From Ascidia mentula (Eukaryota; Chordata; Ascidiacea; Phlebobranchia; Ascidiidae): a DNA stretch of 64,000 bases. The stretch is taken from positions 1,741,001-1,805,000 of the forward strand of contig OX387205.1 of the NCBI GenBank assembly GCA_947561715.1. The letters are read 5' to 3'. This document shows, piece after piece, positions 1 through 64,000 of this stretch (its first letter is position 1; each line of letters starts with the position of its first letter). The translations under genes and the position numbers were made by a program. The notes under the pieces were generated by a model that saw nothing but the letters and a program-made list of their open reading frames with translations, was not told the origin of the DNA and ran no database searches.

Positions 1-296
1 GCCATCATGAGAAGATGGTGTTAGTTGTTGGCCAGGAGATAGCAGATTTGCGTGAGACTAGAGGTCTTGTGCTTGTTCCTGAAGCTCTTAGACGAAAACG
101 TGCACGCAGAATCGATCCAGGCCTACTATATGGAGCGTGGTGGTGGTGTTTGATTTCGCTCGGCGAAACAAAAATGTTAAGTCGCAATAGCGCCACCTGG
201 CGTCTTTGTCAGACTTGGTTAATGGCGATTCGAACGCTCTCTTAATTGAGTTGAATAATTGCCGGATTTGGGGACTGATATGGGAAATTAGCAAAT

Positions 297-455
297 GGTG
301 CGCGAGCACCAAATCAAGCACTTTTCCTCGATCGGTTGTCCACATCTTGGCTCGATCGTCGGGTTTTAGGTCGATTATTCGGCTTTTAATCCGTCGTTCG
401 AGCCTTGATGTGGGCATCCGATCGAGGAAAAGTGCTCGATTTGGTGCTAGCGCGC
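297..455. repeat. Long imperfect hairpin present in nearly every array unit (unit 1 copy)
   Basis: The arm from GCGCGAGCACCAAATC through CACTTTTCCTCGATCGG is repeated in reverse complement at CCGATCGAGGAAAAGTG through GATTTGGTGC. The inner sequence CCACATCTTGGCTCGATCG also pairs with the matching CGTTCGAGCCTTGATGTGGG. The foldback is therefore about 75 bp per arm with a small loop. Equivalent hairpins occur in the other units (for example 2064-2222, 3876-4034, 7406-7564). Confidence 0.85.
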
Positions 456-799
456 CTTTTCTTCTGAAAATCTCGAATTTGGAGCGACTCTGCGTTTTCA
501 AAGAAGGAAAATTGGAAATTATGAGCAACTCTGTGTGCACGTAACCGAAAAAGTGAATTTGGTCGACTCTGCGTTTACGTTTTGGGCGTATTTTGAAAAT
601 TTTTTTTTTTGCTTTTTCAAAAAAATAATTTGGAAAAAAAAGCAACTCTGAACACCACCCAAGTGTCCAGAGTCGCTTCCAGCGTCACCAACCTTTCCGC
701 CGTTTACAGTGGCAGTTTACGCACATACCCACAAAGAACAACACTACCGTTCCATCGCGCGATGGTCTCTAACATACTCGATAACGGTTATAGACTTAC

Positions 800-976
800 C
801 TCGGCCTGCGCATAATCCAGCTCTTGTTCTCCAATGCTTTCACATTTTCGTCCCAGCTCGTTTCGCTCAACATTAAAATCAACCTCGATATTTGCTACTT
901 TACCACGAAACCTCAGAGTTTCAGTTTTCTGACACCTCCTGCCAAAAACCTTAACGAGTTCCCAGCCACCAACCAT
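800..976 (-). other. Short minus-strand ORF ending at a splice donor, repeated in the array (unit 1 copy)
   Basis: Fifty-nine codons beginning MVGG and ending ELDYAQAE, followed at once by a consensus donor GAG|GTAAGT (donor at 799 in minus orientation). The same ORF is intact at 2624-2800, 7965-8141 and 9451-9627, each exactly 177 nt, and is disturbed in the other units. The middle is charged and helical in character (VANIEVDF, ERNELGRKCESI). A candidate acceptor (GACAATAG) lies about 110 nt downstream and would add a short tail. I recognise no family. It may be an exon captured when the array formed, or a small multicopy gene. Confidence 0.4.
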
Positions 977-1764
977 TCAACTTTAAATGAGGAAGCTCCA
1001 ATACTTCACAACGTTGCGGTCAAATCTCGTATATGCACGTATAGCTCGTACGTACCATGGTTAGTATTAGCTCTGAGTCGGATACAAACCCTCACAACGC
1101 ACGAGCGCTGTCTCTCATAGTAGGGCAGAATCGATTCTGCGTCTACCGCCACGCAATTGCTTCGCGAAAAATAACGTTTGTCAAAGCGTGCACGCAGACC
1201 CGTTCATCCAGTGCTGTAAGGGGGCAAGTCGTACCGCTGTAGTAGGTCGGTTGCGCACAGGAATGACGCAAACTAGGGCACGGAATGCCCATGGAAAACT
1301 TTGGGTTGATCCTGCGCCAAGATGCGTATGTCGCTTATCCGTTTTCTGTCGCATCGGACGCGGGTTAAATGTTTGTTGGGTGTGGATTCGCACACTGATT
1401 TGTTGAAGACACCCTCAGGTTTTTGTAACAAACCAGGCAGTGAACGCAGAGTCGATCCTGGGCCATCAGGAGAAGATGGTGTTACTTGTTGGCTGCTGGC
1501 AGGAGGTGGCTGATTTGCCTGAGATTCGAGGTGTTATGCTTGTTTTTCCAAGCCCTGCATGGGATACGTGTACGCAGAATCGATCCAGATCTCCTATGAG
1601 GAGCATTGTGATGGTGTTTGATTTCGCTCGGCAAAACGATAAATTAATGACGCAACAGCGCCACCTGGCGCCCTTGTGAGCCTCGATTTTTGGCGATTAG
1701 ATTTGCTGAAGAAGCCCACAGGTTTTTGGAGAAAACTAGGCAGTGGACGCAGAGTCGATCCCTG

Positions 1765-3576
1765 GCCATCATGAGAAGATGGTGTTAGTTGTTGGCCATT
1801 TGGGAGATAGCAGATTTGCGTGAGACTAGAGGTCTTGTGCTTGTTCCTGAAGCTCTTAGACGGAAACGTGCACGCAGAATCGATCCAGGCCTACTATATG
1901 GAGCGTGGTGGTGGTGTTTGATTTCGCTCGGCGAAACAAAAATGTTAAGTCGCAATAGCGCCAATTGGCGTCTTTGTCAGACTTGGTTAATGGCGATTCG
2001 AACGCCCTCTTAATTGAGTTGAATAATTGCCGGATTTGGGGACTGATATAGGAAATTAGCAAATGGTGCGCGAGCACCAAATCGAGCACTTTTCCTCGAT
2101 CGATTGTCCACATCTTGGCTCGATCGTCCGGTTTTAGGTCGATTATTCGGCTTTTGATCCGTCGTTCGAGCCTTGATGTGGGCATCTGATCGAGGAAAAG
2201 TGCTCGATTTGGTGCTCGCGCGCTTTTTCTTCTAAAAATCTCGAATTTGGAGCGACTCTGCGTTTTCAAAGAAGGAAAATCGCAAATTTTGAGCAACTCT
2301 GTGTGCACGTAACCGAAAAAAGTACCCAGAAATGGTGAAAAAAGTGAATTTGGTCGACTCTGCGTTTACGTTTTTGGCTTATTTTAAAGATTTTTTTTTT
2401 GCTTTTTTAAAAAAAATAATTAGGAAAAAAAAGCAACTCTGAACACCACCCAAGTGTCCAGAGTCGCTTCCAGCGTCACTAACCTTTCCGCCGTTTACAG
2501 TGGCAGTTTTGCATCTATTGCCACATATCAAACACACACGCACGCACATACCCACAAAGAACTACACCACCGTTCCATCGCGCGATGGTCTCTAACATAC
2601 TCGATAACGGTTATAGACTTAACCTCGGCTTGCGCATAATCCAGCTCTTGTTCTGCAATGCTTTCACATTTTCGTCCATGCTCGTTTCGCTCAACATTAA
2701 AATCAACCTCAATATTTGCTACTTTACCACGAAACCTCAGAGTTTCAGTTTTCTGACACCTCTTGCCAAAAACCTTAACAAGTTCCCTGCCACGAACCAT
2801 TCAACTTTAAGTGAGGAAGCTCAAATACTTCACAACGTTGCGGTCAAATCTCGTATAGGCACGTATAGCTCGTACGTACCATGGTTAGTATTAGCTCTGA
2901 ATCGGATCTAAACCTTCACAACGCACTAGCGCTGTCTCTCATAGTAGGGCAGAATCGATTCTGCGTCTACCGCCACGCAATTGCTTCGCGAAAAAAAACG
3001 TTTGTCAAAGCGTGCACGCAGACTCGTTCATCCAGTGCTGTAAGGGGCAAGTCGTACCGCTGTAAGAGCTCGGTTGCGCACATAGGAATGACGCAAATTA
3101 GGGCACTGAATGCCCATGGAAAACTTCGGGTTGATGCGTATGTCGCTTACCCGTTTTCTGTGGCATCGGACGCGGGTTAAATATTTGTTGGGAGTGGATT
3201 CGCAAACAGATTTGCTGAAGACATCCGCAGGTTTTTGTCGCAAACCAGGCAGTGAACGCAGAGTCGATCCTGGGCCATCATGATAAGATGGTGTTACCCA
3301 TTGGCTGCTTGAAGGAGGTGGCTGATTTGCCCGAGATAAGAGGTGTTATGCTTGTTTTTCCAATCCCTGCAAGGGATACGTGTACGCAGAATCGATCCAG
3401 ATCTCCTATGAGGAGCGTTGTGATGGTGTTTGATTTCGCTCGGCAAAACGATAAAGTGATGACGCAAAAGCGCCACCTGGCGCCCTTGTGAGCCCCAGTT
3501 TTTGGCGATTAGATTTGCTGAAGAAGCTCACAGGTGTTTGGAGAAAACTAGGCAGTGAACGCAGAGTCGATCCTTG
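1765..3576. repeat. Array unit 2 (A and B modules)
   Basis: Full-length unit with the hairpin at about 2064-2222, the intact minus-strand ORF at 2624-2800 (splice donor changed to GTTAAG) and the B module at about 3250-3545. Confidence 0.9.
2624..2800 (-). other. Short repeated ORF, unit 2 copy
   Basis: The same 59-codon frame as in unit 1 with a few substitutions (starts MVRGRELVKVFGKRC). The donor here reads GAG|GTTAAG instead of GTAAGT. Confidence 0.35.
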
Positions 3577-5391
3577 GCCATCATGAGAAGATGGTGTTAG
3601 TTGTTGGCCATTTGGGAGATAGCACATTTGCGTGAGACTAGAGGTTTTGTGCTTGTTCCTGAAGCTCTTAGACGGAAACGTGCACGCAGAATCGATCCAG
3701 ACCTACTATATGGAGCGTGGTGATGGTGTTTGATTTCGCTCGGCGAAACAAAAAGTTAAGTCGAAATAGCGCCACTTGGCGTCTTTGTCAGACTTGGTTA
3801 ATGGCGATTGGAACGCTCTGTTAATTGAGTTGAATAATTGCTGGATTTGGGGACTGATATGGGAAATTAGCAAATGGTGCGCGAACACCAAATCAAGCAC
3901 TTTTCCTCGATCGGTAGTCCGCATCTTGGCTCGATCGTCGGGTTTTAGGTCGATTATTCGGCTTTTGATCCGTCGTTCGAGCCTTGATATGGGCATCTGA
4001 TCGTGGAAAAGTGCTCGATTTGGTGCTCGCGCGCCTTTTCTTCTAAAAATCTCGAATTTGGACCGACTCTGCGTTTTCAAAGAAGGAAAATCGCAAATTA
4101 TGAGGAACTCTGTGTGCACGTAACAGAAAAAAGTACCCTGAAATGGTGAAAAAAGTGAATTTGGTCGACTCTGCGTTTACGTTTTGGGCGTATTTTGAAA
4201 ATATTTTTTCCTTTTTTTTCAAAACAAATTAGGAAAAAAAAGCAACTCTGAACACCACCCAGGTGTCCAGAGTCGCTTCCTGCGTCACCAACCATTCCGC
4301 CATTTACAGTGAAAGTTTTGCATCTATTGTCACATGTCAAACACACACGCACATACCCACAAAGAACAACACTACCGTTCCATCGCGCGATGGTCTCTAA
4401 CATACTCGATAACGGTTATAGACTTACCTCGCCTTGTGCATAATCCAGCCATTGTTCTGCAATGCTTTCACATTTTCGTCCCAGCTCGTTTCGCTCAACA
4501 TTAAAATCAACCTCAATATTTGCTACTTTACCACGAAACCTCGAGTTTCAGTTTTCTGACACCTCCTGCCAAACATTAACGAGTTCCCTGCCACCAACAA
4601 TTCAACTTTAAGTGAGGAAGCTCAAATACTTCACAACGTTGCGGTCAAATCTCGTGTATGCACGTATAGCTCGTACGTACCATGGTTAGTATTAGCTCTG
4701 AGTCGGATACAAACCCTCACAATGCACGAGCGCTGTCTCTCATAGTAGGGCAGAATCGATTCTGCGTCTACCGCCACGCAATTGCTTCGCGAAAAATAAC
4801 GTTTGTCAAAGCGTGCACGCAGACCCGTTCATCCAGTGCTGTAAGGGGGCAAGTCGTACCGCTGTAGTAGGTCGGTTGCGCACGTAAGGAATGACGCAAA
4901 TTAGGGCACTGAATGCCGTGGAAAACTTTGGGTTGATCCTGCGGAAATGATGCGTATGTCGCTTTCCCGTTTTCAGTCCCATCGGAGGCGGGTTAAATGT
5001 TTGTTGGGAGTGGATTCGCAAACAGATTTGCTGAAGACCCTCGCAGGTTTTTGTCGCAAACCAGGTAGTGAACGCAGAGTCGATCCTTGGCCATCATGAG
5101 AAGATGGTGTTACCTATCGGCTGCTGGCAGGAGGTGGCTGATTTGCCTGAGATTAGAGGTGTTATGCTTGTTTTTCCAAGCCCTGCAAGGGATACGTGTA
5201 CGCAGAATCGATCCAGATCTCCTATGAGGAGCGTTGTGATGGTGTTTGATTTCGCTCGGCAAAACGATAAAGTGATGACGCAACAGCACCACCTGGCGCC
5301 CTTGTGGGAGCCCCGATTTTTGGCGATTAAATTTGCTGAAGCCCACAGGTTTTTGGAGAAAACCAGGCAGTGGACGCAGAGTCGATCCTTG
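3577..5391. repeat. Array unit 3 (A and B modules)
   Basis: Full-length unit. The short minus-strand ORF of the family is shifted out of frame by small deletions near 4540-4580. Confidence 0.9.
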
Positions 5392-7108
5392 GCCATCATG
5401 AGAAGATGGTGTTAGTTGTTGGCCAGGAGATAGCAGATTTGCGTGAGACTATAGGTCTTGTGCTTGTTCCTGAAGCTCTTAGACGGAAACGTGCACGCAG
5501 AATCGATCCAGGCCTACTATATGGAGCGTGGTGATAGTGTTTGATTTCGCTCGGCGAAACAAAAATGTTAAGTCGAAATAGCGCCACTTGGCGTCTTTGT
5601 CAGACTTGGTTAATGGCGATTCGAACGCCCTCTTAATTGAGTTGAACAATTGCTGGATTTAGGGACTGATATGGGAAATTAGCAAATGGTGCGCGAGCAC
5701 CAAATCAAGAACTTTTCCTTGATCGGTTGTCCACATTTTGGCTCGATCGTCGGGTTTTAGGTCGATTATTCGGTTTTTGATCCGTCGTTCGAGCCTTGAT
5801 GTGGGCATCCGATCGAGGAAAAGTGCTCGATTTGGTGCTCGCGCGCCTTTTCTTCTCAAAATCTCCAATTTGGACCGACTCTGCGCTTACGTTTTGGGCG
5901 TATTTTGAAAATTATTTTTTTGCCTTTTTGAAAAAAAAAATTAGGAAAAAAAAGCAACTCCGAACACCACCCAAGTGTCCAGAGTCGCTCCCTGCGTCAC
6001 CAACCTTTCCGGCGTTTACAGTGGCATCTTTGCATCTATTGTCACATATCTAACACACACGCACGCACATACCCACAAAAAACTACACTATCGTTCCATC
6101 GCGCGATTGTCTCTAACATACTCGATAACGTTAATAGACTTACCTCGGCTTGCGCATAATCCAGCTCTTGTTCTCCAATGCTTTCACATTTTCGTCCCAG
6201 CTCGTTTCGCTCAACATTAAAATCAACCTCAATATTTGCTACTTTACCACGAAACCTCAGTTTCAGTTTTCTGACACCTCCTGCCAAAAACCTTAACGAG
6301 TTCCCTGCCACGAACAATTCAACTTTAAGTGAGGAAGCTCAAATACTTCACAACGTTGCGGTCAAATCTCGCATAGGCACGTATAGCTCGTACGTACCAT
6401 GGTTAGTATTAGCTCTGAGTCGGATACAAACCCTCACAACGCACGAGCGCTGTCTCTCATAGTAGGGCAGAATCGATTCTGCGTCTACCGCCACGCAATT
6501 GCTTCGCGAAAAATAACGTTTGTCAAAGCGTGCACGCAGAACCGTTCATCCAGTGCTGTAAGGGGGCAAGTCGTACCGCTGCAGTAGGTCGTTTGCACTC
6601 ATAGGAATGACGCAAATTAGGGCACTGAATGCTCCTGGAAAACTTTGGGTTGATCCTGCGCCAATGATGCGTATGTCGCTTACCCGTTTTCTGTCGCATC
6701 GGACGCGGGTTAAATGTTTGTTGGAAGTGGATTCGCAAACAGATTTGCTGAAGACACCCGCAGGTTTTTGTAGCAAACCAGAAAGTGAACGCAGAGTCGA
6801 TCATGGGCCATCATGAGAAGATGGTGTTACCTATTGGCTGCTGGCAGGAGGTGGCTGATTTGCTTGAGATTAGAGGTGTTATGCTTGTTTTTCCAAGCCC
6901 TGCAAGGGATACGTGTACGCAGAATCGATCCAGGTCTCCTATGAGGAGCGTTGTGATGGTGTTTGATTTCGCTCGGCAAAACGATAAAGTAATGACGCAA
7001 CAGCGCCACCTGGCGCCCTTGTGAGCCCCGATTTTTGGCGATTAGATTTGCTGAAGAAGCTCACAGGTTTTGTAGAAAACTAGGCAGTGGACGCGGAGTC
7101 GATCCCTG
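5392..7108. repeat. Array unit 4 (A and B modules)
   Basis: Full-length unit, about 100 bp shorter than unit 3 because the stretch between the hairpin and the T-rich tract (near 5880) is deleted. Confidence 0.9.
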
Positions 7109-8628
7109 GCCATCATGAGAAGATGGTGTTAGTTGTTGGCCATTTGGGAGATAGCAGATTTGCGTGAGACTAGAGGTCTTGTGCTTGTTCCTGAAGCTCT
7201 TAGACGGAAACGTGCACGCAGAATCGATCCAGGCCTACTATATGGAGCGTGGTGATGATGTTTGATTTCGCTCGGCGAAACAAAAATGTTAAGTCGCAAT
7301 AGGGCCACTTGGCGTCTTTGTCAGACTTGGTTAATGGCGATTCGAACGCCCTCTTAATTGAGTTGAATAATTGCCGGATTTGGGGACTGATATGGAAAAT
7401 TAGCAAATGGTGCGCGAGCACCAAATCGAGCACTTTTCCTCGATCGGTTGTCCACATTTTGGCTCAATCGTCGGGTTTTAGGTCGATTATTCGGCTTTTG
7501 ATCCGTCGTTCGAGCCTTGATGTGGGCATCTGATCGAGGAAAAGTGCTCGATTTGGTGCTCGCGTGTCTTTTCTTCTAAAAATCTCGAATTTGGACCGAC
7601 TCTGCGTTTTCAAAGAAGGAAAATCGCAAATTATGAGCAACTCTGTCTGCACGTAACCGAAAAAACGACCCTAAAATTGTGAAAAAGGGGAATTTGGTCG
7701 ACTCTGCGTTTACGTTTTGGGCGTATTTTGAAAAGTTTTTTTTTCCTTTTTTCAAAAAAAAATTAGGAAAAAAAGCAACTCTGAACACCACCCAAGTGTC
7801 CAGAGTCGCTTCCTGCGTCACCAACCATTCCGCCGTTTACAGTGGCAGTTTTGCATCTATTGTCACATATCAAACACACACACTCGCACATACCCACAAG
7901 GAACTACACTACCGTTCCATCGCGCGATGGTCTCTAACATATTCGATAACGGTTATAGACTTACCACGGCTTGCGCATAATCCAGCTCTTGTTCTCCAAT
8001 GCTTTCACATTTTCGTCCCAGCTCGTTTCGCTCAACATTAAAATCAACCTCAATATTTGCTACTTTACCACGAAACCTCAGAGTTTCAGTTTTCTGACAC
8101 CTCCTGCCAAAAACCTTAACGAGTTCCTTGCCCACAACCATTCAACTTTAAGTGAGGAAGCTCAAATACTTCACAACGTTGCGGTCAAATCTCGTATAGG
8201 CACGTATAGCTCGTACGTACCATGGTTAGTATTAGCTCTGAGTCGGATACAAACCCTCACAACGCACGAGCGCTGTCTCTCATAGTAGGGCAGAATCGAT
8301 TCTGCGTCTACCGCCAGGCAATTGCCTCGCGAAAAATAACATTTGTCAACGCGTGCACGCAGACCCGTTCATCCAGTGCTGTAAGGGGCAAGTCGTACCG
8401 CTGTAGTAGGTCGGTTGTGCACATAGGATTGACGCAAATTAGGGCACTGAATGCCCGTGGAAAACTTTGGGTTGATCCTGCGCCAATGATGCGTATGTCG
8501 CTTACCCGTTTTCTGTCGCATCGGACGCGGGTTAAATGTTTGTTGAGAGTGGATTCGCAAACAGATTTGCTGAAGACACCCGCAAGTTTTTGTCGCAAAC
8601 CAGGCAGTGGACGCAGAGTCGATCCCTG
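7109..8628. repeat. Array unit 5 (lacks the B module)
   Basis: Shorter unit of 1520 bp in which the B module is missing, so the next A module follows the promoter-like block directly at about 8600. It carries an intact 59-codon minus-strand ORF at 7965-8141. Confidence 0.9.
7965..8141 (-). other. Short repeated ORF, unit 5 copy
   Basis: The same 59-codon frame (starts MVVGKELVKVFGRRC). The last codon is GTG instead of GAG and the donor GTAAGT is kept. Confidence 0.35.
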
Positions 8629-10115
8629 GCCATCATGAGAAGATGGTGTTAGTTGTTGGCCAGGAGATAGCAGATTTGCGTGAGACTATAGGTCTTGTGC
8701 TTGTTCCTGAAGCTCTTAGACGGAAACGTGCACGCAGAATCGATCCAGGCCTACTATATGGAGCGTGGTGATGGTGTTTGATTTCGCTCGGCGAAACAAA
8801 AAAGTTAAGTCGCAATAGGGACAATTGGCGTCTTTGTCAGACTTGGTTAAAGGCGAATCGAACGCCCTCTTAATTGAGTTGAATAATTGCTAGATTTGGG
8901 GACTGATATGGGAAATTAGCAAATGGTGCGCGAGCACCAAATCGAGCACTTTTCCTCGATCGGTTGTCCACATTTTGGCTCGATCGTCGGGTTTTAGGTC
9001 GATTATTCGGCTTTTGATCCGTCGTTCGAGCCTTGATGTGGGCATCCGATCGAGGAAAAGTGCTCTAAAAATCTCAAATTTGGAGCGACTCTGCGTTTTC
9101 AAAGAAGGAAAATCGCAAATTCTGAGCAACTCTGTGTGCACGTAACCGAAAAAAGTATCCTGAAATTGTGAAAAAAGTGAATTTGGTCGACTCTGCGTTT
9201 ACGTTTTGGGCGTATTTTGAAAATTTTTTTTTTCCTTTTTTTTCAAAAAAAATTAGGAAAAAAAAGCAACTCTAAACACCAACCAAGTGTCCAGAGTTGC
9301 TTCCTGCGTCACCAACCATTCCGCCGTTTACAGTGAAAGTTTTTGGCTCTATTGTCATACATCAAACACACACACATACCCACAAAGAACAACACTACCG
9401 TTCCATCGTGCGATGGTCTCTAACATACTCGATAACGGTTATAGACTTACCTCGGCTTGCGCATAATCCAGCCATTGTTCTGCAATGCTTTCACATTTTC
9501 GTCCCAGCTCGTTTCGCTCAACATTAAAATCAACCTCAATATTTGCTACTTTACCACGAAACCTCAGAGTTTCAGTTTTCTGACACCTCTTGCCAAAAAC
9601 CTTAACGAGTTCCCTGCCACCAACCATTCAACTTTAAGTGAAGAAGCTCAAATACTTCACAACGTTGCGGTCAAATCTCGTATATGCACGTATAGCTCGT
9701 ACGTACCATGGTTAGTATTAGCTCTGAATCGGATATAAATCTTCACAACGCATGAGCGCTGTCTCTTATAGTAGGGCAGAATCGATTCTGCGTCTACCGC
9801 CACGCAATTGCTTCGCGAAAAATAACGTTTGTCAAAGCGTGCACGCAGACAAGTTCATCCAGTGCTGTAAGGGGGCAAGTCGTACCGCTGTAGTAGGTCG
9901 GTTGCGCACATAGGAATGACGCAAATTTGGGCACTGAATGCCCATGGAAAACTTTGGGTTGATCCTGCGCCAATGATGTGTATGTCGCTTACCCGTTTTC
10001 TGTCGCATCGGACGCGAGTTAAATGTTTGTTGGGAGTGGATTCGCAAACAGATTTGCTGAAGACACCCGCAAGTTTTTGTCGCAAACCAGGCAGTGAACG
10101 CAGAGTCGATCCTGG
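8629..10115. repeat. Array unit 6 (lacks the B module)
   Basis: Second short unit (1487 bp) without the B module. The right arm of the hairpin is truncated near 9060. An intact 59-codon minus-strand ORF lies at 9451-9627. Confidence 0.9.
9451..9627 (-). other. Short repeated ORF, unit 6 copy
   Basis: The same 59-codon frame (starts MVGGRELVKVFGKRC) with the donor GAG|GTAAGT. Confidence 0.35.
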
Positions 10116-11929
10116 GCCATCATGAGAAGATGGTGTTAGTTGTTGGCCATTTGGGAGATAGCAGATTTGCGTGAGACTAGAGGTCTTGTGCTTGTTCCTG
10201 AAGCTCTTAGACGGAAACGTGCACGCAGAATCGATCCAGGCCTACTATATAGAGCGTGGTGGTGGTGTTTGATTTCGCTCGGCGAAACAAAAATGTTACG
10301 TTGCAATAGCGCCAATGGGCTTCTTTGTCAGACTTGGTTAATGGCGATTCGAACGCTCTCTTAATTGAGTTGAATATTTGCTGGATTTGGGGACTGTTAT
10401 GAGAAATTAGCAAATGGCGCGTGAGCACCAAATCCAGCACTTTTCCTCCATCGGTTGTCCACATTTTGGCTCGATCGTCGGATTTTAGGTCGATTATTCG
10501 GCTTTTGATCCGTCGTTCGAGCCTTGATGTGGGCATCCGATCGAGGAAAAGTGTTCGATTTGGTGCTCGCGCGCCTTTCCTTCTAAAAATCTCGAATTTG
10601 CACCGACTCTGCGTTTTCAAAGCAGGAAAATCGCAAATTATGAGCAACTCTGTGTGCACGTAACCGAAAAAAGTACCCGGAAATGGTGAAAAAAGTGAAT
10701 TTGGTCGACTCTGCGTTTACGTTTTGGGCGTATGTTGAAAATTTTTTTTTTTGCTTTTTAAAAAAAATAATTAGGAAAAAAAAGCAACTCTGGACACCAC
10801 CCAAGTGTCCAGAGTCGCTTCCAGCGTCACCAACCATTCCGCCGTTTACAGTGGCAGTTTTGCATCTATTGTCACACATCAAACACACATGCACGCACAT
10901 ACCCACAAAGAACAACACTATCGTTCCATCGCGTGATGGTCTCTAACATACTCGATAACGGTTATAGACTTACCTCGGCCTGCGCATAATCCAGCTCTTG
11001 TTCTCCAATGCTTTCACATTTTCGTCCCAGCTCGTTTCGCTCAACATTAAAATCAACCTCAATATTTGCTACTTTACCACGAAACCTCGAGTTTCAGTTT
11101 TCTGACACCTCCTGCCAAACATTAAGGAGTTCCCTGCCACCAACCATTCAACTTTAAATGAGGAAGCTCAAATACTTCACAACGTTGCGGTCAAATCTCG
11201 TATAGGCACGTATAGCTCGTACGTACCATGGTTAGTATTAGCTCTGAATCGGATATAAATCCTCACAACGCACGAGCGCTGTCTCTCATAGTAGGGCAGA
11301 ATCGATTCTGCGTCTACCGCCACGCAATTGCTTCGCGAAAAATAACGTTTGTCAAAGCGTGCACGCAGACCCGTTCATCCAGTGATGTAAGGGGGCAAGT
11401 CGTACCGCTGTAGGAGCTCGGTTGCGCACATAGGAATGACGCAAATTAGGGCACTGAATGCCCGTGGAAAACTTTGGGATGATCCTGCGCCAATGATGCG
11501 TATGTCGCTTACTCGTTTTCTGTCGCATCGGACGCGGGTTAAATGTTTGTTGGTAGTGGATTCGCAAACAGATTTGCTGAAGACACCCGCAGGTTTTTGT
11601 CGCAAACCAGGCAGTGAACGCAGAGTCGAACCTGGGCCATCATGAGAAGATGGTGTTACCTATTGGCTGCTGGCAGGAGGTGGCTGATTTGCCTGAGATT
11701 AGAGGTGTTATGCTTGTTTGTCCAAGCCCTGCAAGGGATACGTGTACGCAGAATCGATCCAGATCTCCTATGAGGAGCGTTGTGATGGTGTTTGATTTCG
11801 CTCGGCAAAACGATAAAGTGATGACGCAACAGCGCCGCCTGGGGCCCTTGTGAGCCCCGATTTTTGATGATTAGATTTGCTGAAGAAGCCCACAGGTTTT
11901 TTTGTCAGTGGACGCAGAGTCGATCCCTG
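10116..11929. repeat. Array unit 7 (A and B modules)
   Basis: Full-length unit. It carries the perfect form of the 10-bp inverted repeat, CTCTGGACAC then GTGTCCAGAG, at about 10787-10813. Confidence 0.9.
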
Positions 11930-13729
11930 GCCATCATGAGAAGATGGTGTTAGTTGTTGGCCATTTGGGAGATAGCAGATTTGCGTGAGACTAGAGGTCT
12001 TGTGCTTGTTCCTGAAGCTCTTAGACTGAAACGTGAACGCAGAATCGATCCCGGCCTACCATAAGGAGCGTGGTGATGGTGTTTGATTTCGCTCGGAGGA
12101 ACAAAAAAGTTAAGTCGCAATAGCGCCACTTGGCGTCTTTGTCAGACTTGGTTGATGGTGATTCGAACGCCCTTTTAATTGAGTTGAATAATTGCTGGAT
12201 TTGGGGACTGATTAGCAAATGGTGCGCGAGCACCAAATCAAGCACTTTTCCTTGATCGGTTGTCCAACATTTTGGCTCGATCGTCGGGTTTTAGGTCGAT
12301 TATTCGGCTTTTGATCCGTCGTTCGAACCTTGATGTGGGCACCCGATCGAGGGAAAGTGCTCGATTTGGTGCTCGCGCGCCTTTTCTTCTAAAAATCTCG
12401 AATTTCGACCGACTCTGCGTTTTCAAACAAGAAAAATCGCAAATTATGAGCAACTCTGTGTGTACGTAACCCGAAAAACGCCCCTGAAATGGTGAAAAAA
12501 GGGAATTTGGACGACTCTGCGTTTACGTTTTGGGCGTATTTTGAAAATTTTTTTTTTGCTTTTCAAAAAAAAAATCAGCAAAAAAAAGCAACTCTGAACA
12601 CACCCAAGTGTCCAGAGTCGCTTCCAGCGTCACCAACCTTTCCGCCGTTTACAGTGGCAGTTTTGCCTCTATTGTCACATATCAAACACACACGCACGCA
12701 CATACCCACAAAGAACAACACTACCGTTCCATCGCGCGATGGTCTCTAACATACTCGATAACGGTTATAGACTTACCTCGGCTTGCGCATAATCCAGCTC
12801 TTGTTCTCCAATGCTTTCACATTTTCGTCCCAGCTCGTTTCGCTAAACATTAAAATCAACCTCAATATTTGCTACTTTACCACGAAACCTCAAAGTTTCA
12901 GTTCTCGGACACTTCCTGCCAAAAACCTTAACGAGTTACCTGCCACCAACCATTCAACTTTAAGTGAGGAAGCTCAAATACTTCACAACGTTGCGGTCAA
13001 ATCTCGTATAGGCACGTATAGCTCGTACGTACCATGGTTAGTATTAGCTCTGAATCGGATCTAAACCTTCACAACGCACGAGCGCTGTCTCTCATAGTAG
13101 GGCAGAATCGATTCTGCGTCTACCGCCACGCAATTTCTTTGCGAAAAATAACGTTTGTCAAAGCGTGCACGCAGACTCGTTCATCCAGTGCTGTAAGGGG
13201 CAAGTCGTACCGCTTTAAGAGCTCGGTTGCGCACATAGGAATGGCGCAAATTAGGGCACTGAATGCCCATGGAAAACTTCCGGTTGATGCGTATGTCGCT
13301 TACCCGTTTTCTGTGGCATCGGACGCGGGTTAAATATTTGTTGGGAGTGGATTCGCAAACAGATTTGCTGAAGACACCCGCAGGTTTGTGTCGCAAACCA
13401 GGCAGTGAACGCAGAGTCGATCCTGGGCCATCATGAGAAGATGGTGTTACCTATTGGCTGCTGGCAGGAGGTGGCTGATTTGCCTGATATTGGAGGTGTT
13501 ATGCTTGTTTTTCCAAGCCCTGCAAGGGATACGTGTACGCAGAATTGATCCAGATCTCCTATGAGGAGCGTTGTGATGGTGTTTGATTTCGCTCGGCGAA
13601 ACGATGAAGTGATGTTGCAACAGCGCCACTTGGCGCCCTTGTGAGCCCCGATTTTTGGCGATTAGATTTGCTGAAGAAACCCACAGGTTTTTGGAGAAAA
13701 CCAGGTAGTGGACGCAGAGTCGATCCCTG
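11930..13729. repeat. Array unit 8 (A and B modules)
   Basis: Full-length unit. The family's short minus-strand ORF is interrupted by an early stop here. Confidence 0.9.
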
Positions 13730-16366
13730 GCCATCATGAGAAGATGGTGTTAGTTGTTGGCCATTTGGGAGATAGCAGATTTGCGTGAGAGTAGAGGTCT
13801 TGTGCTTGTTCCTAAAGCTCTCAGACAGAAACGTGCACGCAGAATCGATCCAGGCCTACCATATGGAGCGTGGTGGTGGTGTTTGATTTCGCTCGGCGAA
13901 GCAAAAATGTTAAGTCGCAATAGCGCCACCTGGCGTCTTTGTCAGAATTGGTTAATGGCGATTCGAACGCCCTCTTAATTGAGTTGAATAATTGCTGGAT
14001 TTGGGGACTGATATGGGATATTAGCAAATGGTGCGCGAGCGCCAAATCAAGCACTTTTCCTCGATCGGTTGGTTGTCCACATCTTGGCTCGATCGTCGGG
14101 TTTTAGGTCGATTATTCGGCTTTTGATCCGTCGTTCGAGCCTTGATGTGGGCATCTGATCGAGGAAAAGTGCTCGATTTGGTGCTCGCGCGCCTTTTCAT
14201 CTAAAAATCTTGAATTTGGACCGACTCTGCGTTTTCAAAGAAGAAAAATCGCAAATTATGAGCAACTCTGTGTGTACGTAACCGAAAAAACGCCCCTGAA
14301 ATGGTGAAAAAAGGGAACTTGGTCGACTCTGCGTTTACGTTTTGGGCGTATTTTGAAAATATATTTTTCCTTTTTTTTCAAAAAAAATTTATGAAAAAAA
14401 AGCAACTCTGAACACCACCCAAGTGTGCAGAGTCGCTTCCTGCGTCACCAACTATTCCGCCGTTTACAGTGGTAGTTTTGCATCTATTGTCACATATCAA
14501 ACACACACGCACATACCCACAAAGAACTACACTATCGTTCCATCGCGCGATGGTCTCTAACATACTCGATAACGGTTATAGACTTACCTCGGCTTGCGCA
14601 TAATCCAGCTCTTGTTCTGCAATGCTTTCACATTTTCGTCCCAGCTCGTTTCGCTCAACCTCAATATTTGCTACTTTACCACGAAACCTCAGAGTTTCAG
14701 TTTTCTGACACCTCCTGCCAAAAACCTTAACGAGTTCCCTGCCACCAACCATTCAACTTTAAGTGAGGAAGCTCAAATACTTCACAACGTTGCGGTCAAA
14801 TCTCGTATAGGCACGTATAGCTCGTACGTACCATAGTTAGTATTAGCTCTGAGTCGGATACAAACCCTCACAACGCACGAGCGCTGTCTCTCATAGTAGG
14901 GCAGAATCGATTCTGCGTCTACCGCCACGCAATTGCTTCGCGAAAAATAACGTTTGTCAAAGCGTGCACGCAGACCCGTTCATCCAGTGCTGTAAGGGGC
15001 AAGTCGTACCGCTGCAGTAGCTCGGTTGCGCACATAGGAATAACGCAAATTACTCTGGACACTCTGGACACTCTGGACACTCTGGACACTCTGGACACTC
15101 TGGACACTCTGGACACTCTGGACACTCTGGACACTCTGGACACTCTGGACACTCTGGACACTCTGGACACTCTGGACACTCGAGTCTCCAGAGTGTCCAG
15201 AGTGTCCAGAGTCCAGAGTCCAGAGTCCAGAGTCCAGAGTCCCTTCCAGTGTCACCAACCTTTCCGCCGTTTACAGTGGCAGCTTTGCATCTATTGTCAC
15301 ATATCAAACACACACGCACGCACATACCCACAAAGAACTACACTACCGTTCCATCGCGCGATGGTCTCTAACATACTCGATAACGGTTATAGACTTACCT
15401 CAGCTTGCGCATAATCCACCTCTTGTTCTCCAACGCTTTCACATTTTCGTCCCAGCTCGTTTCGCTCAACATTATAATCAACCTCAATATTTGCTACTCT
15501 ACCACGAAACCTCAGAGTTTCAGTTTTCTGACACCTCCTGCCAAAAACCTTAACGAGTTCCCTGCCACCAACAATTCAACTTTAAGCGAGGAAGCTCAAA
15601 TACTTCACAACGTTGCGGTCAAATCTCGTATAGGCACGTATAGCTCGTACGTACCATGGTTAGTATTAGCTCTGAATCGGATATAAATCTTCACAACGCA
15701 CGAGCGCTGTCTCTCATAGTAGGGCAGAATCGATTCTGCGTCTACCGCCATGCAATTGCTTCGCGAAAAATAACGTTTGTCAAAGCGTGCACGCAGACCT
15801 GTTCATCCAGTGCTGTAAGGGGCAAGTCGTACCGCTGTAGGAGCTCGGTTGCGCACGTAAGGAATGACGCAAATTAGGGCACTGAATGCCCGTGGAAAAC
15901 TTTGGGTTGATCCGGCCCCAATGATGCGTATGTCGCTTACCCGTTTTCTGTCGCATCGGACGCGGGTTAAATGTTTGTTGGGAGTGGATTCGCAAACAGA
16001 TTTGCTGAAGACCCTCGCAGGTTTTTGTCGCAAACCAGGTAGTGAACGCAGAGTCGATCCTGGGCCATCATGAGAAGATGGTGTTACCTATTGGCTGCTG
16101 GCAGGAGGTGGCTGATTTGCCTGAGATTAGAGGTGTTATGCTTGTTTTTCCAAGCCCTGCAAGGGATACGTGTACGCAGAATCGATCCAGATCTCCTATG
16201 AGGAGCGTTGTGATGGTGTTTGATTTCGCTCGGCAAAACGATAAAGTGATGACGCAACAGCGCCACCTGGGGCCCTTGTGAGCCCCGATTTTTGGCGATT
16301 AGATTTGCTGAAGAAGCCCACAGGTTTTTGGAGAAAACCAGGCAGTGGACGCAGAGTCGACCCCTG
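13730..16366. repeat. Array unit 9, expanded to 2.6 kb
   Basis: The block from the 10-bp inverted repeat to the start of the promoter-like region is present twice (about 14425-15050 and 15240-15870). The two copies are joined by the 9-bp minisatellite at 15052-15240. The second copy continues into a normal B module. Confidence 0.9.
15052..15240. repeat. 9-bp minisatellite (ACTCTGGAC)n followed by its inverted copy
   Basis: About 14 perfect copies of ACTCTGGAC fill 15052-15180. After a short CGAGTCTCC spacer the sequence turns round: two 9-bp copies GTGTCCAGA, then five 7-bp copies GTCCAGA up to about 15240. The monomer is the arm of the 10-bp inverted repeat present once in every array unit (CTCTGGACAC/GTGTCCAGAG). 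The strand reversal would let the region fold into a long hairpin. The long VQS/SRV-type translations across it are artefacts of the 9-bp period. Confidence 0.95.
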
Positions 16367-16758
16367 GCTATCATGAGAAGATGGTGTTAGTTGTTGGCCA
16401 GGAGATAGCAGATTTGCTTGAGACTAGAGGTCTTGTGCTTGTTCCTGAAGCTCTTAGACGGAAACGTGCACGCAGAATCGATCCAGGCCTACTATATGGA
16501 GCGTGGTGGTGGTGTTTGATTTCGCTCGGCGAAACAAAAATGTTAAGTCGCAATAGCGCCACTTGGCGTCTTTGTCAGACTTGGTTAATGGCGATTCGAA
16601 CGCTCTCTTAATTGAGTTGAATAATTGCTGGATTTGGGGACTGATATGGGAAATTAGCAACTGGTGCGCGAGCACCAAATCAAGCACTTTTCCTCGATCG
16701 GTAGTCCACATTTTGGCTCGATCGTCGGTGTTTTAGGTCGATTATTCGGCATTTGATC
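16367..16758. repeat. Array unit 10, truncated
   Basis: Begins like the other A modules and stops inside the hairpin loop (after CGATTATTCGGCATTTGATCC), where unrelated sequence starts. Confidence 0.9.
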
Positions 16759-17519
16759 CACACACAAACTTATTTAGTGAGGTTAGTGCTGATTTCTTCT
16801 GAAAGATCAAACTTCTGTAAGTCTTGCCCTTCCTCAGGTTGGTTTGCACAGAACAGTAGAACATCCAACACACAAAACAACAGTTAGTGCGTGACTAAAG
16901 ACGGTTGTGATCTTATAGCAACCTGCTGGACAGTGTACATCCATGAAGTAGGAGTTTGGTAATTGAACCAATCTTTTGATTTGTTGCCTTGCCAAAATCA
17001 ATGTAGTTGCAAGTGTTGTTTAATTGTGTTCGAATATCTCGAATTTTTTTGGCTGACCGTTGCGATGATTTCTGCGCGAACTGATTGTACAAAATTGGTG
17101 AGTGCCCGTAGTTCTATTGTTTGAGCGCCTGTGATCTCAAATTTTACATTTTCAAATCTCAAGCTTTACCACTTTTTGCTCGTAAACTTTACCACCTGCG
17201 ATCTCAAGCTTTACATTTTACATACGAACCGTTTTTACCACTTTTTGCTCGTATCCCTTAGACACGCCCGATTTGGGTTTACTATTACGTTGGTTATAGG
17301 TATTGTGATCGTGAACCATTCGCCATATTGATGTAACAGCTTTAACATGCCCGCTTTCAAGCACTGTTCCAACTATACAGTATAAGACCGACGTAAACCC
17401 AACTGTCACGAACACGCGCAAATGTTTTGTGGTGTTATATAGCCGCGCGTTTAGCTTGCGCGTGTCTCTGTTGATTTATTCCCCCCCAAACTGTTTCGCC
17501 TTTTATTCGCTTTGAACTG
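16759..17519. other. Unrelated sequence between the array and a detached array fragment
   Basis: About 760 bp with no similarity to the array that I can see. It interrupts the hairpin segment, which resumes at 17520 with about 33 bp missing. It holds an internal duplication: CTCAAGCTTTACCACTTTT and TTTACCACTTTTTGCTCGTA each recur within 17155-17255. It could be an insertion or the product of a rearrangement at the array edge. No gene was seen. Confidence 0.6.
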
Positions 17520-17596
17520 TCAAGGAAAAGTGCTCGATTTGGTGCTCGCGCGCATTTTTTTTTGAAATCTCGAATTTAGACCGACTCTGCGGTTTG
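17520..17596. repeat. Detached fragment of the array unit
   Basis: Matches the right arm of the unit's hairpin (AAGGAAAAGTGCTCGATTTG...) and runs through GACCGACTCTGCG before similarity ends. Confidence 0.85.
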
Positions 17597-17982
17597 GGAA
17601 AAGTGCATAATTCTATTTTATATTCCGTCAAAATTGATGGCCGCCAACACGGTGGACAAAACTGTAATCGCACGAGGGCGACAATGAGTTAATAAACTTG
17701 GTTGTGGTCCGGTGTCGTTCCATTCTTCCTAAGGGAAAATGATGGCTTGGAGATCCTGGTGTGGCATAAAATAAACCAATTTTCACTAAACGAAGTTTAC
17801 TGAAGGATAAGAAATAATAAAAGCCATGACAAACATTCGCAAAAATCCCAATATCGTATCTGCTAACACACATGCACATCATATTATATTCATATCTTAT
17901 AATTATTTTTCGTTCAATGAAAATGAAAAAAAAATAATAATAATAATATACAAAAGTGTCAAAAGCAATGAGAAAAAAAGAG

Positions 17983-18055
17983 TGTTTCCGCCCGGGCTCG
18001 AACCGGGGACCTTTCGCGTGTGAGGCGAACGTGATAACCACTACACTACGAAAAC
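17983..18055 (-). tRNA. tRNA-Val (anticodon CAC)
   Basis: On the minus strand a 73-nt cloverleaf begins GTTTTCGTAGTGTAGTGG. The acceptor stem is GTTTTCG/CGGAAAC (one G-T pair) with discriminator A. The anticodon loop is CTCACAC, giving anticodon CAC. The T arm is CCCGGTTCGAGCCCGGG, which contains the B box. The sequence is almost the same as vertebrate tRNA-Val-CAC as I remember it. There is no intron and no encoded CCA, as expected for a eukaryotic nuclear gene. Confidence 0.95.
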
Positions 18056-19079
18056 TACAGGCGAGATGCTGAGTGAACACAGTTTTAAATTGTCTACAAG
18101 CAATTTAACCGGAACTCTCAGAGCGTCTGGTTTTGAATGTGTATTGTTGCATGTTTTTGTAGAAACGCTTATATCCAACATTTACTTGGTAAACATTATC
18201 AATATGCTTCTGCATTTCGATGTGCGTTTCGTTTTAGTTGTAAACAACTCCTTATTCTAGGAATCCTTCTTTAGCGAAAACACTGCGCCTTTTTCCAATT
18301 ACACAGATAGATACATTATTTTTTCTCAAAAAACGGTTAGCAACCTTAGTATGAAAGGTACGAAGAAAAGCAAACAAGTGTATTACTGATAGGTTCACAA
18401 ATTTAGGGCAAAATTAGCCTAATTATCGGCAATTTGAGCTTTTAAAATATATTAAATGCATTTGTATTACTTTATTATGCATAGACGTATACATTAAAAC
18501 CATACAGCAGCTGCACAACGTTTTTTTGTTTGTTTGTTATCCAAGTTAGAGGTTTGTTAGTATATCTGCAACCAATCGAAGGTAAAGAATAATCAGGTAT
18601 GTGTGAATTATGTGCAAATGCAAGAAAGTTGCGCAACATGGCTACCGTATTGTGTGTGATTTCTATTTGTTTTGACGTGTAAATAGTAAATTATTCTTTT
18701 CGCCTTGTATAAAATAACAGGTGCAATGATAAAACAGTATAGCGACATACAAAGTATTAGTGCTTGTTAAAACACAGTAATACTGGCCAATAGTTTAATT
18801 AAAATACAGCGAGACATTATCCAACTCCAAAAATGTTATTTTAGTCCTATCCTGAAAAATAAGTACAATAATATACCTAGAGTGGCATGACCGTGTTGTC
18901 AAACACAATGCAATCACAGAGCATCAGACAGAACGAAATAGGTCAATCGATAGTATAGGGCTGCAAACCAGTCACACAAATTCCTGAAGCATTTGCCTAC
19001 TACACGCTCGCAACGCTCCATCCCTCCTTACTGAACAGACTTGACCCCCTCTGCTAAAAGTAGGTCATTGTATTATTTC

Positions 19080-19323
19080 TATTCGGCGGTCGCAATGGCC
19101 GCCGACGAACCCGAGGCGCAACGATCGAGCTTTGTTTAAAGAAAGAGTAGCCCCCTCTCTTGTACAATGCTCGGAGCGCGAACGCACCTGATGCCCTCGA
19201 ACGTCGTTCACACAGACTGAAACAGTTGCATAAATTCATGTCAACTACGCCCACCAACCGTTATGAGTAATGTCTGGTTGTGGAGGCGCGGCGAAAGCCA
19301 GGAACGGCATTCGAGTTCACGTA
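19080..19323 (+). promoter_or_regulatory. CpG-rich stretch ending at a splice donor; candidate 5' exon/promoter of the downstream receptor
   Basis: This stretch is much richer in CpG than its AT-rich surroundings and ends in TTCAC|GTAAGT, a consensus donor. It holds small ATG-started frames (at 19097 and 19270). It could be an untranslated first exon spliced to the exon containing the receptor's start codon at 23869 (a possible acceptor TTTAG lies near 23841). This is inference from composition and splice signals only. Confidence 0.3.
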
Positions 19324-19339
19324 AGTTGTTTTCGGCACA

Positions 19340-22300
19340 ACTTGTCTGAGCTGGAGGTCACACTGACCTACTTTGAAGGAATGCGAACTCTTTTGGCCAC
19401 TAGGGAAAAACGTCAAATACTCAAAACCTTTTTATGCAGATGGAAATTGTCATGAATTTGTGCGTTCTTATCCTTATGGCTGTAATAGACATCTTTCCTA
19501 CGTGTGCAAATACATGTTTATTAATTACAGCATTATTTTATGAGGATTACTGGCTTAGCAAGCAAAACATTCAAATCCTAAATCCTATGAGACGAGAGTA
19601 CCGTGGGTATTTCGAAGAAAAATTAATGATCTATCGCTGGCGGAGTGATAGCATTTCATACGAATCCTTTCGCTTGAAAGTGTGCCAATTAAATCGCTCG
19701 TCGGTTATGAGTCAGGTACTCCGGGCGTTGTATCGCGCCACAATTAGCTGGAGAATGTTGTAGGTGTTTGAAAAGCTGACACAATTGCAGAGAGCCAATT
19801 TCCTGCCGGTCAATGTTCCGAATCATATTGCGGCGGAATTACTTGGGGTACAATTTTCCCATCTGTAGATAATTGGAGGATATAACTTAACAACAAATTT
19901 ATTTTGTTTATTTATCGCACGTGATCTTTACCCGATCACAGGTAAAAAAAACGTCGAATATTATTCAACTTGCTAATTCAACCCCAATTAAACATACATA
20001 CCCTCAGTGTCGCTGTCGCCCTGTTTAACGGTCGCATTTTGTCACGTCTGTACTCCAGATGAGTTCAGCCAAGTGCGCTGAGCGTCGGCCTTCTTTTTGT
20101 GTCAACGTTAAACACCGGAATCTCGACGCCGCTTGGCTGAGGCTGCCTGCTTGCTGTGTGTTTATCGTACGCCTGTTACACCGATAGCGGCGTGACCAGA
20201 TTCAGAAGCGTGCACCCTGCTTTAACGTTCGCGTATAGTAAACAGAAAAGGCTTCTGGTAAGTTAGTGTATTGTGATGGGGGGGCGTACATATGGCTGTG
20301 AACCGGTTGTGAGTCAATGGTAGACTTGCAGTGGCTTGCAGGTGTAAGTTGTTGCCAGGTTCTGGATTGTCTGGATTATTGATTCTCGCAACTAGCTTTG
20401 AATTCGAAGAATACCTACAGGCCTCGCGAAAACAAGCGACGTCACAGGCTGCAGACATATAGACAAAACAGTGCGTAGCCTTGTACATAGAGGCAGCAGT
20501 TGGTTTGAAGGCGTGTCCTGGTTTCTCACCACTGGGGTGTTCCAACTACTGCGGTTACAGCTTGTTGTATGCCTGGCAAATATGACCCGATTGTACGAAA
20601 ATAGCTCTCGTGTGTTGCCAGAGAGGCCGTGATAGGCTCATAGTACTAATTGCAATATGAAATCCTGTGGCGACGTTAGTGAGCTGGAATACTTTCGCGC
20701 CGTTAATTTGCCACGAATATTGTGGAAGTTTGTGCCAGCCTCGTTAATAAAGGTTTGACCCTTGCATGTCGTGACAACCATCTCCAGCCGTGATCGGAAC
20801 TGGACTTTGGTGGGACGCAAAGCATTAAACGGCGATAAGTATCAGCGCATATGGAGACAGTTTTAAAATAACTTCCTAAGAGCCGTGTCCTGGCAGACGC
20901 GTGACGACAAAATGAGTTGTATTCCCTGGAAAATGAGGGGACAAATGCCTTGACCCCGGCGTTTGGCCACTTGCTTAGTTTTCTTGGCAGCTATTTACGT
21001 CGCTGCCAACGGCTCATCATGCCATGTTTCTGTGTTTGATACAGCCGGTCGTTTAGTGCTGTAAACTTCAAGTGTTGAAAATTGCCAAGTTGCGTTTTGC
21101 TCGCGCACCAGTAACATAATACGCTTGTTGCGTTTTAATGGCGCTGTCGCCTGTTCCAGCGTGGTAAACGCATGCAGGTCGTAGCCACGACATTAAAGTT
21201 TAACCAGTGAACTCTTAATGCTTTCAGTGATTTTATTTTGTTGCGTAGACAATATTCGGTCTTTTGCTGTTGTAATGTTGACGTTCATTTACAAATTATG
21301 ATTATATTACGTATTTAACAGGACTTGTAAATATTGTTTGGATTCCCAATGAAAGTGCACGCCATTAGAATTGTCTCTTTATCTTTTCAGTTTGGTGAAA
21401 ATTAAAATGTTGAGTTAGTATTGAGTTTCTGTAAGCCATTAACACCACCGGTTGTTGAGCACCGTGATCATTTTCTGAACAGGCGCAGCCCTGGCGCATA
21501 AAAATGCCTTGATGTAATTTTATTCGTTAAAACAACACCGCCATTTTTTACTGAGAAATTATCATTAATTGTAACGTGCTGCCAAGCATTGATCGACCAC
21601 GCCATTTTTTGTTGACTTAAACTGACGCGGCGACCAAGTTTCTGATTTTGAAAACATTTCCTTTCGTTTCCATGCATGTTAAATGTGCGAGGACAAAATA
21701 TTTGCGCTTGGAGGGATATTGGCCAGAGTAACCGTGAATGCGCTGAGAATATAACGTAAGCCAGGTTTAAAAGTGAACAAATGGAGGAACTTACAAAGGG
21801 AAATTTGAGGTGTCAGGTGTTGGTTGGCCTGGGAAGTGAAAACGCGGAACACAGACTTGTTATCGTCAATTGCATGATGTGTGCAAGTTGTTCAGCACGA
21901 TAGAAACCGCTTAAAACCCAAAACATGTTTTTGCAACATATCAACAGAAAATGCGCCAGCCAAACTTGTTTCGAATAATGTAACTGATATACGGGAAGGA
22001 AATCGCCAGGAAAAGCGGTTTTTGCACTGGCGTTGACAAACGGCTTGATAAGTGCCGAAACAGCTTTTGTTGCAAGCATTTCTCGTTTCACAAAAAAACG
22101 TCGCGTTTTCCAAAACCGGCAGTCTATCACTTTCGCAGAAAAGCCTTTCCCTTTGTCGCGCCAAAGCAGCTTTTGACTACACCCGGTTTGTCTGTGCAGA
22201 CTGCAATATGTTATCAACGGAACAATGAAACCCGCGGCATTTGCATCACTAGCGCCCAGTTGATGAAGAAACATGCTGTGAACCGTGGTTTAACCACTGA

Positions 22301-23868
22301 TTTTCTGGCTGGGCGAATTAACCACAGTCAAAGGTTGCTACATTGATTATGTGGCTTTCTTTCTTATAAATTGGTTTGCACTAATGTGGTCAGGTACGTA
22401 CGCAAGCCCCGTTAATTCTGTTGATCAGAAAGGGTTTAAATCGGTTTGTCCACCCACTGCTTTTGGGATGCACTGGAAGACAAGAGAGAGGAATCGAAAC
22501 GGATACTCAGGTCAATTTGGTTTCTCTGCTGATATAAAAGCAACCGTAAGGTGGTTGTGGGTGGCCAGTTTGTAGATCAGAATCAAGAAGCGGTTGACGC
22601 AAGCTCATACACACGTATAGTGCATGTTTATGCAGGCCAACTCCTTCGACCTGTCTAAGGTTATAAGTGAATTTTTTGAGGATTTGGGCCGTGTGTAAAG
22701 TTATATCATCCGTGTTTAGCGTCTGGGCGTATACTAATGCGCCTGCCAATCAAAGCCAAATTAATATGCAGCACCGTCGCATGTTTCAGAATCGTATGTG
22801 TTTCAATAGCTGCTCCAGGACAATTCAATTGCAACAATGCACAGGAGTGATGTTATTCAGCACAGGGCTGCGATATATTCTATAGATATCGGAACGTTGC
22901 ACCCGTCCCTAATGCTGCACTGAGTCATTCACCCAAACACAGGGTAATGTAGGTTAGACGACCGGCGGATTATTGTTACCAACGGACAGAACGCAACTTC
23001 CGACGTGTACACCAGCAGGTAGCTCGCTTTTGTTGGTTGGTACCGTAGCAAACCCTTGTCTGGATGCAACCGAGTGCTGTGTTAAACACTAAACACGCCT
23101 TTTGCTTTTCAACGTAGTCGGTGCTTGCAGGAAGTAGGTGACCGTTCAGGCAAATTAGGCTTTAAAGATGTGCAGTTCAAAGCGTTCACAAAATGCACAT
23201 CATAGGCGAGATGCAAAAGAATGCGCACCAAATTCATTGAAAGAATTCTGGCTTTCATTCTTTTTTTTTTATTCTTCCCTTTTCAAATGTTTCTTGTTGC
23301 TGTCTGAAAACTGCACAGGACGGAGACTCGATGAGCAGCGACAACCCAGGAAATAATTCTTACATCCGCCCCGGCGTTACAGCCAGCCACATTATGACTA
23401 CGACGATTACGTGCAACTGTCTGCCTTTTTGCTCCCAGATCAGTTGCAGGCGCGTGCTATATAATTTTTGTCATTTTTAACGAAACAGAGGAGCTCTGCA
23501 ACTTGAACTTAGGGTAACAAATATAATGCGACTGCTGCAATCGTTTTGAAACCGTTTCAAAGTTTGTGTTTCGGAGTTTTAAGAATTCTTCGCTGCAACT
23601 TAGCGAAATTCAGTTCGTTCTGATTTTAAGCATTGTCTAAATTTTAACATAACACGTTGTGTTATACGTGGATATATTTTTACCTAAAACCGTAATAAAT
23701 TCCTTGTTGGAATATATTTTTTAAAGGGCAGTGTATGATTTTTGTATTTTCTGAGCGACCAAACGCTTGTATCGGCTTTTTGACGATGTTTATTAACCGA
23801 CCAACATATTTACTCATGCTTTTCCCCATCAAGATGTTTAGGACTTCTTGCAACTTAAATATTAAAAC
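19340..23868. other. Non-coding stretch upstream of the receptor coding region
   Basis: I see no convincing exon, tRNA or transposon here. Open frames are short and none has a recognisable domain. It is probably intron and 5' flank of the nuclear receptor gene. Confidence 0.5.
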
Positions 23869-26800
23869 ATGGCTTCCGAAATTGATCAGACCATCGGCCA
23901 TGTCGCGGCGCTCGAACGCGAGACTCTGGCGAACGACGCGCGCGACTTCTTCGACCGTAAGCTTCTGGAACGTGACGTCAGCAAACTGATTGCGTCACCA
24001 AATGCAAGTGGAACGTCCAAGTCGACGAACAAAAAAAAATCCACAGGTGATTTTTTGAACTAAAATGTGTGAAAATGTTTTGATAAAAAACGACATTTTG
24101 GGCGTTTGCGGTTTCACAAACCGCGAAAATTGGATCCTGTATCTTGGCGATCTTAAAAATATTGACACCACATTAAAAAAAGCAGAAGCCCGGGTTTCTT
24201 GTTGTCTGGACCCGCTGTAAAACATATTATCTCAACCAAAATGCATAGAAATCATATAACGGTGCAAGGGGACATTTGGCGAAATTTGCTCGAGTCAGAA
24301 ACCAGACAAAGTACGCGGGTTTGTCGCACGTGGTTGTTTAAGCATATGTGATCCTCCCAGCCCTCGGCGGACGGGGCGCGAACTGTTTTGCATCTGTCTT
24401 GCGCGCGCGTTACCAGTGTTCCGTAATACGTGACGCCGCAGTAGCTTGTCGACGATTTGTCGTCGGCGCGGCACGGTTGAAGCACTTGGCCGTATCACAC
24501 CGCACTGCCACGTTCACTGATCGAATCCAACTGTGGTCACGTCACTTCAATTCCGCACAATTAAATTCAATTTGAAAGCTTTCATTTGCTGCCAGACTGC
24601 ACCTGGAAACTTGGCGATTAATCGTGCCCGGCACTCAACTCCGCTGGCCAATTTTCGATAAATAACGTAAACCCGCGTCCGGTTTCGGCCAAGTTTTGTT
24701 ATCCAACAGGTACGCGCGCCTTGTTCTAATCCACAAGTTGCGTAATTGCCAACAAAACGCAACCTCCAATTGTCACACGCCCTGCCAATAAAGAGTCACC
24801 GCAAATAGACTCCAGAGGCGGTGGAAAAATGCGACCATCTGTTATGCGCTGACTCATTGCCCACAAATTAAACTGCATTAGCACTTCAAAAGTAGGTGCA
24901 GCTAACCTCGATACACAATTTGATTTGTGTGGTTTTGCTTTGGCACATAGAGAGAGATAATGTGGCGCTTTGCGTTGCTGTGAATACGAAATACTTAGCA
25001 CATAAGTCTACAAGTGGGGATTGACGTGTCCTTACAAAATAGAATCGACTGTTACTTGGGCAATATATATTGTGTTCGGTAAGTGTATTAGTCACATGTG
25101 ATCGTGTAATCCCATGTATATTTTACCTAATTTTCGAACATTTTGTTTCACAGCTTTGTCTCTCGACTACCTTGAGATGCAGTGCAAAGTATGCGGTGAC
25201 AAGGCTTCTGGAGTGCATTACGGTGTTTACTCCTGCGAGGGCTGCAAGGTGGGTAATTGGCTGACAACATAAGTTTCATTGATCATTACAATCATTTATT
25301 TGGAACTGTTTAAAGAGTGGGGTATTATTATTATTAGGAAAAGTTTGCATAATGTTAGTTGGCAAATTTAATATCTTTTTTAAAGGGATTATAAGATTCA
25401 CCACAATTAGATGACGTTGTGGTTCAATTCAATTTAATTAAATTTAATTTTTGTGTTTGTCATCAACTGCATTACAATGTACCGACAAACGCAGTTAAAT
25501 GGGACTAGTCAAAAATCATATTTGTTAAGAGAGCCGCATGTAATTGTTGGTGGAACCCAGACTTTATGATAGAGATCCCTTGGTTTTAAAGTAAAACATG
25601 GGGTTCTTAGGCGTCTGTTTGCTATTTGCTGCACCCCGCTCTCGTGGGGTAGCTTATGAGTTAAGTTTATCCTGCAATAACGCAGTAATGTTTCATGTAA
25701 TGAAACCGCCGAGCTCCAGATGGTACAGCGTTGGGCCTGGTTAGCCTAGGGTCGTGAGTTCAAACCGGGAGATGGACTTTTCAGATCTTGCTCCGACTTG
25801 TCGAGAAAAAAGTGGCTGATCCAGCTAGGCTGCGAAGCCTGTAAACGTAATGGGATCTCGCAATAACTACCACTCGGGTTGTTTTTGGCACCATGCAACA
25901 ACATATTTAAACGTCAAAAATTTTACCGCTTTACATGCTTGAATAAACATACGGCTTCACAAGTGAATACGAGGGTCAAGTCAAGCGTCCTTCAAATTTT
26001 CTGCACCCACATTCCACGTGAAACTTACACCGTTGTAAGTGACGCGCTTGTCTTTAACTATAAACCTAATTGTTGTGAGCCTGCTACAATGTTTGGAAAA
26101 CTGGGTCCTCGTTGTCGTGTTAAAATCCATTTGGAAAGTGTGGGACAAATGGAACTTTCAAAGGGAAACGCCTCACCGTTACCACACACACCTGCCACAA
26201 ACCCACGCACTCTGTCAGAGCATCTCGGATTGCTTTGGCGACTCCTTGTGATGTTGTCAACTAGTTAACAAAGAATTTTAATAATCTGTTCTTCTGCCAC
26301 ATTTAAACGTAACATTTATTCATCGACTTTTCTACTGCAATCCTACAAGGCCTCCGGGTAATGGTACAGCACACAACAAACACCAACAAAAACGTACCAA
26401 CACGAATAAATAGCAACAGAAAACATTATCTTAGTAAACAAAGTTTCACGTCAGTTGTTCCCAAGCTGAATTCCCACTACTAGGCCCCTACGAAGTCTTG
26501 CTCAGCTGCCACGAACCGCCTACGTTTTATCAAAAAACCGCCTATGTTTTATTCGTCGTATTTTATTTAAGGGCTGTAAATGAGTGTATTATTTGTAAAT
26601 AATTCAACTCTTTAATGTATAACTTAAGTTGGTTTGTCCGCACCAAACATTTTGTCGAATATTCCTGCGAACAACCTGGTTGTCTTGCGCCTACTTCCAT
26701 TGGTGCGCGCATACCACCGGTAAAGTCTACGTTATTTTAGCAAAACGTGTTTTTGAAAGCCTATTTAAAGGAAATTAGGTTTATTGGTGTTTTGGCACGG

Positions 26801-29800
26801 GAAGAAATGCTACGTTAAACTTGCACCGTTGGATTTGGGCGGTGAAAAGTGCTGCTGCATACAACTTTAATACTACTGTGGGGCATATGGACGCAGAATT
26901 GAAGCTAAACTTCATTGGGACCAGGCTGTCAAAACTCTTGCATTGACAGTTCCATTTCGCACAATGCATTTGAAATACACGTATTGAATATAGTACCACG
27001 CATACAAAAGGGCGACGTCGACGTACGGCTTTGAAATGCATTTGTTTGCCCTAATAGTTGTCTCGGTCACTATTGTCGATGCGTTGAAGCTTTCCTGGTC
27101 TGTCAACCCTCGCATGGCCCGAAACGCTTGAGCTCAAGAATTTGACAGTGGTGGCAACTCTATGAGGGACAATTTTTTTTGCAAACGTCAGATATAGTGT
27201 ATGCTTCCGGGAAGAACAGGTATTTATCATTAGACGTGTGATGACTTGTATGTAAATTTGATTCCCCCCCCCATTTGTGGTTGACACCCGAACGGGGTAA
27301 AACTTTGTTCAAGCATAGGCGTGTAGCAGTCCCTATAGAAGTTTTACCATTTAACAAGTCTGACAAACTACTTTACATGGACCTTTTCCAGTCGAAAAAC
27401 AAAAAACTTGTGTTTGAAAACGCGTTGCATCCCTACCAGAGGTAAAACATCGGCTAAAAACTGTGATCTACACACACACACCAATAAAACATGTCTTTTC
27501 GAAGCAGCAAGACATAAATACTAACATCACCAATACACAAACGAAAAAGCCAGACCTATGTTAATACAGAAAATGTCAAAACTGACTACAGGAATCCGCC
27601 TGTGCAAGTCGGTGACCGTTGTTAATAAAATTCACGAACACACACAATATATACAACAGGCCGAAGTGGTTGAAAGTCACTTTGCGGATGCTTACCGTCG
27701 CGACGGTGACGCGTCGTACCGAGCCATTGTTCCTTCCTAAGAACTTAAAACGTGAGTCTGACACGTGCCTAGGATTGTTAATTGCTTTGTTGCTCCAGTC
27801 AAACGTTAGGCGGCCTTCCACATTAAGAACAGCTACTATCGCAGCTAATGCATCGATGCAGGAGGGATGCTTTCCCACTACTGGGGCAAAGTGACAATGG
27901 TAGCACTTTTTGTGTGGCCCCTTTCAATGCCATCCTTAACGCAACACATAATTAATGTATCATGAAATTCTCGACTAATGCATTGGCTATTTTGTTTGTA
28001 TTGAAGGTTTGCAAAACCGTCAGTTATGTTTCTAACAAAATTCATATTTATTGTGCTTCGTGATTTTATCTGTGTCCCAACCGAAACGCAAGGGAAGTCC
28101 GTAGCATGAACTTGTTTATTTTTGGCAGTGACTTACCCAGACCTAAAAGTCGTTTTACTGTGTAGAAAATTGCTAGCGCTTGCTAATGCCTTCCGGTAAG
28201 TCTAATTTGCTTCAGCCAGTTAGCACGAGGAAGTACAATACACAAGGTCACAACACCCTTTAAGGTTTAATCGTTCAACAGCCCTTCCAATGCCCTTGCT
28301 GTAATAAACGCTGTCCAACACTTTAACACCGCAGGCCTAGCTAGTTATTTGAAAAAATATATACTGTTATGTGAACAGACGCCATTGTTTAGTAACTGTC
28401 GCGTTTATTCCTTTGTGACAAATTCAATTAAAATATTTTTTAATCTGTTTTGAATCAAAAAAATTCAGAACACCTCGTACAGAAAATTCCCTTTTATTAT
28501 TGTAAAAATATTGTTTTGAATTTTTTAATCTCTGTCAGGCAAAAAAAATGCAGTTGTTCAAGTCGTCAAAGATTAAATATTTGTGATTGCCTAAATGTAA
28601 ACTGACGACGCGTATTGAATTGTTTGACGTAACAAGATGTTTCGAATTGGAGTCAACTGTTTATTTGTAAATGACTATTTCAAACAATTTAATTCATATA
28701 ACGATATATTGGTGTCGTTGGTAATGACACAATGCTTAATCGAGGGCAAGATTTTGCCAAAATTAAGGTTCCCGTCTGACGACGTGTATTTGGCTTCAGG
28801 GGTTCTTCAGGAGGACGATTCAGCAAAAAATCACCTATCGCTCGTGTGTTCTGGATGGCGCTTGCAGCATAACGAGGGACAACCGCAATCGGTGTCAGAC
28901 TTGCCGCTTCATGAAGTGCATTTTGGTTGGAATGTCAAAAGACGGTAAGTTTATCGCCTGTTAAACGTGCTTCTAACATTTGGCAGTGCGAGGGTCGTAA
29001 AGTTTCTGGCCATTTTGTCCATCGCTTCAGTTTTCAAATTAAAAATCCACCGAAGGATCGTTTACATGTTTTTCAGGTTGCCATTTGCAAGAATACTTTG
29101 TCTTTTTGAATGGTATTAAAAATAATTGTTGGAATTAATCTTAGCTGTAAACAAAGGACTATGTTTTTTTTCAATAAATATTATTTTTTGTTGTTGTATT
29201 AACATTAGTTTGAACGCACAATATCATCTCAAATCTTAAGATTCAATATTCCCGGTAAAAATCCAAAACAACTAAAAACGTTACCGCCAAACCAAGCAAC
29301 AAAACCAAAAAAACGCTTGCGGTATCGATATCGTGATAAAGGGCGACGATACCGGGCCTCCATCTACAATCCAAAACCGCCATTTTAATCTGTACGTCAC
29401 AATTCTTGGTAAGAAACTCGTTTTTTTTATTTCGCTCGCCGCGAGTTTAAATCGGTTCTTACTCTTCTTCACTCTTAGTGAAAAAAATTCCCTCCTTTTT
29501 CGCGTTCGGTCGCCGCTTCTCCGATGCTATCTACCTTTGGGTCTCGTCGCCGAAACCCTACGCGAGAAACCGCTTTTACCGCGGGGGAAAGAACTCGTGT
29601 AACCCGGCTGCACAGGAATGGACTCAGTTGCCTTATATAGACTTTGAAACCATTCCCTAATTTCCGATTGTGTCAATGCCACATGACACGTCAGTTTCGC
29701 TATTAGAGGTCATGGTCTTCGCACTCCGTGAAAGAAACTATGTTCACTATAAGGAGGTTAAAAGGGTGCAAAAATGCCCTCAACTTTTGCCACCACCTTG

Positions 29801-32800
29801 TCTTGTCCCCGTTGAAAAAAACACCGTCTACAGTCGGTTCATTCTTGTTAGCTTGTTGTATCGCGTGCAGAGAGGCTGCCGATGCGCGTGGCTGCTCTCA
29901 GACGAAGCGTGTACGTGTATTGAGCCCTCAGCAAAACTGTTGAACCAAATAGAACCCCTTGCAACTCAATACATTGTCTGTACATTTGACATTAGCGATT
30001 ATTGTCTCTCACCGATCTCAGCAATTAGCTTCGCACTAAACTTGTTGTCCTTATATTTCAGCGGTTAAATACGGTCGGATTCCGAAGAAGGTGAAAGCTC
30101 GTTTGATTGCTGAACGTTTGGCTGCCAAGAGGTAGATGTTTGGCACATGTTTTACAATCACAAATTTGCTGCAACGAGAATTTAAAAAAAAATGTTTGCA
30201 ATGTTATCTTTATTCTAACGACCGTCATGTTTGACCAAAACCTAAAACTTTTTAGGTTTCGTGAATTCCTAACTTGTTAAATTGTTACTGACGCTGCCAG
30301 GCATATTTTATTGCTGAATACTGCTCTTCTGACAAACTTTATTTTATTTACGTTTCTCAACGTTTCGGCTGTTGTGCAGCAGCCTTCATCGGGAGGTTTG
30401 TTTATGTGCCTTAATTTTGTCCACATTGCTTAACTTACATTCTTACCTCCTGATGAAGGCTGTTGCATAACAGCCGAAACGTTGAAAAACGTCGATAAAA
30501 TAAAGTTTGCCAGGAGGGCAGTATTCCTCACTTGATGTTTTTTTTCTGATTTAGGTTAAAGTGCAAATTTCCACTTATCAATATGAGAATAATTATTTCA
30601 ACAATAAAATCAAACATATATTTTTCATAGGCTGGAAGAGGAAGGGTTGAACCCCGAAAACATATCCCCGGCTGCGAAACAAACGACTGAACAGCTCGAA
30701 CGGGCTTTGAACAGTCTGGTGACCCCGACAACCAAGTCGCCCACACAAACAGTACCGTGGGTTAATCGGCATCGTAATCGACCCTCGAGTCCTTCCAACC
30801 ACCCGCTTCTGTACAAATCACTACACTCGCCTTGCAAATGCCCCAAACCTTGTCCAATGCCGCGCAAGGAGCCCCCAGAGTTGATACCTATGCATTATCT
30901 ATGTCGCAACGAATCGCAGCGGGAATTCGAATTCCCCAAACGCCAAGAGCGCGATTGTTACGTAGATATGACGTCCACGCGAAGGCGAAGCGCATCGCCC
31001 GTTCTCTATGAAGACCAGAAGAGATTTAAACCTGCTCCGCGAGAAATTCGGTCTTCATCGGAATCCGTTCCAGGAGACCAGGGACTGGACCTCGGCCCGC
31101 CGGCTTTGATACTTCGATCTCCGGCAACGAGCCTTCTTCCAGCCCGTAGTCACGCACAGGCAGCGCGCGCTCGTGAGCAGTCCGAGATGTCTGCTCGGGC
31201 GAACTACTTACCACAGCACAGCAGCTCCGACGACCCGGTTGGAATGCGTGTAAATGTGATAAGACACTCAAACTCATCGCAGAGTTCCGCTTCGTCCAGC
31301 GGCGAACCATCACCCAAAGAGACCTTCGCCAAACCAGGGTCCCAACCATCGCGCCCCATGTTCCGTTACCCAACCCCAGGGGGGTACGTGTTTCCCCAAG
31401 ACGCCGGGGTTCTTTGTAGATTTCCATGGTTGGCATGGGGGGGAGGTGTTACCAACGACCACTCCATTGTCCCCAACGCGATGTTCTACCCGGTCATGCG
31501 CCCCCTGACAACCGCCCCCACAGCCGCGGTGACGTCATCTGCAGCATTTGTAACGTCACCGGTTATCACAGCGAAAGAGGAGCCGCATTCTCCACGTCAC
31601 CGCCCAGTGTCATCTTCGTCTCCAGACAGTGGCTGCCCCGAGGCTAACGATGGAGATCTCGAACACGCGAATAGCGACGCCAACCACAACCAGCACGCGA
31701 ACCCTTCTGCCCTCTCAGCCATGCAGGTATGCGGGCCATATGACGTACGACTTCGTTTGGAGAATGCCGGAACATCCTCGGAATTAACACAAATTCCAAA
31801 CAAAGCGCGTCGATCCTGCGCTAAAACATAATCGCTTTTAGGAAGAAACGCATTTCAATTAATAATATGCGGAAGAACTATGACGAAATATTATGTATTT
31901 TTTTTCGGACAGCATAAAGCGCCTTGCGATGAAACGAGATTTATGTCAAAATTGTGGCTTGCATTATGTCACTGAGAACTCCTTTAACCATTTATTATTT
32001 TCTATAATGTGAGTTAAGTTGCAACAGAGCCCACAAAGTCAGCCAAATTCACTTTTTGTTTTTTAAATCACAAAAAACAATATGTGTTTTTTACTGAACA
32101 GATGGCGTCCATCTTGCTGGAAGTTCACAAGAGCACATGTGACGTCAGCAAATACGCCGTCCTTCTGACGTCACGTGCCCCGAAGGTAAGTCGCCTGTTG
32201 TCAGTATTATCATACAATCACGCCTGGTATTCTGTTCGACCTTGTGCCATGTTCTTTGTCACGTCACAAAACACGACACAACCTTTGCATTATGACGTGA
32301 CAATATGCTGCGGACGATTTTACTGGTGTAAGCAGGAGGGCGTTGCTGTTGTTTAAATATTATCCTTGTGCGCGTCAAATGTTAGGACGAAAGGGTGGCC
32401 AATCAAAGTTTAAGCGTATCAAGTCAAATGTCAAAACCTGATCGCGCAATTGTAATAAGCGCTAAGCCAACTCACAGTTGTCAAGTAATATGTATATGAA
32501 TCTATCGCTAGGTTTTGATGGCGATTGTTAAATGTGCTGGCGTCACAATACATAATATTGAATATGGGCAAGCTGTTACGTGGAAATTGCATTGTTTTTC
32601 TGCAACCATTACTAACAGAACTGGAACGCGCAGTCTTTCCAAAATGGACCCCCGAAAAAACTTCCAAAACAGGCTAGTAGCACACAAATTCACAATGTAA
32701 ATCCGACAGTAGTGATTACAAAAAAAGCACGTTCCAGCCGGCAGTTAACGTAAAGCATTTGATGGAGGACAAGTGTGCAGCAACAGGCTGCAAGCCGAGA

Positions 32801-35800
32801 TGAGTTACTCACATCCGCACCATATGTTCAACAGCGGGGCATTGTCGTTGAAGAATGTCGTCCCGCGCAGACGTACTTCCCCGAAAACCTTTGCTGGCAA
32901 AAATGGGTTGCTGGGCGTCTACGTCACTACCACACGTACTCAGTCGCTCAATCATGTTCTGTTAGTGTTATGAAATGCTCAACCTTTCATGGCAGAGTAG
33001 TGTTGCTGCAATTGCCCGCATGCTAATCGTTGGCAATTGGGCGTTGCCTTATAACATCAAGGGCATTTGCGGCACATGTTTTTGCTAGCATTTAGTGAGA
33101 CTCGTTTTGACACATATTTGCTGTATGTTTTGAGCGGAATATCTACGCGTTTGCCTAATACCACTTGGCACTAGAAGACGCCCATGGCTTAATGTTTTGA
33201 TTGTTTATGGCTCTTGCAAAATGCAACCCTCCATGCTCAAGGGACACGTTTATTTCCATCAGTTGCCATTCTCCGGAAATTACAAAGAAATCGTTACTTT
33301 ACTCGAAGTGCGTCGCTCACGCGAAGCAAGTCCAAGTTATCCCTGTCAAAACTCGCCCACTAACCCACATCGCACGATCGAAACGCCTCCCACCAACCCC
33401 CTCTTAGTTGTCGCTTCGTGGCACCTGACTCCGCGTAAACACATTCCAGTGCCTTTGTTTTTCGGCCAAAGTCGCCAACGGCGCGTCTTCACTAGGCTTG
33501 TAACTTCACACAGGGTCTCGGGTTACCCTAAAGCGCTATCGTAGCCCTTGTAGCCATAGTAATTCGTTTGTTTGTGGTGAAGATTAGATCTAGGCTGTTT
33601 TTAAACAAAGGTGTGTGGCATTGACCTGTAATATACTTGGCAACATTTTGTACAACGCAATCAGAATTATTCCGGACCAAATTCTCTTTGTCAATAACTT
33701 ACAAATGGAGTTTGATATTTCACCGAAACGCCGTTATAGCGAAAAGCTTTGTCGACATTTTTTAGTATGTTTGGGCGCCCACCACAAACTGCCTAAAACA
33801 AAAAACAAACAAGCACGCAGATATCGCCATGTCTTTTGTCTATGTGGGCCACTACCGGCCCGGTTAATGTGTTGTGGCCGTCCACCGGAAGCTCAAAAGA
33901 ACCTACTGACCCGACCTGTACTCCACTGAACTAACTGTTTGTTGTGATTTGGACAACAAGTCGGGAAACGAGTTTTGGTTTCAGCCTGACTTGTAGGATG
34001 GACGGGATAATGCGATTCTGAAGTAAGCTGTCTAGAATTGCATTGAGGTTATCGGGAAATATTGTGACTGGTTCCCTGACACTTTACTTTTGAAAAGGGA
34101 TTGCGCGTGGCAGCCATGGCATGTTACATTGAACGTTGTAAAAATCCTGCTGGTTGCTGAGGGTGTTAAATAACTACATATATTTCTATTCGATATTATG
34201 ACGTAATAAAAGGTAAAAAAGTAAATGGCCATTATGATTTTTTTTTGGTTAATCCAGTCGATAACCGATTTAAACCGGTTTAAACCAGTCACGTACATCA
34301 ATAACAGATTGCCATTTGCCGAAATGAACTCAACACCGTTTGAACCGAACTGCGGCACCTCGCATAACCCCCATGCAATGATTTCACACGAATAACGGTT
34401 ATTGTAACAACAAACGTTTAACTTTTAACTTAAGTGATTCGCACCTAATTAAACCATTCTTCGGATTATATCGAATCAATGAACGGTTTATTAATCTCTC
34501 AGGAGCGAATATGAATGACACCGACGTCACTTTTTAACTGATTGTTAGTCGAACTCGTCTAAACCGAAAAGCAATCACTGTCTATTTTAAACTCCATTTT
34601 AACATTTATGAATTGAGAATGCTGGGAAAAAACACTATCCTGACAGTTCGCACATTTATGGTTCAAACCGGTTTAAACCAGTTTGCGGCGCTTCATGTAT
34701 CCGTGTTGTGTCACATTTGCCACATGAGGTTCAAGGACCGACCCTTCCAAATCATTTGTATTTCGGGGCCTTAACTTTGTTTGAAGTCGTTTTTGAAAAA
34801 TACTTTTGCGGAAGAGTTTAGAGTTTGTTTTGTTACAATCAAATGTTTCCGTAGAAAAAACGCGGGAATTCAACGCATTGGCAGCAGCGTTTTTGCTTGT
34901 AATGGGTAAAACAACTTTAAAACGAGCTTTTTTGTGGCATATGGGGAGCGCGGAAGGACAAAGCGTCTATCATCAGGGAAACTAAAAAAAAACACGTTTC
35001 CCGTCTCCTCGAGTTACAGGAAGTTTCATATCGCAAAAATACTGCCGCCTACACCAAGTGCAGCCGTTAAGCCTGGTACGCTTGCAACTAACAGAATTAT
35101 AGGCGTAAAAACAGGCAAACACGCACAGCCCGCCGAGACAACAACGTCCGCCCGTCGGGTAATGGAGCTATAGAAGGGAACTAACTTTATGATAGATTAT
35201 TAATAAAGCATCACACGTCCAAAGTCGTACCAGTGCCGTTGCTAATTCTGACTCCCCCAGACTGTTTGTTGCTGTTACCAACCATCAGTACCTAACCCTT
35301 CCGTTCAGCAGTTTAAAAATCGTGTTAACGCGTTTGATGGCGCTTGGTTGCTTTTAAGACTTTTAAGGATGCTGACTAGATATCTTGTGGTAAAACCCAT
35401 TCTATCACTCAATTCTTTTTCGGCTTATATAATGTTAAGTTACTTCTATAATAACGGCATTGTTAATATGTTTAAGACGAGTTTGTTGAGAATTGATTTT
35501 TCCTATTTGGAAAAGGAGTTTTGAACTATTACAAAGAGTCCATTTTGTAGAGTTTCCACATGGTTTTAAAAAGCTAGTCGCTGCCGTATTAAGCACAAAC
35601 CAACCAACAACGCCACACAAAAATAAAGCGTCAACATTCATCGGCAAGTGTGTTTACCGTAAATCACTAATTTGGTCGTGGACGTGAACCATCACTATTC
35701 GCTCGGGGCGTTTTGTTTAACCACCGACTCACTCTCTCTTTTATCCTGAGCGAGTGGAATGAACTCGTTTAGTCCGTCACGACGCCATCTCTCGACCAAT

Positions 35801-38800
35801 CAAAGATCGTCACGCGTGAGTGGCGCAGGAACGGGGTAACGCCTTTTTTCTGGGAACTTGACATTGGACCAGTGCAAATTGTTTACGCTTAGCTTTGCCG
35901 ATATAGCGGCTCTGCCTTTTGTCGAAAAGGGCATATGTCTTTGCTTGTGCCGCCTTAATTCACGATGATAAAACGTGCTTAAAACGCTGATGTTATCTGT
36001 ACAAACGATTAACTGTTCTGCGTACGAGGAAATCACAATCGATAGCAGGGCGCATGTCACAACATTGACGGAGTCACCTGGGTACGTATTTGGCGCCACA
36101 CAAGGTCGTTGATGGCATTGGTGCCGTTGTTCGGGTCAAATTGTGGTTTCAATCTGTGGCGTGTGTGGCTTGCATCGAAAAAGCGTCCATTTTTCAAACC
36201 GGGTGCTCGGCTTTCAACATGGCGGCGAAAAAACTATGTGAAACAGAACCACAATGCAATAAAGATGCGATTCCCAACGTGGATTTTGTGGATAAATATA
36301 AAGGTTTTCGTGAGCTTATCTATGGTTTTAGGCAAAAACTGCTGAATTTCTCCGTTAAGGCTTTGGGCAACTGGCGCATTACAACAAAGCCAAAAACAAC
36401 GATTTCGGTGAAAAACTGATTACTTTCTGTTTTGGGGATTTCTGTAGCCACTCAAACAACCTTGCCAGGTTCCCAAAAAGTTTTGGAAACACTGCAATAA
36501 ACAATATTATTTCATCCACCACAGGGTCCACCTGATTGGTCGAGAGTCGAGGTAAGATTCGAGGCAGCGGTGCGAGAGGTTGTGGAGTTTGCGAGGGGAG
36601 TACCAGGTTTTGATACCCTGAAGCAGCAAGACCAAGTCGTCCTGCTAAAGTCCGGTACATTTGAGGTAAAGGGAATTTACTTTTTTGCTGGATTATGTAA
36701 AATTTTATTCTTTAAAGTAGTTATCTTGGATGATTATGCAATAATTTAGATCACCAGTAATCACTTTTCGCAAGAATTTTAGTGCCACGAACCCAAGACC
36801 ACTCGAAGTTGTCAGTGGGGGATCTATAATGGGAGATTATGTATAAAAATTTCTGTACGAATTATGTGATAAACTGCATCTGTCTTGTAACACTGAACTG
36901 TACTTTTCTGGTCTGGTCTTGGTACTGTCAAAATAAAAATTTTCCAAAATAAAATAATACTATGTCACTATTATTTACACCTGGTAAAGCGCGAAGATCA
37001 TTTTTTGGAAAATAATGAGACTTTTTAAAAGTGCCAACCAGAAAAGTACTGTTGTTTACCAGAGTACGCACGGTTGGGCATTGGCCGCAGACGTGGATAC
37101 GGTGGATGAGTAACCTTTGTCGGGGGGTTTACAACTTTATGATGAATGGCTGCGATAAAATGACAGATATTTTTATCACAGATCGATAGATTTCAATGCA
37201 TACTGCACCGAATGACGTCACACTTTCGCACTTAAAACCCTGATTTCATGTGGTCTCAGATGACCTTGATAGTGCAATAGTGCTTTCTGTAGCCATGAAT
37301 AGCGCAAACACATTATATTGATAGTTTTCTGTTTCGGTCATCAGGTGTTGTTGGTTCGCCTCGTGACGCAATATGACGCAACATTTGGGACTCTTCCCGT
37401 TGATGACGTGTTACGTCGCAACCGAAAGCAGCTTAGCAACAACGGTGAGTTAATGTTACACCCTGGATCGCCATGCAAAAAATTGTTTCTCCTTTTCAAC
37501 TTTCAGTTTCGTTGTGAATTACAATCAGTGACTTTGATCGTGAATTTCTATTTTAGGGACCAGTTCTGTTGCAACAGTGGTAGCGGTTTTAATTTGATGC
37601 AATTTATGGGCCCTAATGCGTCGCACTGATTGAACTCCCTTCCGTAGGGCCAAACGACCCATTATTGAAATCCAGAACTTAATAAACGAAAGAAACAAAC
37701 AATTTATTCAAATTTTGGCACAAACGCCACATAATCCGACTCAAAACATGTGAAATTCGACCCTTTTGCCGATATATTTAATTGTCAATGATTGTGTGGT
37801 TTTGCTCATTTACTATTGCATTCTTAGGCAATTTGAAAGCTCGGTATGCGACACAATTATCTGGAAAGGAACAAAGTTTCAAATTCACTGAATTCTGCTT
37901 AACGAATGAAGTTATATAATATCCCGTTCGTTATTATGGTCCCATAATCAGTCTTTAACGACCTACACGTGATTTACAAAAACGTGATTTTATGGTGAGG
38001 CACCGAGGTTTTAATCGAACATGCTGGATCGAAATAGTTTCTGCGGGCGTAGAGTTGCACGACTTACAGCCACAAGAAAGGACCATTTTTACTCCAAGCT
38101 TCAGGACGTGACAGTGTAATCGCGTAACTATTTGCATCGAAAACTTAAAAGCGACAGCAATTATGAGTCGAATGCAGGAAACTGCATCTGGCAATCATTT
38201 AGTCGCGGATACGACAAACGGAAATTAAAATTTGCCCGGGTAAACAGCAGATTGAACCAGAGTTGTTTATTTAGGGACTGAATGGCCAATCGACCCTTTC
38301 TGGCCCTTAGACTGCTAAATTAGTGATCAAATTTTTTTCAAGTCCAATAGGCATTCGCTTGTGCAACCATTCATGTTTTGTGTCACTAGAGGCCATTGCC
38401 TAATTCGTTTGGTTATTTGTTCGTTGACAAAGAAATTACGTTTCATAATAGTTTAATCTATTAAAATGGCCCTGTGGCCCATTGTAAGTTTCTTTGTGGT
38501 TCGCCACAGGGCCATGGTTCACGGTATGGGAACTACTGGTCTATTTAATACGAGGTAACACAGCGATTAACATATTCCTTATCTTCACAGGATTAAGAAA
38601 CGATTTTGTGGCTGCCGTGTTCGACTTAGCAGAAAAGTTCGATTCGTTCAACTTAACGGAGACCCAACTTGTGCTCTTTAGCGCCCTCGTGCTGGCAGCG
38701 CCGGGTAAGAAAATATCTCGTCTCGTTTTGTTTCGTATTTGTATCAGGTTTTCAGTGCAAATCTTTCTTCAAAAAATTATGCAACGTTTACATACCACAC

Positions 38801-40926
38801 ATAAACAAAGTAGGCTATTTGCTTGCGTTGGTGCAATGACCATCAATAGGCATGCGCCGAGTTTCTTTAATATAGTTTGTCAACGCTAGTCTATGTGGAG
38901 CATATTCAAAACCTTTTTGCCCTTGGGGAAATATTACCAACACGAGTGGAATATAGTTTGCGCATTTTTTCACGAAATTTAAAACGGAATACATTTTAAT
39001 ACACGGGTGGAAAAACACTGAGCTGCGGCAAGGTTAAATGCCAACACTTTCCGCGCAACTTCAAAACTAAACGTGCAACCACTCGGCACGAGTTTTACAA
39101 CGAAGTGTGCGACCTACCCACAAATCACGTTTATGCAGCTTCTTTCAATTTGCATCACGCCACTCTTAAATGCGAACTCGACCGATTCTAATGCCTTGAA
39201 GCCACGCAGAGCGCCGTAACCTTTCCACGCAGACTGTTATAAGGCATAAATATGGAATATTTTTAAGCGCGCTTCTTGCAGCAGCCATATATGAAGACAT
39301 CATGAGCCGATCTGCGTATGTTTGCGTCAATGCTGTTAAATATAACGAAGATGTAATTGCTTGATTAAAAAATAGCGCATTTTAAGAGGGCGAATCACGC
39401 ACGCGAAAACATGTAAAGAACATTTAATACGGACATGGCGTCGGCCATTTTTTTATTGCTTGAATTTTCTGAACACCGAGATAAAGCGGCGTTCAAGGTT
39501 TTAATCGATAACATGAGACATTTGTTACAAATGAGGCGAATTTTATTAAAAAAACGTCTTTGTAATAAGAGATTCGTAGAAAATGTTGCTTTTTGTTCAA
39601 CACATTTTGTGAGTGACGATCCACCCGCTTTTCCATTGAGTGACGTCACTGCGACAAAAAAACAACGGGATATTAATAAACATTACAACTTGGGAAGGAA
39701 TGGTGCCTTCATGTTGCCATAATCTATTCCTTTATTAAGCATTATCTTTCTGCCAGCGATACCAATGTATTGGGATAAGAAATGAAATAATATTAAACAG
39801 AACGTATCCGATTGAAGTCAGTTGGTTTATTACAACGTATGTACTTGGTTTATTACAACGTATGTACTTGGTAAGGAACTTGTGCGACAATATTTATAAT
39901 CTGATAAATATGGCGGCATGTAATCGATGCGATTTAATCTACTTCGCTCGCTAGATCGTGATGGAACCTGGTTGTAAAACGCGTTTGCGAGACAAAATAA
40001 ACCGGGGGTGGCACAGGTCCATTTTTCCACCGCGCGTGGGTCGTCCCTGGACGACCCGGTGGTTCCGCGGGCCCACATATGACACCGGGTGGCCCCGGGA
40101 CGACCGGGGCTTACAGTACACCGGACACGGGCTCAGCTAAGGACAAATAATTATCGCAGACTCGGGTGACTTTGCACAGGAACCGAGGCATATCCGTTGC
40201 TTGTTCATCAGCGCGTCCTCATTGACTCCGTAGCTACTGGAAGTGGATTTTGTAAACAGCGTTCAGATCGGAAAGCTCATAATTTCCGCGGAGGACATTT
40301 TTAGCAAACCTTAATTTGGCGGGGTCAAATCGTTTCATGAATATCAGTGTGATAGTTGCACGGTAGATTTGCGAAAATGGGCTTCAATCTTTCCAATCAG
40401 GTATAGCGCCACCTGTTGGTCTTTACGGGGAACTAAATTATTTTTGTTAAATTGCTACTGACGCTGCGAGGCATGTTTTATTGCTGAATACAGCTCTTCT
40501 GGCAAACTGTATTTTTTCGACGTTTCTGTTGCTTCTAAATTTTTTGATTACGTAATTTTTTTTCCTGTTGGTGCCAGTATTGCCTCGGATTTGTACCTCA
40601 ACACATTAAACCCTCATTCTGTTGCAGATCGACGTCACTTGCAAGATTCGGCGTCTGTCGAACGTTTGCACGATAAGATATTAAGCGCCCTCATCTGGTC
40701 GATGACAAGCAACGCGCACGACCGCACGGTGACGCTGCCCAAGCTTCTGACGAAACTGGCCGATCTGCGCACCCTAAACGCGCTCTACTCTCGCCAGTGG
40801 ATGTCGCTAAAGTCGGAACCCGAATGGCGAGGTGATGACGTCACGGCGCGCAGTGAAGCGGAACATGGCAGGATGGCGGTGCCGCTGGCGCTCGACATAC
40901 CGAGTCGAAACCGGGAGAGATACTGA
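23869..40926 (+). CDS. NR1D: Nuclear receptor of the NR1D group (Rev-erb/E75-like)
   Basis: Ten coding exons: 23869-24046, 25154-25248, 28800-28944, 30062-30131, 30631-31726, 32102-32185, 36525-36665, 37345-37444, 38591-38704 and 40628-40926. All introns are GT-AG and all phases agree, giving 773 codons plus TGA. Exon 2 encodes zinc finger 1 ([15 protein letters not shown]-box CEGCK). Exon 3 encodes finger 2 (GFFRRTIQQ ... [11 protein letters not shown]). Exon 4 encodes the C-terminal extension with a GRIP box (YGRIPKK), which in this group contacts the AT-rich half of the response element. Exon 5 is a long Ser/Pro-rich hinge. Exons 6-10 form the ligand-binding domain; [16 protein letters not shown] and [12 protein letters not shown] match the helix 3-5 signature of Rev-erb/E75, and [12 protein letters not shown] matches helix 11. 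No AF-2 helix is visible at the C-terminus, as in vertebrate Rev-erbs, which repress through NCoR. Helix 11 has LYS where the haem-binding His is expected. The start has a good context (AAACATGG), but the 5' end is less certain than the rest. Confidence 0.93.
25703..25880 (+). mobile_element. tRNA-derived SINE copy in receptor intron 2
   Basis: The head resembles a tRNA: an A-box-like GAGCTCCAGATGGTACAGCG and a B-box-like GAGTTCAAACC about 30 nt further on. The body has AAAAAAGTGGCTGATCCAG and GGCTGCGAAGCCTGTAAAC. Body segments recur near 49130-49185, 53440-53500 and 57815-57842, so it is a dispersed family. Confidence 0.75.
30271..30535. mobile_element. Foldback repeat with hammerhead-like core (Penelope-like type), in receptor intron 4
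   Basis: Two inverted arms of about 80-90 bp (roughly 30325-30405 and 30445-30530, about 88% identical) flank a 40-bp spacer. The right arm holds CTGATGA, a 7-bp stem (GGCTGTT/AACAGCC), then GAAAC and a GAAA-capped stem (ACGTT/AACGT) followed by C. This is the order of a hammerhead ribozyme. The outer sequence GACGCTGCCAGGCAT is shared with copies at 40.45 and 59.6 kb. Confidence 0.7.
30450..30493 (+). ncRNA. Hammerhead-like motif, probably weak or inactive
   Basis: CTGATGA at 30450-30456; stem II at 30458-30464/30469-30475 with loop GCAT and one unpaired A at its base; GAA at 30476-30478; stem III ACGTT (30479-30483), GAAA loop, AACGT (30488-30492); cleavage-site C at 30493. Stem I has only two clear pairs (C49-G94, T48-A95 in local numbering). 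The core is complete, but the short stem I makes activity doubtful. Confidence 0.5.
34272..34682. repeat. Pair of 18-bp direct repeats
   Basis: AAACCGGTTTAAACCAGT occurs at 34272-34289 and again at 34665-34682, each preceded by a similar T-rich/AAC stretch. They could mark the ends of an old element in the intron after receptor exon 6. No coding content is seen between them. Confidence 0.4.
36896..37053. mobile_element. MITE-like element with ~17-bp terminal inverted repeats
   Basis: GTACTTTTCTGGT at 36900-36912 is perfectly inverted at 37037-37049, and the match extends a few bases outward with one mismatch. The interior is AT-rich and partly self-complementary. It lies in the intron after receptor exon 7. 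The class is unknown. Confidence 0.5.
38464..38515. repeat. 13-bp perfect inverted repeat upstream of receptor exon 9
   Basis: ATGGCCCTGTGGC is followed about 25 nt later by GCCACAGGGCCAT. It lies about 75 bp before the acceptor of exon 9 (38591) and could form a hairpin in the pre-mRNA. Confidence 0.6.
39822..39873. repeat. Tandem duplication of 25 bp
   Basis: TTGGTTTATTACAACGTATG plus GTACTT is present twice in direct succession in the last intron of the receptor gene. Confidence 0.8.
40404..40419 (-). promoter_or_regulatory. CTCF-like motif in the last receptor intron
   Basis: On the minus strand it reads CCAACAGGTGGCGCTA, fitting all but one position of the usual CTCF core. Related sequence (AGCGCCACCTGGCG) occurs in most A and B modules of the array. 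Whether this organism has CTCF is unknown to me. Confidence 0.3.
40443..40530. mobile_element. Partial copy of the foldback/Penelope-like repeat family
   Basis: TACTGACGCTGCGAGGCAT and TCTTCTGGCAAACTGTAT match the left arm of the 30.3-kb copy, ending in TCGACGTTTCTGTTG. No inverted partner is seen. It lies just upstream of the last receptor exon. Confidence 0.6.
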
Positions 40927-43900
40927 CAGTTTTTAAGGTGCTTTGTTGGCGCCGCGTCCGCTTATGAAGATTACGGATGTGTTGTACATTGTACGAAAAA
41001 CGTTTTTCACAGTGCTCGCTAGACTCAAAGTCACTAACATTTCGCGCCTTTTGTTCCACTAAATCGCAGGGGGAGTCCCCAGTTGTTGTAAACTACAGTT
41101 TCATTATACTGCGGCCCTGGAGCCCACGGTTGTGTAACACGGAGTAATGTTGTGTGGAAATGTCACAGTTGAACAGTCAAGTAAAACGTTAACTTTTCAA
41201 CTAAACTTGTCTTTACAACAAATTCCATCCAAATTGCCCATTTTTTTACAAGGAAAAAAAATTCACTACCAATCTTTAAACATTTAGATCTTATTATACT
41301 TTTACTGCGTTTTCAGAAAATGCCGCAAGCGATTTCCATTCGCGTCATAACTGTCGTGTGGTTGTAAATATGAAGCGTCGTTCCAGATGTTGTAGCGTTA
41401 TTTGTGCGGTTCCATGTCACTTTATACACTGTGTTTAGAGACAACTTACACATACTTAGTAGCTGGTCGTTAAAAGTTCACCCAAATACTACCCACTGCA
41501 CTTGTTGGTTTAAACAATGCGCCCCGCTTGGCAATATTATTGAAATATTTTTGTATGCGTATACAGCTACGTGTGGGTTTTGTTGCAACGTCGCACACGC
41601 CTAAAAATTTCACAAATTGTGCCGTTTTGTGGACGCATTGAGTTATTCGTTCACCACAAAACTTTAAAACAGCAAAAATGGCGGGAATTTTTTTAGGCCT
41701 GGAATATTTTCTCGCCGACTTGGGTCAAATGAATTTAAAGCTAGCCTTTATTTGTTGTGACCGTTTTTATTATGCATAACCATCGAAAATTATGATAGTT
41801 TTTCGTCGTGTATAGCGCCACCCAAACCTTGCATATTGGGGTGTTACTAAGTAAAACTCAGCATCTTTGTTCACAATTCACAATAAATAATCCCGTTGTT
41901 ACTCAAAAACCACTCGTTACCTAGACGCAATTTGATTGTGGCCATTTAAATTGTCCAAAACCTCGAGACGAGCGAATTTTCCTCGCTACCGAAATGTCAA
42001 TGGTATGATAATAAGGTGTGATTTTTAAGAATCGTGCTGTATTGTGCTTGATTATGACGTCGTGGCTTTTGCGCGCGTGTTATTGTTGTATGTAAATTAA
42101 CTCTCGACCGAGTCGATTTTCTCTCTTTCCTGCTTGCTTCTAAAGTGAGATTTTGTATTGGTGTTTCAATGTACAGCAACCGAGGAATAAATAAGGATAC
42201 AGATATTAATGTAAGTTTGTCTTTTTGCAGTCAGTTCAGAAGGCATTGCAACCGAAAAAAGAGTATTTTTGTCAACGAACAAATCGTCTGATGGCAATAT
42301 GGTTTCATCACAAGACAACGTTAAAATGATACGAATTCTCTCTTAATAATCGTATTTGAAGCATTTTTATCCACAATCAAAACCTTTAAATACAACAGTT
42401 TCATGTTTTTTGACTTTCAACCGAAAACCGGATTTATGCAACAATCGTTTCATAAAAGTGAGATGGAAGATTTTGCTGCACAAAAAAATGCCATTTTATA
42501 ACATTGTTGGAATAGTTTTTAAAAATCAGTCCTTCAATAAAAGTGCAAGGACTAATATAACGCACTGTAGGTTTCAATCCATAGCAACCGAATAGAAACA
42601 GAAAAGAATTAGAGTTCAAATATGCACTGTTGCCAGTTATCACGTGACATGAAGGTCAACTGTTTTTGTCTTTTGAAGCAACAAGCCTCCATTTTACTTC
42701 AAATAAGTGTATCTTTTTTGTGTGTGTCACTGTTTTTTTTTAATATTACATTCGCAGAAACTGATAATACCTAGTTAAGCGAAGTAGATTTTCCTAAATA
42801 AAACGTCTAACCGAGGGCCAGATTCTCAAACAGTCAATGAGCAAGTCAATACTTGTTTAGTTTTGAAAAATAACTCCCAAAGGAACAATGTTGCCATGCC
42901 AACGCAATCTCCAATTCTTGTCACTGCGTTTATCTCATACAGACACAGGCACAGGCACAAAGGAATGTGGAAAACACGCGAGCGGTTTCAATGCCAGGTG
43001 CGTGTAACTGGATGGGAGTGGGGGAAGACGAACACATCATGATATCTCTCAAACTTGTTGAAAGAAATCAACATGTTTATCCTCTCACGGAATGGAACAC
43101 AGGCCGGATTTCCCAGAATAACGTCTGACTTTCAACCCTACGTTCGTAAGACGGGTTTAACAGATTTTACGCGATATTCAGGTTGTTACAAAAGTAAATT
43201 ATTCTCTGTTCATCGTTTTGAAAAACTTTCGACAAAAAGTGGTGTTTTTGGAAATATATCGAGGCAAATAACAAGTAAAGTTAGCCTTTCTGCGACTGAA
43301 ATATGTGAACGCGGGAAAAAAACGGGCCTGATAGATTGATAGTTGTTGCGTTACAATTACGGTGAATGTTTGAATACTCTCTGGCGCCTTTAATGGTTAA
43401 TATATTATATTCTAGGTGCTGCATTTTAAATATTTTTATGGTTTTCAGCGGACCACAAATGCCAATTTTGCATTTTAACGATTACATTATGAAGGGCAAC
43501 TACTTGCGATAGACCTAACTCCTCCGGTATATAGCGCGGACGCCTGCGTTTAATAGTGTTACAAACTTTTTCAAGATATTTTAGGATTTTTCTATTTTAC
43601 GTCAAGATCTCTTGTATAAAGTTTTTGGAAGAAAGTTTGTTGAATCGTGTGTGGCCGCCCAACAAATTTCAAAGACTTTTTCTTTGTAATTTATAGCTTG
43701 GTAAAAGTTGGCAGGACGCTTTGTTTGAGCAGCTATTGGTTAACATGACGTAACGTTTGGTAACCTACGATGGCTTCGTGGTTTCGCAGAACTACACACG
43801 TGACCAGGGCAGTAAAAAGAACCTCGACTTCGAAGAATTTTCGATAATGTTACAATTTATCGAAGGCCACTCACAAGTACTCTTTCATGAGCACAAAACA

Positions 43901-46413
43901 CGACCAATTCATCATCAAATCAATGCGTGTTGAGTTTAGTTTTGAATTTTGATGTTTGGTTCGCCAAACTCGTTAACAATGAGAATATTTTCTTCACGAA
44001 ATCAATCAATTCCAGCAACACTTCCCTGTGTAACACAATCGGAAACTTCAAAGTCAATTTCAAAATATTAAAAACCCTTGTGTCGAAACGCCCTCCTCGT
44101 TGTTATAAGTTCGAAAACTTTAACACAATTAAACTTCCTTTCAAGTAGATCCGCTGAACGCCGCAGTTTGTCGAAATGTATCTTATTTATAAATCCAATG
44201 GGCATTTTTTCCCTACCACAGGGAAACCTCAACATCAGCATTAGCTACGAAAACAGGAAAAATACTACTACACCGGGTCACAAAGTTTTTTTCCAAACTT
44301 GATCCACATATAAGTATGTGTAAAACAGAAATCTGTGCGAATTTTAATAATTAGGCGTGAACAGGGCCACCGCCTGTTATTTTTGTTTATAACTTTGAGT
44401 TGAAATACTACTCGAAATCGTAGCGTTAATATTCGCACAGATTTCTATGTTACATAGGCTTATATGTGGATCAAGTTTGGAAAAAACTTTGTGACCCGGT
44501 GTAAAAGTATCTTCCCGAAAACAGGACGCACGCTTAATCCAGCAACAATTACCATTGTTCCGAGTAAAATATTTCGGCAAAAAAGTAGATTTTCTAAGGC
44601 CGTGGAAGTAACGCATGCGTCATACTTGTCCTTAGTATAAACAGGTTAAGGCACCTGGTTTACAGTCTGTGTATTTCTTATGGGTATACGAAAAGTTCCG
44701 CATGGGTAACAAACGTCCACTTCATATGTTTAAGTTCAGTTGCTGCTTTTTGTGTGAATCCGAACTTACTCTGATGTGACGTTTTTAATGTCGATTTACG
44801 CTGGCATTGGCTTGGAAACATATGTGGAAAATCTCAAATGTGGCAAAGTTCCAATGTAAACCATATCCGAACATTCCTATAGTGACCTCTAGTTTTTGGG
44901 CATATAATCACACAACTGCAAGTGTTTTGTGTGCAACATTTTCAATAACATTCTTGTGTATAACGTTCGTCGGGACGTGAATAAACTGTGACATAAAAAC
45001 CACCCTCAAAGTTCCTTACCTGATTTTTGGAGTTACATTCCAAGAAGGAAGCACAACAACAGGAACAACGTCATCCAGGGCCAGTTTCCCCGGGGAGGGT
45101 CGGCCTTGGAAGTGCAGAAATCTGTGAGGTTGGCACAGATTGGATGGTTGTGGCGGAAGAGGTGTTTTCCCATGCATACCGATGTACTGTCTGCGCATGC
45201 GCAAACACCCGAGTCCGGAATTTTCGCTTGGTGGCGCAAACTGCACGTTGTCCCGTTTTTGGTGAATTCTAAAAATATTTTCATAATAAAATTTGGTACT
45301 GACGGCGAGTATTTTTGCTGAAGGTGACGACCAGCTATACTCTGACAAATATCTGATTCAGCTGTTGGATTGTTACCCTAACGCAGCGGTGCACAACATG
45401 CTGCCGCGGACGCTATTTTTTGCGGCCGTGCACATTTATATCAAAATACATGCATTGGCGGCCGTCGTTGCTTCTGAAACTTGTTTTTCCAGCGGTCTCA
45501 AGAGTTAAGCTTTTCTTTAGGCTCGTTTCCTTATCCGCGTTACACGCATTCGTTCGTTGTAGCGAGTAACTGGTGCAGCCACCGCAACCGAGGAAAAGCG
45601 CAACAATAGAGATGGTGACGTCATAAAACATTAATAGCATATCGGTGAATTGTCATGTAACAGTGAAATCACTCAGTCATGTGGCTGAAACGCAAAAGGT
45701 TGTTAAAACAAGAGAAAAGGGCATTTAATCCCAAATGGAAAGTGGATTATTTTATGATGGAGACGTGAACCTAGCGTGCAAGAACAAGGCAGCCATTGAA
45801 TAATTCGACATTTCATTACATTGCAATATACGTAATTTGGAAAATGTAAATAATAAATAGTGCACATTTTTCAGGTATGGATCATTTCCATTCCTTTCAA
45901 ATAATGCTCACGTCAACTTGTCGTAATTATCAGGAGTATATCTTCGGAAAAGCAGTACATTCAGTGGCGGCCGTTAGCACACAGTGGTGTGTGTGATGCG
46001 GCCGGCAATAGTAAAAGGGTTGTGCACCCCTGCCCTAACGGCATTACAGACAGTTCAGGCTTACTTTCACCATTGGTTAATCTCAGATGTTGCAGATTAG
46101 ATTTATTCCTTCGGACATTATTATCACTAACTTTGCGAATCTTGTTTTCAAATCTAAATTACAACAACCTCAGTTGCGGTTTGATGTTGTACAATTTTAA
46201 TCAACATTTTTGCTTGAAAGATGGAATTGGACTGTGACACCTTAAACTCTGCAAAAAAGACGCAGCTTCATCAAAAACCAGATGACAAAGTTTCATAACA
46301 AATAACTCTCCACAGTGAGGCATCAGATCTACACTTGTTTCGAAACCTTGCAGGGAATCGTGTTGATATTATTATATAAAGTTGGAATTTCCCGTGTCGG
46401 AATCGACCAACTG
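40927..46413. other. Spacer between the receptor gene and the next candidate gene
   Basis: Mostly AT-rich. It holds the 3' flank of the receptor and a MITE at 44269-44503. A GC-richer patch at 45010-45260 has an exon-like minus-strand frame, but nothing recognisable could be linked to it. Confidence 0.5.
44269..44503. mobile_element. MITE with ~72-bp terminal inverted repeats and TA flanks
   Basis: The ends read CACCGGGTCACAAAGTTT and the inverted AAACTTTGTGACCCGGTG, each next to TA. The arms stay similar for about 72 bp, through to ATCTGTGCGAAT. TA target duplications suggest the Tc1/mariner group. There is no internal ORF, so it is non-autonomous. Confidence 0.8.
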
Positions 46414-47388
46414 CTATATACCGCAGACGTGCAACGATGTATTGATGCCACATTGTAATATATATCGGGGAAAGTTCGAAGTCTGTGGTATTGTTCGTCT
46501 ACGAGATTTAACCACATTTTGTGAGGTCTGCGAACTGCAGATGTAACATGGCGTGTTCGTCTTATTCCAGCCGATGCAGTCATAGAAAATATTTGTGTTA
46601 AGCGAAACACTAACTGTTACTGACAACCGGTTTTGTTAACTATTCTGTGGAATTTAAGGGCTTTAATACCACAAAACGTTATTAATGGTTTTGGGATAGC
46701 AAGTCTTGGTGTATTGATCGACTTTTCAAAAAGTTTTTTTTTGATAAAACCTGGCGTCCTTCAGTTTGTTGACAACGCTTGACAGAGAAAAACTTTACAT
46801 AATACTTACTTCTGGGATTCCGAGGGTCTTTTAATGGGCAGTCGGTCGTTTCCTTTGGCCTTAATCTGTGGAGAAACACAGTTTGTGACCAAGAATTTCA
46901 TAACTTTTAACCACAAAGTTCCTTGAGAGCCAAATAATGTTTCGAAAGGAGATCCCAAACTTTCGCAGAATAAATGCTCGGTTTGAAGTGGACAATGATA
47001 TTCATGGGCCCACTTTTGGCATTAATTGCCCCCTAGACTTTTATGGACCCTCTTGCGGGGCCTGAATACAACAATACAAACGTGGAGAAAATGACGTTGG
47101 CCGTTTTGTTTGTAAAATAATAAAAATAATTCCTACTTACCCCGGCTGCGTAAAACTGCAGAAAGAAGATTTGTAGCGAGGCAGGACTGTACAGCGCCCC
47201 CTTGCGTATGCGTGGTCCCCTGTCTCCATGCGACAACTTCTCACCTGCGGCGAAACAATGAAGGTCAAAGGGCAAATCGTGAGTAGTGGAACTCTCACCT
47301 CGGCAACACTGGGCGGTGATGGTGTAGCAGCATTTGTTACGTCATAATACAAGGGGATGCAGAATAGGATGAACAGAAGGCGGCCCAT
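46414..47388 (-). CDS. Candidate small secreted cysteine-rich protein, four exons
   Basis: Exons on the minus strand: 47388-47299, 47244-47141, 46865-46810 and 46619-46414. All borders are GT-AG and the phases (0, 2, 1) agree, giving 151 codons plus TAG. Exon 1 encodes a signal peptide-like start (MGRLLFILFCIPLYYDVTNA). The rest holds nine cysteines, including CRMETGDHAYARGRC and CIGWNKTNTPCYIC, and two N-glycosylation sites (NKT, NTS), which suits an extracellular factor. The start has purine at -3 and G at +4; an in-frame ATG lies 12 codons upstream. No known family was recognised. A resemblance to the N-terminal strand of IL-17-like cytokines (CP...PR.TV.V.LN) is too weak to use. The exon 4 acceptor is the least certain junction. 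Exon 2 is also open in a second frame. Confidence 0.4.
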
Positions 47389-48409
47389 TTCAACAGATTG
47401 CAATACAGGAGATTTTTTCTGCAAAAAAACGAGAAAAAGTTTGTTGTGTGACTCTATGCGTGCAGTGAAAAAATAGTTGCACTAATTATAAAGTTTTTGT
47501 TTAAATTAATAAATAATTTGTACATTTGCAACCAAAAACCTTTGCTTTGTCGTTACAACAACAAAATCAAATTGACCATTTAATGTTTGCAAAACTATTT
47601 CGACTGCCAACGTCACTAGCACACAAATATCGCATTCCAAACAACGCTTATTTTTACAAATCCTTCCGTAAAGTATATGTTTTGTAACACTGTATCTCAA
47701 CGCAAAATCTGGTCAAACTTTTACAAAAACTAAAAATTATAACTCGTAAAACGCCCTTTTTATTGCCTTGTAATATTACGACCTGCTCAGTAGGAATAAA
47801 CCGACACGCGTAAAATCTCAACCTCAACGTTTTTCACCTCCGCCACGGCAACTAAAAAGGAACCAAGTTGTCGCGCGCGTTATATACCTCACTAAATACA
47901 CTCCCATACTACTGTGTACAAGAGGAGTAAACGATTTGACCGTGCGAATATATCAGATAAGCTTCTAATACAGATCCAATTCATTGGACAGACTCAAGGC
48001 CACATGCTGAGCGACGAGATACCAGCGGTAATGTGGTTAACAAGGTGAACAGTAGGCAGGTGATACCAAGGTGTGAAACGATAATAAAAGAATGTTGGAT
48101 TACTTGACTTCCGGCATGAAGCAACCGTGTCGATTACACCGTACTTGTCAGTTAACCTTAAATCACACAAATGGCGGTTTCCAAAAAAATAGTCATTCGT
48201 TTTATCTTAAATTGTGAAACACTTAAAAGGTAAAAAAAAAATTCCATTAAAAATCTGCACAAAAATACAAGCGAATTCCATTATCATTTTGTTTGTTGTT
48301 TATTTCATTGGTACGTAATATATGCATAACGTAATACAGCAGTCTCACCGGGTTATGCGCAGGTGTTCAGTTAATAACAAATGAATTGGTTGATTTCCGG
48401 CGGGTTGCG

Positions 48410-48565
48410 CTTTATTTTGGTACCCAATGGTGAATGGTGGCTGCATAGTCACCACAAAGTGGAAGTCTTGCCGGCTATTTAGCTTACAAGATCGTTGTAA
48501 GTCACACTATAGATGCACTGATGAGACCTATTAGGCCGAATCAGTGGCCTAGTCTGAAGCTCACT
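48410..48565 (+). mobile_element. Short relative of the hammerhead-bearing repeat
   Basis: Shares ACCACAAAGTGGA and GATGCACTGATGAGACCTAT with the 62-kb element. The ribozyme core is still visible (CTGATGA, GAA), but stems II, III and I carry mismatches, so it is a decayed copy. Confidence 0.7.
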
Positions 48566-49049
48566 ATAAAAACATGATTGGCTCCATTGCTTGTACAAAA
48601 CAAATCAGTGTTTGGTAAAACCCAACGTTTCCGATCGTAGTTTACGTACATGGCTAAGACACAAAATTACCGCGAATTGTTATTTGTTTGTGCTTGCTCA
48701 TATATTACTCTATAGCAAGGCTGGACGAATGAAGTCTGGGTAGAACAACACAGTATTCTGGTATCTCCCATAAATCTTCTTTCTATTTGATGCATGAATT
48801 ATAACGTGCAGCAGTTTTGTGGGTCTTCTGTCGTCGTACGAAAGTTGTATTGTTGTAATTCTCGTGTTTCATTGCAATCGCTTAAAGTGCTTTGCAATCT
48901 ACAACAGACATGGGTAACTGCGGTCCGCCAGGGGGTTGATATGATTTAATGTCACTCAGAAAGTGGTTTATAATGCAGTCTAACGCGTTTTTCTGCTTTT
49001 TGGATACGTAAATTATTGTAAATAGGTTATTTCATTGATTTATACAAAA

Positions 49050-49265
49050 CCACGAGGTTTGCAGGCTTGACAGCCCAGGCATGGTTTGAACTCACTTCAC
49101 CGGGAGGTTGATTTTTCAAATCCTGCTCCGGATTGTCGGAAAAAAAGTGGCTGATCCATCTGGGCTGCCAAGCCTGCAAACCTCATGATCGCGATACGTT
49201 AGCTGTGATCGCCAAGCAAGGACCTGCGTAAAGGGGCGATCCTGCCAATCATGCCATTGTATTAA
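49050..49265. mobile_element. SINE-related repeat with inverted ends
   Basis: The body shares AAAAAAAGTGGCTGATCCA and GGCTGCCAAGCCTGCAAAC with the SINE at 25.7 kb. GAGGTTTGCAGGCTTG at 49053-49068 is inverted at the end of the body (CAAGCCTGCAAACCTC, about 49166-49182), making a foldback. Confidence 0.65.
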
Positions 49266-49935
49266 ATATTACTTTATATGAAACTAACTGTCACATTTTT
49301 GATAATTTCTGGCCCGCGAGCCGAAACGATTCCCCTGATCAACTCAATGTACAAGTGCAGAACGCGAACGCGAACGCTTTGCATATATGTTATTATACAA
49401 CACTGCCTTCAGCACTGCGGGTGTAGCGTTCGTATTGGTGTTCAGATCGTTAGGTCACATTATATAAAGGTTATAAGTCGTTAGAGTGTTTATTCTGATA
49501 ATCAACACTTTATTTTCTGTTTATTCTAAAGAGCCCGCAGAGCGACAAGGTCACAAACAATTGTCGATTGCCATTGCCGCAGTAAATTAAACCAACAGCG
49601 AAGAAAAACAGCCAATATACAAAACACATACAGAGCTACTGAATAGCTTATTAACATTGCGTTGATCGTGGATTGCAACCTGTGCAAAATACGATCTTGC
49701 TTCTAATTGCTGGTATTTTTGTGGCCAACTACAGTTAGATGAATTTTTGAGTAACGATGAGGTCAACTAACAAACGTCACTCCAAAAATACGCATGGATA
49801 TTAGCTAACGGCTATTACAAGCTTGATGGAACTAAAAATCAATATTTAACCCTGCGTATAAAGCGTGTGTTGAACAGACAAAACTTTCCTAATATGATTA
49901 TTGTGACACGGGGCCTGACGGCACTATTGGTTGAG

Positions 49936-50695
49936 CTTTGCTTGGCCATAGTGTTTTCACCTTGTTTTCTCCGTTTTAGTTGCACCTAGTTTGGTGCCCA
50001 ACGGATGACGGTGATTGTATAGTCACCACAAAGTGGAAGTCTTTGCTTGGTCATTACAAAGGATTCGCAGCTTCCGGCATTGTGATGTTGTTGATGCAAT
50101 CTATCACTACCATAGCAAGAGCCACGGCCTCCTCAGTCTACGCATTGTTTTGTGACCAACCTGATGTCCCGCATAGTGAAAAAGTTGAAACAATGTTTCT
50201 TACCAGTCTTCCAACCAAGGTGGGTCGTAGGTTGTGGCACCAGATTACAAACCCATCTTTTACCGTGCCAAAAACTCACAAATTGGTCGCTGTTGTGGGG
50301 GTTCCCCAGTCACACCAAGTCCATTTATCTGCGAGTGAAGGAGGACAAATTAACACACGTATGGCTGCGCTCTTCAAACAACGTTTACCAAAACTTTTTA
50401 CCGAGTGGTTATGTGATACAATTTTGGCGGATTTAGGAGTGCAGAGTGCTAATAACCAGGGCTTCCTAAACTATGCGTCCAGATTCTGTTGGAATTCGGG
50501 GTCACCAAATATAATTTATGGTCGCCGAGCAGGTTGATTTCTGTTTCCCGAGGGCGGCACAGAATTTGTTTTTTTTTTGGGAGCGAAAAACAATCAAGCC
50601 GCCCTACTTGTAACTTGCATGAATGCAACCAATAATGTTGTAAGTCACACCAATACCGTACTGAAGAGACCTATTAGGTCTGCAGTTCATCAAGT
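49936..50695 (+). mobile_element. Long relative of the hammerhead-bearing repeat with an internal ORF
   Basis: The left part (TTGGCCATAGTG, then GTCACCACAAAGTGGAAGTC) and the right part (GTAAGTCACACCAATAC, then CTGAAGAGACCTATTAGGTC) match the 48.4-kb copy, with about 600 bp between. An open frame of 185 codons (49980-50537) fills most of the inside. I find no reverse transcriptase, nuclease or transposase motif in it, and it has no ATG at its left end. The ribozyme core is changed (CTGAAGA, and no GAAA after stem II). Confidence 0.55.
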
Positions 50696-53439
50696 AAATA
50701 ACAAAATGGATATAAAGAAAGAGTATTGGAACTTATTTATGATTACTACGTCACCATATCGTAAAATGGACAAAAAAGCTGATAATTATAGACAGATTTC
50801 GCTTCATTAAGATTTTAAATTAGCATTGCTGCGTAGACGTGGTGACGGTAGCTCATTACAGCTTTACCAACGTCATCAAGCAATGCATTTGTGACATCAT
50901 AACTTACGCAAAGGAAATCTTTGCAAATTAAATGCTAATGTCTTAAACTGCCATGGCCTTATTCGGCGTGCACACATTTTTATGGGGGTTACGAACCGTA
51001 TGACGTCACGCATGTAGAGGTATGTAACATTATTGTAAAGTTTACCAGATGTAAAATGCGGAAATGCGACATTGTAAAAGTTTGATTTACACATGACAAA
51101 ACTTTCATCGGGTAAAAAGACGTCATTGCAAATAGTGACTTTGCATGTAATTTGCATGTTTTTCAACTAATTTGCATAAAAACCCGGGTGAAGTTGCGGG
51201 GACGGTCAATGGTAACATGAAATACAAGACAGAATTACTTTGACATTTTAATGAAAGAAACCGAGCAAAAGGCTCACGCAAACCAACACAAACTATAGCA
51301 ACTGTCTGCGCAGCATAGAGCTGATACAGTTATTTATAAACCAAGGCCCCAAAACACATTAACATTTTTAACCGCATTGCTTTAGCGTAAATCGATCTGT
51401 CATTTCGCCGTCTAGACGTCACGGACTTTGCGTTGGTAAACATTGTGATGTATACAGTCATTATGACGTTGTCAATGGGCTTTTTATATGCTTGAATGCA
51501 GAAGTCCGTCCTGTATATTGTGGTAAGGCTCGGGAAGGTGACAGTGACTGTTTGTGTCGTCAGAAAGAGTTGTTTGTGATCGCACATTCAAAGAATTTTA
51601 AATATGTTTCGTTAAGTGAGATTTCCAGATGTGAAAAAATTCACAAATTCTTGTCCCAATCAATGACGATGCCGTTTAGGAGAAATATTTCGGTTGGTTT
51701 TGTTGATAAAATATCCTACTGCGAGTTTTAGAGATCTCCTGCCCAGTGATGCAAAAATGTGTGTTGAGTGTTGTTGTTTTGATGCAGTAGGAAGACAAGA
51801 TGTTGCGTGAATCAACATGGCGTTTGATCTTAAATATTCATAACTATAATTTGAGCAGAAGTATTAGAAGCAGTAACTTTGTATATGTTGCAAACAAGCT
51901 AAATGAAAAAAAACCAGGATATTTAGTGTGTGGAAAACAAAAAATACATATATAGGCAATGGAACCAAATAATAGCAAACGTCCTCGTTGGCCAATAACA
52001 GACAACATATTCCATAGTCACCCCAAAGCTGCACTGATAAGAGTGAGTACTTCCAAACTGTGGCTATGTATGCAGCTCGCTTCAAAATACATAGTTAAAA
52101 GACGTGGTATATATAGGGTTACAACACAAGGTTGTGAACTCTTAGGGGAAGTGAAATTAACTCCTAATGGGTTGGCGGTACAGACCATAAGAGGTGCAGC
52201 AAAGTAGATGCAAGGTGACACCACATAAGATGTGTAAACATACATGCACATGTGTATGTGGTTTACTTATGGGCGCAGCTACAAGCCCACATCAAGTAAT
52301 TTGAGCTGGTAATTGCACAGGATATTAGACATAAATTTAGAGGCTTGTCTGCAAGTGCCACGTTTTGCGTTAAATGGAGAAGATTTGATGAAAACGGGCG
52401 CTTAGTAAACGCCAGAAGGTTTTGAAAGTTTGATGAAGGGAAAATTAATTGTAAAAAAAAATTTCCTTGTTTTGCTGCAATTTATCAAACTGTAGGAACG
52501 AAAAAATGCTTTTCAGTCACGCAGAGAGTTCGAGAAAAGTAAAGAAATACAGGTTTGGTCTCTGGTAGACGTTTTATTCAAAAGTTTTAAATCCTCCAAC
52601 GCGCAACGAATAACGTGGATGTTGATTTGAAATGCCTGTACAGGCTGCCGGAGGAAGTTTTTGTGTCAAAACTGCCAATTTTGAAAGTCACAACCACATT
52701 CCAATATTGCGTGATAGACATGTTCGCGCGGTAGACCGCACAACACCCATCAGTCTGGGCACGGTCAAAATTGCTGTGTGTTTTTTTCGAATTGCAGCAA
52801 TGTAATTTAAGACCATTACACCCTGTCCGAACTATGACTAAGTCCTTCCGATATGCCAACAATGTCACCAAAGCCTCAACTTTACTCCAGATTAGAAAAC
52901 AGGTGCTTGGAGCTCCAACGGAAATAACAAACACGTTTCATAAAAATGACCTTCAGGGAAATGAAAGGTATATAAAAGAGAACATCACATTCAGTTTTCG
53001 AAGCATATTTCGAGATTTTACGATTTCTTTTCACTGAAATCAGAAGAAAAAATAGTCGCGGATTAGCAGAAAAATGCGAATTTCAGGAAAAAAACAAGGA
53101 TTTGACAAAAATAGTAAAGACGAGTTCCCAGAAAAGCTTCTGGCGTTTTCTGACACCTAAATTTAGCAACATTTCGACAAGTTACGTCGTTTGTTTAGTT
53201 TTTAAGAGACAGTGAATATATTTCACATTTTGTGCAAGTATTTAGTTGGTCTAAACCCGTATTAATAATCCACTCACGTTATCGCTTTTGTGGTCTGACT
53301 TATGGTTATGATTTGGAAGAAACAATTACATGTATGTTGCGCATCCATGTTCAAAGAGGCTAACAAAAACCTTTTTGATTTCAACATGTTTAGGTTTATT
53401 TACTACTTAATTGCAGATTATTCACGTTCAAAGCCTAAG

Positions 53440-53515
53440 TATCGTGAAAAAGTGGATAATCCAACGAGGCTGCAATGCCTTGTTTGCAAAGCTTGTAAAC
53501 CTCACGTTCAAAGGG
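53440..53515 (+). mobile_element. Diverged SINE fragment
   Basis: AAAAAGTGGATAATCCAAC and GCAAAGCTTGTAAACCTCA match the conserved body of the 25.7-kb SINE with several changes. Confidence 0.45.
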
Positions 53516-53712
53516 TTGTAGGCGACCAAATCGAGAGAAATCTGCTTCTCTTGTGTTTGTATTTTCGTGGGACTAAACATGTGTTCTGCAAATTATTAAC
53601 CTTTCGACGACGTTTTTTTACAGCACGCAAATTTGGGGGTTAAATAAGGGCTGTAAGCGCATACGTAACCCGCATATCAAAATACGAGGCCGTTACGGTG
53701 CTTAACGTAAAC

Positions 53713-56700
53713 ATGAAATGTGGCAGCGATATCATCCGACGAGCTATTTCGTCATGTCCACGCGTCACACTACGAAGCAGAGGCGGTTCTGTGGACCAAA
53801 ATAGCAAAGAGCGATCAGGTACACGTGGGCTCCTTTTACTGTTCTGATATGCGTCAGAACATTGTGATACAAAGACGTGTTTTTTTTGTTACGTTTATGA
53901 AACTTTGTTAGTTTGTCCCTAAAAAGTCGAAAAATGAAGATTACCTTGTTTTGAAATTGTTTTGAAACTTGTTTAAACTTTTAAACTTTTTGAAATTGCG
54001 TTGTGACTTAAATTTGATCTTGCGTTATTGACACAATATTTGCTGAACAATAAATAAAAAACTTTAAAACAAGCCAAAAAAACACGCACTCACAGCCAGA
54101 TTTACACAGGTTCAAAGGCAACAGCACGATCGGTTTTAGCTCGAAGCTTCGAAGAGATTCCCGAACCCAAAGCACTTCCAATACTCGGCACAGCGCTCGA
54201 GTATTCGCCACTCAAGAATTTTAACCCGTCATATTTGGGAGAACATTGGGTGAAAAGACACAAAGAACTCGGTCCAATCTACAAGGAAAATATAATCCCA
54301 GGTGAGTGTTTCCAAAAGTTTTTTGTCCGCTGAACCCTGAGACGTTATTTAGGTTGACAAGGACCACCCAAGTACGTTGGAACCGTCCAATAAAGGACCA
54401 TTCTAGCTTAAATTGTTTTATTATAGTTTCAGAATGTCACAACAAACATGCAACAATGGAATAGAATACTGCGGCAATTGCCCTTTACTTCCTTTAACGC
54501 ACGCGTCCAAAACCGCATATTCTGGCATATTCCAATGTTTCTGCTTCTGAATTTTTCCCTGGAACCGTGCGGTTTCACATGCAGTGTACTGAGGTCACCT
54601 TCGTACATTCTTAATGCGTCATGCAGCGTATTACAGATATGTTGCTGTTTTAACATTGTGATCAGATTATTCAATCACAGACCCGTCTCGCATACATATC
54701 CCATAAAACAGGCCCAACGAAAATTCAACCGTTGCGGCGCATCTGTGCCCATATAAATCTAGGGGGCATTTGAGTATGAAAAGAAGGCCAATGACTATGA
54801 TTATTTGTTTAGAAACGGAAGACTCCCTTCAGAACAATATTATGTAATCTCCACAAAAATCTCGCGCCCACGTGCATTGTCGAGTATGTCGACCCTCCTG
54901 CAAACCGTCATTTTACTTATTGCTGCAATATGGCCCATCTGGCAATCGACGTTTCGTTGTATCATTAGCATTTTGTCATCCTGATAAACACTGCTGCATG
55001 GTGGTCAAAACGTTGATACAATAAAATTACTGCAAGGAGAGCCGTATTGCAGCAATAAAATTGATGAAAAATGTTTCGTGACGTGACTGCTGGAAATGGT
55101 CGAAATGTATAACACATGTGCTGGTAAAATGTTTAGTAACCAACGATGCATCGCAAAATGGTCCAAATGGTCGGTATTTAGCACAAATTCAACTAGCGTA
55201 ACGCAGTGATGGCCTCAAACCGCAGCCGTTACCGCTTCGTCAGAAATTTGAATCGTGCGGAAACTTTTAATAGCTTAAATAACTTCCGTTGTGTTGATTT
55301 TTGTTTATGTTAGAGTCGCCCAAAGGTGCCCTCTTTACTGATGCAGTGTGGATTGATGAGTTGTAGTATTAAATTTACTTCGTTGTAGAATGTGTGTTAT
55401 TTCACACTTGAATGCCAGTGGTTACGAATCAATTATACCTACTTAAAACCAGTCGATAGTGCAGAAATGTTTAGGTGTGCCGCTACTTTGTGCGTGGTAC
55501 ATCTCAGTGTATTATCGCTTCTTTGCGATGGAAAGGTTCGTCTACAGTTTTGTTCAAGAGCATTTAACACAGTTATGTTTTTTGTTGTAGGTGATTTATT
55601 ACGAATATACATTTCTTAGCCAACAAACTGTAACCATTTATTCATTTATTGGAGTTGGGGGCGTACTAATTCTATGTTAAATTCATGCACCTAGTCTAAT
55701 ATCTATTGACGCTGATTGTCTTTTAAAGTTTTCTGGTTACTGATATGACCCGTATGTGAACACCCACAAGCTAATTCCTGCAGTCTTTTGTAAATTTTCT
55801 CCTAGTACAAGTCCAGAGTTTTTCGAACTGTGCATCGCGACGCCTAGGTGATACCTTTTGTGTTTCCAGGGGCATAACGTCACTTTTTAAACAAAGAAAA
55901 CTCGACTATTTTTAGGAAAAATGAAATTTAAGTCAGCTTTTTGCGACCGAAAATTTGAAATATTGGAGCAAATCGTCCTTACACAAATGATGGGTGTGAC
56001 GCAATAATTTTTCCAAGTGCGTCGCATACGAAACAGTTTTAGGACACTGACTTAGTGTAACATTGATTTTACTTACCACAGGCATGATGGAATATATTGT
56101 GTACACGTCATCACCAAAAGATACGGAACAAATGCTGCGCAGTGAAGGAAAGTGTCCTCATCGTGATCCACTAAGCCCTCTGGTGGCCGTACGAGATGAA
56201 TTGGGGGAGCACAGAGGTTTAGCAAACAGCAATGGAGAGGAATGGCGTAAAGTGGGTTTAATTCTCTGAAACAAATAATTTAGAAAATAAAACTTCTTGG
56301 GAACACTATTAACAGATATGCTCATAATTCTGGGAATGAAGAGACGCCAGTCAGGTTAGCTCCTTATAATCCTGGAGCTACACCAACCACGTCTTTTAAA
56401 CTGTTAATGGCAAAAGTTCTTGCCGAAACGTTTTTTCGTATGAAACATGACAATGTTGACAACAACATATGCCGGGGTCTTTATTCTCAGAATTGTTTTC
56501 GCTTCTTGCAACATTATTTCTTTTATTGGTATAATATTGCAATTAGATGTATCTGAATAGTCTTAGAGCTTTGTACTTTTTTAAACAAATAATGTTATGT
56601 TTTTCGTTAACTAAGTTAATATTCTTCTTTATAGTCTATTCTGCGTTGAAACTGTTTGGCATGACGCCCACATTATAAGCAAAAAGAAGTTATTCTAAAA

Positions 56701-59700
56701 TATCATAAAGATGTTTAGTAGCAGAATACTGATGCATTAAATACTTTTTTGCAGATAAGAAAACTTGTAAACAACCTTTTCTTGAAGAGCACCATTGTTC
56801 GTCAGTTTGCACAAAGGCATTATGAAGTTGCATTGGACTTGGTGGAATACATCAAAAAAAATTTAGATACAAACGGAGAGGTTTGTGAAATTTGTTTTCA
56901 GCCTTTTGGGGGTTTTGTGTTCTTTACATTTAATAGTCATGGCGTATAAATTTTTTTAGCTTTATATTATAATGCTTGAACATGTTTGACATGTATAGAA
57001 ATATAGAGCAGTATTTTTCAACCTTTTTGAGCCAAGTAACACTTTTTTTATTAAAATAATCTTGCGGAACACCAAACTGTTGGAAGTACTGCGGCATTGT
57101 ACTTAACCAGCAACAGGCTCGCGCCATTACATTCTTATCATTACAAAACAAGTCTTATTGTTACACAACATTAAATAAAGCAATTCACTATGGAACATAC
57201 AAACCGGCCATAGTGGATGATTAATTTCATAAAGCTATTTACGCCCTTTGTGATAAACAAGCGATTTCCGACCATGTTCCAAGGAACATTAGTCAAACTA
57301 ATAAATTTCTCGCGGAACACAGGCCGATCTTTCACGAAACACTGATGTTCCGCGGAACACCGGTTGAAAATCACTGATATAGAGCATAGCAACTGCAATA
57401 ATTACCAATAAAAGTGACCAAAATATTGAATGAACAAATTAAACTGTCATTCATTCAAACATGAAATATTGCTGAATCATGAGAATAAAAGTCTACCCCT
57501 ATTTTTTCTGGGTAATCATGTCATTTGTAACAGCCTTAATTACCCTCAATTATATGTAGCAATAGAGGTCCTGTGGCTGGCCACTATTAATGATTGCAAT
57601 AAATCTTTTGCAGGTGCCCAATTTTGGTAAAGTACTCAACAGATGGGCAGTAGAAAGCACTGGAGTTTTTGCATTGGACACAAGACTAGGTCTGCTGAAA
57701 TATTGTAATCTATTTGAAGGGTTTTTGCAGTAGTTCCACCTGTCATAAACTGGTAACACAACAGTCCTTAACAAAATGTAATGTATTTGAAGAGTAGTAA
57801 TATTTCATGCAATGCCTTGGCTGCCAAGCCTGCAAACCTAATGATATTTAAAGAGTATAATCAATTTTAAAGCTAATTATATTCCAAACACAACGCCAAA
57901 TTTATCCACAAATCAAAAACTATCAAAGGCATTTTCACTAACAAAGAACACCAAATTAGCACCAAACTACTTACTTAATTTTTGCTGTTTTAAGGCATTT
58001 TCACTTTTTATGATAAAGGTGCTTTAAAACAAGATATCTCACCCACCTTGCAGAGCATGATTGATCACAATGAAAAAATGTTTAAAAGCATGGGGAAGCT
58101 TTTGTATGGTCTTCCTTTCTGGAAACTCTACAAGACAAAAGAATATAAGGTAAATTAAAGAAAGAAATACAATTTCATTCATCCACAAGATTCTTGGCCT
58201 TTATTTAACTGTTGTTTGTAACAAGAATAATACAACTATATGAAGAAAGCGACCAAAAAGCATGATAGATCATTTTCTTTCAAGATAAGCTTTTGCGTTG
58301 AGTTATACTGTATCTCTATTTCAATATAAACAGCTCTAGTCTACCAAGACTGGCACTGACGAAACTACATAGCAAAAACAAAAATTATTAAAATTTCAAA
58401 CATAACTGTTTTTGTGCAGAGGTTGTACGAAGGTCACAAGGGTCAAATAAAGGCAGCTCAATACCACGTGAAACGAATTATGAAAGAGTGCAGAGAAAAT
58501 AAGAGTGAATGGTCAAACCGACCAAGTATTTTGCATTCCGAAATGACGCCAGAGTAAGAGAAATATGCAAATTAAAAATTAAGTCAACTTTTTTCAAAAT
58601 GTATGTATTTTTTTAAGGAAAGCATTTTCAATTTCTAATCGAATAGAAAAAAAGTTTTTTCAAAATAATGAGATGCTGCAGTGTGAGGTTGAATTACTAA
58701 ACCAAGCAAATAATTTGCAGGCAAAAAACAATGCTTGTGACAGAAGTGTTGATAGCTGGGATTGATACGACAGCAAATGCAGTTGCCTTTCTGTTATATG
58801 CACTTGCCACAAATCCTCAAAAACAGGAAAAACTTAGAAAAGAAATCCATGAAATTTTTGCAACAACAGGACCATGTGGGAAGGTAATATTTTTAACCTC
58901 CATTTTTTACCTTTTGTTTTCACAAATAAAATCGTGGCTGCATAATATTTAGCAATATTAATGCCAAAAAAAAGAGTATAGCCATAGCTCTTTGTTAGCT
59001 AAGGTACATTGTATTTACTCTCCAACTACTGGATAGTGAACATGTAAAATTACTACAACAATTAAACAAAAAAATCTAAAGAAAAATAATTAAGTCAATG
59101 AAAATCAACCACCATAACGTTAACATTGTTGAAAGTCAACCAAATTTTTAACAGGATGGATAGTTTGAGACTTTTTCAACTGTGTCAGACTAGATTTATC
59201 AGGGCATCTACTTTACCATAGGTATATTATAATAAAAAACTCTACTACAGACACTTTCCAACGCCAAGTACCTGCAAGCATGCATAAAAGAAACCCAACG
59301 TATGTTCCCATTTGTCAGCAGTACATCACGACGATATGATCAAGATCTTGTTCTGTCTGGACATATAGTTCCTAGAGGTAAACAATATGTTATTGTAGAT
59401 ATTATTACTATTTATATTTTTTCTGGTAGTAGGGCTGTTTTTTGAAATTTACTGATGTAAATTACTCATTACTGGAACTTGGAAACATTTAAGCCCCATT
59501 TGTTGGACAAAAACAACTTTTACAAACATCTGTGTTAGGTGAACTGCAAACATGCACTTTTCATACTGCTATTTTTGCTGCCAGGCATACTTATTAATCA
59601 GAATTGTTCTTCTGGCACTCAAGTTTCTAGTGTTTATTTGAAACCGACGTTTCGTCTGCCATCCGGCGAGACCCTGAGGAAGTCTCGCCGGATGGCAGAC

Positions 59701-60777
59701 GAAACGTCGGTTTCAAATAAACACTAGAAACTTGAGTGCCAGAAGAACAATTCTGATTAATAATGCACGTTTCATAATTGCAGAATCAGCTTCGTTTTCA
59801 TTCACAGCAGGAAAATGAAGGATGTCTCCAAGAAAACATATATTTTTCCACATTAAATAAAATCAAGCTAATCCTGCTTTATAAATTATTTAATTTATTA
59901 CTAAAAGTGCAGCGATTGCCCCTCACAGTCCATTGGTTTAACCTTCAAATATAAACAACTGGGGTTCATCTTATTCACAGCCACAGGCTGCAGGTAATAC
60001 ATACTAAAATCAAAGTAATTTTAGGGACTCACATTCTCAACACTTCGAACATGATGAACAGCAGAAATCCTGAGTGTTTTCATGATCCCAACACATTCTT
60101 GCCGGAACGCTGGATGAAAGACTTTTCTGTTACAGAAAGGCAGGCACAAAGGTAATGTTTTGGGCATTTGTAGGTGCTGTAGTCACATTTTTTGTGTAAT
60201 ATCTAATTGCTAGCACTTACATAGGTGTATTTTGGGAGTCAAGCCGAAACATATCTGGTTTATTCAGTAATCTGATAATTTGGTTTATCTTTACACAATC
60301 AATTTTGGACTCTATTTATAAGTTATAATAAATATAGGGATATTTGTCACAAAAAAAAAACTTAATTTAAATGTAATAATTTTCTAAAATTCTTTGAAAA
60401 CACGCAGCAAAAAGTTTTAGAGCAACAATACTTAAATTTAATCGACAAATTGTTTTTTCAGATTTTTTATGTCAGGCCCATTTGGCATGGGAGTTCGTAT
60501 GTGTCCCGGACGAAAGTTTTCAATGCAAGAACTTCACATGGCAATCTCAGCGATTTTGCAAGACTTTCGCATCGAGTACCACCATAAACCAATCAAGGTG
60601 GCGTTCAGACTGGTTTCATTTCCAAGTGAGGAGCCACAGTTCAAGTTTATTCCACTGGAAAAAGATGAGAAAGAAGCTCTGCGTAGACATGCACGCATGA
60701 CAGTGTCACATGTCGGTTACACATCACATGGCACCTTGGAACACCAGGAAGGATTAAGGAAAAGTTCCAGTAGATGA
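53713..60777 (+). CDS. Mitochondrial-clan cytochrome P450
   Basis: Eleven exons: 53713-53818, 54110-54301, 56082-56251, 56755-56880, 57614-57689, 58019-58149, 58420-58553, 58721-58883, 59251-59377, 60025-60151 and 60462-60777. All are GT-AG with agreeing phases: 555 codons plus TGA, slightly longer than the usual ~500-530. Exon 1 encodes an Arg/Ser-rich N-terminus (MKCGSDIIRRAISS), fitting a mitochondrial presequence; this exon is inferred because exon 2 has no ATG in frame. Exon 2 has the proline-rich hinge and LGPIYKE. The I-helix has AGIDTT, the K-helix KETQR (ExxR), then FLPERW, and the haem loop is PFGMGVRMCPGR with the Cys ligand. CPHRDPL, NRWAVEST and ALDTRLG are typical of mitochondrial P450s (CYP10/11/24/27/49 relatives), which take electrons from adrenodoxin. 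The substrate cannot be named. A palindromic repeat and a hAT element sit in its introns. Confidence 0.93.
54915..55065. mobile_element. Diverged copy of the foldback/Penelope-like repeat family
   Basis: TTGCTGCAATATGGCCCATC at the left is inverted at the right (GAGCCGTATTGCAGCAA). The right arm has CCTGATAAACACTGCTGCA, then AAAACGTTGATACAATAAAA, matching the order in the 30.3-kb copy. It lies in P450 intron 2. Confidence 0.6.
57009..57376. mobile_element. Non-autonomous hAT-like element with 8-bp target duplication
   Basis: The ends are CAGTATTTTTCAACC and the inverted GGTTGAAAATCACTG. The 8-bp sequence ATATAGAG flanks it on both sides (57001-57008 and 57377-57384). An inner motif GCGGAACACC is also inverted. 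It is 368 bp with no transposase and lies in P450 intron 4. Confidence 0.85.
57808..57845 (+). mobile_element. Short SINE fragment
   Basis: CTTGGCTGCCAAGCCTGCAA followed by ACCTAATGAT matches the tail region of the 49.1-kb repeat. Confidence 0.4.
59575..59765. repeat. 82-bp perfect palindrome (foldback/Penelope-like family) in a P450 intron
   Basis: The left arm 59591-59672 and right arm 59682-59763 are exact reverse complements, separated by CCTGAGGAA. The left flank GCTGCCAGGCATACTTATTA matches the outer sequence of the 30.3-kb copy. From the spacer into the right arm it reads CTGAGGA, a stem (GTCT...AGAC), GAAACGTC: a hammerhead-like start without a clear stem III. Confidence 0.95.
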
Positions 60778-61271
60778 ACAACTTTTTTACGGTAGCAACA
60801 CACCATGAATACCTCAATTTTACACTTACCGACGTTGTGAGAGATGTGGCTTGCACAGTCGCTATGATCTCAGTTTTGCACACTGGATACTGTGTTTACT
60901 GTTGTCACATCATTTTCACACACTCTACCTTGGCACCTAATATGTGATCACTTATGGACATTCACAATACAAACAGATGTTATTTAGAAATAATTTTGAC
61001 CTGGAAACCTCAAAGTATGATTAAATTAATTTCCCCCAAAAACGTAACCAGATTAAAATACACTTCTAGTCTCATTCATTCCAAATTTTGCTTGCTTTGT
61101 TTCCACAAGTTCACTGATAGTTTTCAGTTAGCAGTGTTATTGCATTTGTTTTATTTATATTGTTCATGATTGTTGTTGATTATTTCAATCATTGATGCAA
61201 TGAGCACTTTTTTTAGCAGTGATGGAGTTATGTTTTTCTAATTATTGATTGATTGGTTGATTTCCATTGCA

Positions 61272-61277
61272 AATAAA
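61272..61277 (+). terminator. Possible polyadenylation signal of the P450 gene
   Basis: AATAAA about 495 bp after the P450 stop, with a second ATAAAA 18 bp later. The span from 60778 to here is probably 3' UTR. Confidence 0.45.
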
Positions 61278-61518
61278 GGGTTTTAATGCAATAAAATGCC
61301 AACATGCTATTGACATAATGTCATGTCAAGTTGCCAGACAATATTGATAAACAGAACTGTCAAAAACAAACAAACAGGTTACTATCATGTGATATGTTTC
61401 ACATGATATAGCAACAATTCTTGTTCCATGGCATGTGGCAGTGTAAGCATGAGCAGTATTTAATGAACAGTAGCTTGCCCAGTAACAGTCACAAATTTCT
61501 CAATAACTGTTAACTCAA

Positions 61519-63724
61519 TCAAGTCTTGCTTTGTGGAACGGACTTGCTGAGTATTTCGTAGCATTCATCTAATGGACTCGAGTCATCTGTTGTATACCTA
61601 AAAAAGATTACGTAGTCCTATCACATGAGAAAGATGAGGCCCTTTTTCTTATCAAGGCCAAAGTAATTCACCTACATTATTTCCACACAAGATGTACCCT
61701 CTCATTGTAACATTAACTATGTTTAAATTTGTTTAATTAAAAAAAAATTAAGAATTTTTACTTTGAAATAGAACAACTTTTTTGTACACAACTGCCCACC
61801 TCAATGAATTCCTAAAAAAGTTCACAGATGCAGGATTGCTGTGAAGGACTGTTGCAACTACTTTATCCATTTTGTAGCTGCAAAGCAAACATGATAACAG
61901 CAAGGATTTTACTTTCGGGGATGAAAAACTTACCGAATCGCAAACAAATGTAAAATCTGAATCAAAAATTTTCCAAGTCCTTTTCTTTGTACAGATGAGT
62001 TCAATTGTATTTCGTAACTATGTGGGCAAAGATAAAAGTAACCAACAAATTAGTACAAAATCTTTAATATTCAAATTGTGTGAGGTAAACTGTTAAGAAA
62101 TTAGTTGACAAACATTTTACACTTTGCAAAGCTGCAGACAGGGTGTGTACATGCACTGTTTCGACCTGTAAGGTCTCATCAGTGCAGCTGTTGAGTGGCA
62201 CTGTGCTAGCTTTTACACTAGCAGGCACACTAGTCTCCACTTTGTGGTACCTTTCGGTCAACATCGATCTGCAGGGTACCCTATACTAGGTACCGAACAA
62301 CAGAGACGACGAACCACTGTGGAGCGCACTATGGCCAAACGGAACTGCTTGGTAACCGATAGTGCAAAAGGCAAAAAACACCAATGTACACACCCTGTCT
62401 GCAGCTTTGCAATATTATGGCTTTTTTTGCACATATATTTTACACTTTGTTGGTAACAATAAAACAAACAATTGCTATTGTTTCAACATAAAGAAAATGG
62501 TTGTATAAGTGTAATCTATGATATTTGCCCTTATTGACATCAAAAACGTAGAAAGATATCTTACAGTGTCTTAGGAATAACAGAGTCCATGTGATTGAGG
62601 CTATGTTCTCTCTTTATAAGTATTGAAACTAGTTGATGTAACAATGAAAATGTTTGCAGTAAACAAATATAGCTTCAGTAATTCGGCTTAGCTGTTTAGG
62701 GTGAAGTTCAATTGTCAATCTCACTATTAACAAAGATGTGAAAAACACAAACCAATAAACAACGGGATCTCCAAAATCTAGATCAAATCTGAAACTTGTG
62801 AAAGCGACAGGTTTTTCATCGTCGTCGAAAACTATCAAAAATCTCATCCGTTCATCCTTCAGCTCCTTCATTTTCTCTTTGTCACTCCAACCCCAACTGT
62901 CCACATACCTTTAAATAGAAGTTATTGACAAGGCAGATGAATGTACTGTTGATTATAATACAGGTGTTCTCGAACAAAACACAAGACATTATCTATTTTA
63001 GAAGAGAGTGTGATAATTTCAATGATTTCAAAGGGGTAGAAACGGTCAAGAAATACTGCCATAATACAATATAGATTCAAAAAGCTACAGGCCAAAATTT
63101 TCAGAATGCACATTAGTACGTCACCTACACAAGCGTATGTGATCAAACAGGAGCACTTACAATTGTTCCATGTTATTTTTCGTGAGATCAAACGCCCAGT
63201 CAACAACAGATGAATCAAGATCAATGAATTTAGAGCATTGTAAACTCAGACTCAATCCATTCTTACAAAACTTTTTAAATGAAACAAAATTTTCAAGCAG
63301 ATCATCAACCTGTATCAGAAGTACATACTTATAAGTACATACCAATAAAATTACTCACATATATTTACTTTTTGTATTATAACCCAAATGGTATATATTG
63401 CAACCTATATTAGTTAGCAGATTTGTTGTATTATTAATAACCTAGACAGCATTTGTTTCCAGAAATGACAAGCATAACAACCACAGCATGCAAATGGGAT
63501 AACATTTTCAAAAATACCATACAACTTACAGAGCTCGCAGCCTCCACTAACTTCCAGCAGCGGTCAGTTCTTTCTGATTTCTAAGCACAAGTGAATGTTA
63601 ATGGAAAAATACATGTAAATTGGGTCTGTTTTATATGATTTTATTTCACAGATAACCATTATTGTTTTGTTAAGTTTACCTCTTTCCTTTTCTGCTTTTT
63701 GTCTCTGGATTTGGCAGATTGTCT
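61519..63724 (-). CDS. NAA40: N-alpha-acetyltransferase 40 (NatD), 5' end outside the visible exons
   Basis: Seven exons on the minus strand: 63724-63680, 63580-63530, 63309-63161, 62908-62753, 62017-61934, 61877-61800 and 61597-61519 (TGA). All borders are GT-AG and phases agree. NAA40 acetylates the N-terminus of histones H4 and H2A. The order of segments matches human NAA40: basic start (KSRDKKQKRKE), SFKKFCKNGLSLSLQC, VVDWAFDLTKNNMEQL, SWGWSDKEK, FRFDLDFGDPVVYCYEIQLN, the acetyl-CoA loop VQRKGLGKF, and DDSSPLDECYEILSK. By memory of the human numbering, Asp127, Tyr136, Tyr138 and Glu139 are kept and Glu129 is Asp. The human Cys/His-rich tail is absent. No initiator ATG was found in frame before 63724, so the first exon is probably beyond the window. 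The fourth intron holds a hammerhead element. Confidence 0.93.
62124..62412 (-). mobile_element. Hammerhead-bearing element with 29-bp perfect terminal inverted repeats
   Basis: 62124-62152 and 62384-62412 are exact reverse complements (ends TTGCAAAGCTGCAGACAGGG). The minus strand inside carries ACCACAAAGTGGA and the hammerhead, both shared with the 48.4- and 50-kb repeats. A further hairpin (GCACTAT/ATAGTGC) lies at about 62327-62364. No protein-coding content is seen. Non-autonomous elements with hammerheads are known among Penelope-like elements and retrozymes, but which this belongs to is open. Confidence 0.8.
62130..62189 (-). ncRNA. Type I hammerhead ribozyme
   Basis: Read on the minus strand: stem I AGCTGCA (62189-62183); core CTGATGA (62182-62176); stem II GACC (62175-62172), loop TTACA, GGTC (62166-62163); core GAA (62162-62160); stem III ACAG (62159-62156), 14-nt loop, CTGT (62141-62138); cleavage-site C (62137); stem I TGCAGCT (62136-62130). 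All invariant core positions match the hammerhead consensus and every stem pairs perfectly (7, 4 and 4 bp). Predicted self-cleavage lies after 62137. The RNA is sense to NAA40. Confidence 0.9.
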
Positions 63725-64000
63725 CTGCAATTAGACACACAGTTAGACCTCATTGACCCACATCACTGCTTTTCGTCAAATAAAATGTTGTTTTAGTGGG
63801 TGTATACTGAAAACTTATTGACAAAAATTGCTTGGAAAGAAACCTGTGCCTAGAAATTTTGTGTAGGATACCAGAGTTTTGAATGAGGGAATCAGATTAA
63901 ACAAGGTATGACTGTACAACAAATAGACTGTTTTGTATTCCTTTTTAAGTCTGTAAAAAAAATACCACAGATACTTCTCTACATTGCTGCCTTTATTAGA

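What the first reader, a model, noticed from the sequence alone, without database searches (positions are those of the whole stretch)
62130..62189. Complete type I hammerhead ribozyme
The minus strand has CTGATGA, GAA and a GTC cleavage site in the right order. Stems I (7 bp), II (4 bp) and III (4 bp) pair without a mismatch. The chance of all this arising at random is very small, and the sequence predicts a self-cleaving RNA.
Basis: partly seen in the sequence, partly recalled or inferred. Interest (0 to 1): 0.88.

Follow-up and report, generated by a model that had tools for sequence, protein, structure and literature searches.

The report
Hammerhead retrozyme inserted by Penelope-like machinery
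The predicted self-cutting RNA is real in sequence and is part of a small non-coding jumping element repeated through this genome, and the scars it leaves on insertion resemble those of Penelope-type retrotransposons in the same genome.

Summary
The hammerhead at 62130-62189 (minus) is as described: core, GTC site, stems of 7, 4 and 4 pairs. A strict descriptor finds it once in the window and once in 300 control windows. Rfam scores it below threshold. It is not a lone motif: it lies in a 310-bp insertion (62127-62436) with a 13-bp target duplication, in an intron of a NAA40-like gene, sense strand. The insertion belongs to a young repeat family with a 291-bp tandem unit, one hammerhead per unit: a non-LTR retrozyme, a known kind. 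The interesting part is the insertion anatomy. Of 36 loci, 19 are head-to-head, none tail-to-tail. In 13 of 14 head-to-head loci with clear duplications, one outer end lies 6-12 nt past the ribozyme cut and the other 33-41 nt (one at 46). Penelope-like elements of the same genome show the same short/long rule (10 of 10 pairs read, three families). Published work proposed Penelope mobilisation of animal retrozymes from co-occurrence and shared ribozymes; here the junctions support it. Four of 52 insertion starts lie at the ribozyme cut, hinting at cleavage in vivo. Cleavage, circles and the partner enzyme are not shown.

The parts
62130..62189 (-). Type I hammerhead motif; C17 at 62137, predicted cut between 62137 and 62136
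   Evidence: sequence, descriptor scan, 81 full copies in 40 loci
62127..62388 (-). Retrozyme sequence, almost one 291-bp unit, ending about 10 nt past the ribozyme cut (short end)
62385..62436 (+). Inverted retrozyme fragment ending about 37 nt past the cut position (long end); its overlap with the other end makes the 29-bp inverted repeat 62124-62152 / 62384-62412
62114..62126 (.). Target site duplication, left copy ATTTTACACTTTG
62437..62449 (.). Target site duplication, right copy ATTTTACACTTTG
62018..62752 (-). GT-AG intron of a NAA40-like gene that holds the insertion, ribozyme on the sense strand
   Evidence: flanking exons match N-alpha-acetyltransferase 40; splice sites read by eye

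Best explanation
The motif is the ribozyme of a non-autonomous, non-coding retrotransposon (a metazoan-type non-LTR retrozyme) with a 291-bp unit. Tandem copies are transcribed; the hammerhead cuts the RNA into units that probably become circles (inferred from published retrozymes). A Penelope-like reverse transcriptase with a GIY-YIG endonuclease, from the same genome, uses the RNA as template: it cuts the target on both strands about 12 bp apart and starts reverse transcription from both target ends inside the RNA, at two sites about 10 and 37 nt downstream of the ribozyme cut. The two cDNAs meet at variable points, giving head-to-head insertions with one short and one long outer 3' end and a target duplication of about 12 bp. 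The window copy is such an insertion, in sense in an intron of a NAA40-like gene, where it might still cut the pre-mRNA. Shown: family, layout, ends, duplications, intron. Inferred: transcription, cleavage, circles, enzyme identity.
For: Repeat family: 180 matches from 40 scored of 1845 candidate places; tandem 291-bp unit; 16 further loci listed. Of 36 loci left after dropping four with the same flanks, 19 are head-to-head, none tail-to-tail. Exact duplications of at least 10 bp at both ends in 22 of 36; with flanks of other loci the mean match scores were 5.5-7.8, maxima 6-15. Of the 14 head-to-head loci with such duplications, 13 have both ends at the two sites, and all 13 have one short and one long. 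Penelope-like elements in the same genome: two read in full have RT and GIY-YIG domains; three families carry a hammerhead-like motif after the ORF (my reading); head-to-head pairs read have one short and one long end in 10 of 10 (A 7, B 2, C 1); in family A about +73 to 75 and +112 to 122 past its cut. A purified Penelope-like enzyme of Anolis cuts both strands and starts reverse transcription at two adjacent internal sites, which explains the genomic tail (PMC11167929, parts 1-2 of 4 read); rotifer Penelopes show head-to-head layout, 8-10 bp duplications and a 31-bp tail on one inverted end (PMC3846280, passages). Ribozyme use: 4 of 52 5' ends at the cut (P 0.002); 5 of 16 single-orientation inserts start at the initiation sites, as one lap of a circle would give (P 0.004); both with bins chosen after seeing the data.
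Against: No RNA data. Rfam models stay below threshold. No sequence match longer than 10 nt between the retrozyme and the units of Penelope families A and B, or longer than 9 nt with the family C ends, so the partner is not identified. The minimum-energy fold of the 60-nt window copy is not the hammerhead (-19.6 against -13.6 kcal/mol); in the array context the hammerhead is within 1 kcal/mol (-23.6 against -24.6). Of 19 head-to-head loci six are not in the 13: L034, L037, L039 and L057 have one outer end elsewhere (unit 279, 85, 123, 74), L035 is ambiguous, L066 fits by homology but lacks a clear duplication. One long end of the 13 is at 46 (L063). 14 of 36 loci lack a clear duplication. The site ranges were drawn from the same loci.
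Confidence: 0.8

Rival explanations
1. A miniature DNA transposon (MITE): the 29-bp inverted repeat is a transposase-bound terminal repeat and the hammerhead is incidental.
For: 29-bp perfect inverted repeat and a 13-bp duplication at the window copy.
Against: The inverted repeat is only the overlap of two oppositely oriented 3' ends; one locus has eight units one way and five the other, inner junctions vary, outer ends come in two kinds, and duplications vary from 10 to 15 bp.
Confidence: 0.04
2. A retrozyme moved by a LINE-type reverse transcriptase with twin priming rather than by a Penelope-like element.
For: Target duplications of this size and 5' inversions also occur in LINE insertions (recalled, from no call).
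Against: LINE twin priming is expected to leave one fixed 3' end and one variable end (recalled), not two fixed sites used one per side, which is what Penelope-like elements of this genome show. LINEs of this genome were not examined.
Confidence: 0.1
3. Satellite DNA spread by recombination, with a dead or chance hammerhead.
For: Tandem arrays exist; no transcription data.
Against: Dispersed insertions with target duplications; core and stems vary at 0.8% against 2.4% for the unit outside the hammerhead, or 1.6% by my arithmetic without the three most variable sites; inserts starting at the cut.
Confidence: 0.05

Closest known systems
Metazoan non-LTR retrozymes (Cervera and de la Pena 2020, PMC7229834; abstract, passages, sections 13 and 17 read)
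   Same: Type I hammerhead once per unit, tandem units of 150-450 bp, GC below 50% (here 291 bp, 47.8%), duplications longer than 4 bp, many copies, Penelope-like elements in the same genome.
   Different: Head-to-head layout and paired short/long ends are not mentioned in what I read. Expression as circles is untested here. The window copy is a single unit.
Penelope-like elements: Poseidon of Anolis (PMC11167929, parts 1-2 read) and Penelope of Adineta (PMC3846280, passages)
   Same: Head-to-head inserts, a tail on one of the two inverted ends, target duplications, tandem units, hammerhead in the Anolis element.
   Different: The retrozyme encodes no RT or endonuclease; its hammerhead has a 4-bp stem III with a 14-nt loop, unlike the minimal Penelope type; its tail is about 28 nt rather than 30-40.
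Plant LTR retrozymes (PMC4918200, search listing only; described in PMC7229834)
   Same: Small non-autonomous retroelement with hammerheads.
   Different: Plant ones have type III hammerheads in LTRs with 4-bp duplications; here type I, no LTR seen, about 12 bp.

Membership tests
Type I hammerhead ribozyme | Core CUGANGA, GAA, UH in order around three stems, stem I open | tested here: met
Type I hammerhead ribozyme | Covariance score over the Rfam gathering threshold | tested here: not met
   none; best 24.9 bits against 48.5; I keep the motif reading on the other features, so this row lowers the claim of family membership by Rfam's standard
Type I hammerhead ribozyme | Loop 1 - loop 2 tertiary contact | tested here: inconclusive
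   array units have an internal loop in stem I that GCCA/TGGC can close; the contact itself was not computed; the window copy lacks the native 3' strand
Type I hammerhead ribozyme | Self-cleavage | not testable with these tools
   indirect only: 4 of 52 5' ends at the cut
Metazoan non-LTR retrozyme | Tandem units of 150-450 bp each with a type I hammerhead | tested here: met
   291-bp unit; up to 13 hammerheads in one locus; the window copy itself is a single unit
Metazoan non-LTR retrozyme | GC below 50% and, when present, duplications longer than 4 bp | tested here: met
Metazoan non-LTR retrozyme | Expressed as circular RNA | not testable with these tools
   no RNA data
Penelope-type insertion | Head-to-head layout with a tail on one of two inverted ends and a target duplication | tested here: met
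   13 of 14 head-to-head loci with clear duplications; 17 of 36 loci are in one orientation only
Penelope-like element (as an element) | RT and GIY-YIG open frame | tested here: not met
   no open run over 96 codons in three joined units
DNA transposon / MITE | Same terminal repeat at both ends of all copies and fixed duplication length | tested here: not met

The most novel reading that the evidence does not exclude
Animal retrozyme RNAs are templates for Penelope-like enzymes that start inside the RNA at two sites just past the ribozyme cut, one from each target strand, and at times run once round a circular RNA or off its self-cut end; the insertion junctions are therefore a genomic record of both the ribozyme cut and the mobilising enzyme.
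Probability: 0.6. Interest if true: 0.65.

Novelty: new member of a known kind. Interest (0 to 1): 0.52.

Why it matters
Which enzyme moves animal retrozymes is open: the papers I read name Penelope-like elements as candidates from co-occurrence, tandem copies and shared hammerheads (PMC7229834 section 17, PMC7761336 passages). Paired short/long ends past the ribozyme cut give a sequence test that can be run on any genome with retrozymes, and this genome holds both partners, the Penelope-like ones with long open frames (21 of 121 GIY-YIG matches over 600 codons). Inserts beginning at the cut hint that the ribozyme works in vivo.

Tried and rejected
MITE, satellite and chance readings were weighed and set aside (see rivals). 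Covariation: copies are too alike; I saw no compensatory change by eye among the 81 hammerheads, so covariation says nothing either way. Sequence kinship of the retrozyme with Penelope families: only matches of at most 10 nt, not counted as evidence. RF00163 and RF00008 over the genome gave only sub-threshold hits elsewhere, not followed. The genome is held without a name and I did not try to name the host.

Counting notes: L053, L054, L055 (same flanks as L049) and L065 (same flanks as L035) were dropped before counts over 36 of 40 loci. L037 and L056 were left out of the 52 5' ends because their structure is complex. Bins were chosen after seeing the data, and one of the five starts there (L052, 45) lies outside the sharper range. 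In one search the family C ends were misplaced by my search frame (it began at +60); one search gives +49 and +82. In one search the duplications of L074/L070 (cut short by the fetched stretch) and L092/L093 are 8 bp, not above the control maximum of 10; their short/long call rests on homology. Penelope pairs read are those I chose from the list (not all pairs there). L103, which fits the rule, was picked after one search had already shown its opposite-strand match ending at the short site, so it is not a blind test, contrary to the wording of my note.

Full report
Observation. The minus strand of 62130-62189 holds the motif exactly as described. The core pattern is expected 0.01 times per window by shuffling, and a strict descriptor with all three stems gives one hit in the window and one in 300 Markov controls of 64 kb. 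Rfam does not reach its gathering score; the best sub-threshold matches are Hammerhead_3 at 24.9 bits and RAGATH-1 hammerhead at 24.5. Array units score equally low (24.9 to 28.8 bits).

A repeat family. The region has a 29-bp perfect inverted repeat and a direct repeat around it. Searching the window's own genome (196 Mb, 79 contigs, unnamed) gave 180 matches from 40 scored of 1845 candidate places. I read 40 loci (L001 and 39). Arrays show a 291-bp unit with one hammerhead. 81 full hammerheads were found in these 40 loci; 56 are identical to the unit. Mismatch rates are 0.8% for core and stems and 2.4% for the unit outside the hammerhead. A second query listed 16 more loci, of which two were read.

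Fold. In the array context (89 nt) the hammerhead with an outer stem I helix GCCA/TGGC lies at -23.6 kcal/mol against -24.6 for the minimum; the 60-nt window copy folds better otherwise (-19.6 against -13.6). The energy model does not count the tertiary core.

Insertion anatomy. I number the unit from the first base after the cut. Of 36 loci (four with the same flanks as others dropped), 19 have a minus part on the left and a plus part on the right, none the reverse, and 17 are in one orientation. 22 of 36 have exact duplications of at least 10 bp at both ends; with flanks of other loci the mean match scores were 5.5-7.8 and the maxima 6-15 (scored with mismatches). 14 head-to-head loci have such duplications. 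In 13 both ends are at two sites, short 6-12 and long 33-41 (one at 46, L063), and all 13 have one of each (0.00012 if the two sides were independent and equal). L034 is the exception (279 and 38). Without clear duplications, L066 fits by homology (8, 38), L035 is ambiguous, and L037, L039 and L057 have one end elsewhere. L103, read later, is head-to-head with ends at 13 and 40 by homology and a 14-bp duplication by eye, but one search had already shown its short end; L104 is a single-orientation copy with a long end and a 14-bp duplication by eye.

The window copy. Element 62127-62436, duplication ATTTTACACTTTG at 62114-62126 and 62437-62449, short end on the left (unit 10), long end on the right (unit 37). 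It lies in a 735-bp GT-AG intron between exons that match N-alpha-acetyltransferase 40 (E 2.4e-12 and 5.3e-7), ribozyme on the sense strand.

Penelope-like elements here. A GIY-YIG search gave 121 matches (150 of 382 candidates scored), 21 with open frames over 600 codons and many in minus-left, plus-right pairs. Two read in full have RT and GIY-YIG domains. After the ORF three families carry a CTGANGA...GAA motif with a 4-nt palindromic stem III, which I read as the minimal hammerhead reported for Penelope-like elements (passage in PMC7761336); Rfam did not score it in L070 and L071 at E up to 1. In family A ends placed by duplications lie at +73 to 75 and +112 to 122 past its cut; all 7 pairs read are one short, one long; of 7 single ends read, 6 are short and 1 long. 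Family B 2 of 2 pairs, family C 1 of 1 (+49 and +82). An Anolis Penelope-like enzyme cuts both strands at AT-rich DNA and starts reverse transcription at two adjacent internal sites that match the genomic tail (PMC11167929, parts 1-2 of 4 read). The retrozyme thus carries the Penelope junction rule, though its sequence shows no kinship to the families examined. The same paper reports that ribozyme mutants of the Anolis element still insert in vitro, so cleavage is not a needed step there.

Ribozyme use in vivo. 4 of 52 5' ends lie at the cut (L033, L047, L048, L051; P 0.002); 5 of 16 single-orientation inserts start at the initiation sites (P 0.004), for instance L067, 35 to 38, and L061, 10 to 12, about one lap. 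L033 and L048 have four extra bases between duplication and unit, as run-off at an RNA end might give (inference). Numbers are small and bins post hoc.

Literature. PMC7229834 (abstract, passages, sections 13 and 17) describes animal retrozymes and names Penelope-like elements as a strong candidate mobiliser; PMC7761336 (passages) repeats this. In the listings of searches I saw no paper on paired short/long ends in retrozymes; I opened four of the listed papers, preprints and most subscription papers are not held, and two likely ones (Cervera 2014, Lunse 2017, seen only in a reference list) could not be read.

Verdict. A real hammerhead motif, in a new member of a known kind of element, with junction evidence for Penelope mobilisation that I rate as the interesting part.

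Noticed in passing
62018-62752 (minus): The insertion lies in sense in an intron of a NAA40-like gene, so the ribozyme could cut that pre-mRNA.
   Followed up: partly
G000:C67:6134028-6146916: Penelope-like elements in tandem (2870-bp period between the last two), arranged minus, minus, plus, plus, plus; four of the five frames have 885-892 codons, one 559.
   Followed up: partly
L070 515-550 and 3183-3218; L071 from about 355 and 3225; L100/L101: Minimal hammerhead-like motifs with palindromic 4-nt stem III after the ORF of three Penelope-like families; Rfam did not score those of L070 and L071; L100 and L101 were not scanned.
   Followed up: partly
58731-60777 (plus): Exons of a cytochrome P450 gene (Pfam p450).
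   Followed up: no
88-10659 (minus): Similar open frames of 137-185 codons at 88-645, 1856-2308, 3706-4119 and 10207-10659, apparently a local repeat.
   Followed up: no
15052-15181: Perfect 9-bp tandem repeat, 14.4 copies of ACTCTGGAC.
   Followed up: no
17983-18055 (minus): tRNA gene, Rfam 63.9 bits.
   Followed up: no
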